NCBI RefSeq assembly: GCF_018141165.1
Contig: NZ_CP058557.1
Coordinates: forward strand, 2,480,001 to 2,544,000
DNA: 64,000 nt
Source of the DNA: Alkaliphilus sp. B6464
Lineage (GTDB): Bacteria; Bacillota; Clostridia; Peptostreptococcales; Natronincolaceae
Direction: 5' to 3'
In this document: positions 1 to 64,000 of the stretch, piece after piece
Numbering within the stretch: position 1 is the first letter of the stretch
How the letters are laid out: each line of letters begins with the position of its first letter
Translations under genes and position numbers: made by a program
Notes under the pieces: model-generated
What the model was told of the DNA's origin: nothing
Seen by the model: the letters and a program-made list of their open reading frames with translations, nothing else
Database searches by the model: none

Positions 1-333
1 TTAAAGGAACAATACAAGCAGATGAAATCAGATATGGGTATATTTATTATACGTTCTAACTCCGATCAAAAGTGTTATATCCAAACAACTCAAGATTTGA
101 AAGGAACTATCAATGGCACCAAATTTAAATTGTCAGCTGGTAATCATCCTAACCGAGAGTTACAAAATGAATGGAATAAGTATGGTGAAGGGAACTTCAC
201 TATCGAGATACTTGAGAATCTCGAATACGAAAAAGATGAATCTAAAACCGATTATAGGGAAGATTTAGCTTTGCTACGAATGATTTGGGAAGAAAAATTA
301 TCACAAAAAAACATCGAGTTTTATAAAAAATAG
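1..333 (+). CDS. GIY-YIG-like protein, 5' truncated by window edge
   Basis: The reading frame is open from base 1. The first codons (Leu-Lys-Glu-Gln-Tyr-Lys-Gln) run in frame into the Met at 22, so the true start lies upstream of the window. The visible 110 residues show the pattern of small Firmicute GIY-YIG family proteins: a GIF/YIQ pair (residues MGIFII and CYIQ), then LQNEWNKYGEGNF, and a charged C-terminus ending EFYKK. GIY-YIG domains are nuclease folds, but the first tyrosine of the signature is replaced by phenylalanine here, so catalysis is uncertain. The family assignment rests on remembered sequence similarity. Confidence 0.7.
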   Translation, partial: LKEQYKQMKSDMGIFIIRSNSDQKCYIQTTQDLKGTINGTKFKLSAGNHPNRELQNEWNKYGEGNFTIEILENLEYEKDESKTDYREDLALLRMIWEEKLSQKNIEFYKK

Positions 334-583
334 AGATGTTATATTGTGCAAAAGAATGTAAATGACTGTAGATGGGTTTGTGTAAATTCGCAAACTTACT
401 ACAGTTTTTACTTTTTATTGAAGAATAGAATTCTATTGAATTGCCAAGATGACTAGGAATATTTCTATCATGCCTATTGTACATTACGTTATATGATTTA
501 ATAAAATAGAGAAGGATTAGAGAATGGAATTTAAAATAGCTTCTTGTGCAATTTAATAAAATTTCAATATCAAAAAATAATTA

Positions 584-612
584 TTGACATGTATAGGTTA
601 CAAGTGTAGACT
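584..612 (+). promoter_or_regulatory. Sigma-A type promoter of blaI-blaR1
   Basis: TTGACA at 584-589 is followed after 17 bases by TAGACT at 607-612. The start of the left operator arm lies inside the spacer and reaches the -10 box, so a bound repressor would block polymerase. No other good promoter is visible in the 320-base gap before blaI. Confidence 0.7.
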
Positions 613-640
613 AAAATTAAGACTACACTTGTAACCTATA
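592..640. promoter_or_regulatory. Twin BlaI/MecI-type operators in a large inverted repeat
   Basis: Two 18-base arms (592-609 and 623-640) are perfect reverse complements separated by 13 bases. Each arm holds the BlaI/MecI half-site pair TACA-N2-TGTA (599-608 TACAAGTGTA; 624-633 TACACTTGTA). The right arm ends just before the blaI SD at 641-646. This is what negative autoregulation of the blaI-blaR1 pair would need. Confidence 0.8.
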
Positions 641-653
641 AGGAGAGATTAAT

Positions 654-1037
654 ATGGAATCATTAGTTTCAAAGATAACAGATTCAGAAGTTGAAGTAAT
701 GCGTGTATTATGGGAAGCTGGCTGTGAACTACCTATTGCAGATATTAGAAAACCGCTTGAAAAATCAAGTGGCTGGGAAAGCTCTACTATTAAAACTCTA
801 CTTCGTAGACTTTGTAATAAGGGTGTAGTTCTATCGACTAAAAGAGATGTGTTTTATTATAAGCCTTTAGTTAGTGAGGCAGAATATAATGAATATACCA
901 CGCAAAATTTAATTGATCGTTTGTATGATGGAAGTGCAAAAAACCTTGTGGCATCTCTATTAGGAAGAAAAAAGCTGGATGATGCCGATATTGAAGAGTT
1001 ATGCGCTCTATTTAAAGTTGGTGAGAGTAATGAATGA
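654..1037 (+). CDS. blaI: BlaI/MecI-family repressor
   Basis: This 127-residue protein has the length and layout of BlaI/MecI: an N-terminal winged helix (about 5-75, with the typical SEVEVMRVLWE start and SSTIKTLLRRLCNKG recognition helix) and a C-terminal dimerisation helix region. In the family, proteolysis of the repressor by its membrane partner releases the operators. The partner gene overlaps its 3' end by 8 bases, and BlaI-type operators lie immediately upstream, so the pair is very probably an autoregulated sensor unit. No beta-lactamase gene is in view, so the regulon is unknown. Confidence 0.93.
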   Translation: MESLVSKITDSEVEVMRVLWEAGCELPIADIRKPLEKSSGWESSTIKTLLRRLCNKGVVLSTKRDVFYYKPLVSEAEYNEYTTQNLIDRLYDGSAKNLVASLLGRKKLDDADIEELCALFKVGESNE

Positions 1038-2589
1038 AACAATTAAGCTAATATTATCATTATCTTTATCAGGTAGTATTCTGGCAGGATTAATATTTGC
1101 TATTAAGCCCTTTATAAAGCATAAGTTATCAAAGTCTATACAGTACTACATATGGATAGTAGTGTTATTAAGACTTGTACTTCCGTTTTCATTTGAAAAT
1201 AGTATTATGAACAAAGTGTTTTATAACAATCAAACTTCTGCTGTAATAAGTTCCCAAGGTGAATATGATGAAGAACCTAGTATAAGTCAAAATATAAGCA
1301 ATGTATCTAGTTTGTCTAATATTAAAGAAGATGTTGTTAATAGAATTTATGATGGTGATGTTGACCATAGTAGATTTTATAGGGATTCATTTAATAAGTA
1401 TATCTTTTATATTTGGTTACTTGGCGCTATTTTCATGATTTTATCCAACTTAACTAGTTATGTAAGATTCACAAAAAAAATAAAATTGACTAATAAGTTA
1501 ACTACTGATGAAGAAAATAGAGTGTTAAATGATTTGTTAGATGGACGACATAATGTGGTGCTGTCGCGTAATGTTTGGGCTCCCACACCAATGCTAATTG
1601 GAATCTTAAGACCAGCTATTATAATTCCAGACATTAGCTTTGATGAAAATCAGCTTAAATATATTTTGCTCCATGAGCTTACACATTTTAAACGTTTTGA
1701 TATTGCAATAAAATGGTTAATAATGCTAGTTACATCATTACACTGGTTTAATCCATTTATGTATTTTATAAAAAAAGAAATTAATCATGCTTGTGAATTA
1801 GCTTGTGATGAAACAGTTATTAAAAACCTTAATTCGCTAGAAAAACAAGCTTATGGTGATACATTAATATCTATAGTATCTAAGAAAAAATATTCTGTAG
1901 GAATATTGCAGGCTACTATGAGTGAAGATAAGAGTATTCTTAAGGAAAGGTTGATATCGATTATGAAGTATAGCAAAAAGTCAAAAACTATTATAGTCAC
2001 ATCTGTAATACTATTTGTAGGTATTATAAGTAGCTCTATAATATTAGGAGCAGGTGTTGGACCTAGTAAAGAAAAGGTCAGATCAGAACTATATACACAA
2101 AATGCACAAAAAAAATCATCATATAATTTAGCTGAGATTTCAAGATATAAGACACCCTATGTAGGAGATAATAGCAAGGTTTATGCTATTGTAAATCATC
2201 TGCCTGTGCCCGATAATTATTTCAATCAAAAGTATATTTCTATGAAAACTAGTGAAAAACCTTATAATCTTACTTTATACTACGAATCAGGATCAGATAT
2301 TGAATATAAAGGAGAGTGGCCAGTTACCAAACCAGATTCTGCTATCGAACTAAATTCTGAGAAAAATGCGTTAGTACTGTTTTCTATGATTGATAATCTT
2401 GACGAGGTAACTTTTGCATATCGTATTTCTCAATCTAGCGGAGAACTGGATTTTTCCAAATATGATACTACTTTTACATTCAAAAGAGCTCATTTTGAGG
2501 AGAAGTATGGTAATCTTTCTGCATTTGGAAAGGACTTAGATTTATTCAAAGATGTATTGGCAGAAAAAATATCTACAATGTCTGAATAA
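1030..2589 (+). CDS. blaR1: BlaR1/MecR1-like M56 membrane metalloprotease with DUF4825-like sensor
   Basis: The protein has about 519 residues from the ATG at 1030, which overlaps blaI. A Met at 979 opens the same frame but lies deep inside blaI. Hydrophobic segments flank an M56 zinc protease core with HELTH at residues 215-219 and a downstream CELACDE at 255-261 that supplies the further ligand. The extracellular C-terminus (about 350 on) starts RYKTPYVGDNSKV and resembles DUF4825. It lacks the penicillin-binding SxxK domain of true BlaR1, so the ligand is probably not simply a beta-lactam. The expected role is ligand-triggered cleavage of the neighbouring BlaI. Confidence 0.88.
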   Translation: MNETIKLILSLSLSGSILAGLIFAIKPFIKHKLSKSIQYYIWIVVLLRLVLPFSFENSIMNKVFYNNQTSAVISSQGEYDEEPSISQNISNVSSLSNIKEDVVNRIYDGDVDHSRFYRDSFNKYIFYIWLLGAIFMILSNLTSYVRFTKKIKLTNKLTTDEENRVLNDLLDGRHNVVLSRNVWAPTPMLIGILRPAIIIPDISFDENQLKYILLHELTHFKRFDIAIKWLIMLVTSLHWFNPFMYFIKKEINHACELACDETVIKNLNSLEKQAYGDTLISIVSKKKYSVGILQATMSEDKSILKERLISIMKYSKKSKTIIVTSVILFVGIISSSIILGAGVGPSKEKVRSELYTQNAQKKSSYNLAEISRYKTPYVGDNSKVYAIVNHLPVPDNYFNQKYISMKTSEKPYNLTLYYESGSDIEYKGEWPVTKPDSAIELNSEKNALVLFSMIDNLDEVTFAYRISQSSGELDFSKYDTTFTFKRAHFEEKYGNLSAFGKDLDLFKDVLAEKISTMSE

Positions 2590-2620
2590 CCAGAAAAGAC
2601 ATTTCTTGATGATAAAGTAA

Positions 2621-2650
2621 AAAGGACGTGATATATTACGTCCTTTATAT
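2621..2650. terminator. Hairpin terminator between blaR1 and the minus-strand small gene
   Basis: Arms AAAGGACGT (2621-2629) and ACGTCCTTT (2638-2646) pair perfectly around an 8-base loop. Runs of A before and T after suit termination in either direction, matching the convergent genes on both sides. Confidence 0.75.
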
Positions 2651-2657
2651 TTCCATA

Positions 2658-2843
2658 TTATATGGTACAACTCAAATAATGATATTTGGCTCGAGCTGCA
2701 TCTATATTCGCTGTAGCTTCTGTAATTAGTAGCTCTTGCTTAAGGCTAGACACTGGCTTATTTTTTATTTTAGTCATGTCTTTTTTAATACTAATATTTA
2801 TATTAAAATGGCTAAAGTTCATTGAAAAGTTCAGCATTGACAT
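2658..2843 (-). CDS. Small hypothetical protein (61 aa)
   Basis: A perfect SD AGGAGG (2853-2858, minus strand) lies 9 bases before the ATG at 2843. The TTG at 2852 sits directly against the SD and is rejected as start. The N-terminus alternates polar and hydrophobic residues (MSMLNFSMNFSHFNINISI), and an Ala-rich helix (ITEATANIDAARAKY) follows. No family was recognised. The strong ribosome site and the flanking terminator suggest a real gene. Confidence 0.5.
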   Translation of the reverse strand: MSMLNFSMNFSHFNINISIKKDMTKIKNKPVSSLKQELLITEATANIDAARAKYHYLSCTI

Positions 2844-3042
2844 GTTTTCCAACCTCCTTTAATAAAAACTATATTTATTAGGCTTACTAATAGTTTATAT
2901 TAAAGGGTTATGTCTATATCAATAGGAATTTACGTGTTTTTTATATGAAAAATTATAAGAATCGGGAGTTAACACTATATTAAAAAAATCTATAAAATAC
3001 TATTTATGTTTCTAATGATACCTATTCTTTTAACTGAACTTT

Positions 3043-4215
3043 TTACTTTCTTATTAAAGATGCCCTGCTTATTTTCTCGAAGCCATATTTGCTCCTTATT
3101 TTGTCCATTACTTCATCAATTTTCTCATGTCTATCATCTTTATCTATATTGAAGAGAGATATTTGCTCTGACGAATAGTTCTCTTCAAATCCTCCAAGAC
3201 TAATGCCTATTAATCGTACGGCTTTATAAGTATGTATATTCTTTTTAAGTAAATTATAACCAGCGTTGTATATGTCATTTGTAAAGCAAGTAGGAGATAC
3301 TGTAGTTTGTCTAGTAATAACTTCGAAGTCTGAAAATTTTAATATAATCTGAACAATGCGACCTTTTTTATTATGCTTCCTTGCTGTCATTCCAACATCT
3401 TCAGATAATTCCATAAGAATATACTTTAACTTGTCTATATCAACTAGATCTTCAGGAAGGGTTGTAGATCGTCCGATAGACTTTACATCATCTCGAACTT
3501 CTAATCTAACGGGTGAAAAATCTAGACCATTAGCATATTGATGAAGCTCAATGCCAGATTTGCCAAGTACTTCTTGAATATAATTTTTATCAAATTTAGC
3601 TAGGTCACCTATTGTTTTGATTCCTAAGCTATTAAGCCTATCAGAAGTTTTTCCTCCTACTCTATACATAGCTCTGACTGGAAGTGGCCATAATTTATGT
3701 TCAATGTCCCTTTGCCAGAGTTCTGTGATACCTAGTGGTTTTTTCATATTAGAGGCCATTTTAGAAAGAAACTTATTTTCAGATATTCCTATAGAACACC
3801 AAAGATTAAGATTTACTTTAATATCTTCCATAATCCTGCTTGCAGCTTCAAAAGGGGTTCCGAATAATCCTTCAGTTCCAGTCATATCAAGCCAAGCTTC
3901 ATCAATGCTGTTTTTCTCCACAATAGGACTATAGTTAAATAATAGATTCATAACTTCATTTGATTTCTTCTGATAGAAATTATGATCTGGCGGAACCAAA
4001 ATCATATCAGGGCAGAGTTTTAAAGCCTTATGTAGAATCATGGCAGTTTTCACACCAAACTTCCTAGCTTCATAGTTAGCTGCTAGAACAATTCCTGTGC
4101 GTTTTTGTGGGTCTCCTGCTACCGCTGCTGGTTTTCCAAGAAGATTGGGGTTTCTTGTCATCTCACAAGATATAAAAAAAGCATTCATATCAACAAGAAA
4201 TATAACTTTCTGCAC
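3043..4215 (-). CDS. dinB: DNA polymerase IV (Y-family)
   Basis: This error-prone translesion polymerase has about 390 residues. Its catalytic carboxylates are in FLVDMNAFF near the N-terminus and SIDEAWLDMT near residue 105. Helix-hairpin-helix and little-finger domains follow. The stretch QISLFN near the C-terminus is a beta-clamp binding motif of the QxxLF type. The GTG at 4215 is preferred because AAAGGA lies about 8 bases upstream and the product then begins MQKVIFLVDMNAFF, as in clostridial relatives. The ATG at 4233 has no ribosome site. The gene stands alone, and no LexA box was identified. Confidence 0.93.
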   Translation of the reverse strand: MQKVIFLVDMNAFFISCEMTRNPNLLGKPAAVAGDPQKRTGIVLAANYEARKFGVKTAMILHKALKLCPDMILVPPDHNFYQKKSNEVMNLLFNYSPIVEKNSIDEAWLDMTGTEGLFGTPFEAASRIMEDIKVNLNLWCSIGISENKFLSKMASNMKKPLGITELWQRDIEHKLWPLPVRAMYRVGGKTSDRLNSLGIKTIGDLAKFDKNYIQEVLGKSGIELHQYANGLDFSPVRLEVRDDVKSIGRSTTLPEDLVDIDKLKYILMELSEDVGMTARKHNKKGRIVQIILKFSDFEVITRQTTVSPTCFTNDIYNAGYNLLKKNIHTYKAVRLIGISLGGFEENYSSEQISLFNIDKDDRHEKIDEVMDKIRSKYGFEKISRASLIRK

Positions 4216-4722
4216 TGTAATCGTTCCTTTCATACTTTTACTTGTTAATTATTAATGGTGATATTTAATAAAGTCGTATACTGTTTAATAAACTTGCCAA
4301 CTATTGCTGCAATTGTTGATGTGGAATAAAGTTAGAAAATAAAATTTATCGTCACAAAATCAAATTTAAAAACTCTTCACTGTAAAATAATAACATAAGC
4401 GATAGTTTATATCAATTCAGATGATTATATAAAAAGTTCATATTAAGATAAACAGCCAAAATTATTTTATAACTTGATAGAGAAAATTAGTCTTAATCAG
4501 TAAAAATAACAATGTTAAAAAAATCCACGCCATGTGGATTTTTTTATGAGATTATAATTATAATTCCATTTAGAATATAGAGGAATTTTAGTACCATTGA
4601 AGGAAGATGAAAAATTAATTGAATAAATAGATCATGTCTTTATAGACACAGAGCAATACAGTGTCCATAAAGGATAGGTATATATTTTTAGAAAAATATA
4701 ATAATAAAATCATTGGATTATA
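4216..4722. other. Gap with a terminator and a possible gene relic
   Basis: No gene is supported. The AT-rich stretch contains one clear hairpin (4517-4545). Around 4595-4690 a broken plus-strand frame reads like protein (VPLKEDEKLIE, then DHVFIDTEQYSVHKG) but is interrupted by stops. This may be a relic of an unrecognised gene. Confidence 0.35.
4517..4545. terminator. Hairpin terminator
   Basis: Twelve-base arms (4517-4528, 4534-4545) pair perfectly around GCCAT, with A-run and T-run ends. No intact gene feeds it from the left, which fits an orphan terminator of a lost gene. Confidence 0.6.
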
Positions 4723-4751
4723 TTGACAACACATAGATGATCATCTATACT
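4723..4751 (+). promoter_or_regulatory. Sigma-A promoter of the ars operon
   Basis: TTGACA (4723-4728), a 17-base spacer and TATACT (4746-4751) form a near-consensus promoter. The first palindromic operator fills the spacer and part of the -10 box. Confidence 0.85.
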
Positions 4752-4773
4752 ATACATAGATGATCATCTATGT
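4733..4773. promoter_or_regulatory. Twin palindromic operators, probable ArsR sites
   Basis: The 16-base perfect palindrome ATAGATGATCATCTAT occurs twice, at 4733-4748 and 4756-4771, 23 bases apart start to start. The second copy extends to a 20-base palindrome (4754-4773). One copy overlaps the -10 box and the other covers the expected transcript start. This geometry suits repression by the ArsR dimer encoded downstream; the binding protein is inferred. Confidence 0.75.
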
Positions 4774-4849
4774 GAATAAAAAAATTATATAAAAATTGGC
4801 TATTTAAAAAACTAAAGGCCAATAAAATAAAAAATAGGAGTGATTGTGC

Positions 4850-5224
4850 ATGAAAAAAATGATAATTTTTGAACCAGCTATGTGTTGTTCTACAGGAGTT
4901 TGCGGCCCATCTGTTGATAAGGAGCTATTAAGAGTTTCTACTGTAATTAGTAATTTAAAGAATAATGGAGTAATAGTCGAAAGACATAATCTAACTAGTA
5001 ATCCTTTAATATTTGTTCAAAATCAAGAAATAAATAATATGTTAGATAGAGAAGGCATAGAAATCCTGCCAGTTATAATGGTTGACGGAGTTGTTGTAAA
5101 AACTAAAAGCTACCCAAGCAATGAAGAATTTTGTTCTTTATTAGATGTTACAGAAGATTATTTAAAAGCACCAAATAAAAATGAATCTAAAGGATGCTGT
5201 GACCCTAATAGTGGATGCTGCTAA
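4850..5224 (+). CDS. arsD: ArsD arsenite metallochaperone
   Basis: A 124-residue thioredoxin-fold metallochaperone that passes As(III)/Sb(III) to the ArsA ATPase. The key cysteines are visible: the N-terminal MCCSTGVC motif (Cys11, Cys12, Cys17) and the C-terminal pairs in GCCDPNSGCC. The ATG at 4850 has AGGAG 9 bases upstream, so the TTG six bases earlier is not needed. It is the first gene of the ars operon, 24 bases before arsA. It may also act as a weak co-repressor, as in other ArsD proteins. Confidence 0.95.
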   Translation: MKKMIIFEPAMCCSTGVCGPSVDKELLRVSTVISNLKNNGVIVERHNLTSNPLIFVQNQEINNMLDREGIEILPVIMVDGVVVKTKSYPSNEEFCSLLDVTEDYLKAPNKNESKGCCDPNSGCC

Positions 5225-5248
5225 TAACCTAGGAAAAGAGGGATTTAT

Positions 5249-6997
5249 ATGTCATTTAAAAATTTTGATATGGAAGATATAAACTTAACTAAATATTTAT
5301 TTTTCACAGGAAAAGGTGGAGTTGGTAAAACTTCAACAGCATGCGCTATTGCAGTAGCTTTAGCTGATAAAGGTAAAAAAATAATGCTTATAAGTACTGA
5401 TCCAGCTTCAAATCTTCAAGATGTATTTAGTACAGAATTAAATAACAAAGGTGTTCCTATAAAGGAAGTACCAAACTTAGTAGTAGCAAATTTTGAACCA
5501 GAAAAAGCAGCAGCAGAATATAAGGAAAGTGTAATAGCTCCATACAGAGGAAAGCTTCCAGAAGCAGTACTTACAAATATGGAAGAACAGCTTTCAGGGT
5601 CATGTACAGTTGAAATAGCAGCTTTTAATGAATTCTCTGGTTTTATAACTGATGAAAAAGCTGCAAAGGAATACGATCATATTATATTTGATACTGCGCC
5701 TACTGGTCATACATTAAGAATGCTTCAACTTCCTTCAGCATGGACTAATTTTATTAGTGAAAACACTCATGGTGCGTCATGTTTAGGACAGCTATCAGGA
5801 CTTGAGGATAAAAAAGAAGTTTATAAAAATGCAGTAGAAAATCTAGCTGATGGAGAAAAAACTACACTTATATTAATATCTCGCCCTGAAGTAGCAGCTC
5901 TGAAAGAAGCTGAAAGAGCTTCTATAGAACTTCAGGATATAGGAGTAAATAATCAACTTTTAGTAGTTAATGGAGTATTAAAACAGCACGATGATGAACT
6001 TTCGACATCTATTTATACAAAACAAAAAGCTGCATTAGATAATATGCCAGAAGGGCTTAAAACAATAGAAACTTTTGAAATTCCACTAAGACCATATAAT
6101 GTAACTGGCATTGAAAATGTTAGAGCCTTTTTCAAGAGTGATAATATTAAACATAGTACTGAGACATTAAATGTTAGTAGCATTCCTAATTTGAATGATG
6201 TAATAGAAGATTTGTATAAATCTAATAAGAAAGTTATATTTACTATGGGTAAGGGTGGAGTAGGTAAAACTACCATAGCAGCTACAGTTGCACTAGAACT
6301 TGCAAAAAAAGGTAAAAAAGTACATTTAACAACAACTGATCCAGCGGCACACTTAAAGTTTGTCTTAGAGGAAAGCTATGGTATTACTCTAAGTAATATT
6401 GACGAGAAAAAAGAGCTAGAAAAGTATAAAGAAGAAGTATTAAGTAAAGCAAGAGAGACAATGAGTGATGATGATTTAGCCTATGTTGAAGAGGATTTAA
6501 GATCTCCATGTACTCAAGAAATTGCAGTATTTAGAGCATTTGCTGAAATAGTTGAAAGGTCAGAAAATGAAGTTGTAGTTATTGATACTGCACCTACAGG
6601 ACATACACTCTTGTTACTAGATTCAACTCAAAGTTATCACAAAGAAATCCAAAGATCTCAAGGAGATATACCAGAGTCTGTTAAGAAGCTATTACCTAAA
6701 TTAAGAGATGAGAAGCACACTGAAGTTATAATTGTTACACTTGCTGAAGCTACTCCAGTTTATGAAGCTATGAGACTGGAAGAAGACTTAAATAGAGCAG
6801 GTATTAATGTTAAGTGGTGGGTTATTAATTCAAGTTTTTATGCAACTAATACAACAAATGATATCTTAAAGGTAAAAGCAAGTAATGAAGTAGAGTGGAT
6901 TAACAAGGTAAACGAAATATCAAAAGGTAATTTTGCAGTTATAGAATGGATTCCAGAAGAAGTAAAAGGTGAAAATCTAAGTAAGCTCTTAAAATAG
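5249..6997 (+). CDS. arsA: ArsA arsenite-transporting ATPase
   Basis: A full-length 582-residue tandem ArsA. Both halves keep a deviant Walker A GKGGVGKT (residues 21-28 and 334-341), followed by the DTAPTGHT signature in each half. A Cys in each half (SGSCTVE, RSPCTQE) matches the metalloid site. Its role is to energise arsenite efflux, normally by docking on ArsB or Acr3. It lies between arsD and arsR. The stop codon falls in the loop of a 14-bp hairpin. Confidence 0.96.
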   Translation: MSFKNFDMEDINLTKYLFFTGKGGVGKTSTACAIAVALADKGKKIMLISTDPASNLQDVFSTELNNKGVPIKEVPNLVVANFEPEKAAAEYKESVIAPYRGKLPEAVLTNMEEQLSGSCTVEIAAFNEFSGFITDEKAAKEYDHIIFDTAPTGHTLRMLQLPSAWTNFISENTHGASCLGQLSGLEDKKEVYKNAVENLADGEKTTLILISRPEVAALKEAERASIELQDIGVNNQLLVVNGVLKQHDDELSTSIYTKQKAALDNMPEGLKTIETFEIPLRPYNVTGIENVRAFFKSDNIKHSTETLNVSSIPNLNDVIEDLYKSNKKVIFTMGKGGVGKTTIAATVALELAKKGKKVHLTTTDPAAHLKFVLEESYGITLSNIDEKKELEKYKEEVLSKARETMSDDDLAYVEEDLRSPCTQEIAVFRAFAEIVERSENEVVVIDTAPTGHTLLLLDSTQSYHKEIQRSQGDIPESVKKLLPKLRDEKHTEVIIVTLAEATPVYEAMRLEEDLNRAGINVKWWVINSSFYATNTTNDILKVKASNEVEWINKVNEISKGNFAVIEWIPEEVKGENLSKLLK

Positions 6998-7010
6998 AGC
7001 TTACTTAGAT
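6975..7010 (+). terminator. Long hairpin overlapping the arsA stop codon
   Basis: Perfect 14-base arms (6975-6988 and 6997-7010) enclose an 8-base loop containing most of the arsA stop codon. No strong T-run follows. It may be an mRNA-processing or stability element, or a leaky terminator before arsR, rather than a full terminator. Confidence 0.55.
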
Positions 7011-7174
7011 AAATATTAATATTAAGAAAAATAGAAGGAAAGCCTGGTTTTCGGGCAAGGTTGATAATTATAAAACATACCGAATCTTAAAAAGAATATA
7101 AAATTTTCTCATTTAATATAAGTCATCGATGTTATGGCAAGTGATGGCTTATCTCATTAGTTATATATAGGAAG

Positions 7175-7492
7175 GTGATTACAATAGAAGATAAAGTAGA
7201 ATTACTAAAAGCCTTAGCTGATAAAAATAGATTGCTTATTTTAGATATGCTTTCATGTGGAGAACTTTGTGCTTGTAATATTATGGATGGTTTAAACTTA
7301 ACCCAACCAACTATTTCTCATCATATGAAAATCTTACAACAATGCGAACTTGTAAAGGCAAGAAAAGAAGGAAAGTGGGTATTTTATTCAATTAATCAGG
7401 AAAAGGTAGATGAATTTCAACAGTTTATTAGGGAGCTAACTTCCTTTAAAGAGGGCTGTATATGTGAAGGATATAATAAAGACTGCACTTAA
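7175..7492 (+). CDS. arsR: ArsR-family arsenic-responsive repressor
   Basis: A winged-helix repressor of about 103-105 residues with the metalloid box ELCACNI (a variant of ELCVCDL), recognition helix LTQPTISHHMKILQQCELV and beta-wing GKWVFYSI. A further Cys cluster sits at the C-terminus (GCICEGYNKDC). It probably binds the twin palindromes before arsD and releases DNA on As(III). The start is unclear. GTG at 7175 is fused to its own SD (GGAAGG), while an ATA at 7184, 8 bases after that SD, stands where an ATG is expected. No in-frame ATG lies upstream. Confidence 0.93.
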   Translation: MITIEDKVELLKALADKNRLLILDMLSCGELCACNIMDGLNLTQPTISHHMKILQQCELVKARKEGKWVFYSINQEKVDEFQQFIRELTSFKEGCICEGYNKDCT

Positions 7493-7526
7493 ATTGATTT
7501 AAATTAAGGCGAGAGGTGGAATTAAT

Positions 7527-7928
7527 ATGAAGAAAAAAGTAGCATTTGTATGTGTCCACAACTCATGCAGATCTCAAATGGCAGAGGCTTGGGCAAAAAA
7601 ATTAGGAAGTCATGTACTAGAAGTATATTCAGCTGGAACAGAAAACTATCACGAAGTAAAGCCTGGAGCTGTTAAGGTAATGGAAGAAGCAGGTATTGAT
7701 ATGAGTGAGCATTATCCTAAGCTTTTAACTGATATTCTAGAAGAAGCAGATATACTTATTACAATGGGTTGTAATGTAGTTTGTCCATTTGTACCATGTA
7801 GTCATACTGAGGATTGGGGGCTTGAAGATCCATCAGGCGGTCCTATTGAAGGATTTAGAAATACGAGAGATCTAATTAAAACTAAAGTAGAAGACCTTAT
7901 TAAAAGAGTAGAAAATAAGGAACTGTAG
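7527..7928 (+). CDS. arsC: Arsenate reductase, thioredoxin-coupled LMW phosphatase type
   Basis: This 133-residue ArsC reduces arsenate to arsenite. It has the phosphatase-like loop CVHNSCR (Cys9, Arg15) and the redox cysteines Cys82, Cys86 and Cys91 in MGCNVVCPFVPC. The DP pair at 101-102 is the general acid. The layout is that of the S. aureus pI258 type, which uses thioredoxin. It follows arsR by 34 bases and feeds arsenite to Acr3. Confidence 0.95.
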   Translation: MKKKVAFVCVHNSCRSQMAEAWAKKLGSHVLEVYSAGTENYHEVKPGAVKVMEEAGIDMSEHYPKLLTDILEEADILITMGCNVVCPFVPCSHTEDWGLEDPSGGPIEGFRNTRDLIKTKVEDLIKRVENKEL

Positions 7929-7945
7929 ATTATTAATACAGTTCC
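7919..7945 (+). terminator. Hairpin at the arsC stop
   Basis: GGAACTGT (7919-7926) pairs with ACAGTTCC (7938-7945) across the stop codon. No T-run follows, so it is more likely an mRNA processing or attenuation structure between arsC and acr3. Confidence 0.4.
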
Positions 7946-7997
7946 TAATAATAAGGAACAATGCAATTATAAATTTTATTGAACAGGGGGTTGTGTA

Positions 7998-9071
7998 ATG
8001 ACTAATAAAAGCATTGAACAAAAAGGAAAGGGCTTAGGGTTTTTTGAAACTTATTTAACAGTATGGGTAGCAGCTTGCATTGTAATTGGGGTAGTAATAG
8101 GACAGTTTTTACCAATAGTTCCTCAAGTATTAAATAAGTTTACCTATTATGAAATCTCTATTCCAATTGCAATTTTAATCTGGTTAATGATTTACCCAAT
8201 GATGCTAAAAATTGATTTTACTAGTATTGTAGAAGCTACAAAAAAACCAAAGGGACTAATTGTAACTTGCGCTACAAACTGGTTAATTAAGCCTTTTACT
8301 ATGTATGCAATAGCAGCATTTTTCTTAAAAGTAGTATTTAGTGCTTTAATTCCTGAAGCTCTAGCAAATGAATATTTAGCAGGTGCAGTAATACTAGGAG
8401 CAGCTCCTTGTACAGCAATGGTATTTGTATGGGGACATTTAACTAAAGGAGATCCTGCATATACTCTAGTACAAGTAGCAGTAAATGATCTTATTCTTTT
8501 ATTTGCGTTTACTCCTATTGTAGCTATTTTACTAGGAGTAACAGATGTAGTTGTACCCTATGGAACCTTATTTTTATCTGTAATTCTATTTATTGTTATT
8601 CCATTAGCTGGTGGATACTTCTCTAGAAAATACATTGTAAAAAATAAGGGAATAGAATATTTTGAAAATGTATTTTTGAAGAAGTTTGATAATGTAACTA
8701 TTATAGGACTATTATTAACACTAATTATTATATTTACCTTCCAAGGCGATGTTATTTTAAGTAATCCTCTACACATTGCATTAATTGCTGTGCCCCTAAC
8801 GATTCAAACTTTCTTTATATTTATTGTTGCCTATGGATGGGCAAAAGCTTGGAAATTGCCTCATAGTATAGCAGCACCTGCTGGAATGATAGGAGCAAGT
8901 AACTTTTTTGAACTTGCAGTAGCAGTAGCAATATCACTATTTGGATTGAATTCTGGCGCAACCTTAGCTACAGTAGTTGGAGTATTAGTAGAAGTGCCAG
9001 TAATGCTTGCATTGGTTAAGATAGCTAATAGTACAAGGCATTGGTTTCCAGAAGTGGGTAAGGGAAACTAA
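7998..9071 (+). CDS. acr3: Acr3-family arsenite efflux permease
   Basis: A 357-residue membrane protein with about ten hydrophobic segments. The family signature cysteine is visible in GAAPCTAMVFVWGHL, and the second conserved stretch is GMIGASNFFELAVAVAI. It exports As(III) made by ArsC, probably energised by ArsA. It has a good SD (GGGGG) before ATG 7998. It is the last gene of the operon, followed by a terminator. Confidence 0.95.
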   Translation: MTNKSIEQKGKGLGFFETYLTVWVAACIVIGVVIGQFLPIVPQVLNKFTYYEISIPIAILIWLMIYPMMLKIDFTSIVEATKKPKGLIVTCATNWLIKPFTMYAIAAFFLKVVFSALIPEALANEYLAGAVILGAAPCTAMVFVWGHLTKGDPAYTLVQVAVNDLILLFAFTPIVAILLGVTDVVVPYGTLFLSVILFIVIPLAGGYFSRKYIVKNKGIEYFENVFLKKFDNVTIIGLLLTLIIIFTFQGDVILSNPLHIALIAVPLTIQTFFIFIVAYGWAKAWKLPHSIAAPAGMIGASNFFELAVAVAISLFGLNSGATLATVVGVLVEVPVMLALVKIANSTRHWFPEVGKGN

Positions 9072-9097
9072 TATAAAATAGGAACAAATAAAAATGG

Positions 9098-9140
9098 GCT
9101 GACTTAGGTGGTTTTATATGACTTGAGTCAGCTTTTTATT
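9098..9140 (+). terminator. Terminator of the ars operon
   Basis: GCTGACTTAGG (9098-9108) pairs with CTTGAGTCAGC (9122-9132), and a T-rich run follows. Confidence 0.75.
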
Positions 9141-9514
9141 TTAAATTTTTCCTGAAGAAAACAAAAAAGACAAAAATGGAAAGTCCCTTAAAGATGAGAG
9201 AAAATCAAGAAATAAATAGTTTAATACTTAATTGACTACATCTATAAAAGGTGTAGTTTTTGCTTTTGCGAAATGATATTAAAAATAGATAGTTTTAAAT
9301 AAATATCTTCCCAACTTTATAAAAAAGCAATTTAAAATATAAGTAGCAAGTAACTGTGTTGTAAGTAAAAAGTTCTGTGCGACTATTTTTTACGACAACA
9401 ATAGCACATTAATGGATCATATATATGTTCTGCTTGTTTTAAGTCTATATTAGCAATATAATTATTATTAATAGGATGCTTCCAATAATTATAAAGTATG
9501 AAAGAGGTGTCGAT
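9140..9514. other. Gap between acr3 and the XRE regulator
   Basis: No gene is seen. One hairpin with a T-run, ACTACATC (9235-9242) against GGTGTAGT (9250-9257) then TTTTTG, looks like an extra plus-strand terminator. The remainder is AT-rich and must hold the promoter of the regulator at 9515; none stands out. Confidence 0.5.
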
Positions 9515-10201
9515 ATGAGTCGTATTGCTGCAAAAATAAAAGAGGCAAGAATTAAAGCAAAAATTACAGAAAAAGAATTAGCAAAGAAGTGTGGTTTAAC
9601 AGCAAGTTATATTATTCAAATAGAATCAGGCAAAAAAGTGGTTAATGAAAAAGTAGCTGAAAATATTTTAGAAGCATTAGGAGAGAAATTGGAGTTTATG
9701 TATCAAGAAGATAAAAAGGAAGAAAAGCCGGTTAATTCTATTGAAAAAAAACGTAAAAATAATAATAAAGATGAGTTTTATACTGTGGAGCCTACAGATC
9801 AGTGGTCTGATGCTTTGTCCAATATTATTAAGAAATTTCCTATACATGAAATAAATAATAATAAAATAGTAGGCTATAAAGAATTGCCTGTTTTAGGGAA
9901 AAAAATAGATGGCCATAGCTGGGATAAAGTACTGTTTATTAAATCACCAGATAATAAGATGGAAGTATTCCGTATAAAAAAAGATGATGTTATTACAATT
10001 CATTTGACAAGTGAAATACAAAATAATTGCATTTATTTATTTGAAATTAACAATAAAAAGATGATTAGGCAACTGCGAAAAGAATCAAATAATAAAATAA
10101 TCATTTCTACTGGAGTTAAAGGAGAGGATCCAGATACTACAGAGTTAAGCAGAATTAAAGTAATTGGAAAATGTGTAAAGGTAGAGTTTGAGTTAGTATA
10201 G
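9515..10201 (+). CDS. XRE-type regulator with LexA/S24-like C-terminal domain
   Basis: The product has 228 residues from the ATG at 9515, which has GAGGTG upstream; an earlier in-frame ATG at 9476 does not. Residues 1-60 form an XRE helix-turn-helix (KIKEARIKAKITEKELAKKCGLTASYIIQIESGK shows the fold). A Lys-rich linker leads to a domain of about 120 residues (ELPVLGKKIDGHSW to KVIGKCVKVEFEL) like the S24 fold, but no catalytic Ser/Lys pair is evident. The target is unknown. It stands alone upstream of htpG with its own spacing. Confidence 0.8.
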   Translation: MSRIAAKIKEARIKAKITEKELAKKCGLTASYIIQIESGKKVVNEKVAENILEALGEKLEFMYQEDKKEEKPVNSIEKKRKNNNKDEFYTVEPTDQWSDALSNIIKKFPIHEINNNKIVGYKELPVLGKKIDGHSWDKVLFIKSPDNKMEVFRIKKDDVITIHLTSEIQNNCIYLFEINNKKMIRQLRKESNNKIIISTGVKGEDPDTTELSRIKVIGKCVKVEFELV

Positions 10202-10283
10202 AAAATGATGATTAAACATAGTAGATTGTTATAACCAATACCACTAATTAAGATAATAATTTTTTATTTTAGTAGGTTTGCTG

Positions 10284-10312
10284 TTGACAAGAAAAATGTA
10301 ATATGATATATA
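10284..10312 (+). promoter_or_regulatory. Sigma-A promoter of htpG
   Basis: TTGACA (10284-10289), a 17-base spacer and TATATA (10307-10312). The CIRCE element starts 11 bases downstream, at the expected transcript start. Confidence 0.75.
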
Positions 10313-10323
10313 AAGATTAAGAG

Positions 10324-10350
10324 TTAGCACTCGGTGATTGAGAGTGCTAA
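10324..10350. promoter_or_regulatory. CIRCE element (HrcA operator)
   Basis: TTAGCACTC (10324-10332), 9 bases, GAGTGCTAA (10342-10350): an exact match to the CIRCE consensus, just downstream of the htpG promoter. HrcA repression relieved by heat stress is the established function of this operator. Confidence 0.95.
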
Positions 10351-10428
10351 TAAAATATAATGTTATACTACTTTTTTATTATAGTCAAAATTTTATTTGT
10401 AGTTTTTATTGAGAGAGGAGAGATTTAT

Positions 10429-12309
10429 TTGGAAACAAAACAGTTTAGGGCTGAATCCAAAAGGTTATTAGACTTAATGATTAACTCAATCTACACTCAT
10501 AGGGAAATATTTTTGAGAGAACTAATTTCCAATGCTAGTGATGCTATTGATAAAATATACTATAGAGCATTAACTGATGATACCTTAGAATTTGATAAAG
10601 ATGATTATTACATAAAGATTATTTTAGATGAAAGAAACAGAGTATTAAAAATCATCGATACTGGTATAGGGATGACAAAAGAAGAATTAGAAGATAATTT
10701 GGGAACTATTGCAAAGAGCGGATCTCTAGCATTTAAAAAGGAAAATGAATTAAAAGATGGATATGATATAATCGGACAGTTTGGAGTTGGTTTCTATTCA
10801 GCATTTATGGTAGCTGAAACAGTTACCGTAATTAGCAAAGCTCTTGATAGTGAAGGAGCATACAAATGGGAGTCACAAGGAATAGATGGATATACTATTG
10901 AACCATGGGAAAAAGATACAGTTGGAACAGAAATTATTCTAAAAATAAAAGAGAATACAGAAGATGAAAAATATGATGAGTATTTAGAAGAATATAGATT
11001 AAAGGATATAATCAAAAAGTACTCAGACTTTATAAGATATCCAATTAAAATGGATGTTACTATAAAGAAATTCAAAGAGGGTAGCGAAAATGAATACGAA
11101 GACTATTTAGAAGAGCAAACAATTAATAGTATGGTACCAATTTGGAGAAAAAACAAAAACGAACTTACTGAAGAAGATTATGATAATTTCTATTCTGAAA
11201 AACGCTATGGATTTGATAAGCCTGTAAAACATATCCATATAAGTGCTGATGGTGCTGTAAGGTATAATGCAATTTTATTTATTCCTGAAAGAATACCTTT
11301 TGATTACTACACAAAGGAATATGAGAAGGGATTAGAGTTATATTCTAATGGTGTACTTATTATGAATAAGTGCTCGGACTTACTTCCAGATTATTTTAGC
11401 TTTGTAAAAGGAATGGTAGATTCGGAGGATTTATCTTTAAATATTTCTAGAGAAATGTTACAACACGATAGACAGCTTAAATTAATTTCAAAAAACATTA
11501 AAAATAAAATAAAAAATGAATTGTTAGCTTTATTAAAGGATGATAGAGATAAATATGAAGAGTTCTATAAGTCTTTCGGCAGACAATTAAAATATGGAGT
11601 ATACAGTGACTTTGGAAGCAATAAGGACATGCTACAGGACCTATTAATGTTCTATTCATCAAAAGCAAAGAAACTTGTAACTTTAAATGAGTATATTTCG
11701 GGAATGGCTGACGATCAGAAATATATTTATTATGCTACAGGTGAATCTAATGAAAGAATAGAGAAATTGCCTCAAACTGAGTTGGTAACAGAAAAAGGAT
11801 TTGAAATTCTTTATCTGACAGAGGAAATTGATGAATTTGTATTAAAAGTTCTAATGGCTTATAAGGAAAAAGAGTTTAAATCTGTATCTGCTGGCGACTT
11901 AGGTATTGAAGATCAAGAGAATGAAAATGCTTCAGGTACTGAAGATACAGCCAATAAGGAATTATTTGAAAAAATGAAAACTATATTATCTGATAAGGTA
12001 AAGGATGTAAGAATATCGAAGAGATTAAAATCTCACCCAGTATGTTTGACTAATGATGGAGAAATTTCAATAGAGATGGAAAAAATATTAAATACAATGC
12101 CAAACAATCAAAATATTAAAGCAGATAAGATATTGGAAATTAATATAAATCACAATGTATTTGAAGCACTAAAGGACTCCTACGAAAAAGATCAAGAAAA
12201 ATTTAGTTTATTTACTAGTTTACTTTATAATCAAGCTCTACTTATCGAAGGACTACAAATTAATGATCCAGTAGAGTTTACTAATGATATTTGCAAATTA
12301 ATGATTTAG
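10429..12309 (+). CDS. htpG: HtpG (bacterial Hsp90) chaperone
   Basis: The product has 626 residues from the TTG at 10429, which has GAGAGGAG a few bases upstream and gives [17 protein letters not shown], the normal Hsp90 start. The earlier ATG at 10360 would add a spurious hydrophobic stretch. GHKL ATPase motifs are present: [20 protein letters not shown] and [13 protein letters not shown]. The middle-domain catalytic-arginine region is [14 protein letters not shown]. It is an ATP-driven cytosolic folding chaperone. The CIRCE element places it in the HrcA regulon; in B. subtilis htpG is not CIRCE-controlled. Confidence 0.96.
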
Positions 12310-12311
12310 CA

Positions 12312-12352
12312 AAAAGCCACATTCAAGAGAATTGCCCTTGAATGTGGCTTTT
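12312..12352. terminator. Strong terminator after htpG
   Basis: Sixteen-base perfect arms (12312-12327 and 12337-12352), loop of 9, with A-run and T-run ends. Confidence 0.85.
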
Positions 12353-12443
12353 AAAATAAAAAAGACGATACGGTTAAATAACTGTATCATCCAAACAAAA
12401 AAATACATACATTATATTAACTAAGTGTATAGGAGGAAACACT

Positions 12444-12740
12444 ATGGAGCGTAGATATATGAAAGATAAATATTATATTGCTGTGTTCGAATCAAGAAAC
12501 CACGCCATACAATTATATCAGTATTTAAGTAGACAACATTATAGCCAATATGAGTTAGTATCGACGCCATGTAAAATAAAGGCGGGTTGTAGTTACTCTA
12601 TTAAGTTTACAGATTTAAAGGATTATGAGTTTTTGAAGAATCTAGCCGATAAATCCGCTAGGAACATATTGAATATGTATGAAATTAGTCGACAAAATGG
12701 AAAAAGAATCTTAAGTAAGTTAGATTTAAAAGAAATATAG
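12444..12740 (+). CDS. DUF3343 family small protein
   Basis: A 98-residue protein with SD AGGAGG 7 bases before ATG 12444. The pattern KYYIAVFESRNHAIQLYQYL then TPCKIKAGCSYSIKF matches DUF3343, a clostridial family with a conserved Cys (here in the PCKIKAGC pair) sometimes proposed as an S/Se carrier. The C-terminal extension (ISRQNGKRILSKLDL) is basic. It is monocistronic and followed by a convergent gene. The biochemical role is not established. Confidence 0.7.
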   Translation: MERRYMKDKYYIAVFESRNHAIQLYQYLSRQHYSQYELVSTPCKIKAGCSYSIKFTDLKDYEFLKNLADKSARNILNMYEISRQNGKRILSKLDLKEI

Positions 12741-12754
12741 TATATAGATTAAAT

Positions 12755-14182
12755 CTATTTAAAAAAGTTTACAAAACGTTGAAACATGCTATTATTAGTA
12801 GGAAGATTATTTAGTTTATCTTGTAATATTAACATATGTTTTTTATAATCTACTATTTTTTCTTCTAATAAATTTAAATCTATTTCACAATCAGCAATAT
12901 TTTTCACAAACTCTTGTTTTTTCCCTTCTATTTCAGAGAGCTGCTTTTCTAAAGTTTTATAATTAGATAGTAGCTCTTTTATTATTTCAGTAGATTGATC
13001 ATTTTCATTTTTTATTGTATAAAAATCATTTGTGGGCGATGAATTTAAAACTGGATTTTTTGGCTCATATTCTTCGGTTTCTTTTATAGTACTTATAATA
13101 GGATCTTGAGGTTTTAAAACTTCAGGTTCTATATATGTCTCATTCTCTGTGCTATTAAATAAATCTATACCAACAATCTCAATTGTATCTGTAATATTTC
13201 CATAAAGGTGTTTAATAAAAAAGTTTTCATCTATTTCAGGGCTATTAGAGTATCTAATAATCCTAGAGTCTTCTACTTTATATAGATTATTACCTACTGA
13301 CCCCCAAGAATGTCCGAAGTCTTTTGATATAATTTCAATAATTTGGTTATTTTGTTTGCAGTAAATTTTCAATATATCTGACTCTTGAATTAATATAGGA
13401 GAATGGTTATTTGAATTTTTATTAGACAAGATTTGTGTATTAGACCACTTTGATCTAGAGTCAATTACATTAGTCTTTTTTTTGTATTTTAATATAAAGT
13501 TATTTTGCTGTATAGTACACCAAACCAAATGAAGATTATCATTTTTGTCTATGAATATATAAGGATGAGAATGGTCTTCCTGTGAATTGGTTATTAACTC
13601 ACTAATACTCCATTTTTTAGTAGATAGATTAAATCTATTATAGTATAGTTGATGATTATTTTTATAATATACTTTGTATACTAAATGAAGATTTTTCAAG
13701 CTATCTATAGAAACTTGAAGAGGACTAGGATATTTTCCGTGGATGTAATTTCCAACTACAAGTCTATCTATACCGGTTTCATTCCAATATATATGTTCAA
13801 CATAAGATAACATAGGGGTAAGTAAATTTGTTTTTGTGTAGATAATGTGTGTATAATTACCATTAACATATAACATTAAATATCTATATATATTGGACTT
13901 GATATCGAACTTTGAAATCGTTTTATAATTCCACTTATCATTTTGATTTATATAGTATAATAAATCTCCTTCTTTAGTGACACAAATAAGATGAATTTTT
14001 TCGCGTCTATCAATTGTTACTGAAAAATCTACAATTGAGCTGACTAATAGATTATTTTCTAAGAGAGTATTGTTGTTAGCATATATACTATAATGCAATG
14101 ACTTATCATTACTTAAGAAAAAATGGTAGGTTAAATTTTTATTAGTTCTAACTAAATATTGTTGATCAGCAGTCAGTTGCAT
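12755..14182 (-). CDS. Beta-propeller-like protein with C-terminal coiled coil
   Basis: The product has about 475 residues from the ATG at 14182, preceded by AAAGGATGTG; the GTG at 14191 lies too close to that SD. Residues 1-300 hold repeated strands with motifs such as IHLICVTKEGDLLYYI, LHLVYKVYYKNNHQLYY and LHLVWCTIQQNNFILKY, which look like blades of a BNR/sialidase-type propeller. A proline/acid-rich linker leads to a coiled coil (about 395-465: NYKTLEKQLSEIEGKKQEF onward). There is no signal peptide, so a cytosolic or spore-surface location is possible. It diverges from the gene at 14312. No firm family name. Confidence 0.65.
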   Translation of the reverse strand: MQLTADQQYLVRTNKNLTYHFFLSNDKSLHYSIYANNNTLLENNLLVSSIVDFSVTIDRREKIHLICVTKEGDLLYYINQNDKWNYKTISKFDIKSNIYRYLMLYVNGNYTHIIYTKTNLLTPMLSYVEHIYWNETGIDRLVVGNYIHGKYPSPLQVSIDSLKNLHLVYKVYYKNNHQLYYNRFNLSTKKWSISELITNSQEDHSHPYIFIDKNDNLHLVWCTIQQNNFILKYKKKTNVIDSRSKWSNTQILSNKNSNNHSPILIQESDILKIYCKQNNQIIEIISKDFGHSWGSVGNNLYKVEDSRIIRYSNSPEIDENFFIKHLYGNITDTIEIVGIDLFNSTENETYIEPEVLKPQDPIISTIKETEEYEPKNPVLNSSPTNDFYTIKNENDQSTEIIKELLSNYKTLEKQLSEIEGKKQEFVKNIADCEIDLNLLEEKIVDYKKHMLILQDKLNNLPTNNSMFQRFVNFFK

Positions 14183-14311
14183 ATAACTCACATCCTTTTT
14201 AAAAAAAATTTTTTTTAAATAATCACAAATATTAACTTACTCCATATTATGATATTACAAGTAAAATTATTAATATATTGAGATTTAAAATAAAATGAGG
14301 GGGGAAAACCT

Positions 14312-14977
14312 ATGCCGTTAAATCTTGATTCTAACTTATTACAACAAAGTCCATGCGATCCATACTTTCCAGAATTTGTTACTGCATGTGTAATAGTTGA
14401 CAAAGTATACTTCCAATGTCAACAAAGAGAGTGCATTGAAAATGTGCGAGTTAGACTGCCACATGATTGCGCATCTAAATTTGAATTTTTAGATGTTGTA
14501 TTTAACCCAGGAGAAATTATAAATGGAACACTAATAATTACAGATATACCAAGTAGACCAAATTTTAGAAGAGTAAGATTTAAAGTAAAAGTTACTTTTA
14601 CAGCAAGAATTCGAAATACAACAACAGGAGCTATTGAAAATATTGCTGGTGAATTACCACCAATCCAAAAAGATATAGTTTTATTCATTCCTGACGCAAG
14701 AGATGAATTCACGTTTAAGATTGTAGTTGAAACTCTATCACAATCATTAACTGAGCCTATATTTGATGATGGTGTCTTAATATTTACTATCGGAGTATTT
14801 ATGATTATTAAAGTAGTTGGTAAAGTACAATTACTTATTCCAGAGTTTGGATTCTGTCCTGCACCACCTGAGTGTGAAGAATTCTTACCAACAGATATAT
14901 GCGATGAATTCGAAATGGAAGACTTCCCACCTTTCTTCCCACCACAGTTGGAAGATATACCTCTTGGATTTATGTAA
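14312..14977 (+). CDS. Possible spore-associated protein with Cys-rich ends
   Basis: A 221-residue protein with SD GAGGGGGG before ATG 14312. The N-terminus has Cys-rich CDPYFPEFVTACVIVDKVYFQCQ, the centre is beta-rich (FRRVRFKVKVTFTARIR), and the C-terminus has FGFCPAPPECEEF and a Pro/Phe/acidic tail. Such sequences recur in clostridial spore-former genomes and resemble SPOCS/DUF3794-type proteins, but the match is only from memory. No signal peptide is present. It is divergent from the propeller gene, and a terminator follows at once. Confidence 0.55.
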   Translation: MPLNLDSNLLQQSPCDPYFPEFVTACVIVDKVYFQCQQRECIENVRVRLPHDCASKFEFLDVVFNPGEIINGTLIITDIPSRPNFRRVRFKVKVTFTARIRNTTTGAIENIAGELPPIQKDIVLFIPDARDEFTFKIVVETLSQSLTEPIFDDGVLIFTIGVFMIIKVVGKVQLLIPEFGFCPAPPECEEFLPTDICDEFEMEDFPPFFPPQLEDIPLGFM

Positions 14978-14985
14978 ATAACAAT

Positions 14986-15014
14986 AAAAAGCTACCGTAA
15001 TGGTAGCTTTTTAT
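14986..15014. terminator. Bidirectional terminator
   Basis: AAAAAGCTACC (14986-14996) and GGTAGCTTTTT (15002-15012) pair around 5 bases, between convergent genes. Confidence 0.85.
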
Positions 15015-15037
15015 TAAAAATATAGTATTTAAATTAA

Positions 15038-15808
15038 TTATTTTCTAATAAACATTTGAGTGTAATGTCCATTATGAATACCAACCCCAATATGAGTATA
15101 AGTAGGATTTAAAATGTTTTCTTTATGACCTTGTGATCTCATAAGTGCATTGTGGGCGGCTTCAACACTACTATTTTTTGCTATGTTTTCAGCTGCACCA
15201 CGATATTTAATTCCAAATTTAGTCATCATGTCAAATGGAGATCCATATGTTGGGGAATCATGAGAAAAATACTTGTTATCACTCATATCTTGAGATTTTA
15301 ATCTAGCAACATATGATAGATCAACGTCTATTTGTAATGGTTGTAACCCAGCATCTTGTCTTGCTTTGTTTACATATTCAATCATCTGAATTTCTGATGC
15401 AGTTAATGAATGCTTTCCATTAGAAGTAGATCCTGTGTCAGATCCAGTATTAGTATCAGTATCTGGTTGTGGTTCCTGTGGTTTAGGCTTAACATTTTCT
15501 TCTGGTTTTTCTACTGGCTTAGTTGTGTTGTCTGACGGTACTTCTGCAGGTTTATTAGTATTAGTTCCAGGTTTAGGATACTTTCCTATGGATACAATAT
15601 CACAATCTTTTGTTGTTTGATCTGGTTTACTTACAACCTTAAAGTATCCGTTGTTTTGTCGTATAGTTGCACTATTTGAATAAGTAGTTCCTGCAACATT
15701 AGATAAATTAATGTATTTTGTGTAAGCACTAGATGTCACAGGCATAGAAACTAATAGACCCGCCATAACTGTAGGTAATACTAACCTCTTACAATTTTTA
15801 AGTTTCAT
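15038..15808 (-). CDS. Secreted CAP-domain (SCP/YkwD-like) protein
   Basis: The product has 256 residues from the ATG at 15808, preceded by GGGAGGAAA. A signal peptide (KNCKRLVLPTVMAGLLVSMPVTSSAY) is followed by a linker rich in Pro/Thr/Lys/Glu (about 75-135). The C-terminal CAP domain (from LTASEIQMIEYVNKARQ) keeps the conserved His residues in YFSHDSP and SQGHKENILNP, and the final IHNGHYTQMF strand. These clostridial and Bacillus proteins are exported and found on cell walls or spores; the biochemical activity is unclear. Confidence 0.88.
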   Translation of the reverse strand: MKLKNCKRLVLPTVMAGLLVSMPVTSSAYTKYINLSNVAGTTYSNSATIRQNNGYFKVVSKPDQTTKDCDIVSIGKYPKPGTNTNKPAEVPSDNTTKPVEKPEENVKPKPQEPQPDTDTNTGSDTGSTSNGKHSLTASEIQMIEYVNKARQDAGLQPLQIDVDLSYVARLKSQDMSDNKYFSHDSPTYGSPFDMMTKFGIKYRGAAENIAKNSSVEAAHNALMRSQGHKENILNPTYTHIGVGIHNGHYTQMFIRK

Positions 15809-15986
15809 TATATTTCCTCCCTTTAATTTAGGCTTGTCATCATAATACAGTAACAAAGTTAAGATTTCAACACAATTCGACAATTTTTTTATGGTAATTT
15901 ATTGAACATAAGTTAAATCTAGTAAGTTAATAAAGTGATTCAGAAGCTTTATCTATACTGAAATTACAGTTATGAGGAGAATATAT

Positions 15987-16988
15987 ATGAAAGTATTAGC
16001 TTATATAAGAAATGACTATAAAAGTAATATAGGGGGAGATTCAATTCAATTTACTAAAACTGTAGAATATTTAAAAAGAAAAGGTATTGATGTTGTAATT
16101 TCCAGTAATCAACACGAAGATTTAAGGCCCTATGACTTAGTCCATATTTTTAATACTATTCGTATTGGAGATACATATCGGTATTATAAACGGAGTAAAG
16201 ATTTTAAAAAGAAGATTGTTTTGTCTCCTATATATTGGAACTATGGTATATATTTATATAAAAACTTTAATAAAGCAAAGTTTATAAATCGTTGGAATAT
16301 GGATAATGTATTAAGAAAAGAAGTTATGCAAAATGTAGATCTGATTTTACCAAGTTCAAAGATTGAGTTAGATATTATAAAGAAAGATTTCAATACTAGA
16401 AGACCGTGTAAAATTGTATACAATGGTGTAGATGCTTGTTTTTCTGAAGGAAAATCCGAAAAATTTTTAGATAGATATAAGATTAATAATGAAGATTTTG
16501 TTTTATCTGTTGGTAGAATCTGCCCGCATAAAAATCAACTAACACTTGCAAAAATATGTCAAAGTATAGATATACCTTTTGTAATGATAGGTCCAGTAAA
16601 TGATATAGAATACTTTAACAAGTGTAAATATGCAAATCCATTTTTAATACATATAAATGGATTAAATCATGAAGAGTTAGCTTCAGCCTATAGAGCAGCT
16701 AAGGTCCACTGCCTTGTTAGCTGGTATGAAACTCCGGGTCTGGTTAATTTAGAAGCTGGAATTGCTGGATGTAATATACTTACAACACCAGAAGGAAGTA
16801 CCAAGGAGTACTTTAAAGATTATGTAGAGTATTCATCATGGGATGATGATCGCAATATATTAGAAAAAATAGTGGCATTATTAAGTAAGAATAAAGATTA
16901 TAATTTAAAAAATCATATTGTAAATAATTTTCTGTGGGAGGATATAGCTGATTCTATAATAGATGCCTATAGAACTTTATTAAATTAG
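15987..16988 (+). CDS. GT4-type glycosyltransferase
   Basis: The product has 333 residues from the ATG at 15987, which has GAGGAG upstream. It has a GT-B fold pattern, with C-terminal nucleotide-sugar motifs LSVGRICPHKNQLTLA, HINGLNHEELASAYRAA and an E-x7-E-like SWYETPGLVNLEAGIAG. It probably transfers a sugar to a surface glycan or protein. The next gene is an RmlD-like reductase about 120 bases on, so the two may cooperate in surface glycosylation. The acceptor cannot be told. Confidence 0.85.
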   Translation: MKVLAYIRNDYKSNIGGDSIQFTKTVEYLKRKGIDVVISSNQHEDLRPYDLVHIFNTIRIGDTYRYYKRSKDFKKKIVLSPIYWNYGIYLYKNFNKAKFINRWNMDNVLRKEVMQNVDLILPSSKIELDIIKKDFNTRRPCKIVYNGVDACFSEGKSEKFLDRYKINNEDFVLSVGRICPHKNQLTLAKICQSIDIPFVMIGPVNDIEYFNKCKYANPFLIHINGLNHEELASAYRAAKVHCLVSWYETPGLVNLEAGIAGCNILTTPEGSTKEYFKDYVEYSSWDDDRNILEKIVALLSKNKDYNLKNHIVNNFLWEDIADSIIDAYRTLLN

Positions 16989-17111
16989 AAAATATAATAC
17001 CCTTTTAAAGATTACACCCAACAAAGCTATTAGAAAGTATTACTAAGTAGTAAGTATTTTACATATAATTATCCAATAAATAAAGAAAATTAAACTGATG
17101 AGGTGAAGTTA

Positions 17112-17936
17112 ATGAAGATTTGTATATTAGGTGGATCTGGACAGTTAGGGTATGAACTAAGTAAAGATTTAGAAAAACTTGATTTTGATATTGTATCTTT
17201 AAGAAGAAAAGATTTAGATATAACTAATTTAGATTCTTGTTATGAGATTTTAAATAGCATTAGACCTGAATTTGTTATACATGCTGCCGCTTATACGGAT
17301 ATAGATGGATGTGAAAAGACACCAGATTTAGCTTATAGTGTTAATACTAGTGGTACAGAAAATATTACAAAAGCAGTTGAAAAAATAGGCGCAAAATTAG
17401 TATATGTCAGTACAGATCATGTTTTTGACGGAGTTAAGGGATCACCTTACGATGAGTATGATACACCAAATCCTATTAATGTTTATGGTATGTCTAAATA
17501 TAATGGCGAGTTGATTGTGAAAAAAAATTTAGAAAAATATTTTATAGTAAGAACATCATCTATATTTGGGCATAGAAGTAAAAATCTTATAAAAGCAATT
17601 ACAAATTTAACAAACACTAATACAATTTTAAATATTATAAGTGATCAAAAAAGAAGTCCTACTTATTCAGCAGACTTTTCCACAGCATTGATTCAGCTTT
17701 TAAACAACGAAGATTATGGAATATATCATTTAGTGAACAAGGGAAGCTGCTCTTGGTACGAATTTGTTCAATATATATTCAAAATAAAAGAAATGGAAGT
17801 AAAAGTTGTTCCTATAGATTCTAGAGATCTGCAGTTGATTGCTAAAAGACCCGAAAATGTTAGTTTAAATAATAGTTCATATATTAGATTAAAATCATGG
17901 GAAGAAGCGGTAGAAGAATATCTGACTTTTACGTAG
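17112..17936 (+). CDS. RmlD-like dTDP-4-dehydrorhamnose reductase
   Basis: The product has 274 residues from the ATG at 17112 after GAGGTG. It is an extended SDR fold with nucleotide motif GGSGQLG at the N-terminus, HAAAYTDIDGCE, the active-site YxxxK as YGMSK, and DHVFDG. It would reduce dTDP-4-keto-rhamnose or a related nucleotide sugar. Other rhamnose genes (rmlA, B, C) are absent nearby, so the exact substrate is uncertain. Confidence 0.85.
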   Translation: MKICILGGSGQLGYELSKDLEKLDFDIVSLRRKDLDITNLDSCYEILNSIRPEFVIHAAAYTDIDGCEKTPDLAYSVNTSGTENITKAVEKIGAKLVYVSTDHVFDGVKGSPYDEYDTPNPINVYGMSKYNGELIVKKNLEKYFIVRTSSIFGHRSKNLIKAITNLTNTNTILNIISDQKRSPTYSADFSTALIQLLNNEDYGIYHLVNKGSCSWYEFVQYIFKIKEMEVKVVPIDSRDLQLIAKRPENVSLNNSSYIRLKSWEEAVEEYLTFT

Positions 17937-18026
17937 TTGCATGTGAATTTTGATGTTAGCAATATAATTTATTGAGCATATAATAAATAAGGTATTTACT
18001 TAAATGTGTTTAAAGGGGGTTTAATA

Positions 18027-18248
18027 GTGAAGGTTTATGCAAAAAAACCAATCCGTATTGAATATTATCCAAAAACAAAAGAAAATATAGATAGTAATGA
18101 AAATGTAGATAGCATTGAATACATACAAGTAGACGAGGTTTTAATTAAATCTTTAGATGAGGAAATTACAGTAGAACCTATAGTGGAAGAGGAAAAGCTT
18201 ATATATCAAGAGGATAATTTAATGAGAAATGAGGAAATTATAGAATAA
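18027..18248 (+). CDS. Small acidic hypothetical protein (73 aa)
   Basis: AAGGGGG lies 7-8 bases before GTG 18027. The first 20 residues are basic (KVYAKKPIRIEYYPK) and the rest is strongly acidic (VEPIVEEEKLIYQED). No family recognised. A weak hairpin (18282-18302, AGAGAG against CTCTCT) follows. Confidence 0.5.
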   Translation: MKVYAKKPIRIEYYPKTKENIDSNENVDSIEYIQVDEVLIKSLDEEITVEPIVEEEKLIYQEDNLMRNEEIIE

Positions 18249-18373
18249 GAATTAGAAATTTAAATAAAATAGTAGAATGATAAGAGAGGCAAAGTCTCTC
18301 TTTAATTCTGCAATTAAGTTAAATAGAACATTATATAATCACTAAAAAATTTAATAAAAATTACCAATGAATG

Positions 18374-18402
18374 TTGACAAAAATAGTAGGGTATAATATA
18401 AT
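18374..18402 (+). promoter_or_regulatory. Sigma-A promoter of the Fe-S operon
   Basis: TTGACA (18374-18379), 17 bases, TATAAT (18397-18402): a consensus promoter. An 8-bp inverted repeat, AATTCCAA (18411-18418) and TTGGAATT (18428-18435), follows at the transcript start and could be the operator of the encoded Rrf2 regulator. Confidence 0.85.
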
Positions 18403-18410
18403 TATTGAAG

Positions 18411-18435
18411 AATTCCAATCATTTCACTTGGAATT
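18411..18435. promoter_or_regulatory. Inverted repeat, possible Rrf2-regulator operator
   Basis: Perfect 8-base arms around 9 bases, placed between the promoter and the SD of the Rrf2 gene. Autoregulation is inferred from position only. Confidence 0.5.
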
Positions 18436-18449
18436 AGAGGAGGGGCGAA

Positions 18450-18899
18450 ATGAAACTTTCTACTAAGGGGAGATATGGCTTAAAGGCAATGTTTGATTTA
18501 GCAATACATTATGGAGATGGACCAATTTCTCTTAAGAGTGTTGCAGAAAGACAGTTAATTTCAGATCATTACTTGGAGCAATTAATTGCAAGTCTTAGAA
18601 AATCAGGATTAGTTAAAAGTGTTAGAGGTGCTCAAGGTGGATATATGTTAGCTGATAGCCCATCTAAAATAACAGTTGGTGATATTATTAGAGTCTTAGA
18701 GGGCCCTCTTGGTCCGTCGGATTGTGTCCTAGAGGATGAACCATCAGCATGCGATAGAGCTGATTGTTGTGTAACTAGAATAGTATGGGAAAAAATACGA
18801 TTAAGTATTAGTGAGGTTATTGATTCTATTACACTTCAAGATATGTTAGATGATTATGAGAGAATAGGAAATAAAGATAATTATATGTATTATATATAA
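18450..18899 (+). CDS. iscR: Rrf2-family (IscR-like) regulator
   Basis: A 149-residue winged-helix protein beginning MKLSTKGRYGLKAMFDLA, typical of Rrf2. Cys92, Cys101 and Cys106/107 form a cluster like the [2Fe-2S] site of IscR, so it is probably an Fe-S sensor rather than a CymR-type protein lacking the cluster. It sits directly before nifS and nifU and presumably controls that operon. Confidence 0.88.
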   Translation: MKLSTKGRYGLKAMFDLAIHYGDGPISLKSVAERQLISDHYLEQLIASLRKSGLVKSVRGAQGGYMLADSPSKITVGDIIRVLEGPLGPSDCVLEDEPSACDRADCCVTRIVWEKIRLSISEVIDSITLQDMLDDYERIGNKDNYMYYI

Positions 18900-18969
18900 T
18901 TGTATGCTAAAAAATTTAAATAAATAATTTCAATTAATATGTCAATATACGCTATGAGGAGAGGGTTAC

Positions 18970-20151
18970 ATGAACAAACGAGTTTACTTTGATTACGCTG
19001 CAACTACACCCATGAAAAAAGAGGTATTAGAAGAAATGCTTCCATTTTTCAATATTGAATTTGGTAATCCATCAAGCATACATTCCTTTGGTAGACAAGG
19101 AAAAAGTGTACTGGATACTGCAAGAGATAAGGTAGCAAAAACATTAAATGCAAAATCTGATGAGATTTTCTTTACAGGTGGCGGATCTGAAGCTGACAAC
19201 TGGGCTATTAAAGGAGTTGCATTTGCAAACAAAGCTAAAGGAAATCATATTATAACTACTAAAATCGAACACCATGCAGTGCTGCATACATGCGAATATT
19301 TAGAAAAAGAAGGTTTTGAAGTAACTTACTTAGATGTAGATCAATATGGATTAGTTGATGTAGATGATGTAAAAAATGCTATTAAAGATAATACTATTTT
19401 AATTACTATTATATATGCTAATAATGAGATTGGAACAATACAACCTATAAAAGAAATTGCTCAGGTAGCTAAAGAAAAAGGAGTTATTTTTCATACAGAT
19501 GCTGTACAAGCCTATGGTAACGAAATTATAGATGTTGTTGACCTCGGCGTTGATCTAATGTCTATTTCTGCTCATAAAGTTTATGGACCAAAGGGTGTAG
19601 GAGCACTATATATAAAAAGGGGTACAAAAATTCATCAGCTTATTCATGGTGGAGCCCAAGAAAAAAGAAGAAGGGCAGGCACTGAAAATATACCTGGAAT
19701 AGTAGGCTTTGGGAAAGCATCAGAAATGGCCTATGAAAATATAGAAGACCATATTAATAAGTTAATTAGATTAAGAGATAAAATGATTAATGAGCTTATG
19801 GAGAAAATACCGTATACACGATTAAATGGGCATCCTACAAAAAGGTTACCTGGAAATGTAAATCTCTCTTTTGAGTTTATAGAAGGTGAGTCACTTTTAT
19901 TAAGTCTGGATATGGTAGGAATTTCTGGATCAAGTGGATCAGCTTGTACATCGGGCTCATTAGATCCATCTCATGTGCTAATGGGAATTGGTCTATCCCA
20001 TGAAGTAGCCCATGGATCTTTAAGGTTAACAATAGGTGACTTCACTACAGAAGAAGACGTAGACTATGTTATTGAAAAATTACCACCAATTGTTGATAGA
20101 TTAAGACAAATGTCACCTTTGTATGAAAAGGTAAAGGGAGGAAACAAATAA
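18970..20151 (+). CDS. nifS: Cysteine desulfurase NifS/IscS
   Basis: A 393-residue PLP enzyme that removes sulfur from cysteine to build Fe-S clusters. It shows the PLP lysine in SAHKVYGPKG (Lys203), the His pair at 101-102 (EHHAVLHTCE) and the catalytic Cys326 in SGSACTSGSLDPSHVL, the mobile loop of group I enzymes. Its stop overlaps the nifU start by one base, indicating coupled expression with the scaffold. Confidence 0.95.
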   Translation: MNKRVYFDYAATTPMKKEVLEEMLPFFNIEFGNPSSIHSFGRQGKSVLDTARDKVAKTLNAKSDEIFFTGGGSEADNWAIKGVAFANKAKGNHIITTKIEHHAVLHTCEYLEKEGFEVTYLDVDQYGLVDVDDVKNAIKDNTILITIIYANNEIGTIQPIKEIAQVAKEKGVIFHTDAVQAYGNEIIDVVDLGVDLMSISAHKVYGPKGVGALYIKRGTKIHQLIHGGAQEKRRRAGTENIPGIVGFGKASEMAYENIEDHINKLIRLRDKMINELMEKIPYTRLNGHPTKRLPGNVNLSFEFIEGESLLLSLDMVGISGSSGSACTSGSLDPSHVLMGIGLSHEVAHGSLRLTIGDFTTEEDVDYVIEKLPPIVDRLRQMSPLYEKVKGGNK

Positions 20152-20591
20152 TGTATAGTGAAAAAGTAATGGATCATTTTATGAACCCTAGAAATGTTGG
20201 GGAGATAGAAAATGCTGAGGCAGTAGGCCAAGTTGGGAATGCAAAATGTGGAGATATTATGAAAATGTATTTAAAGATTGACAATGATGTTATTACAGAT
20301 GTGAAATTTAAAACCTTTGGATGTGGATCTGCTATTGCAACATCAAGTATGGCAACTGAAATGATTAAAGGTAAAACGGTAAAAGAAGCATTAAAATTAA
20401 CTAATAAGGCTGTTGCAGAAGCTCTTGATGGACTTCCTCCCGTAAAAATGCATTGCTCTGTATTGGCAGAACAAGCAGTAAAAGCAGCTATATATAACTA
20501 TGCAAAGGAAAGAAATTTAGTTTATGAAGAATTAGATGGATTTAATCCAGATGAAGATCATGACCACCATGACCATGGAGAAGAAGAATAA
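20151..20591 (+). CDS. nifU: NifU/IscU-type Fe-S scaffold with His-rich tail
   Basis: A 146-residue scaffold of the U-type. Three ligand cysteines are present (Cys33 in AKCGD, Cys58 in FGCGSA, Cys102 in MHCSV), as is the conserved Asp35. It accepts sulfur from the NifS encoded just upstream (ATG overlaps its stop). The final 13 residues, DEDHDHHDHGEEE, are a metal-binding-like tail absent from E. coli IscU. Confidence 0.94.
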   Translation: MYSEKVMDHFMNPRNVGEIENAEAVGQVGNAKCGDIMKMYLKIDNDVITDVKFKTFGCGSAIATSSMATEMIKGKTVKEALKLTNKAVAEALDGLPPVKMHCSVLAEQAVKAAIYNYAKERNLVYEELDGFNPDEDHDHHDHGEEE

Positions 20592-20635
20592 TTTTGGATT
20601 TGGAAACTTTAATTGATCATTCATATTTTATCTAA

Positions 20636-20668
20636 AAAATGCAGGTATTGCCTGCATTTTTTTATTTT
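20636..20668 (+). terminator. Terminator of the Fe-S operon
   Basis: AAAATGCAGG (20636-20645) and CCTGCATTTT (20651-20660) with a long T-run. Confidence 0.88.
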
Positions 20669-20709
20669 TTTAGGCAAAAATAGTAAATAGAGAAGAAAAG
20701 AGGGATACA

Positions 20710-21246
20710 ATGATTAAGGAAACCGATTTTATTAGATTACCTATTTTAAAAGAGGATCATGAGCCCTTAAGCTATGAAATAAAAGATATAATCTATTGTT
20801 TTAAGGATTTTCGTATATTGGGGCTTTATTTACAACAAATAAATTCAATAAAATATACAAAAATTCTTCCTTACACAAAAATAAAAAACATTACAGAAGA
20901 AGGCATTTTAATATACTCAATAAATGATATTGTAGATGTAGATGAAATAGCAGAAATAAAAGATGCAATTAATAATAAATCGGTAATTGGATATGAGATA
21001 TATTCAAATACTGGCGGGATAATTGGAGTAGTAAAGGATGCATTATTACAAATAAGAAGTGGAAAAGTTTTAGGATTTATTATGAGTGAAGGGTTATTTG
21101 ATGACCTAGTAAACGGATATTCATTTTTACCTTTAGTTGAAGGAATTAACTTTTATGAGTATAAAATAATGTTAAATAATGAGGAACAATTAAAAATTTT
21201 ACCTCAGCAAGGTGGATTGAAAAAAATGCTTGGTATAGATCGATAA
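20710..21246 (+). CDS. PRC-barrel domain protein
   Basis: A 178-residue protein with two PRC-barrel-like halves: IKDIIYCFKDFRILGLYLQQ near the N-terminus, and GYEIYSNTGGIIGVVKDALLQ with GKVLGFIMSEG in the middle. PRC barrels bind RNA or protein partners in RNA processing and photosynthetic complexes; no specific role is known for this clostridial type. The gene follows the nifU terminator. Confidence 0.75.
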   Translation: MIKETDFIRLPILKEDHEPLSYEIKDIIYCFKDFRILGLYLQQINSIKYTKILPYTKIKNITEEGILIYSINDIVDVDEIAEIKDAINNKSVIGYEIYSNTGGIIGVVKDALLQIRSGKVLGFIMSEGLFDDLVNGYSFLPLVEGINFYEYKIMLNNEEQLKILPQQGGLKKMLGIDR

Positions 21247-21292
21247 AACTAACAAAACATATAAATAATAATATAGAAAAGGAGTGAAATAT

Positions 21293-21460
21293 ATGCATAG
21301 AAATATGACAAGAGGACTTATTGCAATAGGAATTGCTGGCGCGGCAGTAGGTATGTATGCAGCATCAAATATGAAACCTAGAGAAAGAAAACGAATGATG
21401 AAAAATGGTAGAAGAGCTCTAGGTGCTTTAGGTATTATGAAAGGACTGGATATGTTTTAG
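21293..21460 (+). CDS. Short membrane-associated protein (55 aa)
   Basis: SD AAAGGAG precedes ATG 21293. The product starts with a Gly/Ala-rich membrane segment (GLIAIGIAGAAVGMYAAS), followed by a strongly basic stretch (KPRERKRMMKNGRRAL). It resembles YtxH-type small proteins in layout. A 13-bp hairpin (21478-21512) follows. No function known. Confidence 0.65.
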   Translation: MHRNMTRGLIAIGIAGAAVGMYAASNMKPRERKRMMKNGRRALGALGIMKGLDMF

Positions 21461-21477
21461 CGAATGCATTAAATATT

Positions 21478-21512
21478 AGTAAAGCCTCTACCCTTATGAT
21501 AGAGGCTTTACT
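21478..21512. terminator. Hairpin after the 55-aa gene
   Basis: Perfect 13-base arms (21478-21490, 21500-21512) with loop CCCTTATGA; only a weak T-run follows. Confidence 0.6.
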
Positions 21513-21665
21513 AAATTAAAAGTATTCCATTAATTTCTTATTGGGTGAGAAAGTATAAATTTTAAAGTAGCCCATAAATCTATGAGCTAAAATCAGAAAA
21601 TTTTTTTATAAAACGTGATTATATATTTATCAAATATTACATATTAAACATAAAGGGGTGAAAAA

Positions 21666-22901
21666 ATGGAAAACAGCAAAGCAATACAGGTCATTTCTAA
21701 AAGTTTTAAAAATTTAGCCGAAAATAATGGATTTACAAATATTTTGCAATTTTTTATGCAGCTTTTAATTATTGTGCTATTATTTTTTATCATTTATTTT
21801 CTTGTACATATTGGTAATCAACATATAGATTCTAAAAAAAGAATTAATATTGGAAAACGTCAAATTGTTTATTTTATACTATCATTTATATTGATCATTG
21901 CAATTGTTGTAATATTTCAGTCTGGAAGTTTAATGTATGAAATATTATCACCATTTTTGTTTGCAATTGTATTGGCGTATACTTTAAATCCACTCGTTAG
22001 TTATATAGAGAAAAAAGGTATAAAAAGATTTTGGTCAGTATTTATTGTTTATTTTGTAATAGCTACAATTATTTTTATATTCTCTATTACTTTAGTACCT
22101 AAAATGACTTTTGAAGTTAAAAAATTATTAGAGGCATTACCGAAGCTAGGAAATGAAAGCTATGGATATATATATAATAAATATATAAAATATAACAATA
22201 GTATAGAAAATTTACCAGAAGAATTTAACGCAGTAAAAGAAGCGTTAAAATTTAATGGAAATAGACTTGAAGATTTTATATTAAAAATTATATCTTCTGT
22301 AACAAATTTAACGCTTAAATTTCTTTCAAAGATAGCAAATATAGTGTTGACTCCAATATTGGCATTTTACTTTTTAAAAGATGCAGATAAGTTTAAAAAC
22401 ATGCTAATTTTAAGTATACCTAGATTTTTGAGAAAAGGAGTAATTGATGTTGCCAAAGACATTGACGAAGTTCTTGGTGGATTTATAAGGGGACAGTTGA
22501 TTGTTGCAGGAATAGTAGGACTTTTAACCACTATATCTCTTTTAATTTTGAAAGTAGACTTTGCAGTGTTAGTAGGTATGATTGCGGGAATAGCAGATAT
22601 AATTCCTTATTTTGGGCCGATAGTTGGGATAATACCTGCACTAGTTTTTGCATCCTTAGGAGGAGTAAATAAGGTAATATGGGTAGTAGTTGCATTTATA
22701 ATTATACAGCAAGTTGAAAGTGCTATTATATCACCAAAAATTATTTCTGATAAAGTTGGTATTCATCCTATTATTGTTATTCTATCTCTAATTATTGCAG
22801 GAAAATTTTTTGGTTTATTTGGACTTTTAATTGCAGTGCCTATAGCTGGAGTAATTAAAGTGGTTGGAAAGCATTTTATAAATTATATTGCAAAGTTTTG
22901 A
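21666..22901 (+). CDS. AI-2E family (PerM-like) permease
   Basis: A 411-residue membrane protein with about eight hydrophobic segments and family hallmarks FIRGQLIVAGIVGLLTTI, ADIIPYFGPIVGIIPA and the C-terminal GLFGLLIAVPIAGVIKV. An SD AAAGGGGTG lies before ATG 21666. Family members are linked to autoinducer export, Na+/H+ antiport or metabolite export, so the substrate is unknown. The last 20 bases recur as a direct repeat about 930 bases downstream. Confidence 0.85.
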   Translation: MENSKAIQVISKSFKNLAENNGFTNILQFFMQLLIIVLLFFIIYFLVHIGNQHIDSKKRINIGKRQIVYFILSFILIIAIVVIFQSGSLMYEILSPFLFAIVLAYTLNPLVSYIEKKGIKRFWSVFIVYFVIATIIFIFSITLVPKMTFEVKKLLEALPKLGNESYGYIYNKYIKYNNSIENLPEEFNAVKEALKFNGNRLEDFILKIISSVTNLTLKFLSKIANIVLTPILAFYFLKDADKFKNMLILSIPRFLRKGVIDVAKDIDEVLGGFIRGQLIVAGIVGLLTTISLLILKVDFAVLVGMIAGIADIIPYFGPIVGIIPALVFASLGGVNKVIWVVVAFIIIQQVESAIISPKIISDKVGIHPIIVILSLIIAGKFFGLFGLLIAVPIAGVIKVVGKHFINYIAKF

Positions 22902-22959
22902 TATGCTCATTGGTACTTTGATTATGCTTAAATTTAAAGGTGATATTTTTATCTTATGA

Positions 22960-22989
22960 TTAACAATTTTTAGTTAATTATGTTATAAT
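22960..22989 (+). promoter_or_regulatory. Probable promoter of the clpP-like gene
   Basis: TTAACA (22960-22965), 18-base spacer, TATAAT (22984-22989). Confidence 0.55.
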
Positions 22990-23068
22990 TAGTTAAATTT
23001 AAAATAGTTGATAATAATATATTATTATCATTAAATTTAAATATATTAATTGATAGGAGAATGATACC

Positions 23069-23653
23069 ATGAACAATCAAGAGCAGAAACAAGAAAAAGA
23101 AACTTCAAGTTTAGTGCTAGAGAAACTATTGCAATCTAGATCAATCATAATTTCTGGAGAGATCAATCAAGCTTTAGCAGAGAAAATAACTACACAGCTC
23201 TTAATTCTACAAGAAATGGGAGATCAACCAATAAAATTATTTATCAACAGTCAGGGTGGTCATGTAGAAGCTGGCGATACAATTCATGATATTATTAAGT
23301 TTATTAAACCACGTGTTATTGTAATTGGTACTGGTTGGGTTGCAAGTGCTGCTATCACAATTTACCTTGCAGCTGAAAAACAAGATCGTTATTCTTTACC
23401 AAACACAAGGTATATGATACATCAGCCATTAGGTGGTTTAAATGGCCAAGCTGCAGATATTGCTATTGAAGCAAAAGAGATATTGAGAGTACGTAAGAGG
23501 ATTAATAACATAATCAGTGAAGCCACTGGCCAACCATTGGAAAAAATAGAAAAAGACACAGATAGAAATTATTGGTTAAATGCTTATGAAGCAATTGATT
23601 ATGGCATAGTAAATCAAGTTATTTCAAAATATGAGGAACTAACGAATCTATAA
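23069..23653 (+). CDS. ClpP-like serine protease subunit
   Basis: A 194-residue ClpP-fold protein. The Ser-His-Asp triad is kept: Ser93 in GTGWVASAA, His118 in YMIHQPLGG and Asp163 in EKDTDRNYW. The sequence around the serine differs from the usual GQAASMG of housekeeping ClpP, so this is a divergent paralog like those found beside canonical clpP in many clostridia. No Clp ATPase gene is near. It is expected to form a tetradecameric barrel, alone or mixed. Confidence 0.88.
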   Translation: MNNQEQKQEKETSSLVLEKLLQSRSIIISGEINQALAEKITTQLLILQEMGDQPIKLFINSQGGHVEAGDTIHDIIKFIKPRVIVIGTGWVASAAITIYLAAEKQDRYSLPNTRYMIHQPLGGLNGQAADIAIEAKEILRVRKRINNIISEATGQPLEKIEKDTDRNYWLNAYEAIDYGIVNQVISKYEELTNL

Positions 23654-23838
23654 TTTATTAGTATACTGCCGATGAGAACTTGGTAGGAATGTATATAGTA
23701 ATTAGTATTATCAGATACTTTCTGGATTGTCAATTGTATTTAAGCTGATAAATTGTTCTATATTGTAATAAACTCTGTCAAAGTTGTAAAACATAGTAAT
23801 GTATATTCCAAATTATATTGCAAAGTTTTAGTTATATA

Positions 23839-23867
23839 TTGACAAAATATAGTATGTTATATATAAT
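23839..23867 (+). promoter_or_regulatory. Sigma-A promoter of the alaS T-box transcript
   Basis: TTGACA (23839-23844), 17 bases, TATAAT (23862-23867). Confidence 0.85.
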
Positions 23868-23889
23868 TCATATAAAATATATTGTTAAA

Positions 23890-24138
23890 AGTGATGAAGA
23901 GAAGTAGTAATATGGATTAACTCTTACAGAGAGGAGGTTCTAGGCTGAAAAACCTCTAGATAGACCATTTGAAGCAGTCTCTGAACAATAATCTTGAAAC
24001 TAAGTAGAGATTATCGGCAAAGCCGTTATACTTTATTTCCTAGAGTGATCGTTATTTTTAGCGATAATTAGGGTGGTACCGCGAGAATACTCTCGTCCCT
24101 ACAGTTTTATTATGTATGGATGAGAGTTTTTATTTTTA
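23890..24138 (+). promoter_or_regulatory. T-box riboswitch, alanine-specific
   Basis: The leader shows the T-box core AGGGTGGTACCGCG (24070-24083), which pairs with the tRNA acceptor end. A likely specifier GCA (Ala, 23974-23976) lies on the 3' side of Stem I, within GAAGCAGTCTC. The terminator has arms 24089-24102 and 24114-24127 followed by a T-run. Uncharged tRNA-Ala would favour the antiterminator and so alaS expression. Confidence 0.93.
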
Positions 24139-24182
24139 TATTTTTTAAACTACAGGAAAAATTATGAAGGAGGATTATTTTT

Positions 24183-26825
24183 ATGAAGAAATTAGGCGTG
24201 AATGAAATTAGAAAAGAATTTCTAGAGTTTTTTAAAACTAAAGGTCATATAATACAACCTAGTTTTCCTTTAGTACCTCAAAAGGATAAGAGTTTATTGT
24301 TAATAAACTCTGGAATGGCACCATTAAAACATTATTTTGCAGGGATAGAAGAGCCACCAGGAAAAAGAATGGCTACGTGTCAAAAATGTATTCGTACAGG
24401 TGATATTGAAAATGTAGGAAAAACAGCAAGACATGCTACTTTTTTTGAAATGTTAGGTAACTTTTCATTTGGTGACTATTTCAAAAAAGAGTCTATTCAG
24501 TGGGGATGGGAGTTTGTAACAAAGAATCTAGAGTTACCAGTTGATAAGCTTTGGGCTACTGTATATTTAGAAGATGATGAGGCTTTTGAAATCTGGAGTA
24601 AGCAAGTTGGTTTGCCAGAAGATAGGATTGTTAGGTTAGGTAAGGCTGACAACTTTTGGGAGATCGGTATAGGACCATGCGGACCATGTTCAGAAATTTA
24701 TTTTGATCGTGGACAAAAGTACGGCTGTGGAAGTAAAGACTGCAAACCAGGCTGCGAATGTGACAGATATGTTGAATTTTGGAATCATGTATTTACACAA
24801 TTTGATAGAGATGAAGATGGAAATTATAATCCTCTTCCAAACCCCAATATAGATACAGGTATGGGACTAGAGAGAATGGCTTGTATTATGCAAGGTGTAG
24901 ACTCTATTTTTGATATAGACACAATGCAATATATATTAAATGGAGTATGTGAAATTACTAATGCACAGTATAATAAGGATGAAAAAACTGATGTGTCCAT
25001 TAGAATTATAACTGATCATGTACGCTCTATATCTTTAATGATTGGTGATGGAATACTGCCAAGTAACGAAGGCAGGGGTTATGTTTTAAGAAGATTATTA
25101 AGAAGAGCTGCACGTCATGGAAAATTATTAGGAGTAAATAGAGCATTCTTGTACGAGTTAGTAGATAGAGTGGTTAAGAACTATGGTGAAACCTATACCG
25201 AGCTAATTGAAAAGAAGGATTATATTAAAAAGGTAATACAAGTTGAAGAAGAGCGATTTATGGAAACTATAGATCAAGGTATGGAGATTTTAAACCAATA
25301 TATAGAAGAATTATTAGGTGCAAGTGAAAATGTATTAAGTGGAACAAACGCATTTAAGTTATATGATACTTATGGATTCCCATTTGATTTAACTAAAGAA
25401 ATATTAGATGAAAAAGGACTATCTGTAGATGAAAAGAATTTTGAAAGTGAAATGGAAAAACAAAGGCAAAGGGCTCGGGAGGCAAGGCTAGGTATTGATA
25501 CTGAGGCTTGGAAAGACGATGTTTTTGCAGGACTAAACAAAGATATCAGTACAGTTTTTAAAGGATATAATAATTTAGAACTAGAAGGAAAAGTACTAGC
25601 TATTATAAATAATGGTGAAGTTGTTGAACAAAGTACTATAGGAGATGAAGCTACTGTCATACTAGATGAAACTGTTTTCTATGGTGAAGGTGGAGGACAG
25701 GTAGGCGATATTGGTGCTTTATACAATGAAACAACAAAATTAACTGTATTAGATACTAAAAAGGGACCACATAATCAAATTCATCATATTGTCAAAATAG
25801 AAGATGGATTACTTCATGTTGGTGATACTATTAAAGCTAAAGTAGATGTTACTACTAGAATGAATACTGCTCGTAACCATACTGCTACTCATTTATTGCA
25901 CAAAGCTTTAAAAGATGTAGTAGGTGAGCATGTTAATCAGGCAGGGTCTCTTGTGACTCCTGAAAGGCTAAGATTTGACTTTACTCATTTCGAAGGATTA
26001 ACAAAGGAGCAAGTAGCTAAAATTGAAGAAAATGTTAATAAACAAATATTAGGTGGACTAAATGTAAACATCTTTGAAACATCTATAGATGAAGCTAGAA
26101 AGATAGGTGCTCAAGCTTTATTTGGTGAAAAGTATGGTGATATAGTTAGAGTAGTTAAGGTTGGAGATTATAGCACTGAACTTTGTGGAGGAACCCATGT
26201 AAATAATAGTGGTGAAATAGGAATTTTAATTATATTAAGTGAGACAGGGGTTGCTGCTGGTGTAAGAAGAATTGAGGCTATTACAGGTATTGAAGCATAT
26301 AAATATGTACAAAAAAATCAAGAAACAATACAAAAAATAGCAGAAACATTAAAGACGCAAACACAAAATGTAATTGGGCGTGTAGATGAATTAGTACAAG
26401 AAGTAAAGGAAAAAGATAAAGAAATAGATAAGCTTAAAAGTCAGTTAGCAAGCAATTCCACTGGGGATTTTTTAAATAATGCAGAAAGTATTAATGGAGT
26501 AAACATAATTGTTGAGTCTATAGATAATCAAGATATGGACGATTTAAGAAAAATTGGAGATGCATTAAAAGAAAAGATTGGAACAGGAGTAATTGTTTTA
26601 GCGTCTGACAACAATGATAAGGCTAATTTTGTCGCTATGGCTACAAAAGATGCAGTTTCAAAAGGAGTACATTCTGGTAATTTAGTTAAGGAAGCTGCTA
26701 AAATTGCTGGTGGAGGTGGCGGTGGAAGACCAGACATGGCACAAGCAGGTGGAAAAAATCCTGAAAAAATAGAAGAAGCTTTAGCTATTGTAAAGGATCT
26801 ATTAAAAATTCAATTAAATGGGTAA
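24183..26825 (+). CDS. alaS: Alanyl-tRNA synthetase
   Basis: A full-length 880-residue class II synthetase. Aminoacylation core: [20 protein letters not shown] and [15 protein letters not shown]. Editing domain zinc ligands: HTATH (566-570) and CGGTH (668-672). C-Ala region: a Gly-rich [16 protein letters not shown]. An additional Cys-rich insert ([17 protein letters not shown], about 180-200) is a zinc site common in this family. It is controlled by the upstream T-box and heads a gene run (ireB, ruvX, DUF1292, fur) conserved in Firmicutes. Confidence 0.97.
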
Positions 26826-26828
26826 TTT

Positions 26829-26866
26829 AATAAGTAAGAGCATGGATATCCATGCTCCTACTTATT
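26829..26866. terminator. Long hairpin after alaS
   Basis: A 20-base perfect palindrome (26838-26857) is extended by AATAAGTA/TACTTATT outer arms. Little T-run follows. Confidence 0.65.
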
Positions 26867-26950
26867 TCAATAATTTCATATGATATTCCTTAGTATATAA
26901 GGGTATAATATGGTAAAATAATATTAATCTAATACGAGAGGGGAATAACT

Positions 26951-27208
26951 ATGTCAGAAAAACTTAATTTTACTATGAAGTTTGACCTAGATAAAGAAAA
27001 GGAAACAAAGGCAAAGGATATAATTCTAACTGTATATAAAGCCTTAGAAGAAAAGGGGTACAACCCTACAAATCAATTTGTTGGATATATTTTATCCGGA
27101 GATCCTACTTATATTACAAGCTACAATAATGCTAGAAGCTTAATAAGACAAATAGAAAGAGATGAATTATTAGAAGAGCTATTGAAGACATATTTAGATA
27201 AAAAGTAG
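26951..27208 (+). CDS. ireB: IreB family regulatory phosphoprotein
   Basis: An 85-residue protein of the IreB/YrzL (DUF965) family, with typical [41 protein letters not shown] and RDELLEEL. In enterococci IreB is a substrate of the Ser/Thr kinase IreK and modulates cell-wall stress resistance. The place between alaS and ruvX is the conserved one. Confidence 0.93.
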
Positions 27209-27219
27209 GTGATTTGAAA

Positions 27220-29391
27220 TTGAATATAAGAGTAATTCGATTTGTTGCAGCATTACTTTTAGTAGTGACAATAGTAATAGGAATATCTTATGGAGCAGAA
27301 AATAACATACATGACTATGATAATGTTAAGGTAGTAATGGTTATAATTAATCGAATTGATTTTAGTGATTTAGAGAAAATGCCTTATGTAAGACAATTAA
27401 TAGACAAAAGTTCTATTGCCCTAATGAACACTAAGGCTTCTGGATCAAATAATGAATTTAAGTCGTATGCTACTATAGGATGGGGGATACGATCAGAGGC
27501 TTCACATAATACCTCTTTATTTTATAATCTAGATAAAGATACTGAATCAATCTATGAGAGGCGTACTGGGAATGAGGTATCTGAAAAAGGTATTATTAAT
27601 TTAGATATTAGTAAATTAATTATCCAAAATCAAAGAAGTGAGTATGGTTCCACACCCGGCTCGTTGGGACAAGTATTAAGAGAACATGGATATAAGACTT
27701 CGCTAATAGGCAATAGCGATACTGATGATACTGAAATTAGATCTGCGGGTTTAATAGCTATGGACTTCAATGGATTTATCGACTCTGGAAACGTAAGTAG
27801 CGATCTAATAAAAGAAGATATAACAAGACCCTTTGGTATTAAAACTAATTTTGGGTTGTTACTAGAAGAATTTGAAAAAGCATATTTAGATTCAAATTTA
27901 ATAGTAATTGAAACTGGAGATACTACAAGGCTAGAAAGATATAAAGAAAATCTATATCCTGAAGCCTATGAAAACCATAAAACAAATATATTAAATGAAA
28001 TAGATGAGTTTATTTCTAACATCGTTGAAAACTTTAATGAAGAAAATACTAAACTTATGATTGTTACTCCATATCCGTCTAATGCAGCGGCAAGTAAGGG
28101 AGAAAGATTAACTCCTGTTGTTATCCATGAGGGAGGAAATGATGGACATATTCTATATTCACCAACTACAAGAAGAGATGGAATTATAGGCAATGTAGAT
28201 ATTGGACCAACAATTTTATCTTATTTTAATTTAAGCTCGGATAAAATGACGGGGAGAGCATTAATATCATATCAACATGAGGATAACTTAAATTATATTA
28301 ATAATTTAAACAAAAGAGTAGTTAATACATCTACACAAAGGTATAGGGTTTTATATAGCTTTGCTATATATGAAATAATTACTTCACTTTTATCTTTAAT
28401 ATTAATAATGTTTAGAAACAGTATATCAACTAGATGGTATAAGTATATGTCTCTAGCATTGGTTGGAAATATGGTTGCACCTTTCACTCTATTACTAATA
28501 CCTTTATTTGGGGTAACAAATATTACAATCACATATTTATTACTTTTAGGTATTACAATAGGTATAGTATTTTTAATTTACTTATTAGCTAATGGCAATC
28601 CATTAAATTTAATTTTATATTCTATGGTTCTGTTAGTTGGTGGTCTATTGATTGATACTATCGCTGGACAAAATTTAATCAAAAATTCTCTATTAGGTTA
28701 TGATCCTATAATAGGTGCAAGATATTATGGAATAGGTAATGAATACATGGGTATACTTATTGGGGCTGTTTTAGTATTAACTACTGTTTTATCGGAAAAA
28801 TATTCAATTAATAAATACATGCTTATAATAATTTATGGATTTGTTACTATTATTATAGGATTTCCTAGACTTGGAGCAAATGTAGGTGGTACAATTACAG
28901 CAGTATTTGCTTTTGTGTTTGTATTTATTAGACTACTGGACCAAAAAATTAATATTAAGAAACTAATTTATATTGCTTTGGCTGTAATAGGGGCAGTAGG
29001 TATAATGGCTATAATTGACTTGTTTATCCTAGAAAGTCAGTCTCATTTAGCAGGAGCAATAAAACAAATTATTTCAAGTGGACCTATTGTAATATATCAA
29101 ATTATAGTTAGAAAAATCTCTATGAATTTAAGAATTATGGGTGTAACCATTTGGAGTAAGGTACTTTTAAGCGCAATTGTTGTTTTAGGTATACTTTTTT
29201 ATAAACCTATTGGATTTATAAAACAAATATCATTGAAGTATCCTAAAATAGCTATAGGCTGGAGTGGGATAATCGTTGCTTGTATTATTGGCTTTGCGGT
29301 TAATGATTCTGGTGTAGTAGCAGCAGCTACAAGCGTAATATTTTTAACATCAACAATACTGTATTTAATAATTGATGATTTAGGTCATTAA
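27220..29391 (+). CDS. Membrane protein with alkaline-phosphatase-like outer domain
   Basis: The product has about 723 residues from TTG 27220; AGGTG lies 9 bases upstream, while the TTG at 27214 is too close. It has an N-terminal membrane anchor, then about 330 outer residues resembling the phosphatase/sulfatase superfamily (VVMVIINRIDFSDLEKMP, GSLGQVLREHGYKTSLIG, LMIVTPYP, NVDIGPTIL). About nine C-terminal membrane helices follow. Several canonical metal ligands are not evident, so catalysis is doubtful. It lies inside the alaS-ruvX run; function unknown. Confidence 0.65.
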   Translation: MNIRVIRFVAALLLVVTIVIGISYGAENNIHDYDNVKVVMVIINRIDFSDLEKMPYVRQLIDKSSIALMNTKASGSNNEFKSYATIGWGIRSEASHNTSLFYNLDKDTESIYERRTGNEVSEKGIINLDISKLIIQNQRSEYGSTPGSLGQVLREHGYKTSLIGNSDTDDTEIRSAGLIAMDFNGFIDSGNVSSDLIKEDITRPFGIKTNFGLLLEEFEKAYLDSNLIVIETGDTTRLERYKENLYPEAYENHKTNILNEIDEFISNIVENFNEENTKLMIVTPYPSNAAASKGERLTPVVIHEGGNDGHILYSPTTRRDGIIGNVDIGPTILSYFNLSSDKMTGRALISYQHEDNLNYINNLNKRVVNTSTQRYRVLYSFAIYEIITSLLSLILIMFRNSISTRWYKYMSLALVGNMVAPFTLLLIPLFGVTNITITYLLLLGITIGIVFLIYLLANGNPLNLILYSMVLLVGGLLIDTIAGQNLIKNSLLGYDPIIGARYYGIGNEYMGILIGAVLVLTTVLSEKYSINKYMLIIIYGFVTIIIGFPRLGANVGGTITAVFAFVFVFIRLLDQKINIKKLIYIALAVIGAVGIMAIIDLFILESQSHLAGAIKQIISSGPIVIYQIIVRKISMNLRIMGVTIWSKVLLSAIVVLGILFYKPIGFIKQISLKYPKIAIGWSGIIVACIIGFAVNDSGVVAAATSVIFLTSTILYLIIDDLGH

Positions 29392-29417
29392 AGCCGGCGT
29401 AGCCGGCTAGAATTTTT
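29392..29417 (+). terminator. GC-rich hairpin terminator
   Basis: AGCCGGC (29392-29398) and GCCGGCT (29402-29408) around GTA, followed by AGAATTTTTT. Confidence 0.7.
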
Positions 29418-29430
29418 TACTAGTACTGGA

Positions 29431-30390
29431 GTGGTTATTATAGAAAAAAGAAAATTAGGAAATACAAATATTGGAGTTTCGAGACTTTGCTTCGGAAGCT
29501 TAACTATGGGTCCACTGCAGACAAATCAAAGTCCAAAACAAGGTGGAGATTTATTATTATATGGGTTTGAAAATGGAATTAATTTTATTGATGCAGCAGA
29601 GCTATATGAAACTTACAAACATATAGGACATGCCTTAAAGTATTGGGATAGAAGTAAGGTTATAGTAGCTACAAAATCTTATGCTTATTCTAAGGAAACA
29701 GCTGAAAGCAGCTTAAAGAAAGCACTAGATGAAATGGATACAGATTATGTAGATTTCTTTATGCTACATGAACAGGAAAGTGAACATACTATACGCGGAC
29801 ACTATGAAGCTATTGAGTACTTTTTAAAGATGAAAGAAAAAGGATATGTTAGAGGTGTTGGATTATCTACTCATACGGTCGAGGCAGTAAGAGGAAGCCT
29901 AAAATATAAAGAGATAGAAGTAATACACCCTATTGTAAATATTAATGGGTTAGGCATACAGGATGGTACCATTGATGACATGCTTTTAGCACTTAAAGAT
30001 GCCCATGATTTAGGAAAAGGAATATATGGTATGAAACCCCTAGGGGGAGGTAATTTGTTGAGAAATTTTCAGCAATGCTTTGATTTTGTGTTAGATCTTC
30101 CCGTGCTTGATTCTATTGCTGTTGGAATGCAAAGCAAGGAAGAAATAGATGTTAATGTATCCATATTCGAGGGAAGGGAAATAAATAAATTATCATTAGA
30201 TAAAATTAAAAGCAAAGAAAGAAAGTTGAGCATTTCTAATTGGTGTGAAAGATGTGGTAAATGTGTAGAGGCTTGTAGTCATAATGCTTTGCAAATAATT
30301 GATGATAAGGTTGTAGTGGATCATAACAAGTGTGTACTATGTAGCTATTGTTCTAAATATTGTCCCGAATTTTGTATAAAAGTTATCTAA
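29431..30390 (+). CDS. Aldo/keto reductase with C-terminal 2[4Fe-4S] ferredoxin domain
   Basis: A product of about 319 residues. The N-terminal TIM barrel has KRKLGNTNIGVSRLCFG, FIDAAELYETYKHIG (Asp/Tyr of the active site) and a KSYAYSKETAE segment. A C-terminal dicluster ferredoxin follows (CERCGKCVEACSH and CVLCSYCSKYCPE). It is probably an oxidoreductase drawing electrons through its Fe-S centres. Start: GTG 29431 lies within its own SD (GGAGTGG), while an ATA at 29440 has the SD 8 bases upstream and gives the expected MEKRKLGNT. No in-frame ATG lies upstream. Confidence 0.9.
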   Translation: MVIIEKRKLGNTNIGVSRLCFGSLTMGPLQTNQSPKQGGDLLLYGFENGINFIDAAELYETYKHIGHALKYWDRSKVIVATKSYAYSKETAESSLKKALDEMDTDYVDFFMLHEQESEHTIRGHYEAIEYFLKMKEKGYVRGVGLSTHTVEAVRGSLKYKEIEVIHPIVNINGLGIQDGTIDDMLLALKDAHDLGKGIYGMKPLGGGNLLRNFQQCFDFVLDLPVLDSIAVGMQSKEEIDVNVSIFEGREINKLSLDKIKSKERKLSISNWCERCGKCVEACSHNALQIIDDKVVVDHNKCVLCSYCSKYCPEFCIKVI

Positions 30391-30404
30391 TTAGGAGGTA
30401 GAAA

Positions 30405-30824
30405 ATGCCGAGAATAATGGGTTTAGATGTAGGAGATAAAACTATAGGAGTAGCTTTGAGCGATCTGCTAGGATGGACTGCACAAGGATTAGAAACTATA
30501 CGTAGAATTGGAATAAAAAAAGATCTTCAAAGACTTGAGGAGATTATTAAAGAATATGAGGTAAATAAAATTGTTGTAGGCTTACCTAAAAACATGAATG
30601 GAACTATTGGACCTCAAGGAGAAAAGGTATTAGAATTTAATGAACGATTAGGAAAAAGATTTAATAATATAGAAATTGTTCCATGGGATGAACGCTTAAC
30701 TACCGTAGCAGCTGAAAGATCACTAATAGAGGCAGATGTTAGTAGAAAAAAACGAAAAGAAGTAATAGATAAAATTGCTGCTATTTATATTTTACAGGGA
30801 TACTTAGATAGTTTAAGTAAATAA
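30405..30824 (+). CDS. ruvX: RuvX/YqgF Holliday-junction resolvase-like nuclease
   Basis: A 139-residue RNase H-fold protein. [32 protein letters not shown] and [11 protein letters not shown] contain the catalytic acid residues. The role is pre-16S rRNA 5' maturation and possibly junction resolution. SD AGGAGG lies before ATG 30405. It stands in the conserved ireB-ruvX-DUF1292 order. Confidence 0.95.
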
Positions 30825-30909
30825 TAAAATAAAAATAGTATTTTTTTATATGGATTTAGTATATAATACAACTATGGTAGTGATAGCCATAGGAAAGGAG
30901 AATATATCA

Positions 30910-31170
30910 ATGGAAGAAAGAGACGATATAATAACACTAGTAGATGAAGATGGAAAAGAGCAAGATTTTGAAGTGATAATGACCCTTGAGGTAGAAGATA
31001 ATGAATATGCGATTTTAGCACCTGTAGGATCAGATGATGAAGAAGACGCTTATGTTTTTAAAATCGTATATGATAATGAAGAAGAATTCTCGCTTGTTGC
31101 TATCGAAGATGATGAAGAATATGAAAATGTAGTAGCTACATATGAAACATTAATGGATGAAGAAATGTAA
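30910..31170 (+). CDS. DUF1292 (YrzB-like) acidic protein
   Basis: The product has 86 residues from ATG 30910 after AAAGGAG; an in-frame ATG at 30850 has no ribosome site. It is strongly acidic, with the family pattern DIITLVDEDGKEQDFEVIMTLE and EYAILAPV. The function is unknown. Its position after ruvX is conserved in Firmicutes. Confidence 0.9.
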   Translation: MEERDDIITLVDEDGKEQDFEVIMTLEVEDNEYAILAPVGSDDEEDAYVFKIVYDNEEEFSLVAIEDDEEYENVVATYETLMDEEM

Positions 31171-31173
31171 ATA

Positions 31174-31211
31174 AAAAAGAGATGAACTTTAAAGGGTCCA
31201 TCTCTTTTTAT
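31174..31211. terminator. Terminator after the DUF1292 gene
   Basis: AAAAAGAGATG (31174-31184) pairs with CATCTCTTTTT (31199-31209). Confidence 0.85.
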
Positions 31212-31378
31212 ATAATGGATAGTAAAGAATATGTTTTCCTAATATAAACTTTACTTTAAACACATTTCAGCCATGCTTATCTGACTTAAAAAGATTTTGG
31301 TAGAAAATCTTTGTTATATTTATTACTTCAAATGAACATAATAATGTACAGTTAGTAGGATCAAAAGATATTAAACGA

Positions 31379-31407
31379 TTGACAAACTTGGAATCCTTTA
31401 CTATAAT
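31379..31407 (+). promoter_or_regulatory. Sigma-A promoter of fur
   Basis: TTGACA (31379-31384), 17 bases, TATAAT (31402-31407). The -35 box overlaps an in-frame TTG codon at 31379, showing that the protein must start further down. Confidence 0.85.
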
Positions 31408-31450
31408 ATTACTTGAAAAGCATTATTATTTGAGAAATGAAGGTGGGAAA

Positions 31451-31885
31451 ATGGACAACCTGATTGATTCATTAAAAGAAAGACTAAAGGAGAAAGGTTA
31501 TAAATTAACTCCTCAGCGAAGAGCTACATTAGATACTATTATTGAAAATCAAGGGAAACATTTAAATACCGAGGAGATTTATGATCTTGTAAAAGAGAAG
31601 TGTCCTGAAATAGGACTTGCAACTGTGTATCGAACTTTACAACTATTAGATGAGATGTCAGTTCTTTCAAAGCTAAATTTAGACGATGGATGTATTCGTT
31701 ATGAACTAAATACTCATGAAGATGACCATCAACATCATCATTTAATTTGTCAAAGCTGTAATGATGTAATAGAAGTGGAGCTAGATCTATTAGAGCATTT
31801 AGAAGAAGAAATAGAAAAAAAATATCATTTTACTATTAGGGATCATACTGTTAAATTTTTTGGTATCTGTTCTAAATGCCAGTAG
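31451..31885 (+). CDS. fur: Fur-family metal regulator
   Basis: The product has 144 residues from ATG 31451 (SD AAGGTGGG). The N-terminal winged helix contains YKLTPQRRATLDTI and LATVYRTLQLLDE. Metal ligands follow: EDDHQHHHLICQSCND and the C-terminal CSKC, the structural zinc site. It could be an iron, zinc or peroxide regulator; the single gene here sits in the place usually held by a Fur homolog in clostridia. Confidence 0.92.
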   Translation: MDNLIDSLKERLKEKGYKLTPQRRATLDTIIENQGKHLNTEEIYDLVKEKCPEIGLATVYRTLQLLDEMSVLSKLNLDDGCIRYELNTHEDDHQHHHLICQSCNDVIEVELDLLEHLEEEIEKKYHFTIRDHTVKFFGICSKCQ

Positions 31886-31912
31886 TCTTGCAGAACTTCT
31901 GCAAGACTTTTC
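31884..31912 (+). terminator. Terminator of fur
   Basis: AGTCTTGCAG (31884-31893) pairs with CTGCAAGACT (31899-31908), loop AACTT, followed by TTTTCT. It overlaps the fur stop codon. Confidence 0.85.
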
Positions 31913-32330
31913 TACATATATACTAGATATTTTTTTATTGTTTAAGAAGGCATAATTTTTTAATTATTGATGAATTTTAAAGAAGTAGACGATTAGTAGC
32001 ATTTTAAGTATTTTAAAGTTTAAAATAGATTTCATGTGGATATAAAATATTGCGATAGTATGAGACGAATTTTTTAAATATAATTTTATGTTATTTAGGA
32101 AAATATATATATAAGATAAACAAATTTTAGTTATTTTAATTAAATATGATAAAATCTATATTTATTTGAGGAAATTGGATATATATTTAATAATATATAG
32201 TATGATATATCCTTATTAAATAATATAGTTTCTATATAAATGGAATATGTGGTAAAATATATTAGACGAAATGAGTCCGGGTAATTAGTACTACTGTATT
32301 AATAATAAAAACAACAAACGGAGAAACGAT
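31913..32330. other. AT-rich gap before RNase J
   Basis: No gene or clear RNA element is seen in these roughly 420 bases. The composition is extremely AT-rich with many short TATA-like boxes, so the RNase J promoter cannot be chosen. Confidence 0.5.
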
Positions 32331-32351
32331 ATGACAAAAGGAGAGATAATA

Positions 32352-34016
32352 GTGGCTAGAAAAGCAACAAAAATTAAAATTATTCCACTAGGAGGGCTAA
32401 GTGAAATTGGAAGAAATATGACCGCATTTGAATATAAAGATGAGATCTTGATTATTGATTGTGGACTAAGTTTTCCAGAGGACGATATGTTAGGGATTGA
32501 CATTGTTATTCCAGATATAACATATTTAATGAAGAATAAGGATAAGGTTAAAGGAATAGTATTGACCCATGGACATGAAGACCATATTGGAGCATTACCT
32601 TATATTCTTAAAAAATTAAATGTTCCAGTATATGGTACAAGGCTTACATTAGGGTTAGTAGAAATTAAAATTAAAGAACATAAGCTTAATAACGTACATT
32701 TACAAAGAGTAGATGCTGGTCAAACCGTCAAACTCGGAGAATTCGAAGTAGAGTTTATTCGTACTAGTCATAGTATACCAGACTCCTGTGCTATAGCTAT
32801 ACATACCTCTTTAGGTGTAATTTTCCACACAGGGGATTTTAAAGTAGATTACACACCTATTGATGGTCAACTAATTGACTTACATCGTATAGCAGAACTA
32901 GGTAAAAAAGGCGTGTTAGTAATGATGGCTGATAGTACAAATGTGGAGAGACCAGGATCTACACTGTCGGAACGTAGTGTAGGATCAACATTTGAAAATA
33001 TTTTTAGAAATACTAGAAAGCGAATTATTGTTGCTACTTTTGCATCGAATGTACATAGAGTACAGCAGGTGTTAGATTCAGCATATAAATACAATAGAAG
33101 GGTAGTAATCTCTGGTAGAAGCATGGTAAATGTAATATCAGTAGCTCAGGAACTAGGGGCTTTAAATGTGCCAGAAGGATTAATTATTGATATAAACGAA
33201 ATGGATCAATATGACGATAACAGAATTGTTATTTTAACAACTGGAAGTCAGGGCGAACCTATGGCTGCTTTATCAAGGATGGCAAGTTCTGAACATAGAA
33301 AATTAGATATTCAGCCTGGAGATTTAGTTGTTTTTTCGTCTAGTCCAATTCCAGGAAATGAAAAATCAGTTACTCGTGTAATCAATCAGTTATTTGAAAA
33401 GGGTGCCGAAGTTATTTATGAAAGTTTAGATGAAGTCCACGTTTCAGGTCATGCTTGTCAAGAAGAGTTAAAGTTAATGCATAGATTAGCTATGCCACAA
33501 TATTTTATACCAGTTCATGGAGAATATAGACATTTAAGACAACATGGAAAGTTGGCTGAAAGCCTAGGTATGCCTAAAGAGAATATATTTATTGGCCAAA
33601 ATGGTACTGTTTTTGAATTTGGTAAGGACTATGGGAAAATAAGTGGTAGCATACAGTCAGGTAGAGTATTAGTAGATGGATTGGGTGTAGGGGATGTAGG
33701 TAATATTGTTCTTAGAGATCGTAAACATTTAGCAGAAGACGGATTAATGGTAGTAGTAGTTACAATTGCTAGAGAAAATGGTAAGGTTGCAGCAGGACCA
33801 GATATTATTTCAAGAGGTTTCGTTTACGTAAGAGAATCTGAAGATCTAATGGATGAAGCTAGAAAAGTTGTTCGAAGTGTGTTAGATAGTTGTGAACAGC
33901 AAAATATTAGGGAATGGTCATCGCTAAAAAGTGCTATAAGAGATAGCCTAAAGGATTTTCTATATGAAAAAACTAAGCGTAGACCAATGATTCTACCAGT
34001 AATAATGGAAGTTTAA
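32352..34016 (+). CDS. rnj: Ribonuclease J
   Basis: A beta-CASP metallo-beta-lactamase nuclease of about 554 residues involved in mRNA turnover and 5' end processing. Zinc motifs include THGHEDHIGALPY and SHSIPDSCA, then HTGDFKVDYTP, ADSTNVERPG and the beta-CASP PVHGEYRHL. GTG 32352 has AAAGGAG about 8 bases upstream. ATG 32331 with weaker CGGAG is the alternative start (561 residues). The assignment to J1 or J2 is left open. Confidence 0.94.
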   Translation: MARKATKIKIIPLGGLSEIGRNMTAFEYKDEILIIDCGLSFPEDDMLGIDIVIPDITYLMKNKDKVKGIVLTHGHEDHIGALPYILKKLNVPVYGTRLTLGLVEIKIKEHKLNNVHLQRVDAGQTVKLGEFEVEFIRTSHSIPDSCAIAIHTSLGVIFHTGDFKVDYTPIDGQLIDLHRIAELGKKGVLVMMADSTNVERPGSTLSERSVGSTFENIFRNTRKRIIVATFASNVHRVQQVLDSAYKYNRRVVISGRSMVNVISVAQELGALNVPEGLIIDINEMDQYDDNRIVILTTGSQGEPMAALSRMASSEHRKLDIQPGDLVVFSSSPIPGNEKSVTRVINQLFEKGAEVIYESLDEVHVSGHACQEELKLMHRLAMPQYFIPVHGEYRHLRQHGKLAESLGMPKENIFIGQNGTVFEFGKDYGKISGSIQSGRVLVDGLGVGDVGNIVLRDRKHLAEDGLMVVVVTIARENGKVAAGPDIISRGFVYVRESEDLMDEARKVVRSVLDSCEQQNIREWSSLKSAIRDSLKDFLYEKTKRRPMILPVIMEV

Positions 34017-34020
34017 GACT

Positions 34021-34062
34021 AAACCGCCTTGGTAATTTTACTCCAGGGCGGTTTTTATTATT
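34021..34062 (+). terminator. Terminator of RNase J gene
   Basis: AAACCGCCTTGG (34021-34032) and CCAGGGCGGTTT (34043-34054) pair with one wobble, then a T-run. Confidence 0.9.
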
Positions 34063-34124
34063 TATTCCGGTGAGAAGTTAAATATTAGGTATGATAATAT
34101 TAATAATAGAACTGGGGGGATAGT

Positions 34125-34427
34125 ATGAACATATTTTTATATTTAATAATCTTAGGATTAGGTGCATACATAGGCAACAAAAAGCTACTAAAAGATTCTA
34201 TAATGAAAAAACTAGATTATATTCAAAGTCTTTCACTTTTATTACTTTTATTTATTATGGGTGTCAGTATAGGTATGGATAAAGATGTAATTACCTCTTT
34301 TGCTGCAATTGGCATGCAGGCTATAGTTTTAGCAGTATTTTCAGTGGCATTTAGTATTTTAGGTGTTAAGATTATATCCAAAAAGGTACTTACCTTGGAA
34401 GAAAAGAGGGGAAAAAGTGACTGTTAA
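34125..34427 (+). CDS. lysO1: LysO-like exporter, N-terminal half
   Basis: A 100-residue protein with three membrane segments matching the N-terminal half of LysO (YbjE) lysine exporters: GLGAYIGNKKLLKDSIMKKLDYIQ and LLFIMGVSIGMD. In E. coli LysO is a single chain; here the second half is a separate overlapping gene. SD GGGGGG lies before ATG 34125. The partner starts inside its last codons, so a heterodimer is likely. Confidence 0.82.
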   Translation: MNIFLYLIILGLGAYIGNKKLLKDSIMKKLDYIQSLSLLLLLFIMGVSIGMDKDVITSFAAIGMQAIVLAVFSVAFSILGVKIISKKVLTLEEKRGKSDC

Positions 34428-35013
34428 AATATTATTAGCTGTTGGTTTTGGCATATTATTCGGATTGTTTATTTTTCCTGTAAATATGGCTACGTATATG
34501 AGTACATTTATTAGTATAGGACTTTGTATACTGTTGTTTTTTGTTGGTATAGATATAGGAAGACAAGAAAATATAGCTAAAAAAGTAAAGGAATTAGGCT
34601 TGAAAGTTCTTTTAGTTCCTTTAATGGTTGCATTAGGTAGTATTATGGGTTCTATGTTAGGTGGAGCTATACTAGGTATGCCAATTAACCAGGCAGGAGC
34701 AATTGGAGCAGGGTTTGGTTGGTATAGTTTATCGGCTATTGAATTAGCAAAACATAGTGCTCAGCTTGGAACATTGGCATTTATCACAAATGTTTGTAGA
34801 GAAATTATTGCAATAATTATAATTCCTATAATTGCTAAGTATATAGGTAAATTAGAAAGTATTGCACCAGCAGGGGCTACAGCGATGGATACCACATTAC
34901 CTATTATTTCAAAGGCTACAGATGGAAACGTAGCTGTTATTTCATTTATTACAGGTGTATCATTGTCGTTATTAGTACCAATTTTAGTACCATTTTTTAT
35001 GATTTTACAATAA
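34417..35013 (+). CDS. lysO2: LysO-like exporter, C-terminal half
   Basis: The product has 198 residues from GTG 34417 (SD AGAGGGG), overlapping the upstream gene by 11 bases. A Met at 34363 opens the same frame but lies within the first gene without a ribosome site. About six membrane segments with LysO hallmarks FFVGIDIGRQ and GAGFGWYSLSAIELAK. Probably forms the L-lysine efflux channel with the first half. Confidence 0.85.
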   Translation: MTVKILLAVGFGILFGLFIFPVNMATYMSTFISIGLCILLFFVGIDIGRQENIAKKVKELGLKVLLVPLMVALGSIMGSMLGGAILGMPINQAGAIGAGFGWYSLSAIELAKHSAQLGTLAFITNVCREIIAIIIIPIIAKYIGKLESIAPAGATAMDTTLPIISKATDGNVAVISFITGVSLSLLVPILVPFFMILQ

Positions 35014-35360
35014 ATTTATTTAAAGACTTATTTTCGATAAAAAATAACATGATAATGATATTATTGTTGAAATTTCACTATTTCCACGGAAATTAATATT
35101 TCAAATAGAATATTTTAAATTTAGAGATATAATACAAGGCTTCGGCTGACTAATAATAAGGGATATGTGAAAAACTATTAGCAATGGACAATAATTCTTG
35201 TAAAAGTATACACACAATAATATAATATTAAGTGATTATTAGATATGTTATTTTTAATTTTATATATCTTGATTCTTCTATCTTAATTAAAAGCATGAAA
35301 AGGATAAATTGATACGTGGTATAACCCACGTATTAATTTATGATAAAGGAGTTGTTTACC
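35014..35360. other. Gap before the tRNA-modification operon
   Basis: Mostly featureless AT-rich DNA. One small hairpin, ATACGTGG (35312-35319) against CCACGTAT (35326-35333), lies just before the SD of the next gene and could be a terminator remnant or a translational element. Confidence 0.5.
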
Positions 35361-36005
35361 TTGAGCAATATAACATTACCATTTGTAGAGGAATATATTA
35401 GAGGAATTTTACCGAGCAATGAAGGACTTTTTCGAGAGATGGAGCTATATGCTGATGAAAACCATGTACCTATAGTTCATAAAGAAGTAGGTGTTTTATT
35501 GCAAGTAATTACAAAATCTATTAGGGCAACAAAAGTATTAGAAGTGGGGACCGCTATTGCCTATTCCACTCTACTATTTTGCGAGGCTATGGGAGATAAT
35601 GGGCACATAACTACAATTGAAAGAAATGCAAAGAGGATTTGCTTAGCTAGAGAAAATATTAAAAAAGCAAATAAAACCAATAATATTCATCTGCTAGAGG
35701 GCGATGCAACGGAAATTTTAAAAAGTTTAGAAGGCAAGTATGATTTAATTTTTTTAGATGGAGCAAAAGGACACTATAAGGATTTTTTAAATGATTGTAT
35801 TAATCTATTAAATCCTGGTGGTTTGTTGATTTCAGATAATATTTTATATAAGGGCATGGTTGCAACAGATGAGTTAGTAGTGCGTAGACAACGAACAATT
35901 GTAAATAGAATGCGAGAATATTTACAATACATATGCAATCATCCACAATTAGATACTAGCATTATACCTATAGGAGATGGACTAGCTATTAGTTATAAAA
36001 AGTAG
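35361..36005 (+). CDS. trmR: tRNA 5-hydroxyuridine methyltransferase TrmR
   Basis: The product has about 214 residues from TTG 35361, with AAAGGAG 10 bases upstream; the in-frame ATG at 35340 precedes that SD. It is a class I SAM O-methyltransferase: VLEVGTAIAYSTLLFCEAM (SAM loop), TTIERNAKRICLAREN, LIFLDGAKGHYKDFL. Gene order with the next two genes mirrors B. subtilis yrrM-yrrO-udk, where YrrM (TrmR) makes 5-methoxyuridine at tRNA position 34. Confidence 0.88.
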   Translation: MSNITLPFVEEYIRGILPSNEGLFREMELYADENHVPIVHKEVGVLLQVITKSIRATKVLEVGTAIAYSTLLFCEAMGDNGHITTIERNAKRICLARENIKKANKTNNIHLLEGDATEILKSLEGKYDLIFLDGAKGHYKDFLNDCINLLNPGGLLISDNILYKGMVATDELVVRRQRTIVNRMREYLQYICNHPQLDTSIIPIGDGLAISYKK

Positions 36006-36025
36006 AAATAGTAGGAGGAATGAAA

Positions 36026-37264
36026 ATGAAGAAGGTAGAATTATTAGCACCCGCAGGGGATTTAGAGAGATTAAAAGTTGCAATTATGTATGGAGCAGAT
36101 GCAGTATATTTAGGGGGACAAATATTTGGTCTAAGAGCTGCCGCTAAAAATTTTAGCTATGAAGATTTAACAGAAGGAGTACGCTTTGCACATGAAAGGG
36201 GAGTAAAGGTATATGTTACAGCTAATATTATTCCTCATAACGAAGATTTAGAAGGATTCCCGGAGTATTTGGAACAAATCTATAAAATAGGAGTAGATGC
36301 CGTAATTGTTTCAGATCCAGGTACATTTTCCATAGTAAAAGAAACGGTTCCTAACATGGAAGTTCATATAAGTACACAAGCAAATAATACAAATCACATG
36401 ACTGCAAAATTTTGGGCAAGTCTTGGAGCTAGTAGAGTTGTATTAGCTCGTGAGCTTAACTTTAAAGAGATTAAAGAAATTAGAGATAATATACCAGAAG
36501 ATCTTGAACTTGAAGCATTCGTTCATGGTGCTATGTGTATGTCATACTCTGGTAGATGCCTGCTTAGCAATTATATGGCAAATCGTGATGCTAATAGAGG
36601 CGAATGTGCTCAGCCATGCAGATGGAAATACAATTTAGTTGAAGAAAAAAGACCAGGAGAATATATACAAGTAATCGAAGATGAAAAGGGAACATACTTT
36701 ATGAACTCTAAAGACCTATGTATGATTGAATACATTCCAGAAATAATTGAATCAGGTATAACAAGCTTGAAGATTGAAGGTCGAATGAAAACTACCTACT
36801 ATGTAGCTATGGTTGTTAAGGCATATAGAGCGGCAATAGATAGCTATTATGATAATCCTAATAACTGGCAGTTTAATCCTAAGTGGATGGAGGAGCTAAA
36901 AAAAGCAAGCCATAGAGACTTTACAACAGGATTTTATTTGAATAAACCAGGACACACTGAGCACCATTATGATAATACATCATATGTAAGAGACTATAGT
37001 TTTATTGGTATTGTTAAAGATTATGATGAAACAAATAAAATTGCAACAATAGAGCAGAGAAATCGATTCTTCCTAGGTGATCAAATTGAAATTACTGGGC
37101 CTAAAGAAGATGTAGCTATGACTATTGCAGAAATGTGGGATGAAGATATGAATCCAATTGATGTAGCACCTCATCCACAACAGATTATAAAAATTAGAGT
37201 AGAACTACCTGTAGCAGAAAACTATATTTTACGAAAAGAAATAAAGGCTGGGGAGAATGAGTAA
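36026..37264 (+). CDS. trhP: U32-family tRNA hydroxylation protein TrhP
   Basis: The product has 412 residues from ATG 36026, 7 bases after AGGAGG; ATG 36020 is too close. U32 peptidase family signature: ELEAFVHGAMCMSYSGRC, with Cys ligands continuing in GECAQPCRW. In B. subtilis the YrrO/TrhP proteins hydroxylate U34 of tRNA using prephenate-dependent chemistry, giving the substrate of TrmR encoded just upstream. Only one TrhP is seen here, whereas B. subtilis has two (YrrN, YrrO). Confidence 0.88.
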   Translation: MKKVELLAPAGDLERLKVAIMYGADAVYLGGQIFGLRAAAKNFSYEDLTEGVRFAHERGVKVYVTANIIPHNEDLEGFPEYLEQIYKIGVDAVIVSDPGTFSIVKETVPNMEVHISTQANNTNHMTAKFWASLGASRVVLARELNFKEIKEIRDNIPEDLELEAFVHGAMCMSYSGRCLLSNYMANRDANRGECAQPCRWKYNLVEEKRPGEYIQVIEDEKGTYFMNSKDLCMIEYIPEIIESGITSLKIEGRMKTTYYVAMVVKAYRAAIDSYYDNPNNWQFNPKWMEELKKASHRDFTTGFYLNKPGHTEHHYDNTSYVRDYSFIGIVKDYDETNKIATIEQRNRFFLGDQIEITGPKEDVAMTIAEMWDEDMNPIDVAPHPQQIIKIRVELPVAENYILRKEIKAGENE

Positions 37265-37924
37265 ATGAGTAGTAGACCTATTTTGATTGGTATTATTGGT
37301 GGAACTGGTTCTGGAAAAAGCACAGTTGCTAGGGCTATTTTTCAAAGTTTACCAGAAAAAAATATAGCAATTATTCAACAAGATTCATATTATAAAGATC
37401 AAAGTCATTTAACTTTCGAAGAAAGAACAAAAACAAATTATGACCATCCACTAGCTTTTGATGCCACCTTATTGAAACAACACTTAAGTGAGTTATTAAA
37501 TAATAACTCTATTCAAAAGCCTATTTATGACTTTGAACAGCATACAAGAAAAAAAGAAACAGAAACAATATATCCTAAGGATATAATTATTTTAGAGGGT
37601 ATTATGATCTTGGATGACTCAGAGTTAAGGAAGATGCTGGATATTAAAATCTTTGTAGATACAGATGCAGATGTTCGTATTATTAGAAGGATATTGCGAG
37701 ATATGAGAGAACGTGGGAGAACGTTAGAATCTGTAATAGATCAATATTTAACAACTGTAAGGCCAGCGCATTTGCAATTTGTTGAACCTAATAAAAAATA
37801 TGCAGATGTAATTATTCCAGAGGGTGGATACAATCAAGTAGCTATTGATATAATGGTAGCTAAAATTAAATCAATTATTGAAAATAAACAAAAACTAAAT
37901 TCAAATAGAGTTAAGAATAGCTAG
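37265..37924 (+). CDS. udk: Uridine kinase
   Basis: A 219-residue P-loop kinase: GGTGSGKST at the N-terminus, QQDSYYKD and NYDHPLAFD substrate motifs, [10 protein letters not shown] and [13 protein letters not shown] lid. Phosphorylates uridine/cytidine for pyrimidine salvage. Its ATG overlaps the preceding stop region, so it is co-transcribed with trhP. Confidence 0.93.
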
Positions 37925-37953
37925 GTATTAAATAAAATATAGTATAAGTATAA

Positions 37954-37996
37954 CCCCCTATACGATTGGTGATAATATTTAAAAAAGTATAGGGGG
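37954..37996 (+). promoter_or_regulatory. Inverted repeat covering the SD of the PBP gene
   Basis: CCCCCTATAC (37954-37963) and GTATAGGGGG (37987-37996) are perfect 10-base arms. The 3' arm includes the poly-G SD of the next gene. It may end the udk transcript weakly or hide the ribosome site. Confidence 0.55.
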
Positions 37997-38003
37997 GATT
38001 TCT

Positions 38004-39689
38004 ATGTCAAGAATAAAGCGTAAAAGAAATGAATGCAGCATGGTTAACATAAAAAGATTATTGTTTATCAGAGCCATATCCTTTTGTATTTTTATAGGAC
38101 TAATTGTGCGTTTATTTTATATACAGGTGATAAAATATGATTTTTATAATGCAGAAGTAATTAAACAAAGACAGATTAGTATTCCAGTTGATAGTGGTAG
38201 GGGATTAATACTCGATAGAAACTTTATTCCTTTAACTGATAGAATAGAGCAAAAGGTAGCCATTATTTTTCCTCAACATTTTGTTGCAAACACAAGTAAC
38301 ATTTTATTTTTACAGGAGATTACAGGTAAAGAATATGAAGAACTATTTAATAAAGTAAAAAATTCTAAATATACTTTAGAGTTCTCAGTAAAAGATGATC
38401 TAAACTGGAATGATAGAAGATTTATAAATACTAAGGGATTATTTATTGTTAGTAAAAGAATGCGCCACGATAGTAATGGATTTTTAAATCATGTAATTGG
38501 ATATATAAACCAGGTAGATCTTAGAGGTATGTCAGGTATTGAAGGAGCGATGGATGGGGTGCTCAGTGGAAATACAGGTAAGTCTTTAATAGCAACATTA
38601 GATGGGCGAAAAAAATTTCTGCCTGGAGAAGGATATGCGGTAGCTAGTACCAATAATAAAAGCCAAAATCTTAGGTTAACCATCGATTATCACATACAGA
38701 GAATAGCTGAAGAAGTTATAGACGAAAGTAGTATGCCAGGTTCAGTTATAGTTTCAGACATACAAACTGGTGAAATACTAGGTATGGTAAGTAGGCCTAA
38801 TTTTGATCCTAGCAACATATCATATCATCTTAAAAGCAAAGGCGATGAATTATATAATAAGGCTATTCAAATGGCATTTCCACCAGGATCTATATTTAAA
38901 ATAGTAGTAGCTATAGAAGCATTAAGGCAGAATCCTCTATATGCAGATGAAATATTTGAATGTTTAGGTTATGAGGCTGTAGGGGAAATAGAGATTAAAT
39001 GTTCATCCTATGAAAAAGGAGGACATGGACAAATAACAATGGATAGAGCATTTGCTGAGTCTTGTAACTGTGTATTTATTCAGTTGGCTCAAAAAATAGG
39101 GACAGGAAATATTATTAATATGGCAGAACAGTTGGGTTTTAATAACATAGTAGATATAGGTTTAATGGAAGAAAATTCAGGGAATCTTCCTAGTGGAAAT
39201 GATTTGTTAGGACCAGCCTATGGAAATATAGCTATTGGCCAGGGACAAATATTAGCAACTCCACTTCAAGTCAATCAATTAACTCAGTTGATAGCAAATA
39301 ATGGATTAAAGAAATTCTTATATATTATGGAAGATATTGTTGATAATGACTATGTTACTTTAAAAAAATCAAATATAGCAAAGGAGCAGCAAGTACTAGA
39401 TTCAGAATTAGCTAAAAAGCTAAAGCTATGGATGAAAAAAGTAACGCTAGAAGGGAGTGGCCGTCAGGTTGAGGGGTTGTCTAACATTACTGCTGGTAAA
39501 ACAGGATCGGCAGAATCGGTAGAAAATGGAGAAGAAGTAGTTCATGCTTGGTTTACAGGATACTATCCAACAAATAGCCCTAAGTATGCGGTTACTATTT
39601 TTATACAAAATGGAAGATCTGGAGGTGGTGTTGCAGTTCCGATTTTCAGAAAAATAGTAGAAAAAATGATGAATTTAGGGTATAAATAG
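38004..39689 (+). CDS. Class B penicillin-binding protein (PBP2/SpoVD-like)
   Basis: A 561-residue peptidoglycan transpeptidase with an N-terminal membrane anchor (ISFCIFIGLIVRLFYIQVI). A dimerisation region (GRGLILDRNFIPLTD) leads to the catalytic domain: SxxK in PPGSIFKIV, SxN in AESCNCVF and KTG in TAGKTGSAESV. It lacks PASTA repeats. The gene immediately precedes sigK, so a sporulation role such as spore cortex synthesis is attractive but not proven. Confidence 0.9.
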   Translation: MSRIKRKRNECSMVNIKRLLFIRAISFCIFIGLIVRLFYIQVIKYDFYNAEVIKQRQISIPVDSGRGLILDRNFIPLTDRIEQKVAIIFPQHFVANTSNILFLQEITGKEYEELFNKVKNSKYTLEFSVKDDLNWNDRRFINTKGLFIVSKRMRHDSNGFLNHVIGYINQVDLRGMSGIEGAMDGVLSGNTGKSLIATLDGRKKFLPGEGYAVASTNNKSQNLRLTIDYHIQRIAEEVIDESSMPGSVIVSDIQTGEILGMVSRPNFDPSNISYHLKSKGDELYNKAIQMAFPPGSIFKIVVAIEALRQNPLYADEIFECLGYEAVGEIEIKCSSYEKGGHGQITMDRAFAESCNCVFIQLAQKIGTGNIINMAEQLGFNNIVDIGLMEENSGNLPSGNDLLGPAYGNIAIGQGQILATPLQVNQLTQLIANNGLKKFLYIMEDIVDNDYVTLKKSNIAKEQQVLDSELAKKLKLWMKKVTLEGSGRQVEGLSNITAGKTGSAESVENGEEVVHAWFTGYYPTNSPKYAVTIFIQNGRSGGGVAVPIFRKIVEKMMNLGYK

Positions 39690-39748
39690 CAAATATGAAC
39701 AAAATTCTCCCTACCAAGATTTCAAAGTTGATTTTATTGAAACTCTCT

Positions 39749-39791
39749 ATGGCATAAACCCTCTATCTAAAGAATAGAGGGTTTATGCCAT
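39749..39791. terminator. Very stable hairpin between the PBP gene and sigK
   Basis: Perfect 18-base arms (39749-39766 and 39774-39791) around 7 bases. There is no T-run. It isolates sigK from upstream transcription. Confidence 0.65.
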
Positions 39792-39920
39792 CCTTATTAT
39801 AAATAATATAAATATAATATAGCTTATACAATTATATAAGTACATGCACATATATAGACTTCAGAACATATTATTTAAAGTGACATACTATTTAGGTTTT
39901 TAAGGGAGGAGATGATCTAC

Positions 39921-40277
39921 ATGTGGCCGATATTACTAAGTTTATTTCCCGTTACACTAAAGCCAATATTATTTTTAGTATCTTACGTTTCTAGCAGTAC
40001 ATCTTTTCCACAGCCATTAACACCAGAAGAAGAAGCAATGTATTTAGAACAATACGAGCAAGGTAATGAAGAAGCTAGAAATATATTAGTGGAAAGGAAT
40101 TTACGGCTTGTGGCCCATATTGTAAAGAAGTATTCTAATATTGGCCGAGATATGGATGATTTAATTTCTATAGGTACTATTGGATTAATTAAAGGAATTA
40201 CTACCTTTGATAGATCAAAGGGAACAAGACTTGCAACTTATGCTGCAAGGTGTATTGAAAATGCTATACACTCCTAA
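39921..40277 (+). pseudogene. sigK: sigK N-terminal part, interrupted by skin element (functional after excision)
   Basis: Encodes the first 114 residues of sigma-K, then five element-derived codons ending at TAA 40277. From ATG 39921 (GGGAGGAG 9 bases upstream; ATG 39912 is the alternative) there is a hydrophobic pro-sequence of about 21 residues ending ILFLVS, then [17 protein letters not shown] as in B. subtilis pro-SigK. Region 2 follows: [34 protein letters not shown] and [11 protein letters not shown]. The break after Asn is where B. subtilis sigK is split. A CATACTAT at 39884-39891 resembles a sigma-E -10 box. It is not a dead gene; see the skin element. Confidence 0.93.
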
Positions 40278-40286
40278 CGGAAACAT
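40263..40286 (+). repeat. Left terminal inverted repeat of skin (attL half-site)
   Basis: Twenty of 24 bases match the reverse complement of 45823-45846, with identical GCTATAC at the outer end and ACGGAAACAT at the inner end. It overlaps the end of the recombinase gene and the five element-derived codons at the end of the first sigK part. In the excised circle the two repeats would flank the crossover as a palindromic attP. Confidence 0.85.
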
Positions 40287-41944
40287 TATTCTGTTTCCCA
40301 TGGTGGAACTTGCTTTTTTTCTGAAATACTACCGAACATAATTATTTCTGCATTTTTACCATTCCAGATTATTTTATCAACTATAATTTTAAGGAATGCT
40401 CTTTTATCTTCTATATCCATTAAGTCAACACTATGATTAAAATTCGAGAGTATACCTTTCATAACATCAAGACTATTTTCTTTAGCTTGATTTTTTTCTT
40501 GTACTTCTTTAAGTCTTAGAAGTCTATCTTTAATTTGGGTAGTTTCTTTATCTAATCCTTCAATCTGATCAATAATATATTTTGCAGCTGTACTGTTTTG
40601 ATTTTGTGATAGGGAACTAACTAGATTGCCTATAGATTGCCCATTATTTTTAATATTAGATTCTAGCATGGATATTTCATTTTCAATAGCATTTTGGGCT
40701 GTCTGAAGGCTAATTTTATCATTTTCAATACTATCCTGTACATCTGAATTTGACATAGCTAAATTTTTAATTCTATCAATAATCAAGTGATCAAGTTCAT
40801 TACCTTTTATATTTTTAATATTACAACGAGTTCTTTTACTTTTTTCCTTCATTTCGCACATATAATAAAAGATTTGTTCACCATCTTTATTTTTTCTTCC
40901 CATTTTAGGACGCATATAACTTCCACAGTTGCAATAAAGAACTCCAGATAGTAAACTATTAGTATTTTTAACTCTCCTATATCCCTTAGATTTATTCTTA
41001 TACAATAGATTTTGTGCTTTAATCCAGGTAGTACTTTCAATGATTCCTTTATGTGCTCCAATGGCTACTATCCACTCTGACACGTCTCTAAACCTAATAG
41101 AACTTTTACTATCTTGGTTAGTTTTATTATACGCCATTATTCCATGTTTGCCGGTAAATTCACTTTCGTGAGAGTAAACTTCATATCCATTATCTATTAT
41201 GTAATCATACATAGCCTTATCTGCTACTGCATAAACAGGATTAGCAAGAATAGATCTGATAGAGTACCTGGTAAAATCAACGTCATTTTTACTTTTAATA
41301 TTATTCATAATTAGGTATTGTTCAACTTTTGTTAAAGATTTAAATTCTAAATATTTATCGAATATCAATCTAACTATTTCTAATTCATTATCAACAGTAG
41401 ATAGTTTAAACATTTTTCTCTCCTTTCCGGAAGGGTCCGTATAAATAATTTGTTTAGAAGAATATCCTGTAGGAGTTATTCCACCAAGCCATCTTCCGGT
41501 CTTAGCTAGTTGAAGCATATTATCCCTTATACGTTCAGCAGCAGTTTCACGTTCTAATTGTGCAAACACAGAAGATATATATAGCATAGCTTTACCCATA
41601 GGTGTAGAAGTATCAAATTGTTCTTTAATAGACACAAAACCTACTCCATTACTTTCTAATGTTTCAAAGGTGTTAGAAAAGTCCATAACACTCCTACTAA
41701 TACGGTCCAGTCTGTAGCAAATAAGAATATCAAACTTTTTCTTTTTAGCATCTTTCATAAGTAGCTGAAATTGAGGTCTATCAGTATTTCCTCCAGAAAA
41801 ACCTTCATCTTCATAAATATAAAAATCATCATCTTTTATACCAAAGTGAGTAGTAGCATAGTTTTTACATAGCTGTATCTGATTTTCTATACTATCACCT
41901 TTACCAGTAAATTTTGATTTTCTTGAATAAATTGCTACTTTCAT
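40286..41944 (-). CDS. spoIVCA: Large serine recombinase, SpoIVCA-like
   Basis: The product has 552 residues from ATG 41944 (SD AAGGGGTGA; GTG 41953 lies in that SD). The N-terminal resolvase domain has the nucleophile in MKVAIYSRKSK (Ser7), then YEDEGFSGGNTDRPQF and CYRLDRISRSV. A recombinase domain follows (TPTGYSS to about 280). A zinc ribbon has LYCNCG and YYMCEMKEKSKRTRCN, and a C-terminal coiled coil controls directionality in such enzymes. Its stop overlaps the left repeat. It is inferred to excise the element in the mother cell and rebuild sigK. Confidence 0.93.
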   Translation of the reverse strand: MKVAIYSRKSKFTGKGDSIENQIQLCKNYATTHFGIKDDDFYIYEDEGFSGGNTDRPQFQLLMKDAKKKKFDILICYRLDRISRSVMDFSNTFETLESNGVGFVSIKEQFDTSTPMGKAMLYISSVFAQLERETAAERIRDNMLQLAKTGRWLGGITPTGYSSKQIIYTDPSGKERKMFKLSTVDNELEIVRLIFDKYLEFKSLTKVEQYLIMNNIKSKNDVDFTRYSIRSILANPVYAVADKAMYDYIIDNGYEVYSHESEFTGKHGIMAYNKTNQDSKSSIRFRDVSEWIVAIGAHKGIIESTTWIKAQNLLYKNKSKGYRRVKNTNSLLSGVLYCNCGSYMRPKMGRKNKDGEQIFYYMCEMKEKSKRTRCNIKNIKGNELDHLIIDRIKNLAMSNSDVQDSIENDKISLQTAQNAIENEISMLESNIKNNGQSIGNLVSSLSQNQNSTAAKYIIDQIEGLDKETTQIKDRLLRLKEVQEKNQAKENSLDVMKGILSNFNHSVDLMDIEDKRAFLKIIVDKIIWNGKNAEIIMFGSISEKKQVPPWETE

Positions 41945-41984
41945 TAAATTCACCCCTTAGATATATTATAAAGTATTTTATAAA

Positions 41985-42008
41985 AACAAAAAGCCCTTTA
42001 ATGGGCTT
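41985..42008 (-). terminator. Terminator of the lipoprotein gene
   Basis: AAGCCC (41991-41996) and GGGCTT (42003-42008) pair around 6 bases; the flanking A-rich run reads as a T-run on the minus strand. Confidence 0.75.
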
Positions 42009-42035
42009 CTCATATAAAAAACATATAATAAAGAT

Positions 42036-42611
42036 TTATTCAAACAGTTTTGACATATCAGCTAAATTACCAGTTATAGCGTTAGTAAAATCGTCACTAG
42101 GATTTATTATCCAGTTGTTATTTTCTTTAACTAAATCTATTTTAACTGTTTTCTTTACCATAGGCATATCATCACTATTCACTTTATCCAAAAGCATTGT
42201 ATTCATTAAATCATCTATATTATCTTCGGATTTATCTTCCTTAAATGCAGCTGCAAAGGCTAAAGGTAATGCTTCTTGAATTAGTTCAGTCATAATTTTA
42301 CCTAAGTTAGGGCCATTTATTTCAGTTTCTACTGTAGCAGTATCTCCATTTACTTCTGAACTTAATATCTTATAATTCAGTTTACTATATGCCTTTAAAA
42401 ATGCTTCCTCATTCATTTTATTTTCATTATTGAATACCTCTTTTACTTGGTCTTCGGAATCAGACTTTATATATTTATTCATTCCTTCTATATTGCCAGA
42501 TTTTAATGCATCTAAATATCCACTAACACTAGCTTTTGGGTCTGATTTTGCACAAGCAGTCATACTAAAAACTAACGCAATAATAAGTAATGCAGATAAA
42601 AATTTCTTCAT
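42036..42611 (-). CDS. Lipoprotein, skin cargo
   Basis: The product has 191 residues from ATG 42611: MKKFLSALLIIALVFSMTAC, a lipoprotein signal with Cys20, then a domain of about 170 residues (DPKASVSGYLDALKSGNIEG, WIINPSDDFTNAITGNL) like the NTF2-fold lipoproteins DUF4878/DUF5105. An ATG 12 bases earlier falls next to the AAAGGA and is less likely. Probably anchored outside the membrane. A function in sporulation is not evident. Confidence 0.8.
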   Translation of the reverse strand: MKKFLSALLIIALVFSMTACAKSDPKASVSGYLDALKSGNIEGMNKYIKSDSEDQVKEVFNNENKMNEEAFLKAYSKLNYKILSSEVNGDTATVETEINGPNLGKIMTELIQEALPLAFAAAFKEDKSEDNIDDLMNTMLLDKVNSDDMPMVKKTVKIDLVKENNNWIINPSDDFTNAITGNLADMSKLFE

Positions 42612-42941
42612 AAAAAAATACATTCCTTTCGATTTAAAATGTTCTGCTAAATTTTAGTATATTAATACTAGCTACATTATATATGGACTCTATTGAAAAA
42701 AACATCAAACTTTGTCGAAAGAAAAAATGTTTATATTATAAATGAAGAAGGCCATAAGGTCTTAAATGAAATGAAGAAAGATACTAAACAGAATCTAACT
42801 AAGCTATATTGATTTCTTTAAAATTAGTATTAATATACTTGGTACATTTTCATTTGAAATTTTCAGAGTTAATTATAGCTTAATTTTTGAATAGGACAAA
42901 ATGCATAAAACATAAGATTTATTATTAAGGGGGGTGGCAAA
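42612..42941. other. Gap inside the skin element with a possible relic
   Basis: At about 42730-42810 a plus-strand frame reads NVYIINEEGHKVLNEMKKDTKQ before stopping, without a start or SD. It may be the tail of a lost gene. The region must also hold the promoters of the divergent lipoprotein and the 67-aa gene. Confidence 0.35.
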
Positions 42942-43145
42942 ATGGCGAAGGAGCCTGCTATAAGCATAACAGTAAAAGGACTAGAGACAAAAGAAGATAG
43001 AGAGTATTTTAGTAAAAAGTGTGCTGAATTTTGGATGGAGATTATATCTAAAAAAATTAGTGAGTTGCCAATAAGCCACGAAAACAAAGTAGAATTTGCT
43101 AAAGAGGTAGTTGAAGAAATACATAAAAAATCAAAGAAGATTTAA
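42942..43145 (+). CDS. Small charged protein (67 aa), skin cargo
   Basis: AAGGGGGGTG lies 6 bases before ATG 42942. Sequence: KEPAISITVKGLETKEDREYF then a helical, Lys/Glu-rich rest (KVEFAKEVVEEIHKKSKKI). No signal peptide and no family recognised. The strong ribosome site argues that it is expressed. Confidence 0.6.
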   Translation: MAKEPAISITVKGLETKEDREYFSKKCAEFWMEIISKKISELPISHENKVEFAKEVVEEIHKKSKKI

Positions 43146-43595
43146 GTTACCATGAGAAGAAGGTTCAACCAACCTACAGACAAGGTAAAATTTACATGTT
43201 AAGGTGTAAGAAAAGCTAGATAGTTCTCCCATTAGAGACTGTGAAAAAATTCTATTAGGTGTGGAACATACTAGGGCTTTTATGTTGGATAATATTATTT
43301 ATTTTATATACATATAAACCAAATTTACAGTAAGATTGCATAAAAAGTAATCAAAAAGACATCAAAAAGTAACTGAAATGTAAATTAAGCTTAGTATAAT
43401 GACATTATAGAGATTGATAGCTTAGAAAGAAAATGTTTCATCCCCTTTATTTAACCTCACCGGGACTTACTCGGTGGGGATTTTTTTATTACTCAAAACT
43501 AGATAAAATTATGAAATACGCAATAAATTGTTTAGCAATGGCTATTATCAAAAAAACAATTATTATAGTATATACTTGCAAACAGTATTAAAAGG
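43146..43595. other. Gap inside the skin element
   Basis: Around 43152-43220 a short frame (MRRRFNQPTDKV, then after a frame change IYMLRCKKS) looks like a broken small gene. A plus-strand terminator stands at 43455-43487. Near 43345-43375 AAAAAG-containing units repeat imperfectly. Nothing else is supported. Confidence 0.4.
43455..43487 (+). terminator. Terminator inside the skin element
   Basis: CCTCACCG (43455-43462) and CGGTGGGG (43472-43479), then ATTTTTTT. Confidence 0.8.
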
Positions 43596-43630
43596 AAAGA
43601 CTCTATAGTGTTTTTTTATAGAGTCTTTTT
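43596..43630. terminator. Terminator of the minus-strand 174-aa gene
   Basis: Perfect 12-base arms AAAGACTCTATA (43596-43607) and TATAGAGTCTTT (43617-43628), placed between the plus-strand terminator and the stop of the minus-strand gene. Confidence 0.8.
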
Positions 43631-43643
43631 CCTTAAGAGAGTT

Positions 43644-44168
43644 TTAAAACTGCTCTGTACAATTATTTAGGAATTGTTTAACTATACCTTTTGCCATCAC
43701 ATCAGCCATTTGTAAAGCTTGTTTTTCAATCTTGTCGTATACTGTAATGCTATCTTCATACCTTTTTGTAAGCATATAAACAGCTTCAGATTTAGTCAGT
43801 GCCAAGTGTTCATATAGCATTGTTCTCCAGTCTTCCTCAGACCAATATGGGTTGATACTACCAAGGAAAGCGGCAATTTCATCTGCGTTTGCATACCATC
43901 TTTTTTCAGTCTCAGCTACTGCTTCTGTATTACCTGCCTTAGCTTCTTTGACAAGTTGCGCAGCGATGACAAGATGACTTGTAAGTAAATCGGCAAATTG
44001 GGAGGCGATTTTATCTCCATAAAAAGGCTTTAGAGCTGACTCAAAGTCTTTAGGATTTCTGAGAAGACGATTAATCACAAAGTCTACATCTGGTAAATCA
44101 AAAACAATACTAACAATGGCCAGCCTGGTCCAAACAACGTGTTGTACCCAAAGCATACGCAATTGCAT
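43644..44168 (-). CDS. Conserved protein of unknown function, probably N-terminally damaged
   Basis: A 174-residue frame with segments LRMLWVQHVVWTRLAIVSIV, LLRNPKDFESALKPFYGDKIA, RWYANADEIAAFLGSINPYWSEEDW and YEHLALTKSEA. This matches a common Bacillus/clostridial family, often mislabelled acetylglutamate kinase, of unknown role. The Met at 44168 has no SD. The frame is open six more codons upstream of it but then stops, and a LysM-domain reading frame overlaps the 5' end. The present start therefore looks like a scar of a deletion, and expression is doubtful. Confidence 0.65.
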   Translation of the reverse strand: MQLRMLWVQHVVWTRLAIVSIVFDLPDVDFVINRLLRNPKDFESALKPFYGDKIASQFADLLTSHLVIAAQLVKEAKAGNTEAVAETEKRWYANADEIAAFLGSINPYWSEEDWRTMLYEHLALTKSEAVYMLTKRYEDSITVYDKIEKQALQMADVMAKGIVKQFLNNCTEQF

Positions 44169-44259
44169 AAATGGTAGTATGGTATCTTTGAGCTAATATC
44201 CATAATGTGTCATATGGCTGAATTGTATAAGGAAATGTTTTTGTTGGATATTGGCACAT
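44110..44259 (-). pseudogene. LysM domain fragment
   Basis: ATG 44259 follows GTGGTGAT at SD distance and reads MCQYPTKTFPYTIQPYDTL then WILAQRYHTTIYAI. This is a clear LysM start (YTIQ.GDTL..IAQRYNTT pattern, with Tyr in place of Gly). The LysM sequence then stops being recognisable, and the frame ends at 44110 inside the next gene in another frame. A deletion appears to have joined a LysM protein gene to the family of unknown function downstream. LysM proteins bind peptidoglycan and are common in spore coats. Confidence 0.7.
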
Positions 44260-44708
44260 ATTTAATCACCACTTTCGTAATTTCTATATATTACTGTATG
44301 ATTATGTAAATAAAAAAATGCTATTCTAACTACCTTTATATTTGAAAAGGTGATAAATTTGGAAAACTAACTAAAGAGTAATTAATAGAATTGGTATTAA
44401 GGTTACATAAGTCACTGGCCATTAAATTACATCAATGTAGTACTAAGTAAAAAAAGAAAAAGAAAATGAGTACTAAATTAATCATCATTAGGGTTGAGCC
44501 TTTCTAAAACATCAGATTTGAAGAATAATCCATTATTAGAGAAAACCTTAATTAGAATCAATTTATCTCGTTTAACTAGACCATCTATATTTTGATTTCA
44601 AAAAATTTTAAATAAAATTCACCAAAATACAATTATAGAATATTATGTACTAGGCAAAAGGACAATGAGATTGTAGACATCATAAAAGACTGATAGGAGG
44701 AAATAAAA
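44260..44708. other. Gap inside the skin element
   Basis: No intact gene. Near 44343-44440 a plus-strand frame with a GGTGAT site reads LGKLTKE, stop, LIELVLRLHKSLAIKLHQ, a likely nonsense-damaged relic. The promoter for the 44709 gene must lie in the right half; no clear box is seen. Confidence 0.4.
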
Positions 44709-45542
44709 TTGGATAATAGAGAAGTTTTCATAAATAAAAGAGATGTAGAGTGTCATAATAATAAATTTGAAAATGCTGTGGTACACAAAAAACCTGAAAG
44801 TAAGACATCTTGCGTTGAAGTTAAAGCTGAAACTCTAGGAGATTGTGAAAATAATCCAGTAAGATTAAACCCAATTACAGCAGGTGTTGTAGCGAAAATA
44901 CCAGTAGTTTTAGCTGAGTTAACAGTTCGGTTCAATGTTAATGCAAAAATTGATCTGCCTGAGCCGGCTATTGAAATTAAAAGGATTAAGAAAAAGGTAA
45001 AAATAGTTCAATGTATGCTTATACAAGATACCGACATTTTATTTATTAAAGGATTTGTTCGTAAAAACATTGAATTTGCTACAAAAGAATGCTCACATCA
45101 TCACGGAATGTGTGGAGATATTCGCCATTGCACAGTAGATGTTCCATTTGAATGTACAACTGTTGTTAAATTTAATGGTACACGTCCAGCACCTCTTATT
45201 ACTAATACATCAAATGAGTTTGAATTTTTTACATCAAAAGAATTATCAAATGATTTTGCTGAAAAAGATAGACTATTATCAGGAGATCTATCAGAATTTA
45301 ATCAAATCAGCACAGAGTTTTTCAATGAACTAACATTTTGTGAATTAATAAGTGCTAAAATTGTTGAATTTGATGAGTTTTTACATCGTGAACGTCCGAA
45401 ACATACAGATCTACCTGTAGGAGAAAAACTATTCACAAAAATTGAAGAAAAAATGGTTATAGCTATTACACTTAAAATTTTACAAAACAGACAGGTTGCA
45501 ATTGGTCGAACTAGTAGAGAGTGCCTGACAGAGCAAGAATAA
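44709..45542 (+). CDS. SPOCS-like putative spore protein, skin cargo
   Basis: The product has 277 residues from TTG 44709, 8 bases after AGGAGG. The core (about 55-165: AGVVAKIPVVLAELTVRFNV, LPEPAIEIKRIKKKVKIVQC, LFIKGFVRKNIEFATKEC, GDIRHCTVDVPFECTT) resembles the SPOCS-type domain of clostridial spore-coat and exosporium-related proteins. Cys/His pairs (CSHHHGMC) are notable. The C-terminal part (LLSGDLSEFNQISTEFFNEL, LFTKIEEKMVIAITLK) is conserved in clostridial relatives remembered. A spore location is inferred. Its place inside skin would link it to sporulation. Confidence 0.65.
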   Translation: MDNREVFINKRDVECHNNKFENAVVHKKPESKTSCVEVKAETLGDCENNPVRLNPITAGVVAKIPVVLAELTVRFNVNAKIDLPEPAIEIKRIKKKVKIVQCMLIQDTDILFIKGFVRKNIEFATKECSHHHGMCGDIRHCTVDVPFECTTVVKFNGTRPAPLITNTSNEFEFFTSKELSNDFAEKDRLLSGDLSEFNQISTEFFNELTFCELISAKIVEFDEFLHRERPKHTDLPVGEKLFTKIEEKMVIAITLKILQNRQVAIGRTSRECLTEQE

Positions 45543-45551
45543 TATTTTACT

Positions 45552-45581
45552 AATAGGGTATGTAAAACTACATGCCCTATT
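45552..45581 (+). terminator. Terminator of the SPOCS-like gene
   Basis: AATAGGGTATGTA (45552-45564) and TACATGCCCTATT (45569-45581) pair with one wobble around AAAC. Confidence 0.8.
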
Positions 45582-45822
45582 CTATTATTATATAGAAAAG
45601 AACACTAGATAAAAATATATTGTACTTCCATACTATGTTGCGTATAAAAATGTGTGAATGATTTGTTGAAAATATATTAAAAAACAAAAAATAAAACTTT
45701 TTCCTATTATGATCCATATAATACTTATAATAAAAACGAATTAAGGTATAATTTTATTTTACCACCAACGGTTGATAAATTTGATATACTTTTTAATATA
45801 TCCATAGTTTGAGTATAGTAAT

Positions 45823-45846
45823 ATGTTTCCGTAATGTGAGTATAGC
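45823..45846 (-). repeat. Right terminal inverted repeat of skin (attR half-site)
   Basis: Reverse complement matches 40263-40286 at 20 of 24 positions, ending one base before the shared AAATG. An extra direct copy of GAGTATAG lies at 45811-45818, repeating 45838-45845, possibly an accessory half-site. Confidence 0.85.
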
Positions 45847-45847
45847 A

Positions 45848-46213
45848 AATGAAATATTGATGACCATTAGATCGAACAAGAAAATTAAAACTGAAGTATC
45901 GCTACAAGATCCTATTGGAGTAGATAAAGAGGGCAATGAAATATCGTTAATTGATATATTAGGAACCGACCCAGATGAAGTAGTAGATGAGGTAGAACTA
46001 AAAATGCAAATTAAAAAGCTATATTCTAAGATGGCTAGTGTATTAAAGTCAAGAGAACGGGTAGTGATAGAACTCAGATATGGAATATGCAATGGTGGGT
46101 CTAAAACGCAACGTGAAATTGCCAAGATGCTAGGTATTTCAAGATCCTATGTTTCTAGAATTGAAAAAAGAGCAATAAAAAAGTTAAACAAAGCATTGAA
46201 TGGAAATAATTAA
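45848..46213 (+). pseudogene. sigK: sigK C-terminal part (functional after skin excision)
   Basis: The frame is open from a TTG at 45809 inside the element, but sigma-K sequence starts at the Asn/Glu codons 45848-45853. EILMTIRSNKK, VSLQDPIGVDKEGNEISLIDIL (region 3) and KTQREIAKMLGISRSYVSRIEKRA (region 4.2 helix-turn-helix) match SigK closely. Alone it lacks regions 1-2 and cannot bind core or the -10 box. Joining to 39921-40262 gives 114 plus 120 residues. A weak hairpin terminator follows at 46212-46245. Confidence 0.93.
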
Positions 46214-46245
46214 AGGTCAAAGATGGCCTTTAATTTTTGTTTTTA
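46212..46245 (+). terminator. Terminator of sigK
   Basis: AAAGGTC (46212-46218) and GGCCTTT (46225-46231) with one wobble, followed by TAATTTTTGTTTTT; overlaps the stop codon. Confidence 0.75.
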
Positions 46246-46577
46246 ACATAAAATATAGAACAATTTATATGTGATTTCATAACAAATATATATTATAATA
46301 ACAACTACTAACTTAAGAACAGAAAAAGATTTATTTGTGAAAATTTTATCTAAAATATATCAGAATACATTCTTAATAGTTATATTTTAGAGTTAGATAT
46401 GGAAGAATTATATAATAAGTCATTAGAAAAATTAAAAATTGTAGATGATTTTTCTGATAGTAGCATATATTATGCTTTCAAATATGAATATATCATATAA
46501 TTTTACAATTTTAAATATAAACAGAAAGAGCACTTACCTATGCAAGTGCTTTTGTTATGGGATGAATTAAATTATAA
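46246..46577. other. Gap right of sigK
   Basis: At 46399-46500 a short frame (MEELYNKSLEKLKIVDDFSD onward, 33 residues) has no SD and is probably not a gene. A hairpin terminator, AGCACTT (46529-46535) with AAGTGCT (46544-46550) and a T-run, precedes the truncated acetyltransferase. Confidence 0.4.
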
Positions 46578-46955
46578 AGGCAAATTGTATCAAATAACGG
46601 ATTTCAAGCAGGCATATGGTATAGGGGAGATCTAGCTGGGATAATAGGCCTGCATAGTATGGACTCTACAAACAAATCAACGAGTATAGGTTACTGGCTA
46701 GGTGAAGGGCACCAAGGTAAAGGGATAATGACAAAAGTAACTAAGGCATTGGTAGAGTATATATTTACAGAATTAAATCTAAATAGAGTAGAGATCAGAT
46801 GTGCTGAAAATAATTACAAGAGTAGAGCTATTCCTGAAAGATTAGGATTTACTAAAGAGGGGACTTTAAGAGAAACAGAATGGCTTTATGACCATTATGT
46901 AAATCATATTGTTTATGGTATGGTAGCTAGTCAGTGGAAAGGTCATAAAAGATAG
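46578..46955 (+). pseudogene. GNAT (RimJ/RimL-type) acetyltransferase, N-terminally truncated
   Basis: The frame is open from 46578 after a stop and reads NNGFQAGIWYRGDLAGIIGLHS, then from Met 46659 IGYWLGEGHQGKGIMTKVTKAL (acetyl-CoA loop), LNRVEIRCAENNYKSRAIPERLGF and a C-terminal WLYDHYVNHIVYGM. Family members have about 180 residues; roughly the first 60-80 are missing. There is no start codon before 46659 and no SD, so it is a relic. It lies just outside the right end of skin. Confidence 0.8.
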
Positions 46956-47023
46956 AAAATATAATGGGAGGAGGGACTTGCCCCTAGGTCCGCAGAAAAA
47001 TTAAATAAAGCCTTAAATGAAAG

Positions 47024-47064
47024 AAAAATCTATACAAAGCTCATAGCTCTGTATAGATTTTTTA
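47024..47064. terminator. Terminator after the acetyltransferase relic
   Basis: AAAAATCTATACA (47024-47036) and TGTATAGATTTTT (47050-47062) pair perfectly. Confidence 0.8.
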
Positions 47065-47201
47065 ATAAAAATATGGCAGCCAAGTTATTGTTGATTTATT
47101 ATCAGATAGAAAATATAATTATCTTTCAAGCTAAGCTATATTAGAAGTATATGAATAAGAATTTTCGTGATTATAGCATAATAAAATGCGAGGTGATAAA
47201 T

Positions 47202-47795
47202 ATGGGTGCTAAAAAAGTAACAGCATTAGTATTAGCAGGTGGCAATAGTACTAGAATGGGACAAAATAAAGCTCTTCTTAAGATAGGCTCTAAGTCACTA
47301 ATAGAAATAGTAGTTGAAAAGCTTCAAAACCTATTTGATGAGATCATTGTAGTTACAAATAGCCCTGAAAACTACCCTATGTTAAAAAATATCCGATTTG
47401 AGAAGGATTGTATTGTGACACCGGTTAAAAATTCTCTAGTAGGGATATATACTGGTTTATTGAAATCATCTAATGATCATGTTTTTGTTGTTGCCTGCGA
47501 TATGCCATTTTTGAATATGGATTTGGTACAACATATGTTAAGTGAATTAGGCAATGAAGATGTACTTGTTCCTTTTCTAGAAGGACATTATGAACCACTT
47601 CATGCAATATATAATAAAAGATGTTTGTATAACATAAAACATATGATAGATATAGGAAATTATAAGATTATTAACTTATACGATGATGTCAAAACAATTA
47701 AAGTAAATGAAAAGAAAATAAGAAGGCTAGATCCTCAGCTGAAAAGTTTTATGAATATAAACACTAAAGATATTTTTGGTAGTTTAGGCAAATAA
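47202..47795 (+). CDS. mobA: Molybdenum cofactor guanylyltransferase MobA
   Basis: The product has 197 residues from ATG 47202 (SD GAGGTGAT). The nucleotide-binding signature LVLAGGNSTRMGQNKALLKI and the metal Asp in VVACDMPFLNMDL are both present. It would attach GMP to molybdopterin, giving the bis-MGD form used by the DMSO-reductase-family enzyme encoded 2 kb downstream. An earlier in-frame ATG at 47151 lacks an SD. Confidence 0.88.
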   Translation: MGAKKVTALVLAGGNSTRMGQNKALLKIGSKSLIEIVVEKLQNLFDEIIVVTNSPENYPMLKNIRFEKDCIVTPVKNSLVGIYTGLLKSSNDHVFVVACDMPFLNMDLVQHMLSELGNEDVLVPFLEGHYEPLHAIYNKRCLYNIKHMIDIGNYKIINLYDDVKTIKVNEKKIRRLDPQLKSFMNINTKDIFGSLGK

Positions 47796-47914
47796 TTTTT
47801 TTTGAAAGAAGTACTTGTACAACGATTATAGTGATGGTATAATTGCAATAGTTAATTAATTAACAATTGTTATTTGTTAACTAATTATATAGATAAACAA
47901 GTTCGAAATTTAAA

Positions 47915-48473
47915 TTATTTATAATAAGATCTACCATCAGCAAGAGATTTGGATTTATTAGAATTCATATGATTAGAGTAATCGATAATAAAATCTTTAA
48001 TCTTATCAATAGAAGGTCTTGCTTTATATTCATATAAAAAAGATTTAAGCTTATTCCACACATTTTCTTGAGGATTTAACATAGATCCCAAATTATAAAT
48101 ATCTTCTTATCTTTGTTTACGTCTAGTATATTTTTTGAAAACTCAATAATTTCAACAGAAGTAGTTCTTTCATCAGAACAATATATATTCACAACAGAAT
48201 CATAATTTTTACTAATTTCAGTGGCTCCAATGATATTAACGCCCTTTCGGGCACCATTCCTTTCTATTATAGGGGGTTGCCCGATAGGGTTCCAACTACG
48301 GTAGTTATTGGATTCTACTCTGATTTTAATTTCATCTTGAACATATAATACCTCATAATCACGGCACGAAGTAAAGATTTTAAAAATTTCTTTTGATGTT
48401 TCTCTTCAATAGCAATTAGTTCGTCTATTGTGAATCCGTGTAGCGTTGTTACTTCTAATAGTTTTCGTCCCAT
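47915..48473 (-). pseudogene. IS630-family transposase relic
   Basis: Minus-strand ATG 48473 after GGAG reads MGRKLLEVTTLHGFTIDEL and LLRAVIMRYY (helix-turn-helix end). After a frame break comes VQDEIKIRVES, NPIGQPPIIERNGARKG, VNIIGATEISKNYD and IFIIWD. After a further deletion comes LNPQENVWNKLKSFLYEYKA. These are the DDE segments of IS630 transposases. The middle of the helix-turn-helix and the region after the second Asp are lost. No terminal repeats are recognised. Confidence 0.85.
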
Positions 48474-48744
48474 TTTGATATCTCCTTTTTATAATTTAGA
48501 TTTACCTTAGTTTTTGGAAATATCAAAATGAAATACATTTATTATTTTTTAATTATTCGGTTGTTTATCTATAATAATAGGAATTATTATTTACGCTACA
48601 CTCTGAATATAGAGAACAATTTAAAATGTTTAGAATAGATCTTATTATTTATTAAAAAGTATTGTTTGTCGTAAATAAAACATACTGGTAAAATTTAACT
48701 TACTTTTTAAATTTGTGAAAGTCCAAACAAAGGAGTTGATAAAA
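48474..48744. other. Gap between the IS relic and torD
   Basis: AT-rich, no gene. The promoter of the torD-dmsA-dmsB operon must be here; none is certain. Confidence 0.4.
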
Positions 48745-49464
48745 GTGGAGAACAAGCTCGATGATTTAGTATATACTATAGCCGACAGAGCATATGGGTA
48801 TACTTTCTTAAAAAATTTATTTTGTGTAGAGCCTGAAAAAGCTTATTTACAAGGTCTCTTAAAAGAAGGTCATATTAGCGATTTTCCCTATTCTGGATAT
48901 AATGAGAAGATTAAGGAAGGCTTGGATGGACTAAAAAAATCCCTGGAAGATATTGATTTAGATAATGAGAATGTAATTAGCAAATTAAGATGGGATTATA
49001 CTAGGATGTTCATAGGTCCAGATAGTTTACCAGCACCACCTTGGGAATCTTCTTATGTAAATAAAGATAAACTTCTATTTCAAGAAGAAACTCTACAAGT
49101 TAGAAGGTCATATCTAAAGTACAATTTTGTTGGAAGTAATTATCCTCATGAAGCAGATGATCATATAGCTTTAGAATTAGACTTCATGTCTAAATTATCC
49201 GTTAAAGCCATAGAGTCAATAGAGGCAAATAAGGAAGTAGAAAATATTTTAGAGATATTAGTAGATCAAAAAAACTTTTTAGAGGAACATTTAGAAAAAT
49301 GGATCTTTGAATTTGCAAAGAAAATAAAAGAAAGTGCAGAGACCGATTATTTTATATTTATATCAGACATTTTAATGGGATTTATAAAAGAAGACCATAA
49401 ATCACTAGAGGAGAATATCTCTACCATAAGAAAACTTAAATTATATTGGGAGGGGAAAGAATGA
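48745..49464 (+). CDS. TorD/DmsD-like chaperone for a molybdoenzyme
   Basis: The product has 239 residues from GTG 48745, with AAAGGAG about 10 bases upstream; the GTG at 48715 precedes the SD. All-helical TorD family pattern: RWDYTRMFIGPDSLPAPPWESSY near the centre, then PHEADDHIALELDFMSKL. Such chaperones guard the Tat signal and cofactor insertion of their partner. The partner gene overlaps its stop as ATGA. Confidence 0.9.
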   Translation: MENKLDDLVYTIADRAYGYTFLKNLFCVEPEKAYLQGLLKEGHISDFPYSGYNEKIKEGLDGLKKSLEDIDLDNENVISKLRWDYTRMFIGPDSLPAPPWESSYVNKDKLLFQEETLQVRRSYLKYNFVGSNYPHEADDHIALELDFMSKLSVKAIESIEANKEVENILEILVDQKNFLEEHLEKWIFEFAKKIKESAETDYFIFISDILMGFIKEDHKSLEENISTIRKLKLYWEGKE

Positions 49465-52025
49465 AAGTTTTATCAAAAGATTCATTAAAAACTAAATTTA
49501 AAAGAAGGACTTTTTTAAAACTTACTGCTATTACATCCTTGGGATTAGGCCTATTAGGCTGTAAAAATGAATTGGAAGAAGTTAGTAAAGAAACTTCTAC
49601 AGAAATAATAGAAAAAGAAGGAGAATGGATAACAGCTGCTTGTTGGCATAATTGTGGAGGTAGATGTTTAAATAAGGCATATGTAGTTGATGGAGTGGTA
49701 TTAAAGCAAAAAACAGATGATATAAATGAGGACACTCCAGATTTTCCACAACAAAGAGCTTGTGCAAGAGGTAGATCTCAAAGAAAACAAGTTTTCTCAG
49801 CAGATAGAATTAAATACCCTATGAAGAGAAAAAACTGGGAACCAGGTGGTGGAAAGAAAGAATTAAGAGGTATGGATGAGTGGGAGAGAATCTCTTGGGA
49901 TGAAGCATTGGATATAGTAGCTGGAGAAATAAAGAGAATCAAAGAAACTCATGGTCCAGATTCAATACTTTCTTGGGGTAGTGAAATTGAAAGAACGCTT
50001 AATCTTTATGGAGGAACTGTTACTGCATGGGGAAGTACTTCATGGGGAACTTGGTTTCATACAGGACCAGATATGGGTGTAGGTGATGGTTGGTCTGTTA
50101 GACCAATCAATGATAGATTTGACATGAGAAATAGTGACTTAATAGTTATGTGGGGAGCAAATCCAGCTTGGAGTAGTGGAAATAATGGAATTTATAATTA
50201 TATTCAAGCCAAAAATGCTGGAGCTAAATTTATTTTTATAGATCCTTTTTACAATGATAGTGCTAGAGTTTTGGCAGATCAATGGATACCAATTAGACCA
50301 GCAACAGATCATGCCTTTGCCTTGGCAGTTGCGTATACTCTACTAGATGAAGACAGAAAAGACAATCCACTAATTGACTGGAACTTCTTAAAAAAATATA
50401 CTGTTGGCTTTGACAAAGAAACTATGCCAGAAGGCAAAGAAAACGAAGAAAACTTTAAAGATTATGTTTTAGGTAAATACGATGGAACTCCTAAGACTCC
50501 TGAGTGGGCTTATGAAATTTGTGGTGTTAAGCCAGAGGTAATTAGAGAATTTGCTCGTGAATATGCTACTGCTGAAAAGGCAGCTTTAATAACTGGGTGG
50601 GCACCAGCAAGAGTGAATAATTATGATTCTTGGCCACAAGCTTTTATGACTTTAGGATTTATGACAGGAAACTTTGGAGCACCAGGAAAGATGACAGGAA
50701 TTAGTTGTCACTTTGTAGCAGGAAATGGTGGACCAGAGTTAATTACCATAGGACCTAGTGGATTGCCAAGCATTCCTAATCCATCAAAGGTAACAATTAA
50801 CAATAGTGAGATTTGGGAGGCAATACTAACTAAGAAATATGTAGCAAGAAAAGATGAAATTAATGATTGTAATATAGAAATGATTTATCATGGAGGAGCG
50901 TCAAGACTTAACCAACTGTGTGGAGCAACTAAAGGAATTGAAGCCCATAGAGCTGTAGAATTTGTTGTATCTAATCATTATACTCTAAATACTAATGCTA
51001 AGTATTCAGATATAGTACTTCCTATTACTACTCAATGGGAAAGATACGGATATTACAAACAAAACCAAGAGGCTATATTCTACGCAAGACAAGTAGTAGA
51101 ACCACTATATGAAGCTAAAGATGATATGTGGATAGCCTGTGAAATAGCTAAAAGATTAGGAATTGATCCAAAAGAGGAAATAGAACCAATTCCATTAAAG
51201 CAACAAATATTTAACCAGACAGCTGGAGCTAAGGTTATGAAAGAAGATGGCAAGACATGGGAAAATTTAGTGGAAATCACTAAAAAAGACATTGATGCTT
51301 TAGGAGTAGAAGGAGAGCCACAAGAAGGAAGAATACCTTATAAAAAATTTGAAGAAGATGGAGCATATCAAGTTAAGAGAACTCCAGGAGACAATTTCAC
51401 TTATATACATTTAAAAGATTTCATAGATGACCCAGTGAATAATGCTTTAGATACAGATACTGGCAAGCTTGAAATATACTGTGAAAGAATTGCAAATAGA
51501 GTAAGAGATGTTGGATTTACAGAAATGAGTCCAATACCAAAATACACTAGACCTATAGAAGGGTATGAGGATACTTACTCAAATTGGGAAAATAAAGTTA
51601 AGGGCGAATACCCACTACAGCTTTACACTATTCATCATCAGAGAAGATCCCACTCAGTATTTGATAATGTTGGTTGGCTAAGGGAAGCGTTCCCACACGA
51701 GTTAATAATGAACCCAGAGGATGGAAATACATTAGGCCTTAAAGAAGGAGATATTGTAAAAGTAGAAAGTAAACACGGAGCAGTAATTAGACCTGTAATA
51801 TTTACAGAAAGAATGAAACCAGGTGTTATTACGCTAGGGCAAGGTGCTTGGATTGAAATGGATGAAAAATTAGGAGTAGATATCGGTGGTAATACCAATA
51901 TTCTAAACGGTGGAATTCCAACGGGACAAGGTCATATGGGATGGAATTCATGTAATGTTAAGGTTGAAAAAGTAGATTATGATCTATTAAAAGACCATGA
52001 ATGGCCAACAAGAGAAGTCTTATAG
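49461..52025 (+). CDS. DMSO-reductase-family molybdopterin oxidoreductase, catalytic subunit
   Basis: The product has 854 residues from ATG 49461 (SD GGGAGGGG). A twin-arginine stretch RRTFLK (Arg15-Arg16) is followed by a lipobox-like LLGC (Cys34), suggesting Tat export with lipid anchoring. An N-terminal [4Fe-4S] site (ACWHNCGGRC and RACARG) precedes bis-MGD motifs, and WGSTSWGTWFHTGP holds the likely Ser ligand to Mo, as in DmsA. The substrate cannot be read: DMSO, TMAO, another S/N-oxide or an unusual acceptor. Operon with torD and dmsB; no membrane anchor subunit is seen. Confidence 0.9.
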   Translation: MKVLSKDSLKTKFKRRTFLKLTAITSLGLGLLGCKNELEEVSKETSTEIIEKEGEWITAACWHNCGGRCLNKAYVVDGVVLKQKTDDINEDTPDFPQQRACARGRSQRKQVFSADRIKYPMKRKNWEPGGGKKELRGMDEWERISWDEALDIVAGEIKRIKETHGPDSILSWGSEIERTLNLYGGTVTAWGSTSWGTWFHTGPDMGVGDGWSVRPINDRFDMRNSDLIVMWGANPAWSSGNNGIYNYIQAKNAGAKFIFIDPFYNDSARVLADQWIPIRPATDHAFALAVAYTLLDEDRKDNPLIDWNFLKKYTVGFDKETMPEGKENEENFKDYVLGKYDGTPKTPEWAYEICGVKPEVIREFAREYATAEKAALITGWAPARVNNYDSWPQAFMTLGFMTGNFGAPGKMTGISCHFVAGNGGPELITIGPSGLPSIPNPSKVTINNSEIWEAILTKKYVARKDEINDCNIEMIYHGGASRLNQLCGATKGIEAHRAVEFVVSNHYTLNTNAKYSDIVLPITTQWERYGYYKQNQEAIFYARQVVEPLYEAKDDMWIACEIAKRLGIDPKEEIEPIPLKQQIFNQTAGAKVMKEDGKTWENLVEITKKDIDALGVEGEPQEGRIPYKKFEEDGAYQVKRTPGDNFTYIHLKDFIDDPVNNALDTDTGKLEIYCERIANRVRDVGFTEMSPIPKYTRPIEGYEDTYSNWENKVKGEYPLQLYTIHHQRRSHSVFDNVGWLREAFPHELIMNPEDGNTLGLKEGDIVKVESKHGAVIRPVIFTERMKPGVITLGQGAWIEMDEKLGVDIGGNTNILNGGIPTGQGHMGWNSCNVKVEKVDYDLLKDHEWPTREVL

Positions 52026-52040
52026 AAGGAGGATTAAATC

Positions 52041-52565
52041 ATGGGTCAAAAAGGATTTTACTACAATAAAAATAATTGCATAGGCTGTAAAGTATGTCAA
52101 GTAGCCTGTAAGGATATTAATAGTCTAGAGGTAGGAACAGACTTTAGATGTGTCGAATATATAGAAAATGGAAAATATCCAAATCCAAAATTCTATTATA
52201 TTTCTATATCTTGTAATCACTGCGAAAGTCCTGCTTGTGTACCAGTATGCCCAGTACATGCTTTAGTTAAGGATGAAGAAACAGGATTAGTTTTACACGA
52301 TGAAAAAACTTGCATAGGATGCAGAGCTTGTGAAAATGCCTGTCCATATGGATCAATTAAATATATAGAAGCAAAAGGAAAAATAGGAAAATGCAATGGA
52401 TGTTATCAACTTGTTAAAAAAGGCGAAGAACCATCCTGCGTAGCAGGCTGTTTAACTAGAACTTTGCATTTTGGAGATATAGATAAACTTGAAAAAGAAT
52501 ACAAAAATGCTAAGCCCTTTGAAAATATGGGTGGCACAAATCCATCATTTTTAATAGAGGAATAA
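52041..52565 (+). CDS. DmsB-like four-cluster ferredoxin subunit
   Basis: A 174-residue electron-transfer subunit with four [4Fe-4S] motifs: CIGCKVCQVACK, CNHCESPACVPVCP, CIGCRACENACP and CNGC with a later CVAGC. It passes electrons to the catalytic subunit encoded 15 bases upstream. No dmsC anchor follows; a terminator does. Confidence 0.93.
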   Translation: MGQKGFYYNKNNCIGCKVCQVACKDINSLEVGTDFRCVEYIENGKYPNPKFYYISISCNHCESPACVPVCPVHALVKDEETGLVLHDEKTCIGCRACENACPYGSIKYIEAKGKIGKCNGCYQLVKKGEEPSCVAGCLTRTLHFGDIDKLEKEYKNAKPFENMGGTNPSFLIEE

Positions 52566-52571
52566 AAAAAC

Positions 52572-52610
52572 AAGTTAATAGATTGGGTGAAACCAATCTA
52601 TTAACTTATT
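52572..52610 (+). terminator. Terminator of the molybdoenzyme operon
   Basis: Perfect 15-base arms AAGTTAATAGATTGG (52572-52586) and its complement (52593-52607) around GTGAAA. Confidence 0.85.
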
Positions 52611-52620
52611 TTCATATTAT

Positions 52621-53303
52621 AGAGTATTTTTAATAGATAGCTTAGATAGTATTTTAGCAGAAGATATTATATCAGATATCAATATGCCTCCTTTCGATAA
52701 GTCACCCCTAGACGGATTTGCAGTTCGGTTGGAAGACATTAAAGGTACATCAAAGGAAAATCCAATTGATGCATTAGGTTGGGCAGATTTAGTAATTACC
52801 ACTGGTGGAGTATCAGTTGGTGATTGTGATTTGGTTAAAGAAGCTTTTCAACAAGCTGGTGCTGAAATGTTATTCTGGAGAGTTAGAATGAAGCCGGGTA
52901 CACCTATTGCAGTTGCTAAATTTAAAAATAAATTAATATTTGGATTATCGTGAAATCCTGCCGCAGCTTACATTACCTTTGAGCAATTTGTAAGACCAGT
53001 AATTTTAAAAATGAGGGAAGACAAAAGTTTAACTTAATGAAGGTCAAAGCCATACTAGAGTCTGACTTTAAAAAGATAAGTGGACAAAATAGATTTGTTA
53101 GGGCAAATACTTATTATAAAGACGGTTCGTATTATACTCACTTACCATATAAACATAGTTCTGGAGTATTATCAAGTTTATCTGGAACTAACTCACTTTT
53201 TTATATACCAAGTAATACAGGTCCTTATTTAGCAGGTCAGAATATAGAAGTTCAATTATTAGATCATAATGGTTTAAAGATTCAATTTGTAGAATCTAAA
53301 TAG
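52621..53303 (+). pseudogene. moeA: moeA (molybdopterin molybdenumtransferase) pseudogene
   Basis: Piece one reads LDSILAEDIISDINMPPFDK, SPLDGFAVRLEDIKGTSKENP and then jumps to ADLVITTGGVSVGDCDLVKE. About 150 residues of MoeA are missing between them. In RMKPGTPIAVAKFKNKLIFGLS the next codon is TGA in place of the Gly of the GLSGNP motif. After NPAAAYITFEQFVRP the frame is lost. Domain IV (VKAILESDFKKISGQNRFVR onward, 53037-53303) continues in another frame. Deletion, nonsense and frameshift all point to a dead gene; a working moeA must exist elsewhere if the molybdoenzyme is active. Confidence 0.88.
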
Positions 53304-53314
53304 GAAATTATGTA

Positions 53315-53343
53315 TTGAATATTTGAAATATTTATGATATATT
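53315..53343 (+). promoter_or_regulatory. Probable promoter of the ABC-F leader
   Basis: TTGAAT (53315-53320), 17 bases, TATATT (53338-53343). Confidence 0.6.
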
Positions 53344-53377
53344 ATATAGTAGCATATATAAGGTGGTGAAAATAGGT

Positions 53378-53503
53378 ATGACAACTTTAGTTAACAATAT
53401 TTTAGATAAATTAGACCATACTAGAACAATGGCGGGATTTAACAATTTAGGCCAAGGGATAGGTGCGTCTAAATTTAATATTGAGTTAACTAAAGGAAAG
53501 TAA
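53378..53503 (+). CDS. Small ORF (41 aa) in the ABC-F leader
   Basis: AAGGTGG lies about 10 bases before ATG 53378. Product MTTLVNNILDKLDHTRTMAG then FNNLGQGIGASKFNIELTKGK. It lies between the promoter and the first terminator hairpin, so it may serve as a leader peptide whose translation sets attenuation. It may instead be a relic of a longer gene. Not recognised. Confidence 0.45.
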   Translation: MTTLVNNILDKLDHTRTMAGFNNLGQGIGASKFNIELTKGK

Positions 53504-53544
53504 TTATTTTACCGCTAATATAATAACATTGATAAAACAATGAG

Positions 53545-53575
53545 CCTAGGTAAAAATTTACTTACCTAGGTTTTT
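53545..53575 (+). terminator. First attenuator-like terminator of the ABC-F leader
   Basis: CCTAGGTAA (53545-53553) and TTACCTAGG (53562-53570), then TTTTT. Confidence 0.8.
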
Positions 53576-53603
53576 AAATTATATTGATATGGATTGATTT
53601 AAG

Positions 53604-53637
53604 TACAACACTATAATAAATTTACTATAATGTTGTA
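53604..53637 (+). promoter_or_regulatory. Third hairpin in the ABC-F leader
   Basis: TACAACACTATA (53604-53615) and TATAATGTTGTA (53626-53637) pair with one mismatch. It sits between the two CCTAGG terminators and could be a pause or antiterminator element. Confidence 0.5.
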
Positions 53638-53682
53638 TTGATATCATATCTGAAAAATATATATTACATCTTTAATCATTTA

Positions 53683-53720
53683 AAACCTAGGTAAAACTTT
53701 CTTACCTAGGTTTATTTTTT
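53683..53720 (+). terminator. Second attenuator-like terminator, just before the ABC-F gene
   Basis: AAACCTAGGTAA (53683-53694) and TTACCTAGGTTT (53702-53713), then ATTTTTT ending next to the SD. The arms repeat those of the first hairpin, so cross-pairing between the two is possible. Confidence 0.85.
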
Positions 53721-53736
53721 GAAGGGAGAATAAAAA

Positions 53737-55650
53737 ATGATTGAAGTATCTTTGAATGGTGTTCAAAAATATTATGGAGCAAATCAAGTGTTAAATGACA
53801 TAACTTTTCAGATTCTAAAGGGGGATCGAGCTGGAATAGTTGGTAGAAATGGAACTGGAAAAACTACTGTATTTAAAATCATCTCAGATATAGAAAAATG
53901 TGATAGTGGAACCTTTTCTATTAGAAAGGATGCTAAGGTAGGGTGCTTAGAGCAGATTCCTAATTATCCTAGTGAATATAAAGTTATAGATGTATTAAAT
54001 ATAGCATTTCAAAATGAATTAAATATTCAATCCTCAATAAGAAAGCTAGAAGAAAAAATGTCTTCTGTAAAAGGAGAAGAGTTAAATGCCATAATGAAAA
54101 GGTATGGAGAGCTTCAGGATTCCTTTGAAAGACAAGGTGGATATGATATCGATGAAAAACTAAGTAAGATATGTGATGGTCTAGGAATAGATGAAAAATT
54201 TAAAAATATGTACTTTAAGGATTTAAGTGGTGGGGAAAAAACCTCCGTACTTTTAGGGAAGGTTTTACTTGAAGAACCAGATATTTTGCTTTTAGATGAG
54301 CCTACGAACCATCTGGATATGGATTCCACTGAATGGCTAGAATCCTTTTTATTGGAGTATAAAGGCACTGTGATTATTATATCTCATGATAGATATTTTT
54401 TAGATAGAGTATCTAACAAGATAATAGAGATAGAAAGGGGAAAATCTAGTACCTATTTAGGAAACTATTCAGCCTATATGGAAGAAAAACAAGAAATATA
54501 TTTAGAAGAACTGAAGCATTATGAAAATCAACAAAAGAAAATAAAATCAATGGAGGAATCCATAAAAAGGCTAAAGGATTGGGCGAATAGAGGGGATAAT
54601 GCAAAGCTTTATAAAAAAGCATTTAGTATGGAGAAAAGAATAGAAAAAATGGATAAAGTAGATAGACCTATAGTTGATAATAATAAAATGAAATTAGACC
54701 TTACTAGCCAAGGAAGATCAGGTCAAGACGTTATATCTATTGAAGGATTATATAAAAAAATAGATGAAAAAATTTTATTTGAAGATTTAAGCTTACATCT
54801 TAAATATGAAGAAAAGGTAGCTTTAATAGGAGCCAACGGAAGTGGCAAATCAACCTTAATAAAAACAATATTAGGTGAAAGTCCTTTAGATAAAGGAAAA
54901 ATTACAGTTGGATCTAATGTAAAAATAGGATATCTGCAGCAGGAAGTATATTTTAATGATGAAGAAAAGACTATTATAGAAGCCTTTAAAGAAAAACATG
55001 TATGTACAGAAGGAGAAGCTAGGGGAATATTAGCTAGGTTTTTATTTTACAGTGAAGATGTTTTTAAGAAGGTTAAGAATCTATCCGGTGGTGAAAGAAG
55101 TAGGCTCCGCCTTTGTCAGTTAATGCACGAGGATATTAATACCTTAATATTAGATGAGCCAACTAATCATTTAGATATTATGGGACGTGAGATGCTTGAG
55201 GAAGCACTGTTGGAGTTCCAAGGAACAATGATTTTTATATCTCATGATAGATATTTTATTAATAGACTAGCAAGTAAAGTTTTAGAACTTTCCAATAAAA
55301 GTTTAATAATATATTTAGGAGACTATGATTATTATAAAGAGAAAAAACTAATAAAAAAGCAAGATGATTTATTAAAGTCCAAAACTAAGGAGAAAGATAA
55401 GAAACCAGATAATAGGTATAAAGGAAGTACTAAAAATGCATCTGAAAAGTCAAATGAAAAAAAGCTAAAAGTAGTAGAGGAAGAAATTAATAGATATGAA
55501 AATTTAATTTCTGAAAAGGAAGAAGAAATAAATTTAAATGGAGCGGACTTTAATAAATTAAACGATTTATATAATGAAAAAAGCAGCCTTGAAAATCATT
55601 TAAATCAGCTTCTAGATGAATGGATTTGTTTATCCACTATACAAAGATAA
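53737..55650 (+). CDS. ABC-F ribosome-associated ATPase, probable antibiotic resistance protein
   Basis: A 637-residue soluble tandem ABC protein without membrane segments. Two Walker A motifs are present (VGRNGTGKTT; IGANGSGKST), two signatures (DLSGGEKTS; NLSGGERSR) and two Walker B (LLLDEPTNHLD; LILDEPTNHLD). The inter-domain linker is of the kind that reaches into the ribosome, and a C-terminal coiled coil follows. The leader carries attenuators of the type controlling clostridial and Bacillus antibiotic-resistance ABC-Fs acting on lincosamides, pleuromutilins and streptogramin A. Drug range is inferred only. Confidence 0.9.
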   Translation: MIEVSLNGVQKYYGANQVLNDITFQILKGDRAGIVGRNGTGKTTVFKIISDIEKCDSGTFSIRKDAKVGCLEQIPNYPSEYKVIDVLNIAFQNELNIQSSIRKLEEKMSSVKGEELNAIMKRYGELQDSFERQGGYDIDEKLSKICDGLGIDEKFKNMYFKDLSGGEKTSVLLGKVLLEEPDILLLDEPTNHLDMDSTEWLESFLLEYKGTVIIISHDRYFLDRVSNKIIEIERGKSSTYLGNYSAYMEEKQEIYLEELKHYENQQKKIKSMEESIKRLKDWANRGDNAKLYKKAFSMEKRIEKMDKVDRPIVDNNKMKLDLTSQGRSGQDVISIEGLYKKIDEKILFEDLSLHLKYEEKVALIGANGSGKSTLIKTILGESPLDKGKITVGSNVKIGYLQQEVYFNDEEKTIIEAFKEKHVCTEGEARGILARFLFYSEDVFKKVKNLSGGERSRLRLCQLMHEDINTLILDEPTNHLDIMGREMLEEALLEFQGTMIFISHDRYFINRLASKVLELSNKSLIIYLGDYDYYKEKKLIKKQDDLLKSKTKEKDKKPDNRYKGSTKNASEKSNEKKLKVVEEEINRYENLISEKEEEINLNGADFNKLNDLYNEKSSLENHLNQLLDEWICLSTIQR

Positions 55651-55832
55651 TCCAGAAAAAATAAAATTAGAGGTATACAAAAGGATATTTATTTTAAAGA
55701 AGCAGAAAGGTTTATTATGATGATAAAAAATGAATTTAAAGATTAATGGTCCTTTCAATCTGCTATAACAAAGTATAGCTAAATAAATGGTAAAATAAAT
55801 AAAAAATATAATTGTAATATAGGATGGTAGTT

Positions 55833-56486
55833 ATGAGAATTGAAATTGATGGTAATGAGATAGAATGTGATGTTCAATATGGAAAACGTAAGAAATTATT
55901 AATTCAAATAGATTCAATAGGACTTATAACAGTTAAGGCACCTAAAAATACAAGTGAGGAAATAATAAAAAATGCTATTATAAATAATTGGAAACAGATA
56001 AAAGAAAGATTAGATGAGATTATAAAACTTAAAGAAAAGCCTATGGTAAAGTCCTATGGTGGTCAAGGAAAATTTATGTATCTAGGAAAAGAATACTTTC
56101 TTCACGAACTAATAGGTACTAGTGAATTATCGGAAGATGAGTTAAAAACTAAACTAAAGAAATTCTATATATTAAGCTGCAAAAAAATTATAGACCAGAG
56201 AATAAAGATATATCAAGAGCAGTTAAAAGTAAAACCAAAAGTTATTGAAATAGTAGAATCTAAAAATCATTGGGGAAGCTGCAATTCAAACAAAAAAATA
56301 ACCTTTAACTATAGATTAGCAATGGCTCCAGTTGAAGTTATAGATTATGTAGTAGTGCATGAATTATGCCATATTCTACATATGAATCATGATAGATCAT
56401 TTTGGAGACGTGTTGGAAGTATACTTCCAGATTATAAGGAAAGACAAAAGTACTTAGAAAGATATGGATATGATATGACACTTTAA
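55833..56486 (+). CDS. YgjP/DUF45-type metal-dependent hydrolase
   Basis: The product has 217 residues from ATG 55833; the Met at 55824 lies in the SD AGGATGG. Zinc-peptidase motif HELCHILHMNH and the family's KNHWGSCNSNKKITFNYRL. Members of this SprT-like/WLM fold are putative proteases, and in several genomes they neighbour DNA-repair or restriction genes. No such partner is seen here. Confidence 0.9.
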   Translation: MRIEIDGNEIECDVQYGKRKKLLIQIDSIGLITVKAPKNTSEEIIKNAIINNWKQIKERLDEIIKLKEKPMVKSYGGQGKFMYLGKEYFLHELIGTSELSEDELKTKLKKFYILSCKKIIDQRIKIYQEQLKVKPKVIEIVESKNHWGSCNSNKKITFNYRLAMAPVEVIDYVVVHELCHILHMNHDRSFWRRVGSILPDYKERQKYLERYGYDMTL

Positions 56487-56530
56487 AGATTAAGCAGATG
56501 ATACGCAAACAATAAGCATTAAATCTTCAA

Positions 56531-56559
56531 TTGCATAGTTAACATAATTTTGTTATACT
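56531..56559 (+). promoter_or_regulatory. Promoter of the queuosine salvage operon
   Basis: TTGCAT (56531-56536), 17 bases, TATACT (56554-56559), about 20 bases before the riboswitch. Confidence 0.6.
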
Positions 56560-56582
56560 ATGATATGTAAATTTAAAAAAAC

Positions 56583-56720
56583 AAGGTAAATAGCCTTGGA
56601 CTGGTTCGAGATCCTCCCAGGATAAAAAACTAAGGAATGAATTGCAGACCGTAAAGCACAAAGTATATTTGTGTCTTATTTGCGTTGTATCCTTTAGGAT
56701 ATGACGTTTTTTTGTTTTTT
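56583..56720 (+). promoter_or_regulatory. PreQ1-I riboswitch with terminator
   Basis: The core at about 56601-56635 reads CTGGTTCGAG, ATCCTCCCAG, GATAAAAAACTAAGG. It matches the preQ1-I aptamer: GGTTC loop start, CCC-rich stem side, A-rich L3 and a closing AAGG. A terminator follows (CGTTGTATCCT 56683-56693 with AGGATATGACG 56696-56706, two wobbles, seven T). A second hairpin, CACAAA/TTTGTG near 56657-56673, lies between them. PreQ1 binding is expected to turn the salvage genes off. Confidence 0.88.
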
Positions 56721-56796
56721 GAAAAACTGCATGTCTTTTCTTAGATTAAGTAGGGATAATAACTACTAAAGCTATTATAAGAAAAGGAGATTAAAA

Positions 56797-57774
56797 ATGG
56801 AAGAAAAAAGAAAGGTTATAATTGACTGTGACCCTGGAATTGATGATTCATTAGCTATAATGCTTGCACTTTCTTCACGGGAGCTTGAAGTTTTAGGAAT
56901 AACAATAGTATATGGCAATGTTCCAACTAAGTTAGGAGCAGAAAATGCATTAAAGGTATTAAAGTTTATGGATAGATTAGATATTCCTGTATATCTAGGG
57001 CAGGATAAGCCTCTTTCTAGGGAGTATATAAGTGCACAGGATACTCATGGTATGGATGGACTTGGAGAAACAAATTATCCTTTAGTTAAGGACATAAGAC
57101 CAAAGGATGGTGCAGTAGATTTTATTATAGAAACACTTAATAAAAATAAAGATGTTTCAATCATTGCCCTAGGGCCTTTAGGAAATATAGCAAGAGCCAT
57201 TGAAAAAGATAAGAATGTTTTTAATAATCTAGATGAATTTGTAACTATGGGAGGAAGTTTTAAAAGTCATGGAAACTGCTCACCAGTAGCAGAGTATAAC
57301 TATTGGTGCGATCCTCATGCAGCAAAATTTGTTTATGAAAATCTAGGAAAAACAATTCATATGGTTGGACTTGATGTAACAAGAAGTATTGTTCTTTCGC
57401 CAAATATAGTAGAGTATATTCAAAACCTTGACCAAAAGAAAGGTAAATTTATAAAAGATATAACTAGATTTTACTTTGATTTTCACTGGGAATATGAAAA
57501 AGTCATTGGCTGCGTTGTAAATGATCCTTTAGCTGTAGCATACTTTATAAATCGAAAGTTATGTAGTGGCTTTAGTACTTTTACTACAGTTGAAACAGAA
57601 GGCATTAGTATTGGACAGACTGTAGTAGATTCTATGAACTTTTGGAAGAGGGAAAGCAATAGCTATGTATTAACAGAAGTTGACCATATTAAGTTTATGA
57701 ATATGTTTTTAAGCCGCATATTTTGCGTTAATGAAGATGAAATTAAGCCGGTTTTAGATCAAATAATGAAATAG
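56797..57774 (+). CDS. queK: Queuosine nucleoside hydrolase (QueK-like)
   Basis: A 325-residue inosine-uridine-preferring nucleoside hydrolase fold: IDCDPGIDDSLAIMLAL (calcium-binding aspartates), ALGPLGNIARAI, MGGSFKSHGN and DPHAAKFVYENL. Alone it could be a general ribohydrolase. With the preQ1 riboswitch upstream and qrtT and queL downstream it fits QueK, described in C. difficile as releasing queuine from queuosine. SD AAAGGAG precedes ATG 56797. Confidence 0.88.
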   Translation: MEEKRKVIIDCDPGIDDSLAIMLALSSRELEVLGITIVYGNVPTKLGAENALKVLKFMDRLDIPVYLGQDKPLSREYISAQDTHGMDGLGETNYPLVKDIRPKDGAVDFIIETLNKNKDVSIIALGPLGNIARAIEKDKNVFNNLDEFVTMGGSFKSHGNCSPVAEYNYWCDPHAAKFVYENLGKTIHMVGLDVTRSIVLSPNIVEYIQNLDQKKGKFIKDITRFYFDFHWEYEKVIGCVVNDPLAVAYFINRKLCSGFSTFTTVETEGISIGQTVVDSMNFWKRESNSYVLTEVDHIKFMNMFLSRIFCVNEDEIKPVLDQIMK

Positions 57775-57785
57775 GGGGAAAAATC

Positions 57786-58361
57786 ATGAAAAAGATTAAA
57801 ACTTTAGAGTTATGTATAATTGCGCTAGGAATTGCTACAAATTTTATAGGAGGGGCTACTGCTTTAGCTTTAAAACTGCCTATATATTTAGATACAATTG
57901 GAACGATTATGATAGGTGCACTACTTGGCCCAATTTATGGAATGATAGCTGGACTTTTAAGCGGACTTATTAGCGGTATAACAACCGATATATACGCATT
58001 ATATTTTTCACCAGTACAAATAATAACAGGTCTTATGGCAGGACTATTATTTAGAACAAACCTTATTAGGAAATGGAAAATGCCAATAGGAGCATTATTA
58101 GTTACAATTCCAGGTACTATTGTAAGCTCAGTTATTGCAGCAATTATATTTGGAGGAGTTACATCATCTGGATCATCTATAATTGTTCAGGTTTTAAATA
58201 AACTAGGATTAAATATGGCACTGAGTATATTTATGGTACAAGTAGTAACAGATTATTTAGATAGATTCATAGGCATAATTTTAACATATGCAGTACTTGC
58301 AGGTCTGCCAAGTAGCATTAAAAATCTTGTAAGGAGAAAAGAGGCAAATGGAGAGATATAA
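57786..58361 (+). CDS. qrtT: ECF transporter S component for queuosine/queuine (QrtT-like)
   Basis: A 191-residue membrane protein with about six helices and the S-component pattern (LPIYLDTIGTIMIGALLGPIYGMIAG, then LLFRTNLIRKWKMPIG). It is the substrate-capture subunit that would share general ECF A/T components from elsewhere. Its place between queK and queL matches the QrtT arrangement. Start ATG 57786 follows GGGGG. Confidence 0.85.
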   Translation: MKKIKTLELCIIALGIATNFIGGATALALKLPIYLDTIGTIMIGALLGPIYGMIAGLLSGLISGITTDIYALYFSPVQIITGLMAGLLFRTNLIRKWKMPIGALLVTIPGTIVSSVIAAIIFGGVTSSGSSIIVQVLNKLGLNMALSIFMVQVVTDYLDRFIGIILTYAVLAGLPSSIKNLVRRKEANGEI

Positions 58362-59037
58362 CAAAATTACTAAGAAAAAGCCTAGAGAAATCGTTTTACT
58401 AAAAGCATTTCCTTGTGCTTGGGGAAAGTGCAGCTTTTGTGATTATATAGAGGACAACTCGAAGAACTTAGAGGAAATGATAAAGCTTAACAAAGAAGTT
58501 TTGTCAAAGGTAAGTGGAGAATTTAAAGTTTTAGAAGTAATTAACTCTGGAAGCTGCTTTGAACTTCCTAAGGAAACCTTAAGCTTAATTCGAGATATTG
58601 TTAAGAAAAAAAATATTAAAAGACTAATGCTTGAAAGCCATTGGATTTATCGTAATAAGCTAGAAGAAATGAAGGATTTTATGGGAGTTCCTATTACCTT
58701 TAAAATTGGAGTTGAAACCTTTGATAATGATTTCCGTGAGGAAATATTAAACAAACACGCAGACTTTAAAACGCCAGGGGAAGTTAGTAAATACTTTGAT
58801 TCTCCTTGTTTAATGGTTGGAATTAAAGGACAAACAAAAGAAATGATAGATAATGATATAAGTATATTAAAAAAATACTTTAAGTGCGGAACTATAAATA
58901 TATATACTAATAACACTACGAATATAAAAAAAGATGAGAAATTAGTTAACTGGTTTATGGAAAAATATAAGTATTTAGAAGATGACCCTTCAGTTGAAGT
59001 TTTATATGTAAATACAGACTTTGGAGTTGGGGATTAA
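58348..59037 (+). CDS. queL: Queuine lyase, radical SAM (QueL-like)
   Basis: A 229-residue protein overlapping qrtT by 14 bases. Cys23, Cys28 and Cys31 in FPCAWGKCSFCDYIEDN form a CX4CX2C cluster motif rather than the CX3CX2C of typical radical SAM enzymes. Other parts (LEVINSGSCFELP, FKIGVETFDNDFREEIL, CLMVGIKGQTKEMI) fit a small radical SAM barrel. QueL converts queuine to preQ1 in C. difficile, which then re-enters tRNA-guanine transglycosylase. The riboswitch ligand is thus the pathway product. Confidence 0.88.
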   Translation: MERYNKITKKKPREIVLLKAFPCAWGKCSFCDYIEDNSKNLEEMIKLNKEVLSKVSGEFKVLEVINSGSCFELPKETLSLIRDIVKKKNIKRLMLESHWIYRNKLEEMKDFMGVPITFKIGVETFDNDFREEILNKHADFKTPGEVSKYFDSPCLMVGIKGQTKEMIDNDISILKKYFKCGTINIYTNNTTNIKKDEKLVNWFMEKYKYLEDDPSVEVLYVNTDFGVGD

Positions 59038-59153
59038 AAGTTTAAGGTGATGTTTTAAAGAAAATATTTAAGTCTGCACAGTGAATTAAATTGTAACTAA
59101 GTGGTAAGATAATAATGTTTAATTATAAACTTATCACGAAAGAAGGTAATAAT

Positions 59154-59588
59154 ATGAATAATAACTCAGAGACAATAGATTCACTTAATCGGCTTTTACA
59201 AGGAGAGTATATGGCGGTTGAAAGTTTTAATAATTTTATATCAAAGGTAGAAGATGAGAATGCAAAGAACTCTTTAAAGGAAGTTCAGAAACAACATAGA
59301 GAAAATATTAATACATTGGCATCTTATATTCAAGATATAGGTGGACAACCACACGAAAATCTTGGTATGAAGGGAAAAGTGGCTGAAATTAAGGTTAATA
59401 TGGACCTAGGTTTGAAGTATGATACTAATGACGTTATTGAAAAAGCTATAGAAGGCGAAACCCAAGGAGTAAATATGGCTGAAAAGGTTTTAAGAGGTAA
59501 TTTAGATGATAAATCAAGAAACATTGCAGGTAAAATACTACAAAATGACAGGAGATCTATTGAAACACTAAAAGGTTTGATTAAATAA
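59154..59588 (+). CDS. Ferritin-like DUF2383 protein
   Basis: The product has 144 residues from ATG 59154 (SD AAGAAGGT). A four-helix pattern with repeated Glu/His placements: LLQGEYMAVESFNNFI, VQKQHRENINTLASYI, AIEGETQGVNMAEKVL and QNDRRSIETLKGL. It resembles the ferritin-like DUF2383/PA2169 group, several of which are spore or stress proteins. Iron binding is inferred. Confidence 0.8.
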   Translation: MNNNSETIDSLNRLLQGEYMAVESFNNFISKVEDENAKNSLKEVQKQHRENINTLASYIQDIGGQPHENLGMKGKVAEIKVNMDLGLKYDTNDVIEKAIEGETQGVNMAEKVLRGNLDDKSRNIAGKILQNDRRSIETLKGLIK

Positions 59589-59650
59589 ATTAAGAAATAA
59601 ATATATATGCTTTAATATTAGCAATATATTTATTTCTTAATTTTTTTATA
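59587..59650. terminator. Long AT-rich hairpin after the ferritin-like gene
   Basis: Perfect 20-base arms (59587-59606 and 59624-59643) around 17 bases, followed by a T-run. Confidence 0.8.
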
Positions 59651-59814
59651 GTCTTTTTTATTTATTTCTAATTTATGATAAAAATATATAAATATGTAAA
59701 ATAAGAAGGGATTTTGCATATTTATATGGAATATTTACGAAATACAAATTAAAATGAGAATATTTAAACTATAAGATAGATGTATTGAGATAAATGCTAT
59801 TGGAGGATCATCCA

Positions 59815-61626
59815 TTGAAACTATTTGAAATTATACCAGATAAGTTTCTTAGTATTTTAGCATCTAAAGATAAAGAAGTATATAGCGATTGTTTGTTTAT
59901 ACTATTTAACCAATATAGAGGAAATACATCCTTTGGTATAGATAGAGAAATTGTAGTACATGTTTTTACAGACTACTTTGAGGAACTAGGAGAAGTAGAT
60001 TTATTTGAAGATGAGGATGCTAGCATTAAATCATCTCGTGACGAGGCTAATTTTATTATTAGAAAACTGAAGGATTGTGGTTGGATTGACATTGAAACCA
60101 CAACTAGTTATAGGGAAATTATTAACCTTACAGACTATACTATAAGCATTCTTGGGACCTTGGAAAAGATAGTTAAAAACGAAAGCTTAGAGTACCAAGG
60201 ATATGTCTATACAATTTACTCTATTTTGTTTGGAAGTGAAAATAATCAGTATAATGTAATACTATATCAAGTCTTTGAAAATACAATGAAGCTGATGAAT
60301 GGTCTTAAAACTCTAAACTCCAATATTAAAAAATATATCGGAAAAATAACAGAACAAAAAACGTCAGAAGAGATTATGAAGCATCACTTTCAAGACTATG
60401 CACAGGATGTAATTGACAAAGGATATCATAGATTAAAGACTTCAGATAATGTTAGTAAATTTAGACCTAAGATTCTTGAAAGACTTGAGGAGATTAAAAG
60501 AGATAAAGATTACCTTCAAAGGGCCAGTCAGCAGGAAGTAGATATAGAAAGAGCAGATAACTTAGATGTTGCAAAGGAAAAAATTATGGGTCAATTAAAT
60601 GAAATAATCTATGTATTTGAAAACATGGATGAGATTATTAGTGAAATTGATAGAAAGAATACCCAATACATTAGGGCTTCTTTAACTAGAGTGAAGTATC
60701 TACTTAATAGCTCAAATGATATTGAAGGCCAAATTAATGAAATACTTAAATATACAGTAGAGAAAATTGAAGAAAATGAAGTTGACTTAAGAATAGATAC
60801 ATTAGAGGAGATTAATAGTATATTTGGATTTTATCCTCAGAGATTTATAGATCATAAATCCTTATATATAGCAACTGAGGGTAAGAAAAGCTTTGAACCA
60901 CAAAAACTTAATGAAGATGATACAATTTCAGAAGAAGAAAGAGAAAGACGCATTAAGGAAATTCAAGAAAAGAAGAAAATCCTAAGTAGAGGAAATAAGA
61001 TGAGTATAATAGAGCGTTATAATTATCTAAATAGTAAGCAAAAAGATGAATTTGCAAGAATTACAAACAAACTATTATATACTGGTTTTTTAACTAAGAA
61101 GAAAGAAGATAATAAGAAGGATTATTATTTCGTTGAAAATCACAAGGATATATTTATAAATTATTTCAAAATATCAGGCTGGGAGTTAGAAATAGACGAT
61201 GCATATGGGGTTATTCATCTTGTTAACCAATATGATCAAAATCGTCATCATTTTAAGCTTTATGAAAGCATTATTTTATTGATATTAAGACTTTTATATT
61301 ATGAAAAAATGCAGGAGTTATCTTTAGCTGAAAATGTAATTGTAAATATGGATGATATACATCGAAAATTTTTAGCTCTTAAGCTTAGGGATAAGCCAAT
61401 AGATAAAATAACTTTAAGAAGCGCCATAAGCTTATTTAAGAAATTCAACTTAATCGATTTAATTGATTCAGATATTAATTTAGGAGATTCTAGAATGATT
61501 ATTTACCCTACTATTTTATTAGCTGTTAGAGTAGAAGATATTCGAAAGGTATATGAGAAGTTAGATACATATAGAAGTGGGGAGGTGGTAGATGATGAAG
61601 AAGCTAACGAAGATGAAAATGATTAA
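59815..61626 (+). CDS. jetA: Wadjet JetA-JetB fusion (JetA C-terminally deleted)
   Basis: The product has 603 residues from TTG 59815, 8 bases after GGAGG. Residues 1 to about 390 match Wadjet JetA (DUF5716, kleisin-like): FGIDREIVVHVFTDYFEEL, KSSRDEANFIIRKLKDCGWI, YHRLKTSDNVSKFRP. From Met396 (MSIIERYNYLN, GVIHLVNQYDQNRHHFKLYE, TLRSAISLFKKFNLIDL) it is JetB (DUF4194). An SD-like AGAGGAAA remains 8 bases before Met396, so an in-frame deletion seems to have removed the JetA tail and stop. Wadjet condenses and cleaves plasmid DNA, but the next gene is broken. Confidence 0.85.
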   Translation: MKLFEIIPDKFLSILASKDKEVYSDCLFILFNQYRGNTSFGIDREIVVHVFTDYFEELGEVDLFEDEDASIKSSRDEANFIIRKLKDCGWIDIETTTSYREIINLTDYTISILGTLEKIVKNESLEYQGYVYTIYSILFGSENNQYNVILYQVFENTMKLMNGLKTLNSNIKKYIGKITEQKTSEEIMKHHFQDYAQDVIDKGYHRLKTSDNVSKFRPKILERLEEIKRDKDYLQRASQQEVDIERADNLDVAKEKIMGQLNEIIYVFENMDEIISEIDRKNTQYIRASLTRVKYLLNSSNDIEGQINEILKYTVEKIEENEVDLRIDTLEEINSIFGFYPQRFIDHKSLYIATEGKKSFEPQKLNEDDTISEEERERRIKEIQEKKKILSRGNKMSIIERYNYLNSKQKDEFARITNKLLYTGFLTKKKEDNKKDYYFVENHKDIFINYFKISGWELEIDDAYGVIHLVNQYDQNRHHFKLYESIILLILRLLYYEKMQELSLAENVIVNMDDIHRKFLALKLRDKPIDKITLRSAISLFKKFNLIDLIDSDINLGDSRMIIYPTILLAVRVEDIRKVYEKLDTYRSGEVVDDEEANEDEND

Positions 61627-62470
61627 TTGGCACTATCTTACTAACGTAACTGTTGATATTCATGATGACTGTCTGATAACAGGGGATAGAAGATAAGCTA
61701 TTTTTAAATGGCAATGTGCCAAAAAATATAAATCAGTTTAAGGTATCTATTAAGTCCACGAAATATAAAATACTACTGACTCAAACTGCTACTAGGGAAG
61801 CTATTAATCATCATCTAGGCTCTATTGGATATAGATTTTTTGACTTGTTAACGAAAGCTTTAGCTTTTAAGCCTATTGAAAATGTTAAGGACTTTGTTTA
61901 TTCATATATTTTAGATGAAAAGGAAGTTAATATTGATTATTTAAAGGAAAATGTCCGTACATACATGGACTTTGAAAAAATTCTTGAGTCAATTAAGAAA
62001 AAACTAGGATGTTTAGAGGAGATTCAAAAACAATACGAAGAAGTATTGCGTGTTGATGAGAATATTAAAATCCATGATTATATTATTTTATTGTCTCAAA
62101 GGGATATGAATCATGAAAGGTTAAAATCAAAAAACATTTTACTAAATAAGCATGAGGAAGAACTACAGAGGGAAAAGAAGACAGAAATTCAATATTTAGA
62201 TCAGGTAGATCAGCTAAAGAAAAAAGAAAGTGAGATTCGAAATAGTATATTAACTAACGATACATATCAGTTAATGAATAGTTTACAGCAAACTATCAAA
62301 GACCTTGAGCTCATAAAACGAGAGTTATGTAATGAGGAAGACAAGTTTAATAAGGAATGCAGTTAGAACTTAACAAAATAAAAAAGCTTTACGATTTAGA
62401 TATTGAACTAAAAGGACTGAAAGAATTTGTAGGGCTTAGTAATAGCCTACTGTACCTAATAATTGACTGA
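61592..62470 (+). pseudogene. jetC: Wadjet jetC (SMC-like ATPase) pseudogene
   Basis: GGAGGTGG precedes ATG 61592. The frame reads MMKKLTKMKMINWHYLTNV, VDIHDDCLITGD and stops at once. The expected GENGSGKST Walker A is absent. JetC sequence resumes in another frame (EDKLFLNGNVPKNINQFKVS, FFDLLTKALAFKPIENVKDF, a coiled coil to 62366), then shifts frame again to end at 62470. Roughly 110 residues with the P-loop and the whole C-terminal half are lost, and no jetD follows. The system must be inactive here. Confidence 0.85.
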
Positions 62471-62664
62471 TTAGCATGGAAGTGCTATATGATATTGATA
62501 AATCTTATCGAATAAAATATTAATATGTAAATAATTATTTTATTATATTATGTCGAATTCTACCAAAATCATGGTAAAGCTGATAAAATAGGATTTGAAA
62601 AGGTAGATGATAAAGTATAGTGCCTATTACTAATCAATAAAATTTATAAAGGAGCTGACGTAAT

Positions 62665-63306
62665 ATGAAGAAAATATTTATAGCATTAATAATGATTAGC
62701 GTTTTGGTGAGTTTTTCAGCATGTAAAAATGCTAAAACATCTAATGAAATGCAGGGCAACGATACGAATGTAGAGAAAACCAATAAAAATGAGCAAAATA
62801 TAGACAAGGATTCATTAAAGGATACCCATAAAGATGATAGTAATGATGTATCTAATCAAGATGATAAAAAAAGCCAGTTGTTAAAATCAGCATATGAGGG
62901 GAAAATAGATGGTGTTGAATTTGGTATAGGAGATGTAGGTACTGATATAATAAAGAAATTGGGAGAACCAGATCAAGAAGACTATATTTTAGGAGGATTA
63001 TATTTTCAGTATGGAGAGATTACATTCCTTACTAATGGCTTTGATGAAAGTGGAGAAGTAGTAAGTATATTATTTTCTGATGGAACTACTGAAGTGTTTG
63101 GTATAAATCTAGGTATGACTGTAAAAGAAATTGAGGAAGTCCTAGGCATGCCAGATAGAACTTTATCATTAAAAGATAATGAAGAAAATGAACTTTATGA
63201 AGGTAATTGTGCGACTGTTTATGATTTAGGAAAATATAAGCTAGCATTTATTCATGAAGGTCAAGATATTCCGACCAAGTGGTTTGAATTATCATTAAAG
63301 AAATAG
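62665..63306 (+). CDS. DUF4309-like lipoprotein
   Basis: A 213-residue protein with SD AAAGGAG before ATG 62665. MKKIFIALIMISVLVSFSAC gives the lipobox Cys20. A low-complexity Asn/Asp/Lys linker (about 25-75) leads to a C-terminal domain with IDGVEFGIGDVGTDIIKKLGEP and FGINLGMTVKEIEEVLGMPD, the repeat pattern of DUF4309/YjgB-type envelope proteins. Outer-face membrane location expected; role unknown. Confidence 0.8.
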   Translation: MKKIFIALIMISVLVSFSACKNAKTSNEMQGNDTNVEKTNKNEQNIDKDSLKDTHKDDSNDVSNQDDKKSQLLKSAYEGKIDGVEFGIGDVGTDIIKKLGEPDQEDYILGGLYFQYGEITFLTNGFDESGEVVSILFSDGTTEVFGINLGMTVKEIEEVLGMPDRTLSLKDNEENELYEGNCATVYDLGKYKLAFIHEGQDIPTKWFELSLKK

Positions 63307-63677
63307 ACAGTATATATTATAACGTAGAGCACTAAACTTTTTCATAGTTTTAATATTCTTTGAATAAGCTTACATATTGTAATAATAACTAGCTGATGTA
63401 TTAAAGATATATTCTAATGCATTAGCTAGTTATTTTATTTAACCCAAACACTCCCTAGATATTAGTAACTCCAAGATTAAGACATTAGACAACTTTGGGG
63501 AACCGAATACATGAGCTATAACATGAGGTTTCAATGTACAAAATGGTTTGAATTAATTTCAAATTATTTAATCAAATATCAATGTTTTGATAGCTATACA
63601 TTACAAGAATAAAGCGAACTTATACAAGCAAAAATCATACATTATTATTAAGAATAGTATGTTGGGGGGGAAGCAAC
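63307..63677. other. Gap before the Cys-rich gene
   Basis: It contains one terminator hairpin (arms 63387-63402 and 63416-63431, 14 of 16 pairs, then ATTTTATTT) that would end the lipoprotein transcript. Nothing else stands out. Confidence 0.6.
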
Positions 63678-63884
63678 ATGACATGTAGAAATTGCGAGAA
63701 TATGATTTGTTCGCATGCACTGCGTGAAGGAAAATGCAAAATATGTGGTAAAACAATTCTAACACCACATTCTCCATGCTGGCAGTATTGTGAAGAGTGC
63801 GCTAATGAAAGACACTTATGCAAACAATGTGGATGTGAAGATCATAGCAATACAAAAAAATCTATAAAGTGTGAATATGTATAA
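63678..63884 (+). CDS. Cysteine-rich zinc-ribbon-like small protein (68 aa)
   Basis: A run of G (GGGGGGGGAA) lies before ATG 63678. Fourteen cysteines occur in paired motifs: CRNC, CKIC, CEEC and CKQCGC, with His residues near them. The layout is that of one or two zinc ribbons or treble clefs. No DNA-binding or catalytic domain is seen. Function unknown. Confidence 0.7.
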   Translation: MTCRNCENMICSHALREGKCKICGKTILTPHSPCWQYCEECANERHLCKQCGCEDHSNTKKSIKCEYV

Positions 63885-63888
63885 TATA

Positions 63889-63987
63889 ATGCAAGAAAAA
63901 TTAGATGAAATTACTAAGCAGGTTATTTTTATTAATAACCTGCAGAAAATTATAGGACAACCTAAGAAAAATACATGGGTGTTGTAG
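63889..63987 (+). CDS. Possible 32-aa ORF at the window edge
   Basis: ATG 63889 lies 4 bases after the previous stop. Product MQEKLDEITKQVIFINNLQK then IIGQPKKNTWVL. There is no SD, and a 10-bp hairpin (63918-63927 with 63934-63943) lies within it. Perhaps a translationally coupled gene or a relic. Confidence 0.3.
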   Translation: MQEKLDEITKQVIFINNLQKIIGQPKKNTWVL

Positions 63988-64000
63988 AACGTAGAATGGG

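Follow-up and report, generated by a model that had tools for sequence, protein, structure and literature searches.

The element within sigK

The window analyzed here is a stretch of 64,000 nucleotides from Alkaliphilus sp. B6464 (NZ_CP058557.1, positions 2,480,001 to 2,544,000). Within the window, sigK is split at 40263/45851 by a skin element of 5,588 bp (40264–45851). The sequence AAATG lies within an identical codon context at both breakpoints, and joining the flanks at this common core restores the reading frame, giving a sigK of 237 codons with the C terminus ...ALNGNN. In genome G002, sigK is uninterrupted and reads RCIENEILM at the core position. The features of the locus, in window coordinates, are the following.

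39912–40263 (+): 5′ part of sigK, core included; TIGR02846 (spore_sigmaK) positions 2–113, joined ORF of 237 codons
40259–40263 (+): left core AAATG (attL); core and codon position identical in the skin elements of relatives
40286–41953 (−): large serine recombinase (integrase/excisionase), 555 aa; PF00239, PF07508, PF13408; phrog_95 integrase, E 4e-115
42036–42623 (−): lipoprotein-like protein, 195 aa; LPAM_1 at E 0.49 only, no family above cut-off
42890–42918 (+): SpoIIID-like box (ATAGGACAA) and sigma-E-like −10 (CATAAGAT, 42911–42918), by consensus, upstream of the 67-aa gene
42942–43145 (+): 67-aa protein, candidate recombination directionality factor (RDF); conserved beside matching integrases
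43644–44168 (−): ORF truncated at its 5′ end, with no Pfam model for its family; relatives are longer and start earlier
44110–44259 (−): half a LysM domain, broken gene; PF01476, 25.4 bits against a cut-off of 20.9
44621–44647 (+): sigma-K-type promoter of csxC; −35 AC at 44621–44622, 16 nt, −10 AATATTATG at 44639–44647
44709–45542 (+): csxC, exosporium-type protein, 277 aa, TTG start; NF045794, 261 bits, cut-off 135
45552–45581 (+): intrinsic terminator-like stem-loop after csxC; 13-bp stem, then a T-rich tail
45847–45851 (+): right core AAATG (attR); matches the left core, flanks joinable
45852–46213 (+): 3′ part of sigK; TIGR02846 positions 108–226, joined ORF

An initial annotation had placed a lipoprotein, a small protein, a LysM fragment and a SPOCS-like protein gene in a skin element and had considered this set as partly spore-related cargo. 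The match of both sigK halves to TIGR02846 and the joined ORF confirm that the whole set lies inside an element splitting sigK, and the ORFs of the lipoprotein-like and the small protein are real. As spore cargo, these two do not hold up; both look like genes of the element itself. The recombinase shares 98% identity with that of the sister species G001, and the lipoprotein is 94% identical in the G001 skin element and 48% identical in G029. In the latter (L015, G029:C1:959202-963806), the relative of the lipoprotein directly adjoins a related integrase outside sigK, so that the two genes seem to travel as a pair. The 67-aa protein adjoins the matching integrase in G001, G002, G003 and G115, with 51%–91% identity (91% in G001). 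Upstream of its gene, ATAGGACAA and CATAAGAT are conserved in G000 and G001, largely in G002 and partly in G115, and their resemblance to the consensus suggests that they are SpoIIID and sigma-E sites. In position and size the protein resembles CD1234, the excision factor of the Clostridioides difficile skin, which is driven by sigma-E and SpoIIID and whose gene alone is down-regulated in sigE and spoIIID mutants (PMC5025042). Given the SpoIIID- and sigma-E-like sites and the control of CD1234, the 67-aa protein is likely the excision factor.

The LysM fragment is likewise real, but not as functional cargo. Its match covers only profile positions 1–24 of 43 and belongs to no intact gene, running out of frame into the truncated ORF at 43644–44168. 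Relatives of the product of this ORF in other Firmicutes are stand-alone proteins of ∼185–204 aa that start ∼15–35 residues earlier. The family, which has neither a Pfam nor an NCBIfam model, was found in 20 of 199 sampled Firmicutes genomes, the organism's own included (loci L125–L129), and on eight plasmids; it was not found in 40 close relatives. Half a LysM domain out of frame with a truncated ORF whose relatives stand alone is therefore taken as the debris of a broken gene.

csxC, its promoter and its paralogs

The gene at 44709–45542, preceded by the ribosome-binding site AGGAGG (44695–44700), belongs to the CsxC family, with a match to NF045794 (NCBIfam) over the full profile (1–203, E 9e-78). 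The ORF noted earlier thus stands, and the profile search places its product in a spore-envelope family and not in a phage or unrelated one, but the name SPOCS does not stand. No Pfam match to PF12673 (SPOCS/SipL) was found at E ≤ 1, and a genome search with PF12673 gave one three-domain SipL-type protein per genome, which is not the product of this gene. The predicted structure of CsxC is all-beta, of low confidence (pLDDT 62.5) and without a clear match among PDB chains. CsxC is named for a cysteine-rich protein of purified Clostridium sporogenes exosporium, the only species for which the exosporium location of the family is known (PMC4942563). The C. sporogenes protein and skin CsxC have the NCBIfam family, the presence of cysteines and a length of ∼275 aa in common (PMC4942563); the cysteine counts differ, with ten against 14, and, unlike C. 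sporogenes CsxC, one copy here lies on a mobile element. In a scan of named genomes, the organism's own left out, the other carriers of csxC were only distant ones with 39%–56% identity, in Bacilli, Desulforamulus and Desulfotomaculum.

A promoter of the form AC-N16-AATATTATG is conserved in the paralogs and upstream of csxC across the order; in the skin copy, AC (44621–44622) is followed after 16 nt by AATATTATGTACTAGG. Of 28 regions upstream of csxC genes, 25 contain the motif AC-N15..17-[AC]ATANN[AT]T, where Markov shuffles give 2.4 on average, and 17 contain a stricter motif with TGTA, where 0.04 would be expected. Matches lie mostly 54–78 nt before the start codon, with one at 20 nt. A generic consensus score failed to tell sigma-K apart from shuffles in these upstream regions, whereas the positional motif test succeeded. 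Sigma-K promoters of C. difficile are marked by AC at −35, and their −10 resembles the sigma-E one (PMC3789822); the skin copy has AC at −35 and [CA]ATANNNT at −10. From this consensus and the gene family we infer a sigma-K promoter. Since csxC is a member of a spore-envelope family and its sigma-K-type promoter is conserved, spore-envelope cargo in the skin is the best reading, although in a narrower form than first proposed: it holds for one gene, csxC (NF045794), and leaves out the LysM fragment, the lipoprotein and the small protein.

The genome of 3.86 Mb contains four copies of csxC, and the other three, at ordinary loci, are 94%, 88% and 77% identical to the skin copy. Under random placement of four copies, ∼0.006 would be expected per 5.6 kb. 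The copies have ∼110 bp upstream and ∼150 bp downstream in common, indicating that the gene moved with its promoter and terminator. Skin CsxC stops five residues before its nearest paralog, without the last two cysteines of that copy, and its C-terminal region GRTSRECLTEQE sets it apart from the other three. Given three further copies, the skin copy may be redundant. It could also be a passive passenger, a duplicate that entered the element by accident and makes no contribution of its own, its apparent constraint reflecting recent common ancestry or gene conversion with the other copies. The identity of the copies at ordinary chromosomal places, the near-identical stretches of csxC that break the G001 assembly and the lack of csxC in most skin elements of relatives are in keeping with such a passenger. 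The skin branch itself, however, carries ten synonymous and seven nonsynonymous changes relative to the outgroup copies (dN/dS ∼0.19, Fisher p = 0.0007), and by this measure purifying selection acts on the branch of skin csxC itself. In addition, its promoter, ribosome-binding site and terminator are intact, and it has been retained in the element across speciation. We therefore consider a mere passenger rather improbable, at perhaps one chance in a few.

Interrupted sigK genes among relatives

Elements at the same codon of sigK are present in 16 further genomes (116–118 relatives examined): G001, G003, G005, G016, G023, G034, G040, G045, G051, G066, G093, G098, G103, G107, G111 and G115. Their size ranges from 2.2 kb, with the recombinase and one small gene, up to 44 kb. 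In G001, the same sigK element contains csxC along with YmaF (PF12788) and small proteins of the glycine/cysteine-rich kind. At its end, contig C6 of this assembly carries the recombinase, the lipoprotein, the 67-aa protein, a methyltransferase, the remnant of a holin and the initial 54 codons of csxC. Contig C5 has at its end the final 135 codons of a csxC, followed by a small protein rich in FFFLLL/glycine, YmaF, part of a LexA-N and the 3′ part of sigK. The contigs break inside csxC because the csxC copies are alike, and we infer from order and orientation that C6 and C5 join across this break. Although csxC is present in 30 of 118 relatives, it lies within a sigK element only in G000 and G001, that is, in two of the 17 genomes cut at this site, the two sister species. 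The csxC cargo is thus lineage-specific, and a general claim that skin elements carry spore genes is not established.

The other same-site elements vary widely in content. G003 has a 34.6-kb, apparently complete prophage in the sigK site, with tail, terminase and portal-like genes (L067/L115), and the 44-kb element of G016 has conjugation-like genes (L077/L116/L117). The elements of G066 and G040 each have two large serine recombinases and a gene that combines LysM, Cu_amine_oxidN1 and a SleB-like hydrolase (L075 8472–9449 and L076 8576–9553). In the remaining same-site elements examined, the only recognized spore-structure gene is an FTSW/RODA/SPOVE gene, found in G093. The sigK elements at L130 (G093), L131 (G079) and L118 (G115) enclose genes for CapA (PGA_cap) and metallophosphatase; they were rejected as envelope cargo since a CapA gene adjoins sigK in other relatives. 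Outside the genus, the nearest related integrase and small gene are those of G003 and G115. The recombinase and 67-aa protein of the window have their closest counterparts in the sister species, followed by G002, G003 and G115, and the element is therefore best read as a reduced prophage.

Several genomes have sigK interrupted twice (L072 in G107, L079 in G103, L080 in G023, L118/L066 in G115, L113/L114 in G001 and L133/L134 in G045), once by an element of the type found in the window and once more by a distantly related recombinase ∼36 codons further on, apparently at the C. difficile-type site. Two removals would thus be needed for sigma-K. In G001, where sigK is also cut this second time, the second element (L113 3649–6309) encodes a Coat_F protein (PF07875) and a further small protein of coat-like type, together with an Amidase_3 fragment and a small protein that is glycine/cysteine-rich. 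The organism's own genome has a relic of the sigK 3′ part outside the window (C1:2560544–2560777; L136 16544–16777), 34 kb downstream of the intact 3′ part, with 95% identity over 78 aa (tblastn) and one stop codon in a match. It adjoins a gene for an FFFLLL/glycine-rich protein (L136 14927–15229) and is probably left over from a second sigK element. Two genera of a single family have the recombinase flanked by sigK halves on opposite strands, and their AAATG cores are inverted.

7433–10192 of L081 (G034:C3:264000-278000): inverted-halves locus
3717–13504 of L080 (G023:C65:42000-61000): inverted-halves locus

In G034, inversion of a segment of ∼2.2 kb rebuilds an intact sigK of 240 aa. In these two genomes, activation of sigK may depend on inversion and not on excision, or the arrangement may come from a wrong assembly or a strain mixture. 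In Escherichia coli, CD1231 of C. difficile inverts DNA with a reversed attP (PMC5025042).

Origin and role of the csxC cargo

With reasonable though not full confidence, the element is read as a decayed skin-type prophage that keeps its recombinase and probably its excision factor and has gained a duplicated host csxC that serves sporulation. The gene would have been acquired as a host duplicate along with its own promoter and terminator. Production of the excision factor would start in the mother cell under the control of sigma-E and SpoIIID, and the element would leave as a 5.6-kb circle, making sigK whole. Sigma-K could then transcribe the chromosomal csxC copies as well as the skin copy from the circle, and the CsxC protein would go to the exosporium. 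To judge from the sequence, the element probably adds to the spore formed after its own excision.

Skin elements are usually regarded as dead prophages whose sole contribution is a gate on sigK. If the reading given above is true, the element supplies structural spore cargo as well as this gate, its retention has a reason in csxC, and a terminal cell makes useful transcripts from a circle that has been excised and does not replicate. More tentatively, and with the odds somewhat against it, the sigK element of this lineage may be a host-serving developmental gene island: its excision would yield sigma-K, which would go on to read genes of exosporium and coat type, both on the circle and in the second G001 element with Coat_F. 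Such an element would help to build the spore that carries it on.

The csxC gene might instead have come with the ancestral phage as a moron, which would suit the prophage descent of the element and the holin remnant retained in G001. However, no CsxC was found in 50,697 phage records or in a pattern scan of viral contigs, the related G003 prophage lacks csxC, and the skin copy groups with the host paralogs and has their promoter, making this origin very improbable. Equally hard to credit is a SPOCS-domain or other envelope protein without a spore role, since the likeness to SPOCS profiles is very weak (at most 9 bits by hmmsearch, reached in other CsxC sequences) and hhalign against SPOCS domains, at 0.3% probability, led us to reject this identity, in line with the Pfam result, the strong CsxC match and the sigma-K-type promoter.

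Several known systems resemble the element of the window in part. The skin of Bacillus subtilis is a decayed prophage of ∼48 kb with arsenic resistance, which splits sigK at what we take to be the same codon region as the element in the window, and we know of no exosporium gene in it. In the literature covered, which took in few subscription journals, no account was found of a skin element that contains csxC or any exosporium gene. The arsenic resistance of the B. subtilis skin is encoded by an ars operon (PMC8951512). The C. difficile skin likewise has a large serine recombinase and a small excision factor and splits sigK, which is rebuilt by excision, but it uses a different sigK site and has 19 genes, with no csxC reported (PMC5025042). 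SP-beta in spsM of B. subtilis is similar in its developmental excision, its recombinase with a small RDF and its tie to the spore surface; there, in contrast, the interrupted host gene itself makes the spore surface, while in the window csxC is cargo (PMC4191935). The prophage genes of SP-beta most likely have no mother-cell promoters (PMC5025042), whereas csxC in the window has one of the sigma-K type.
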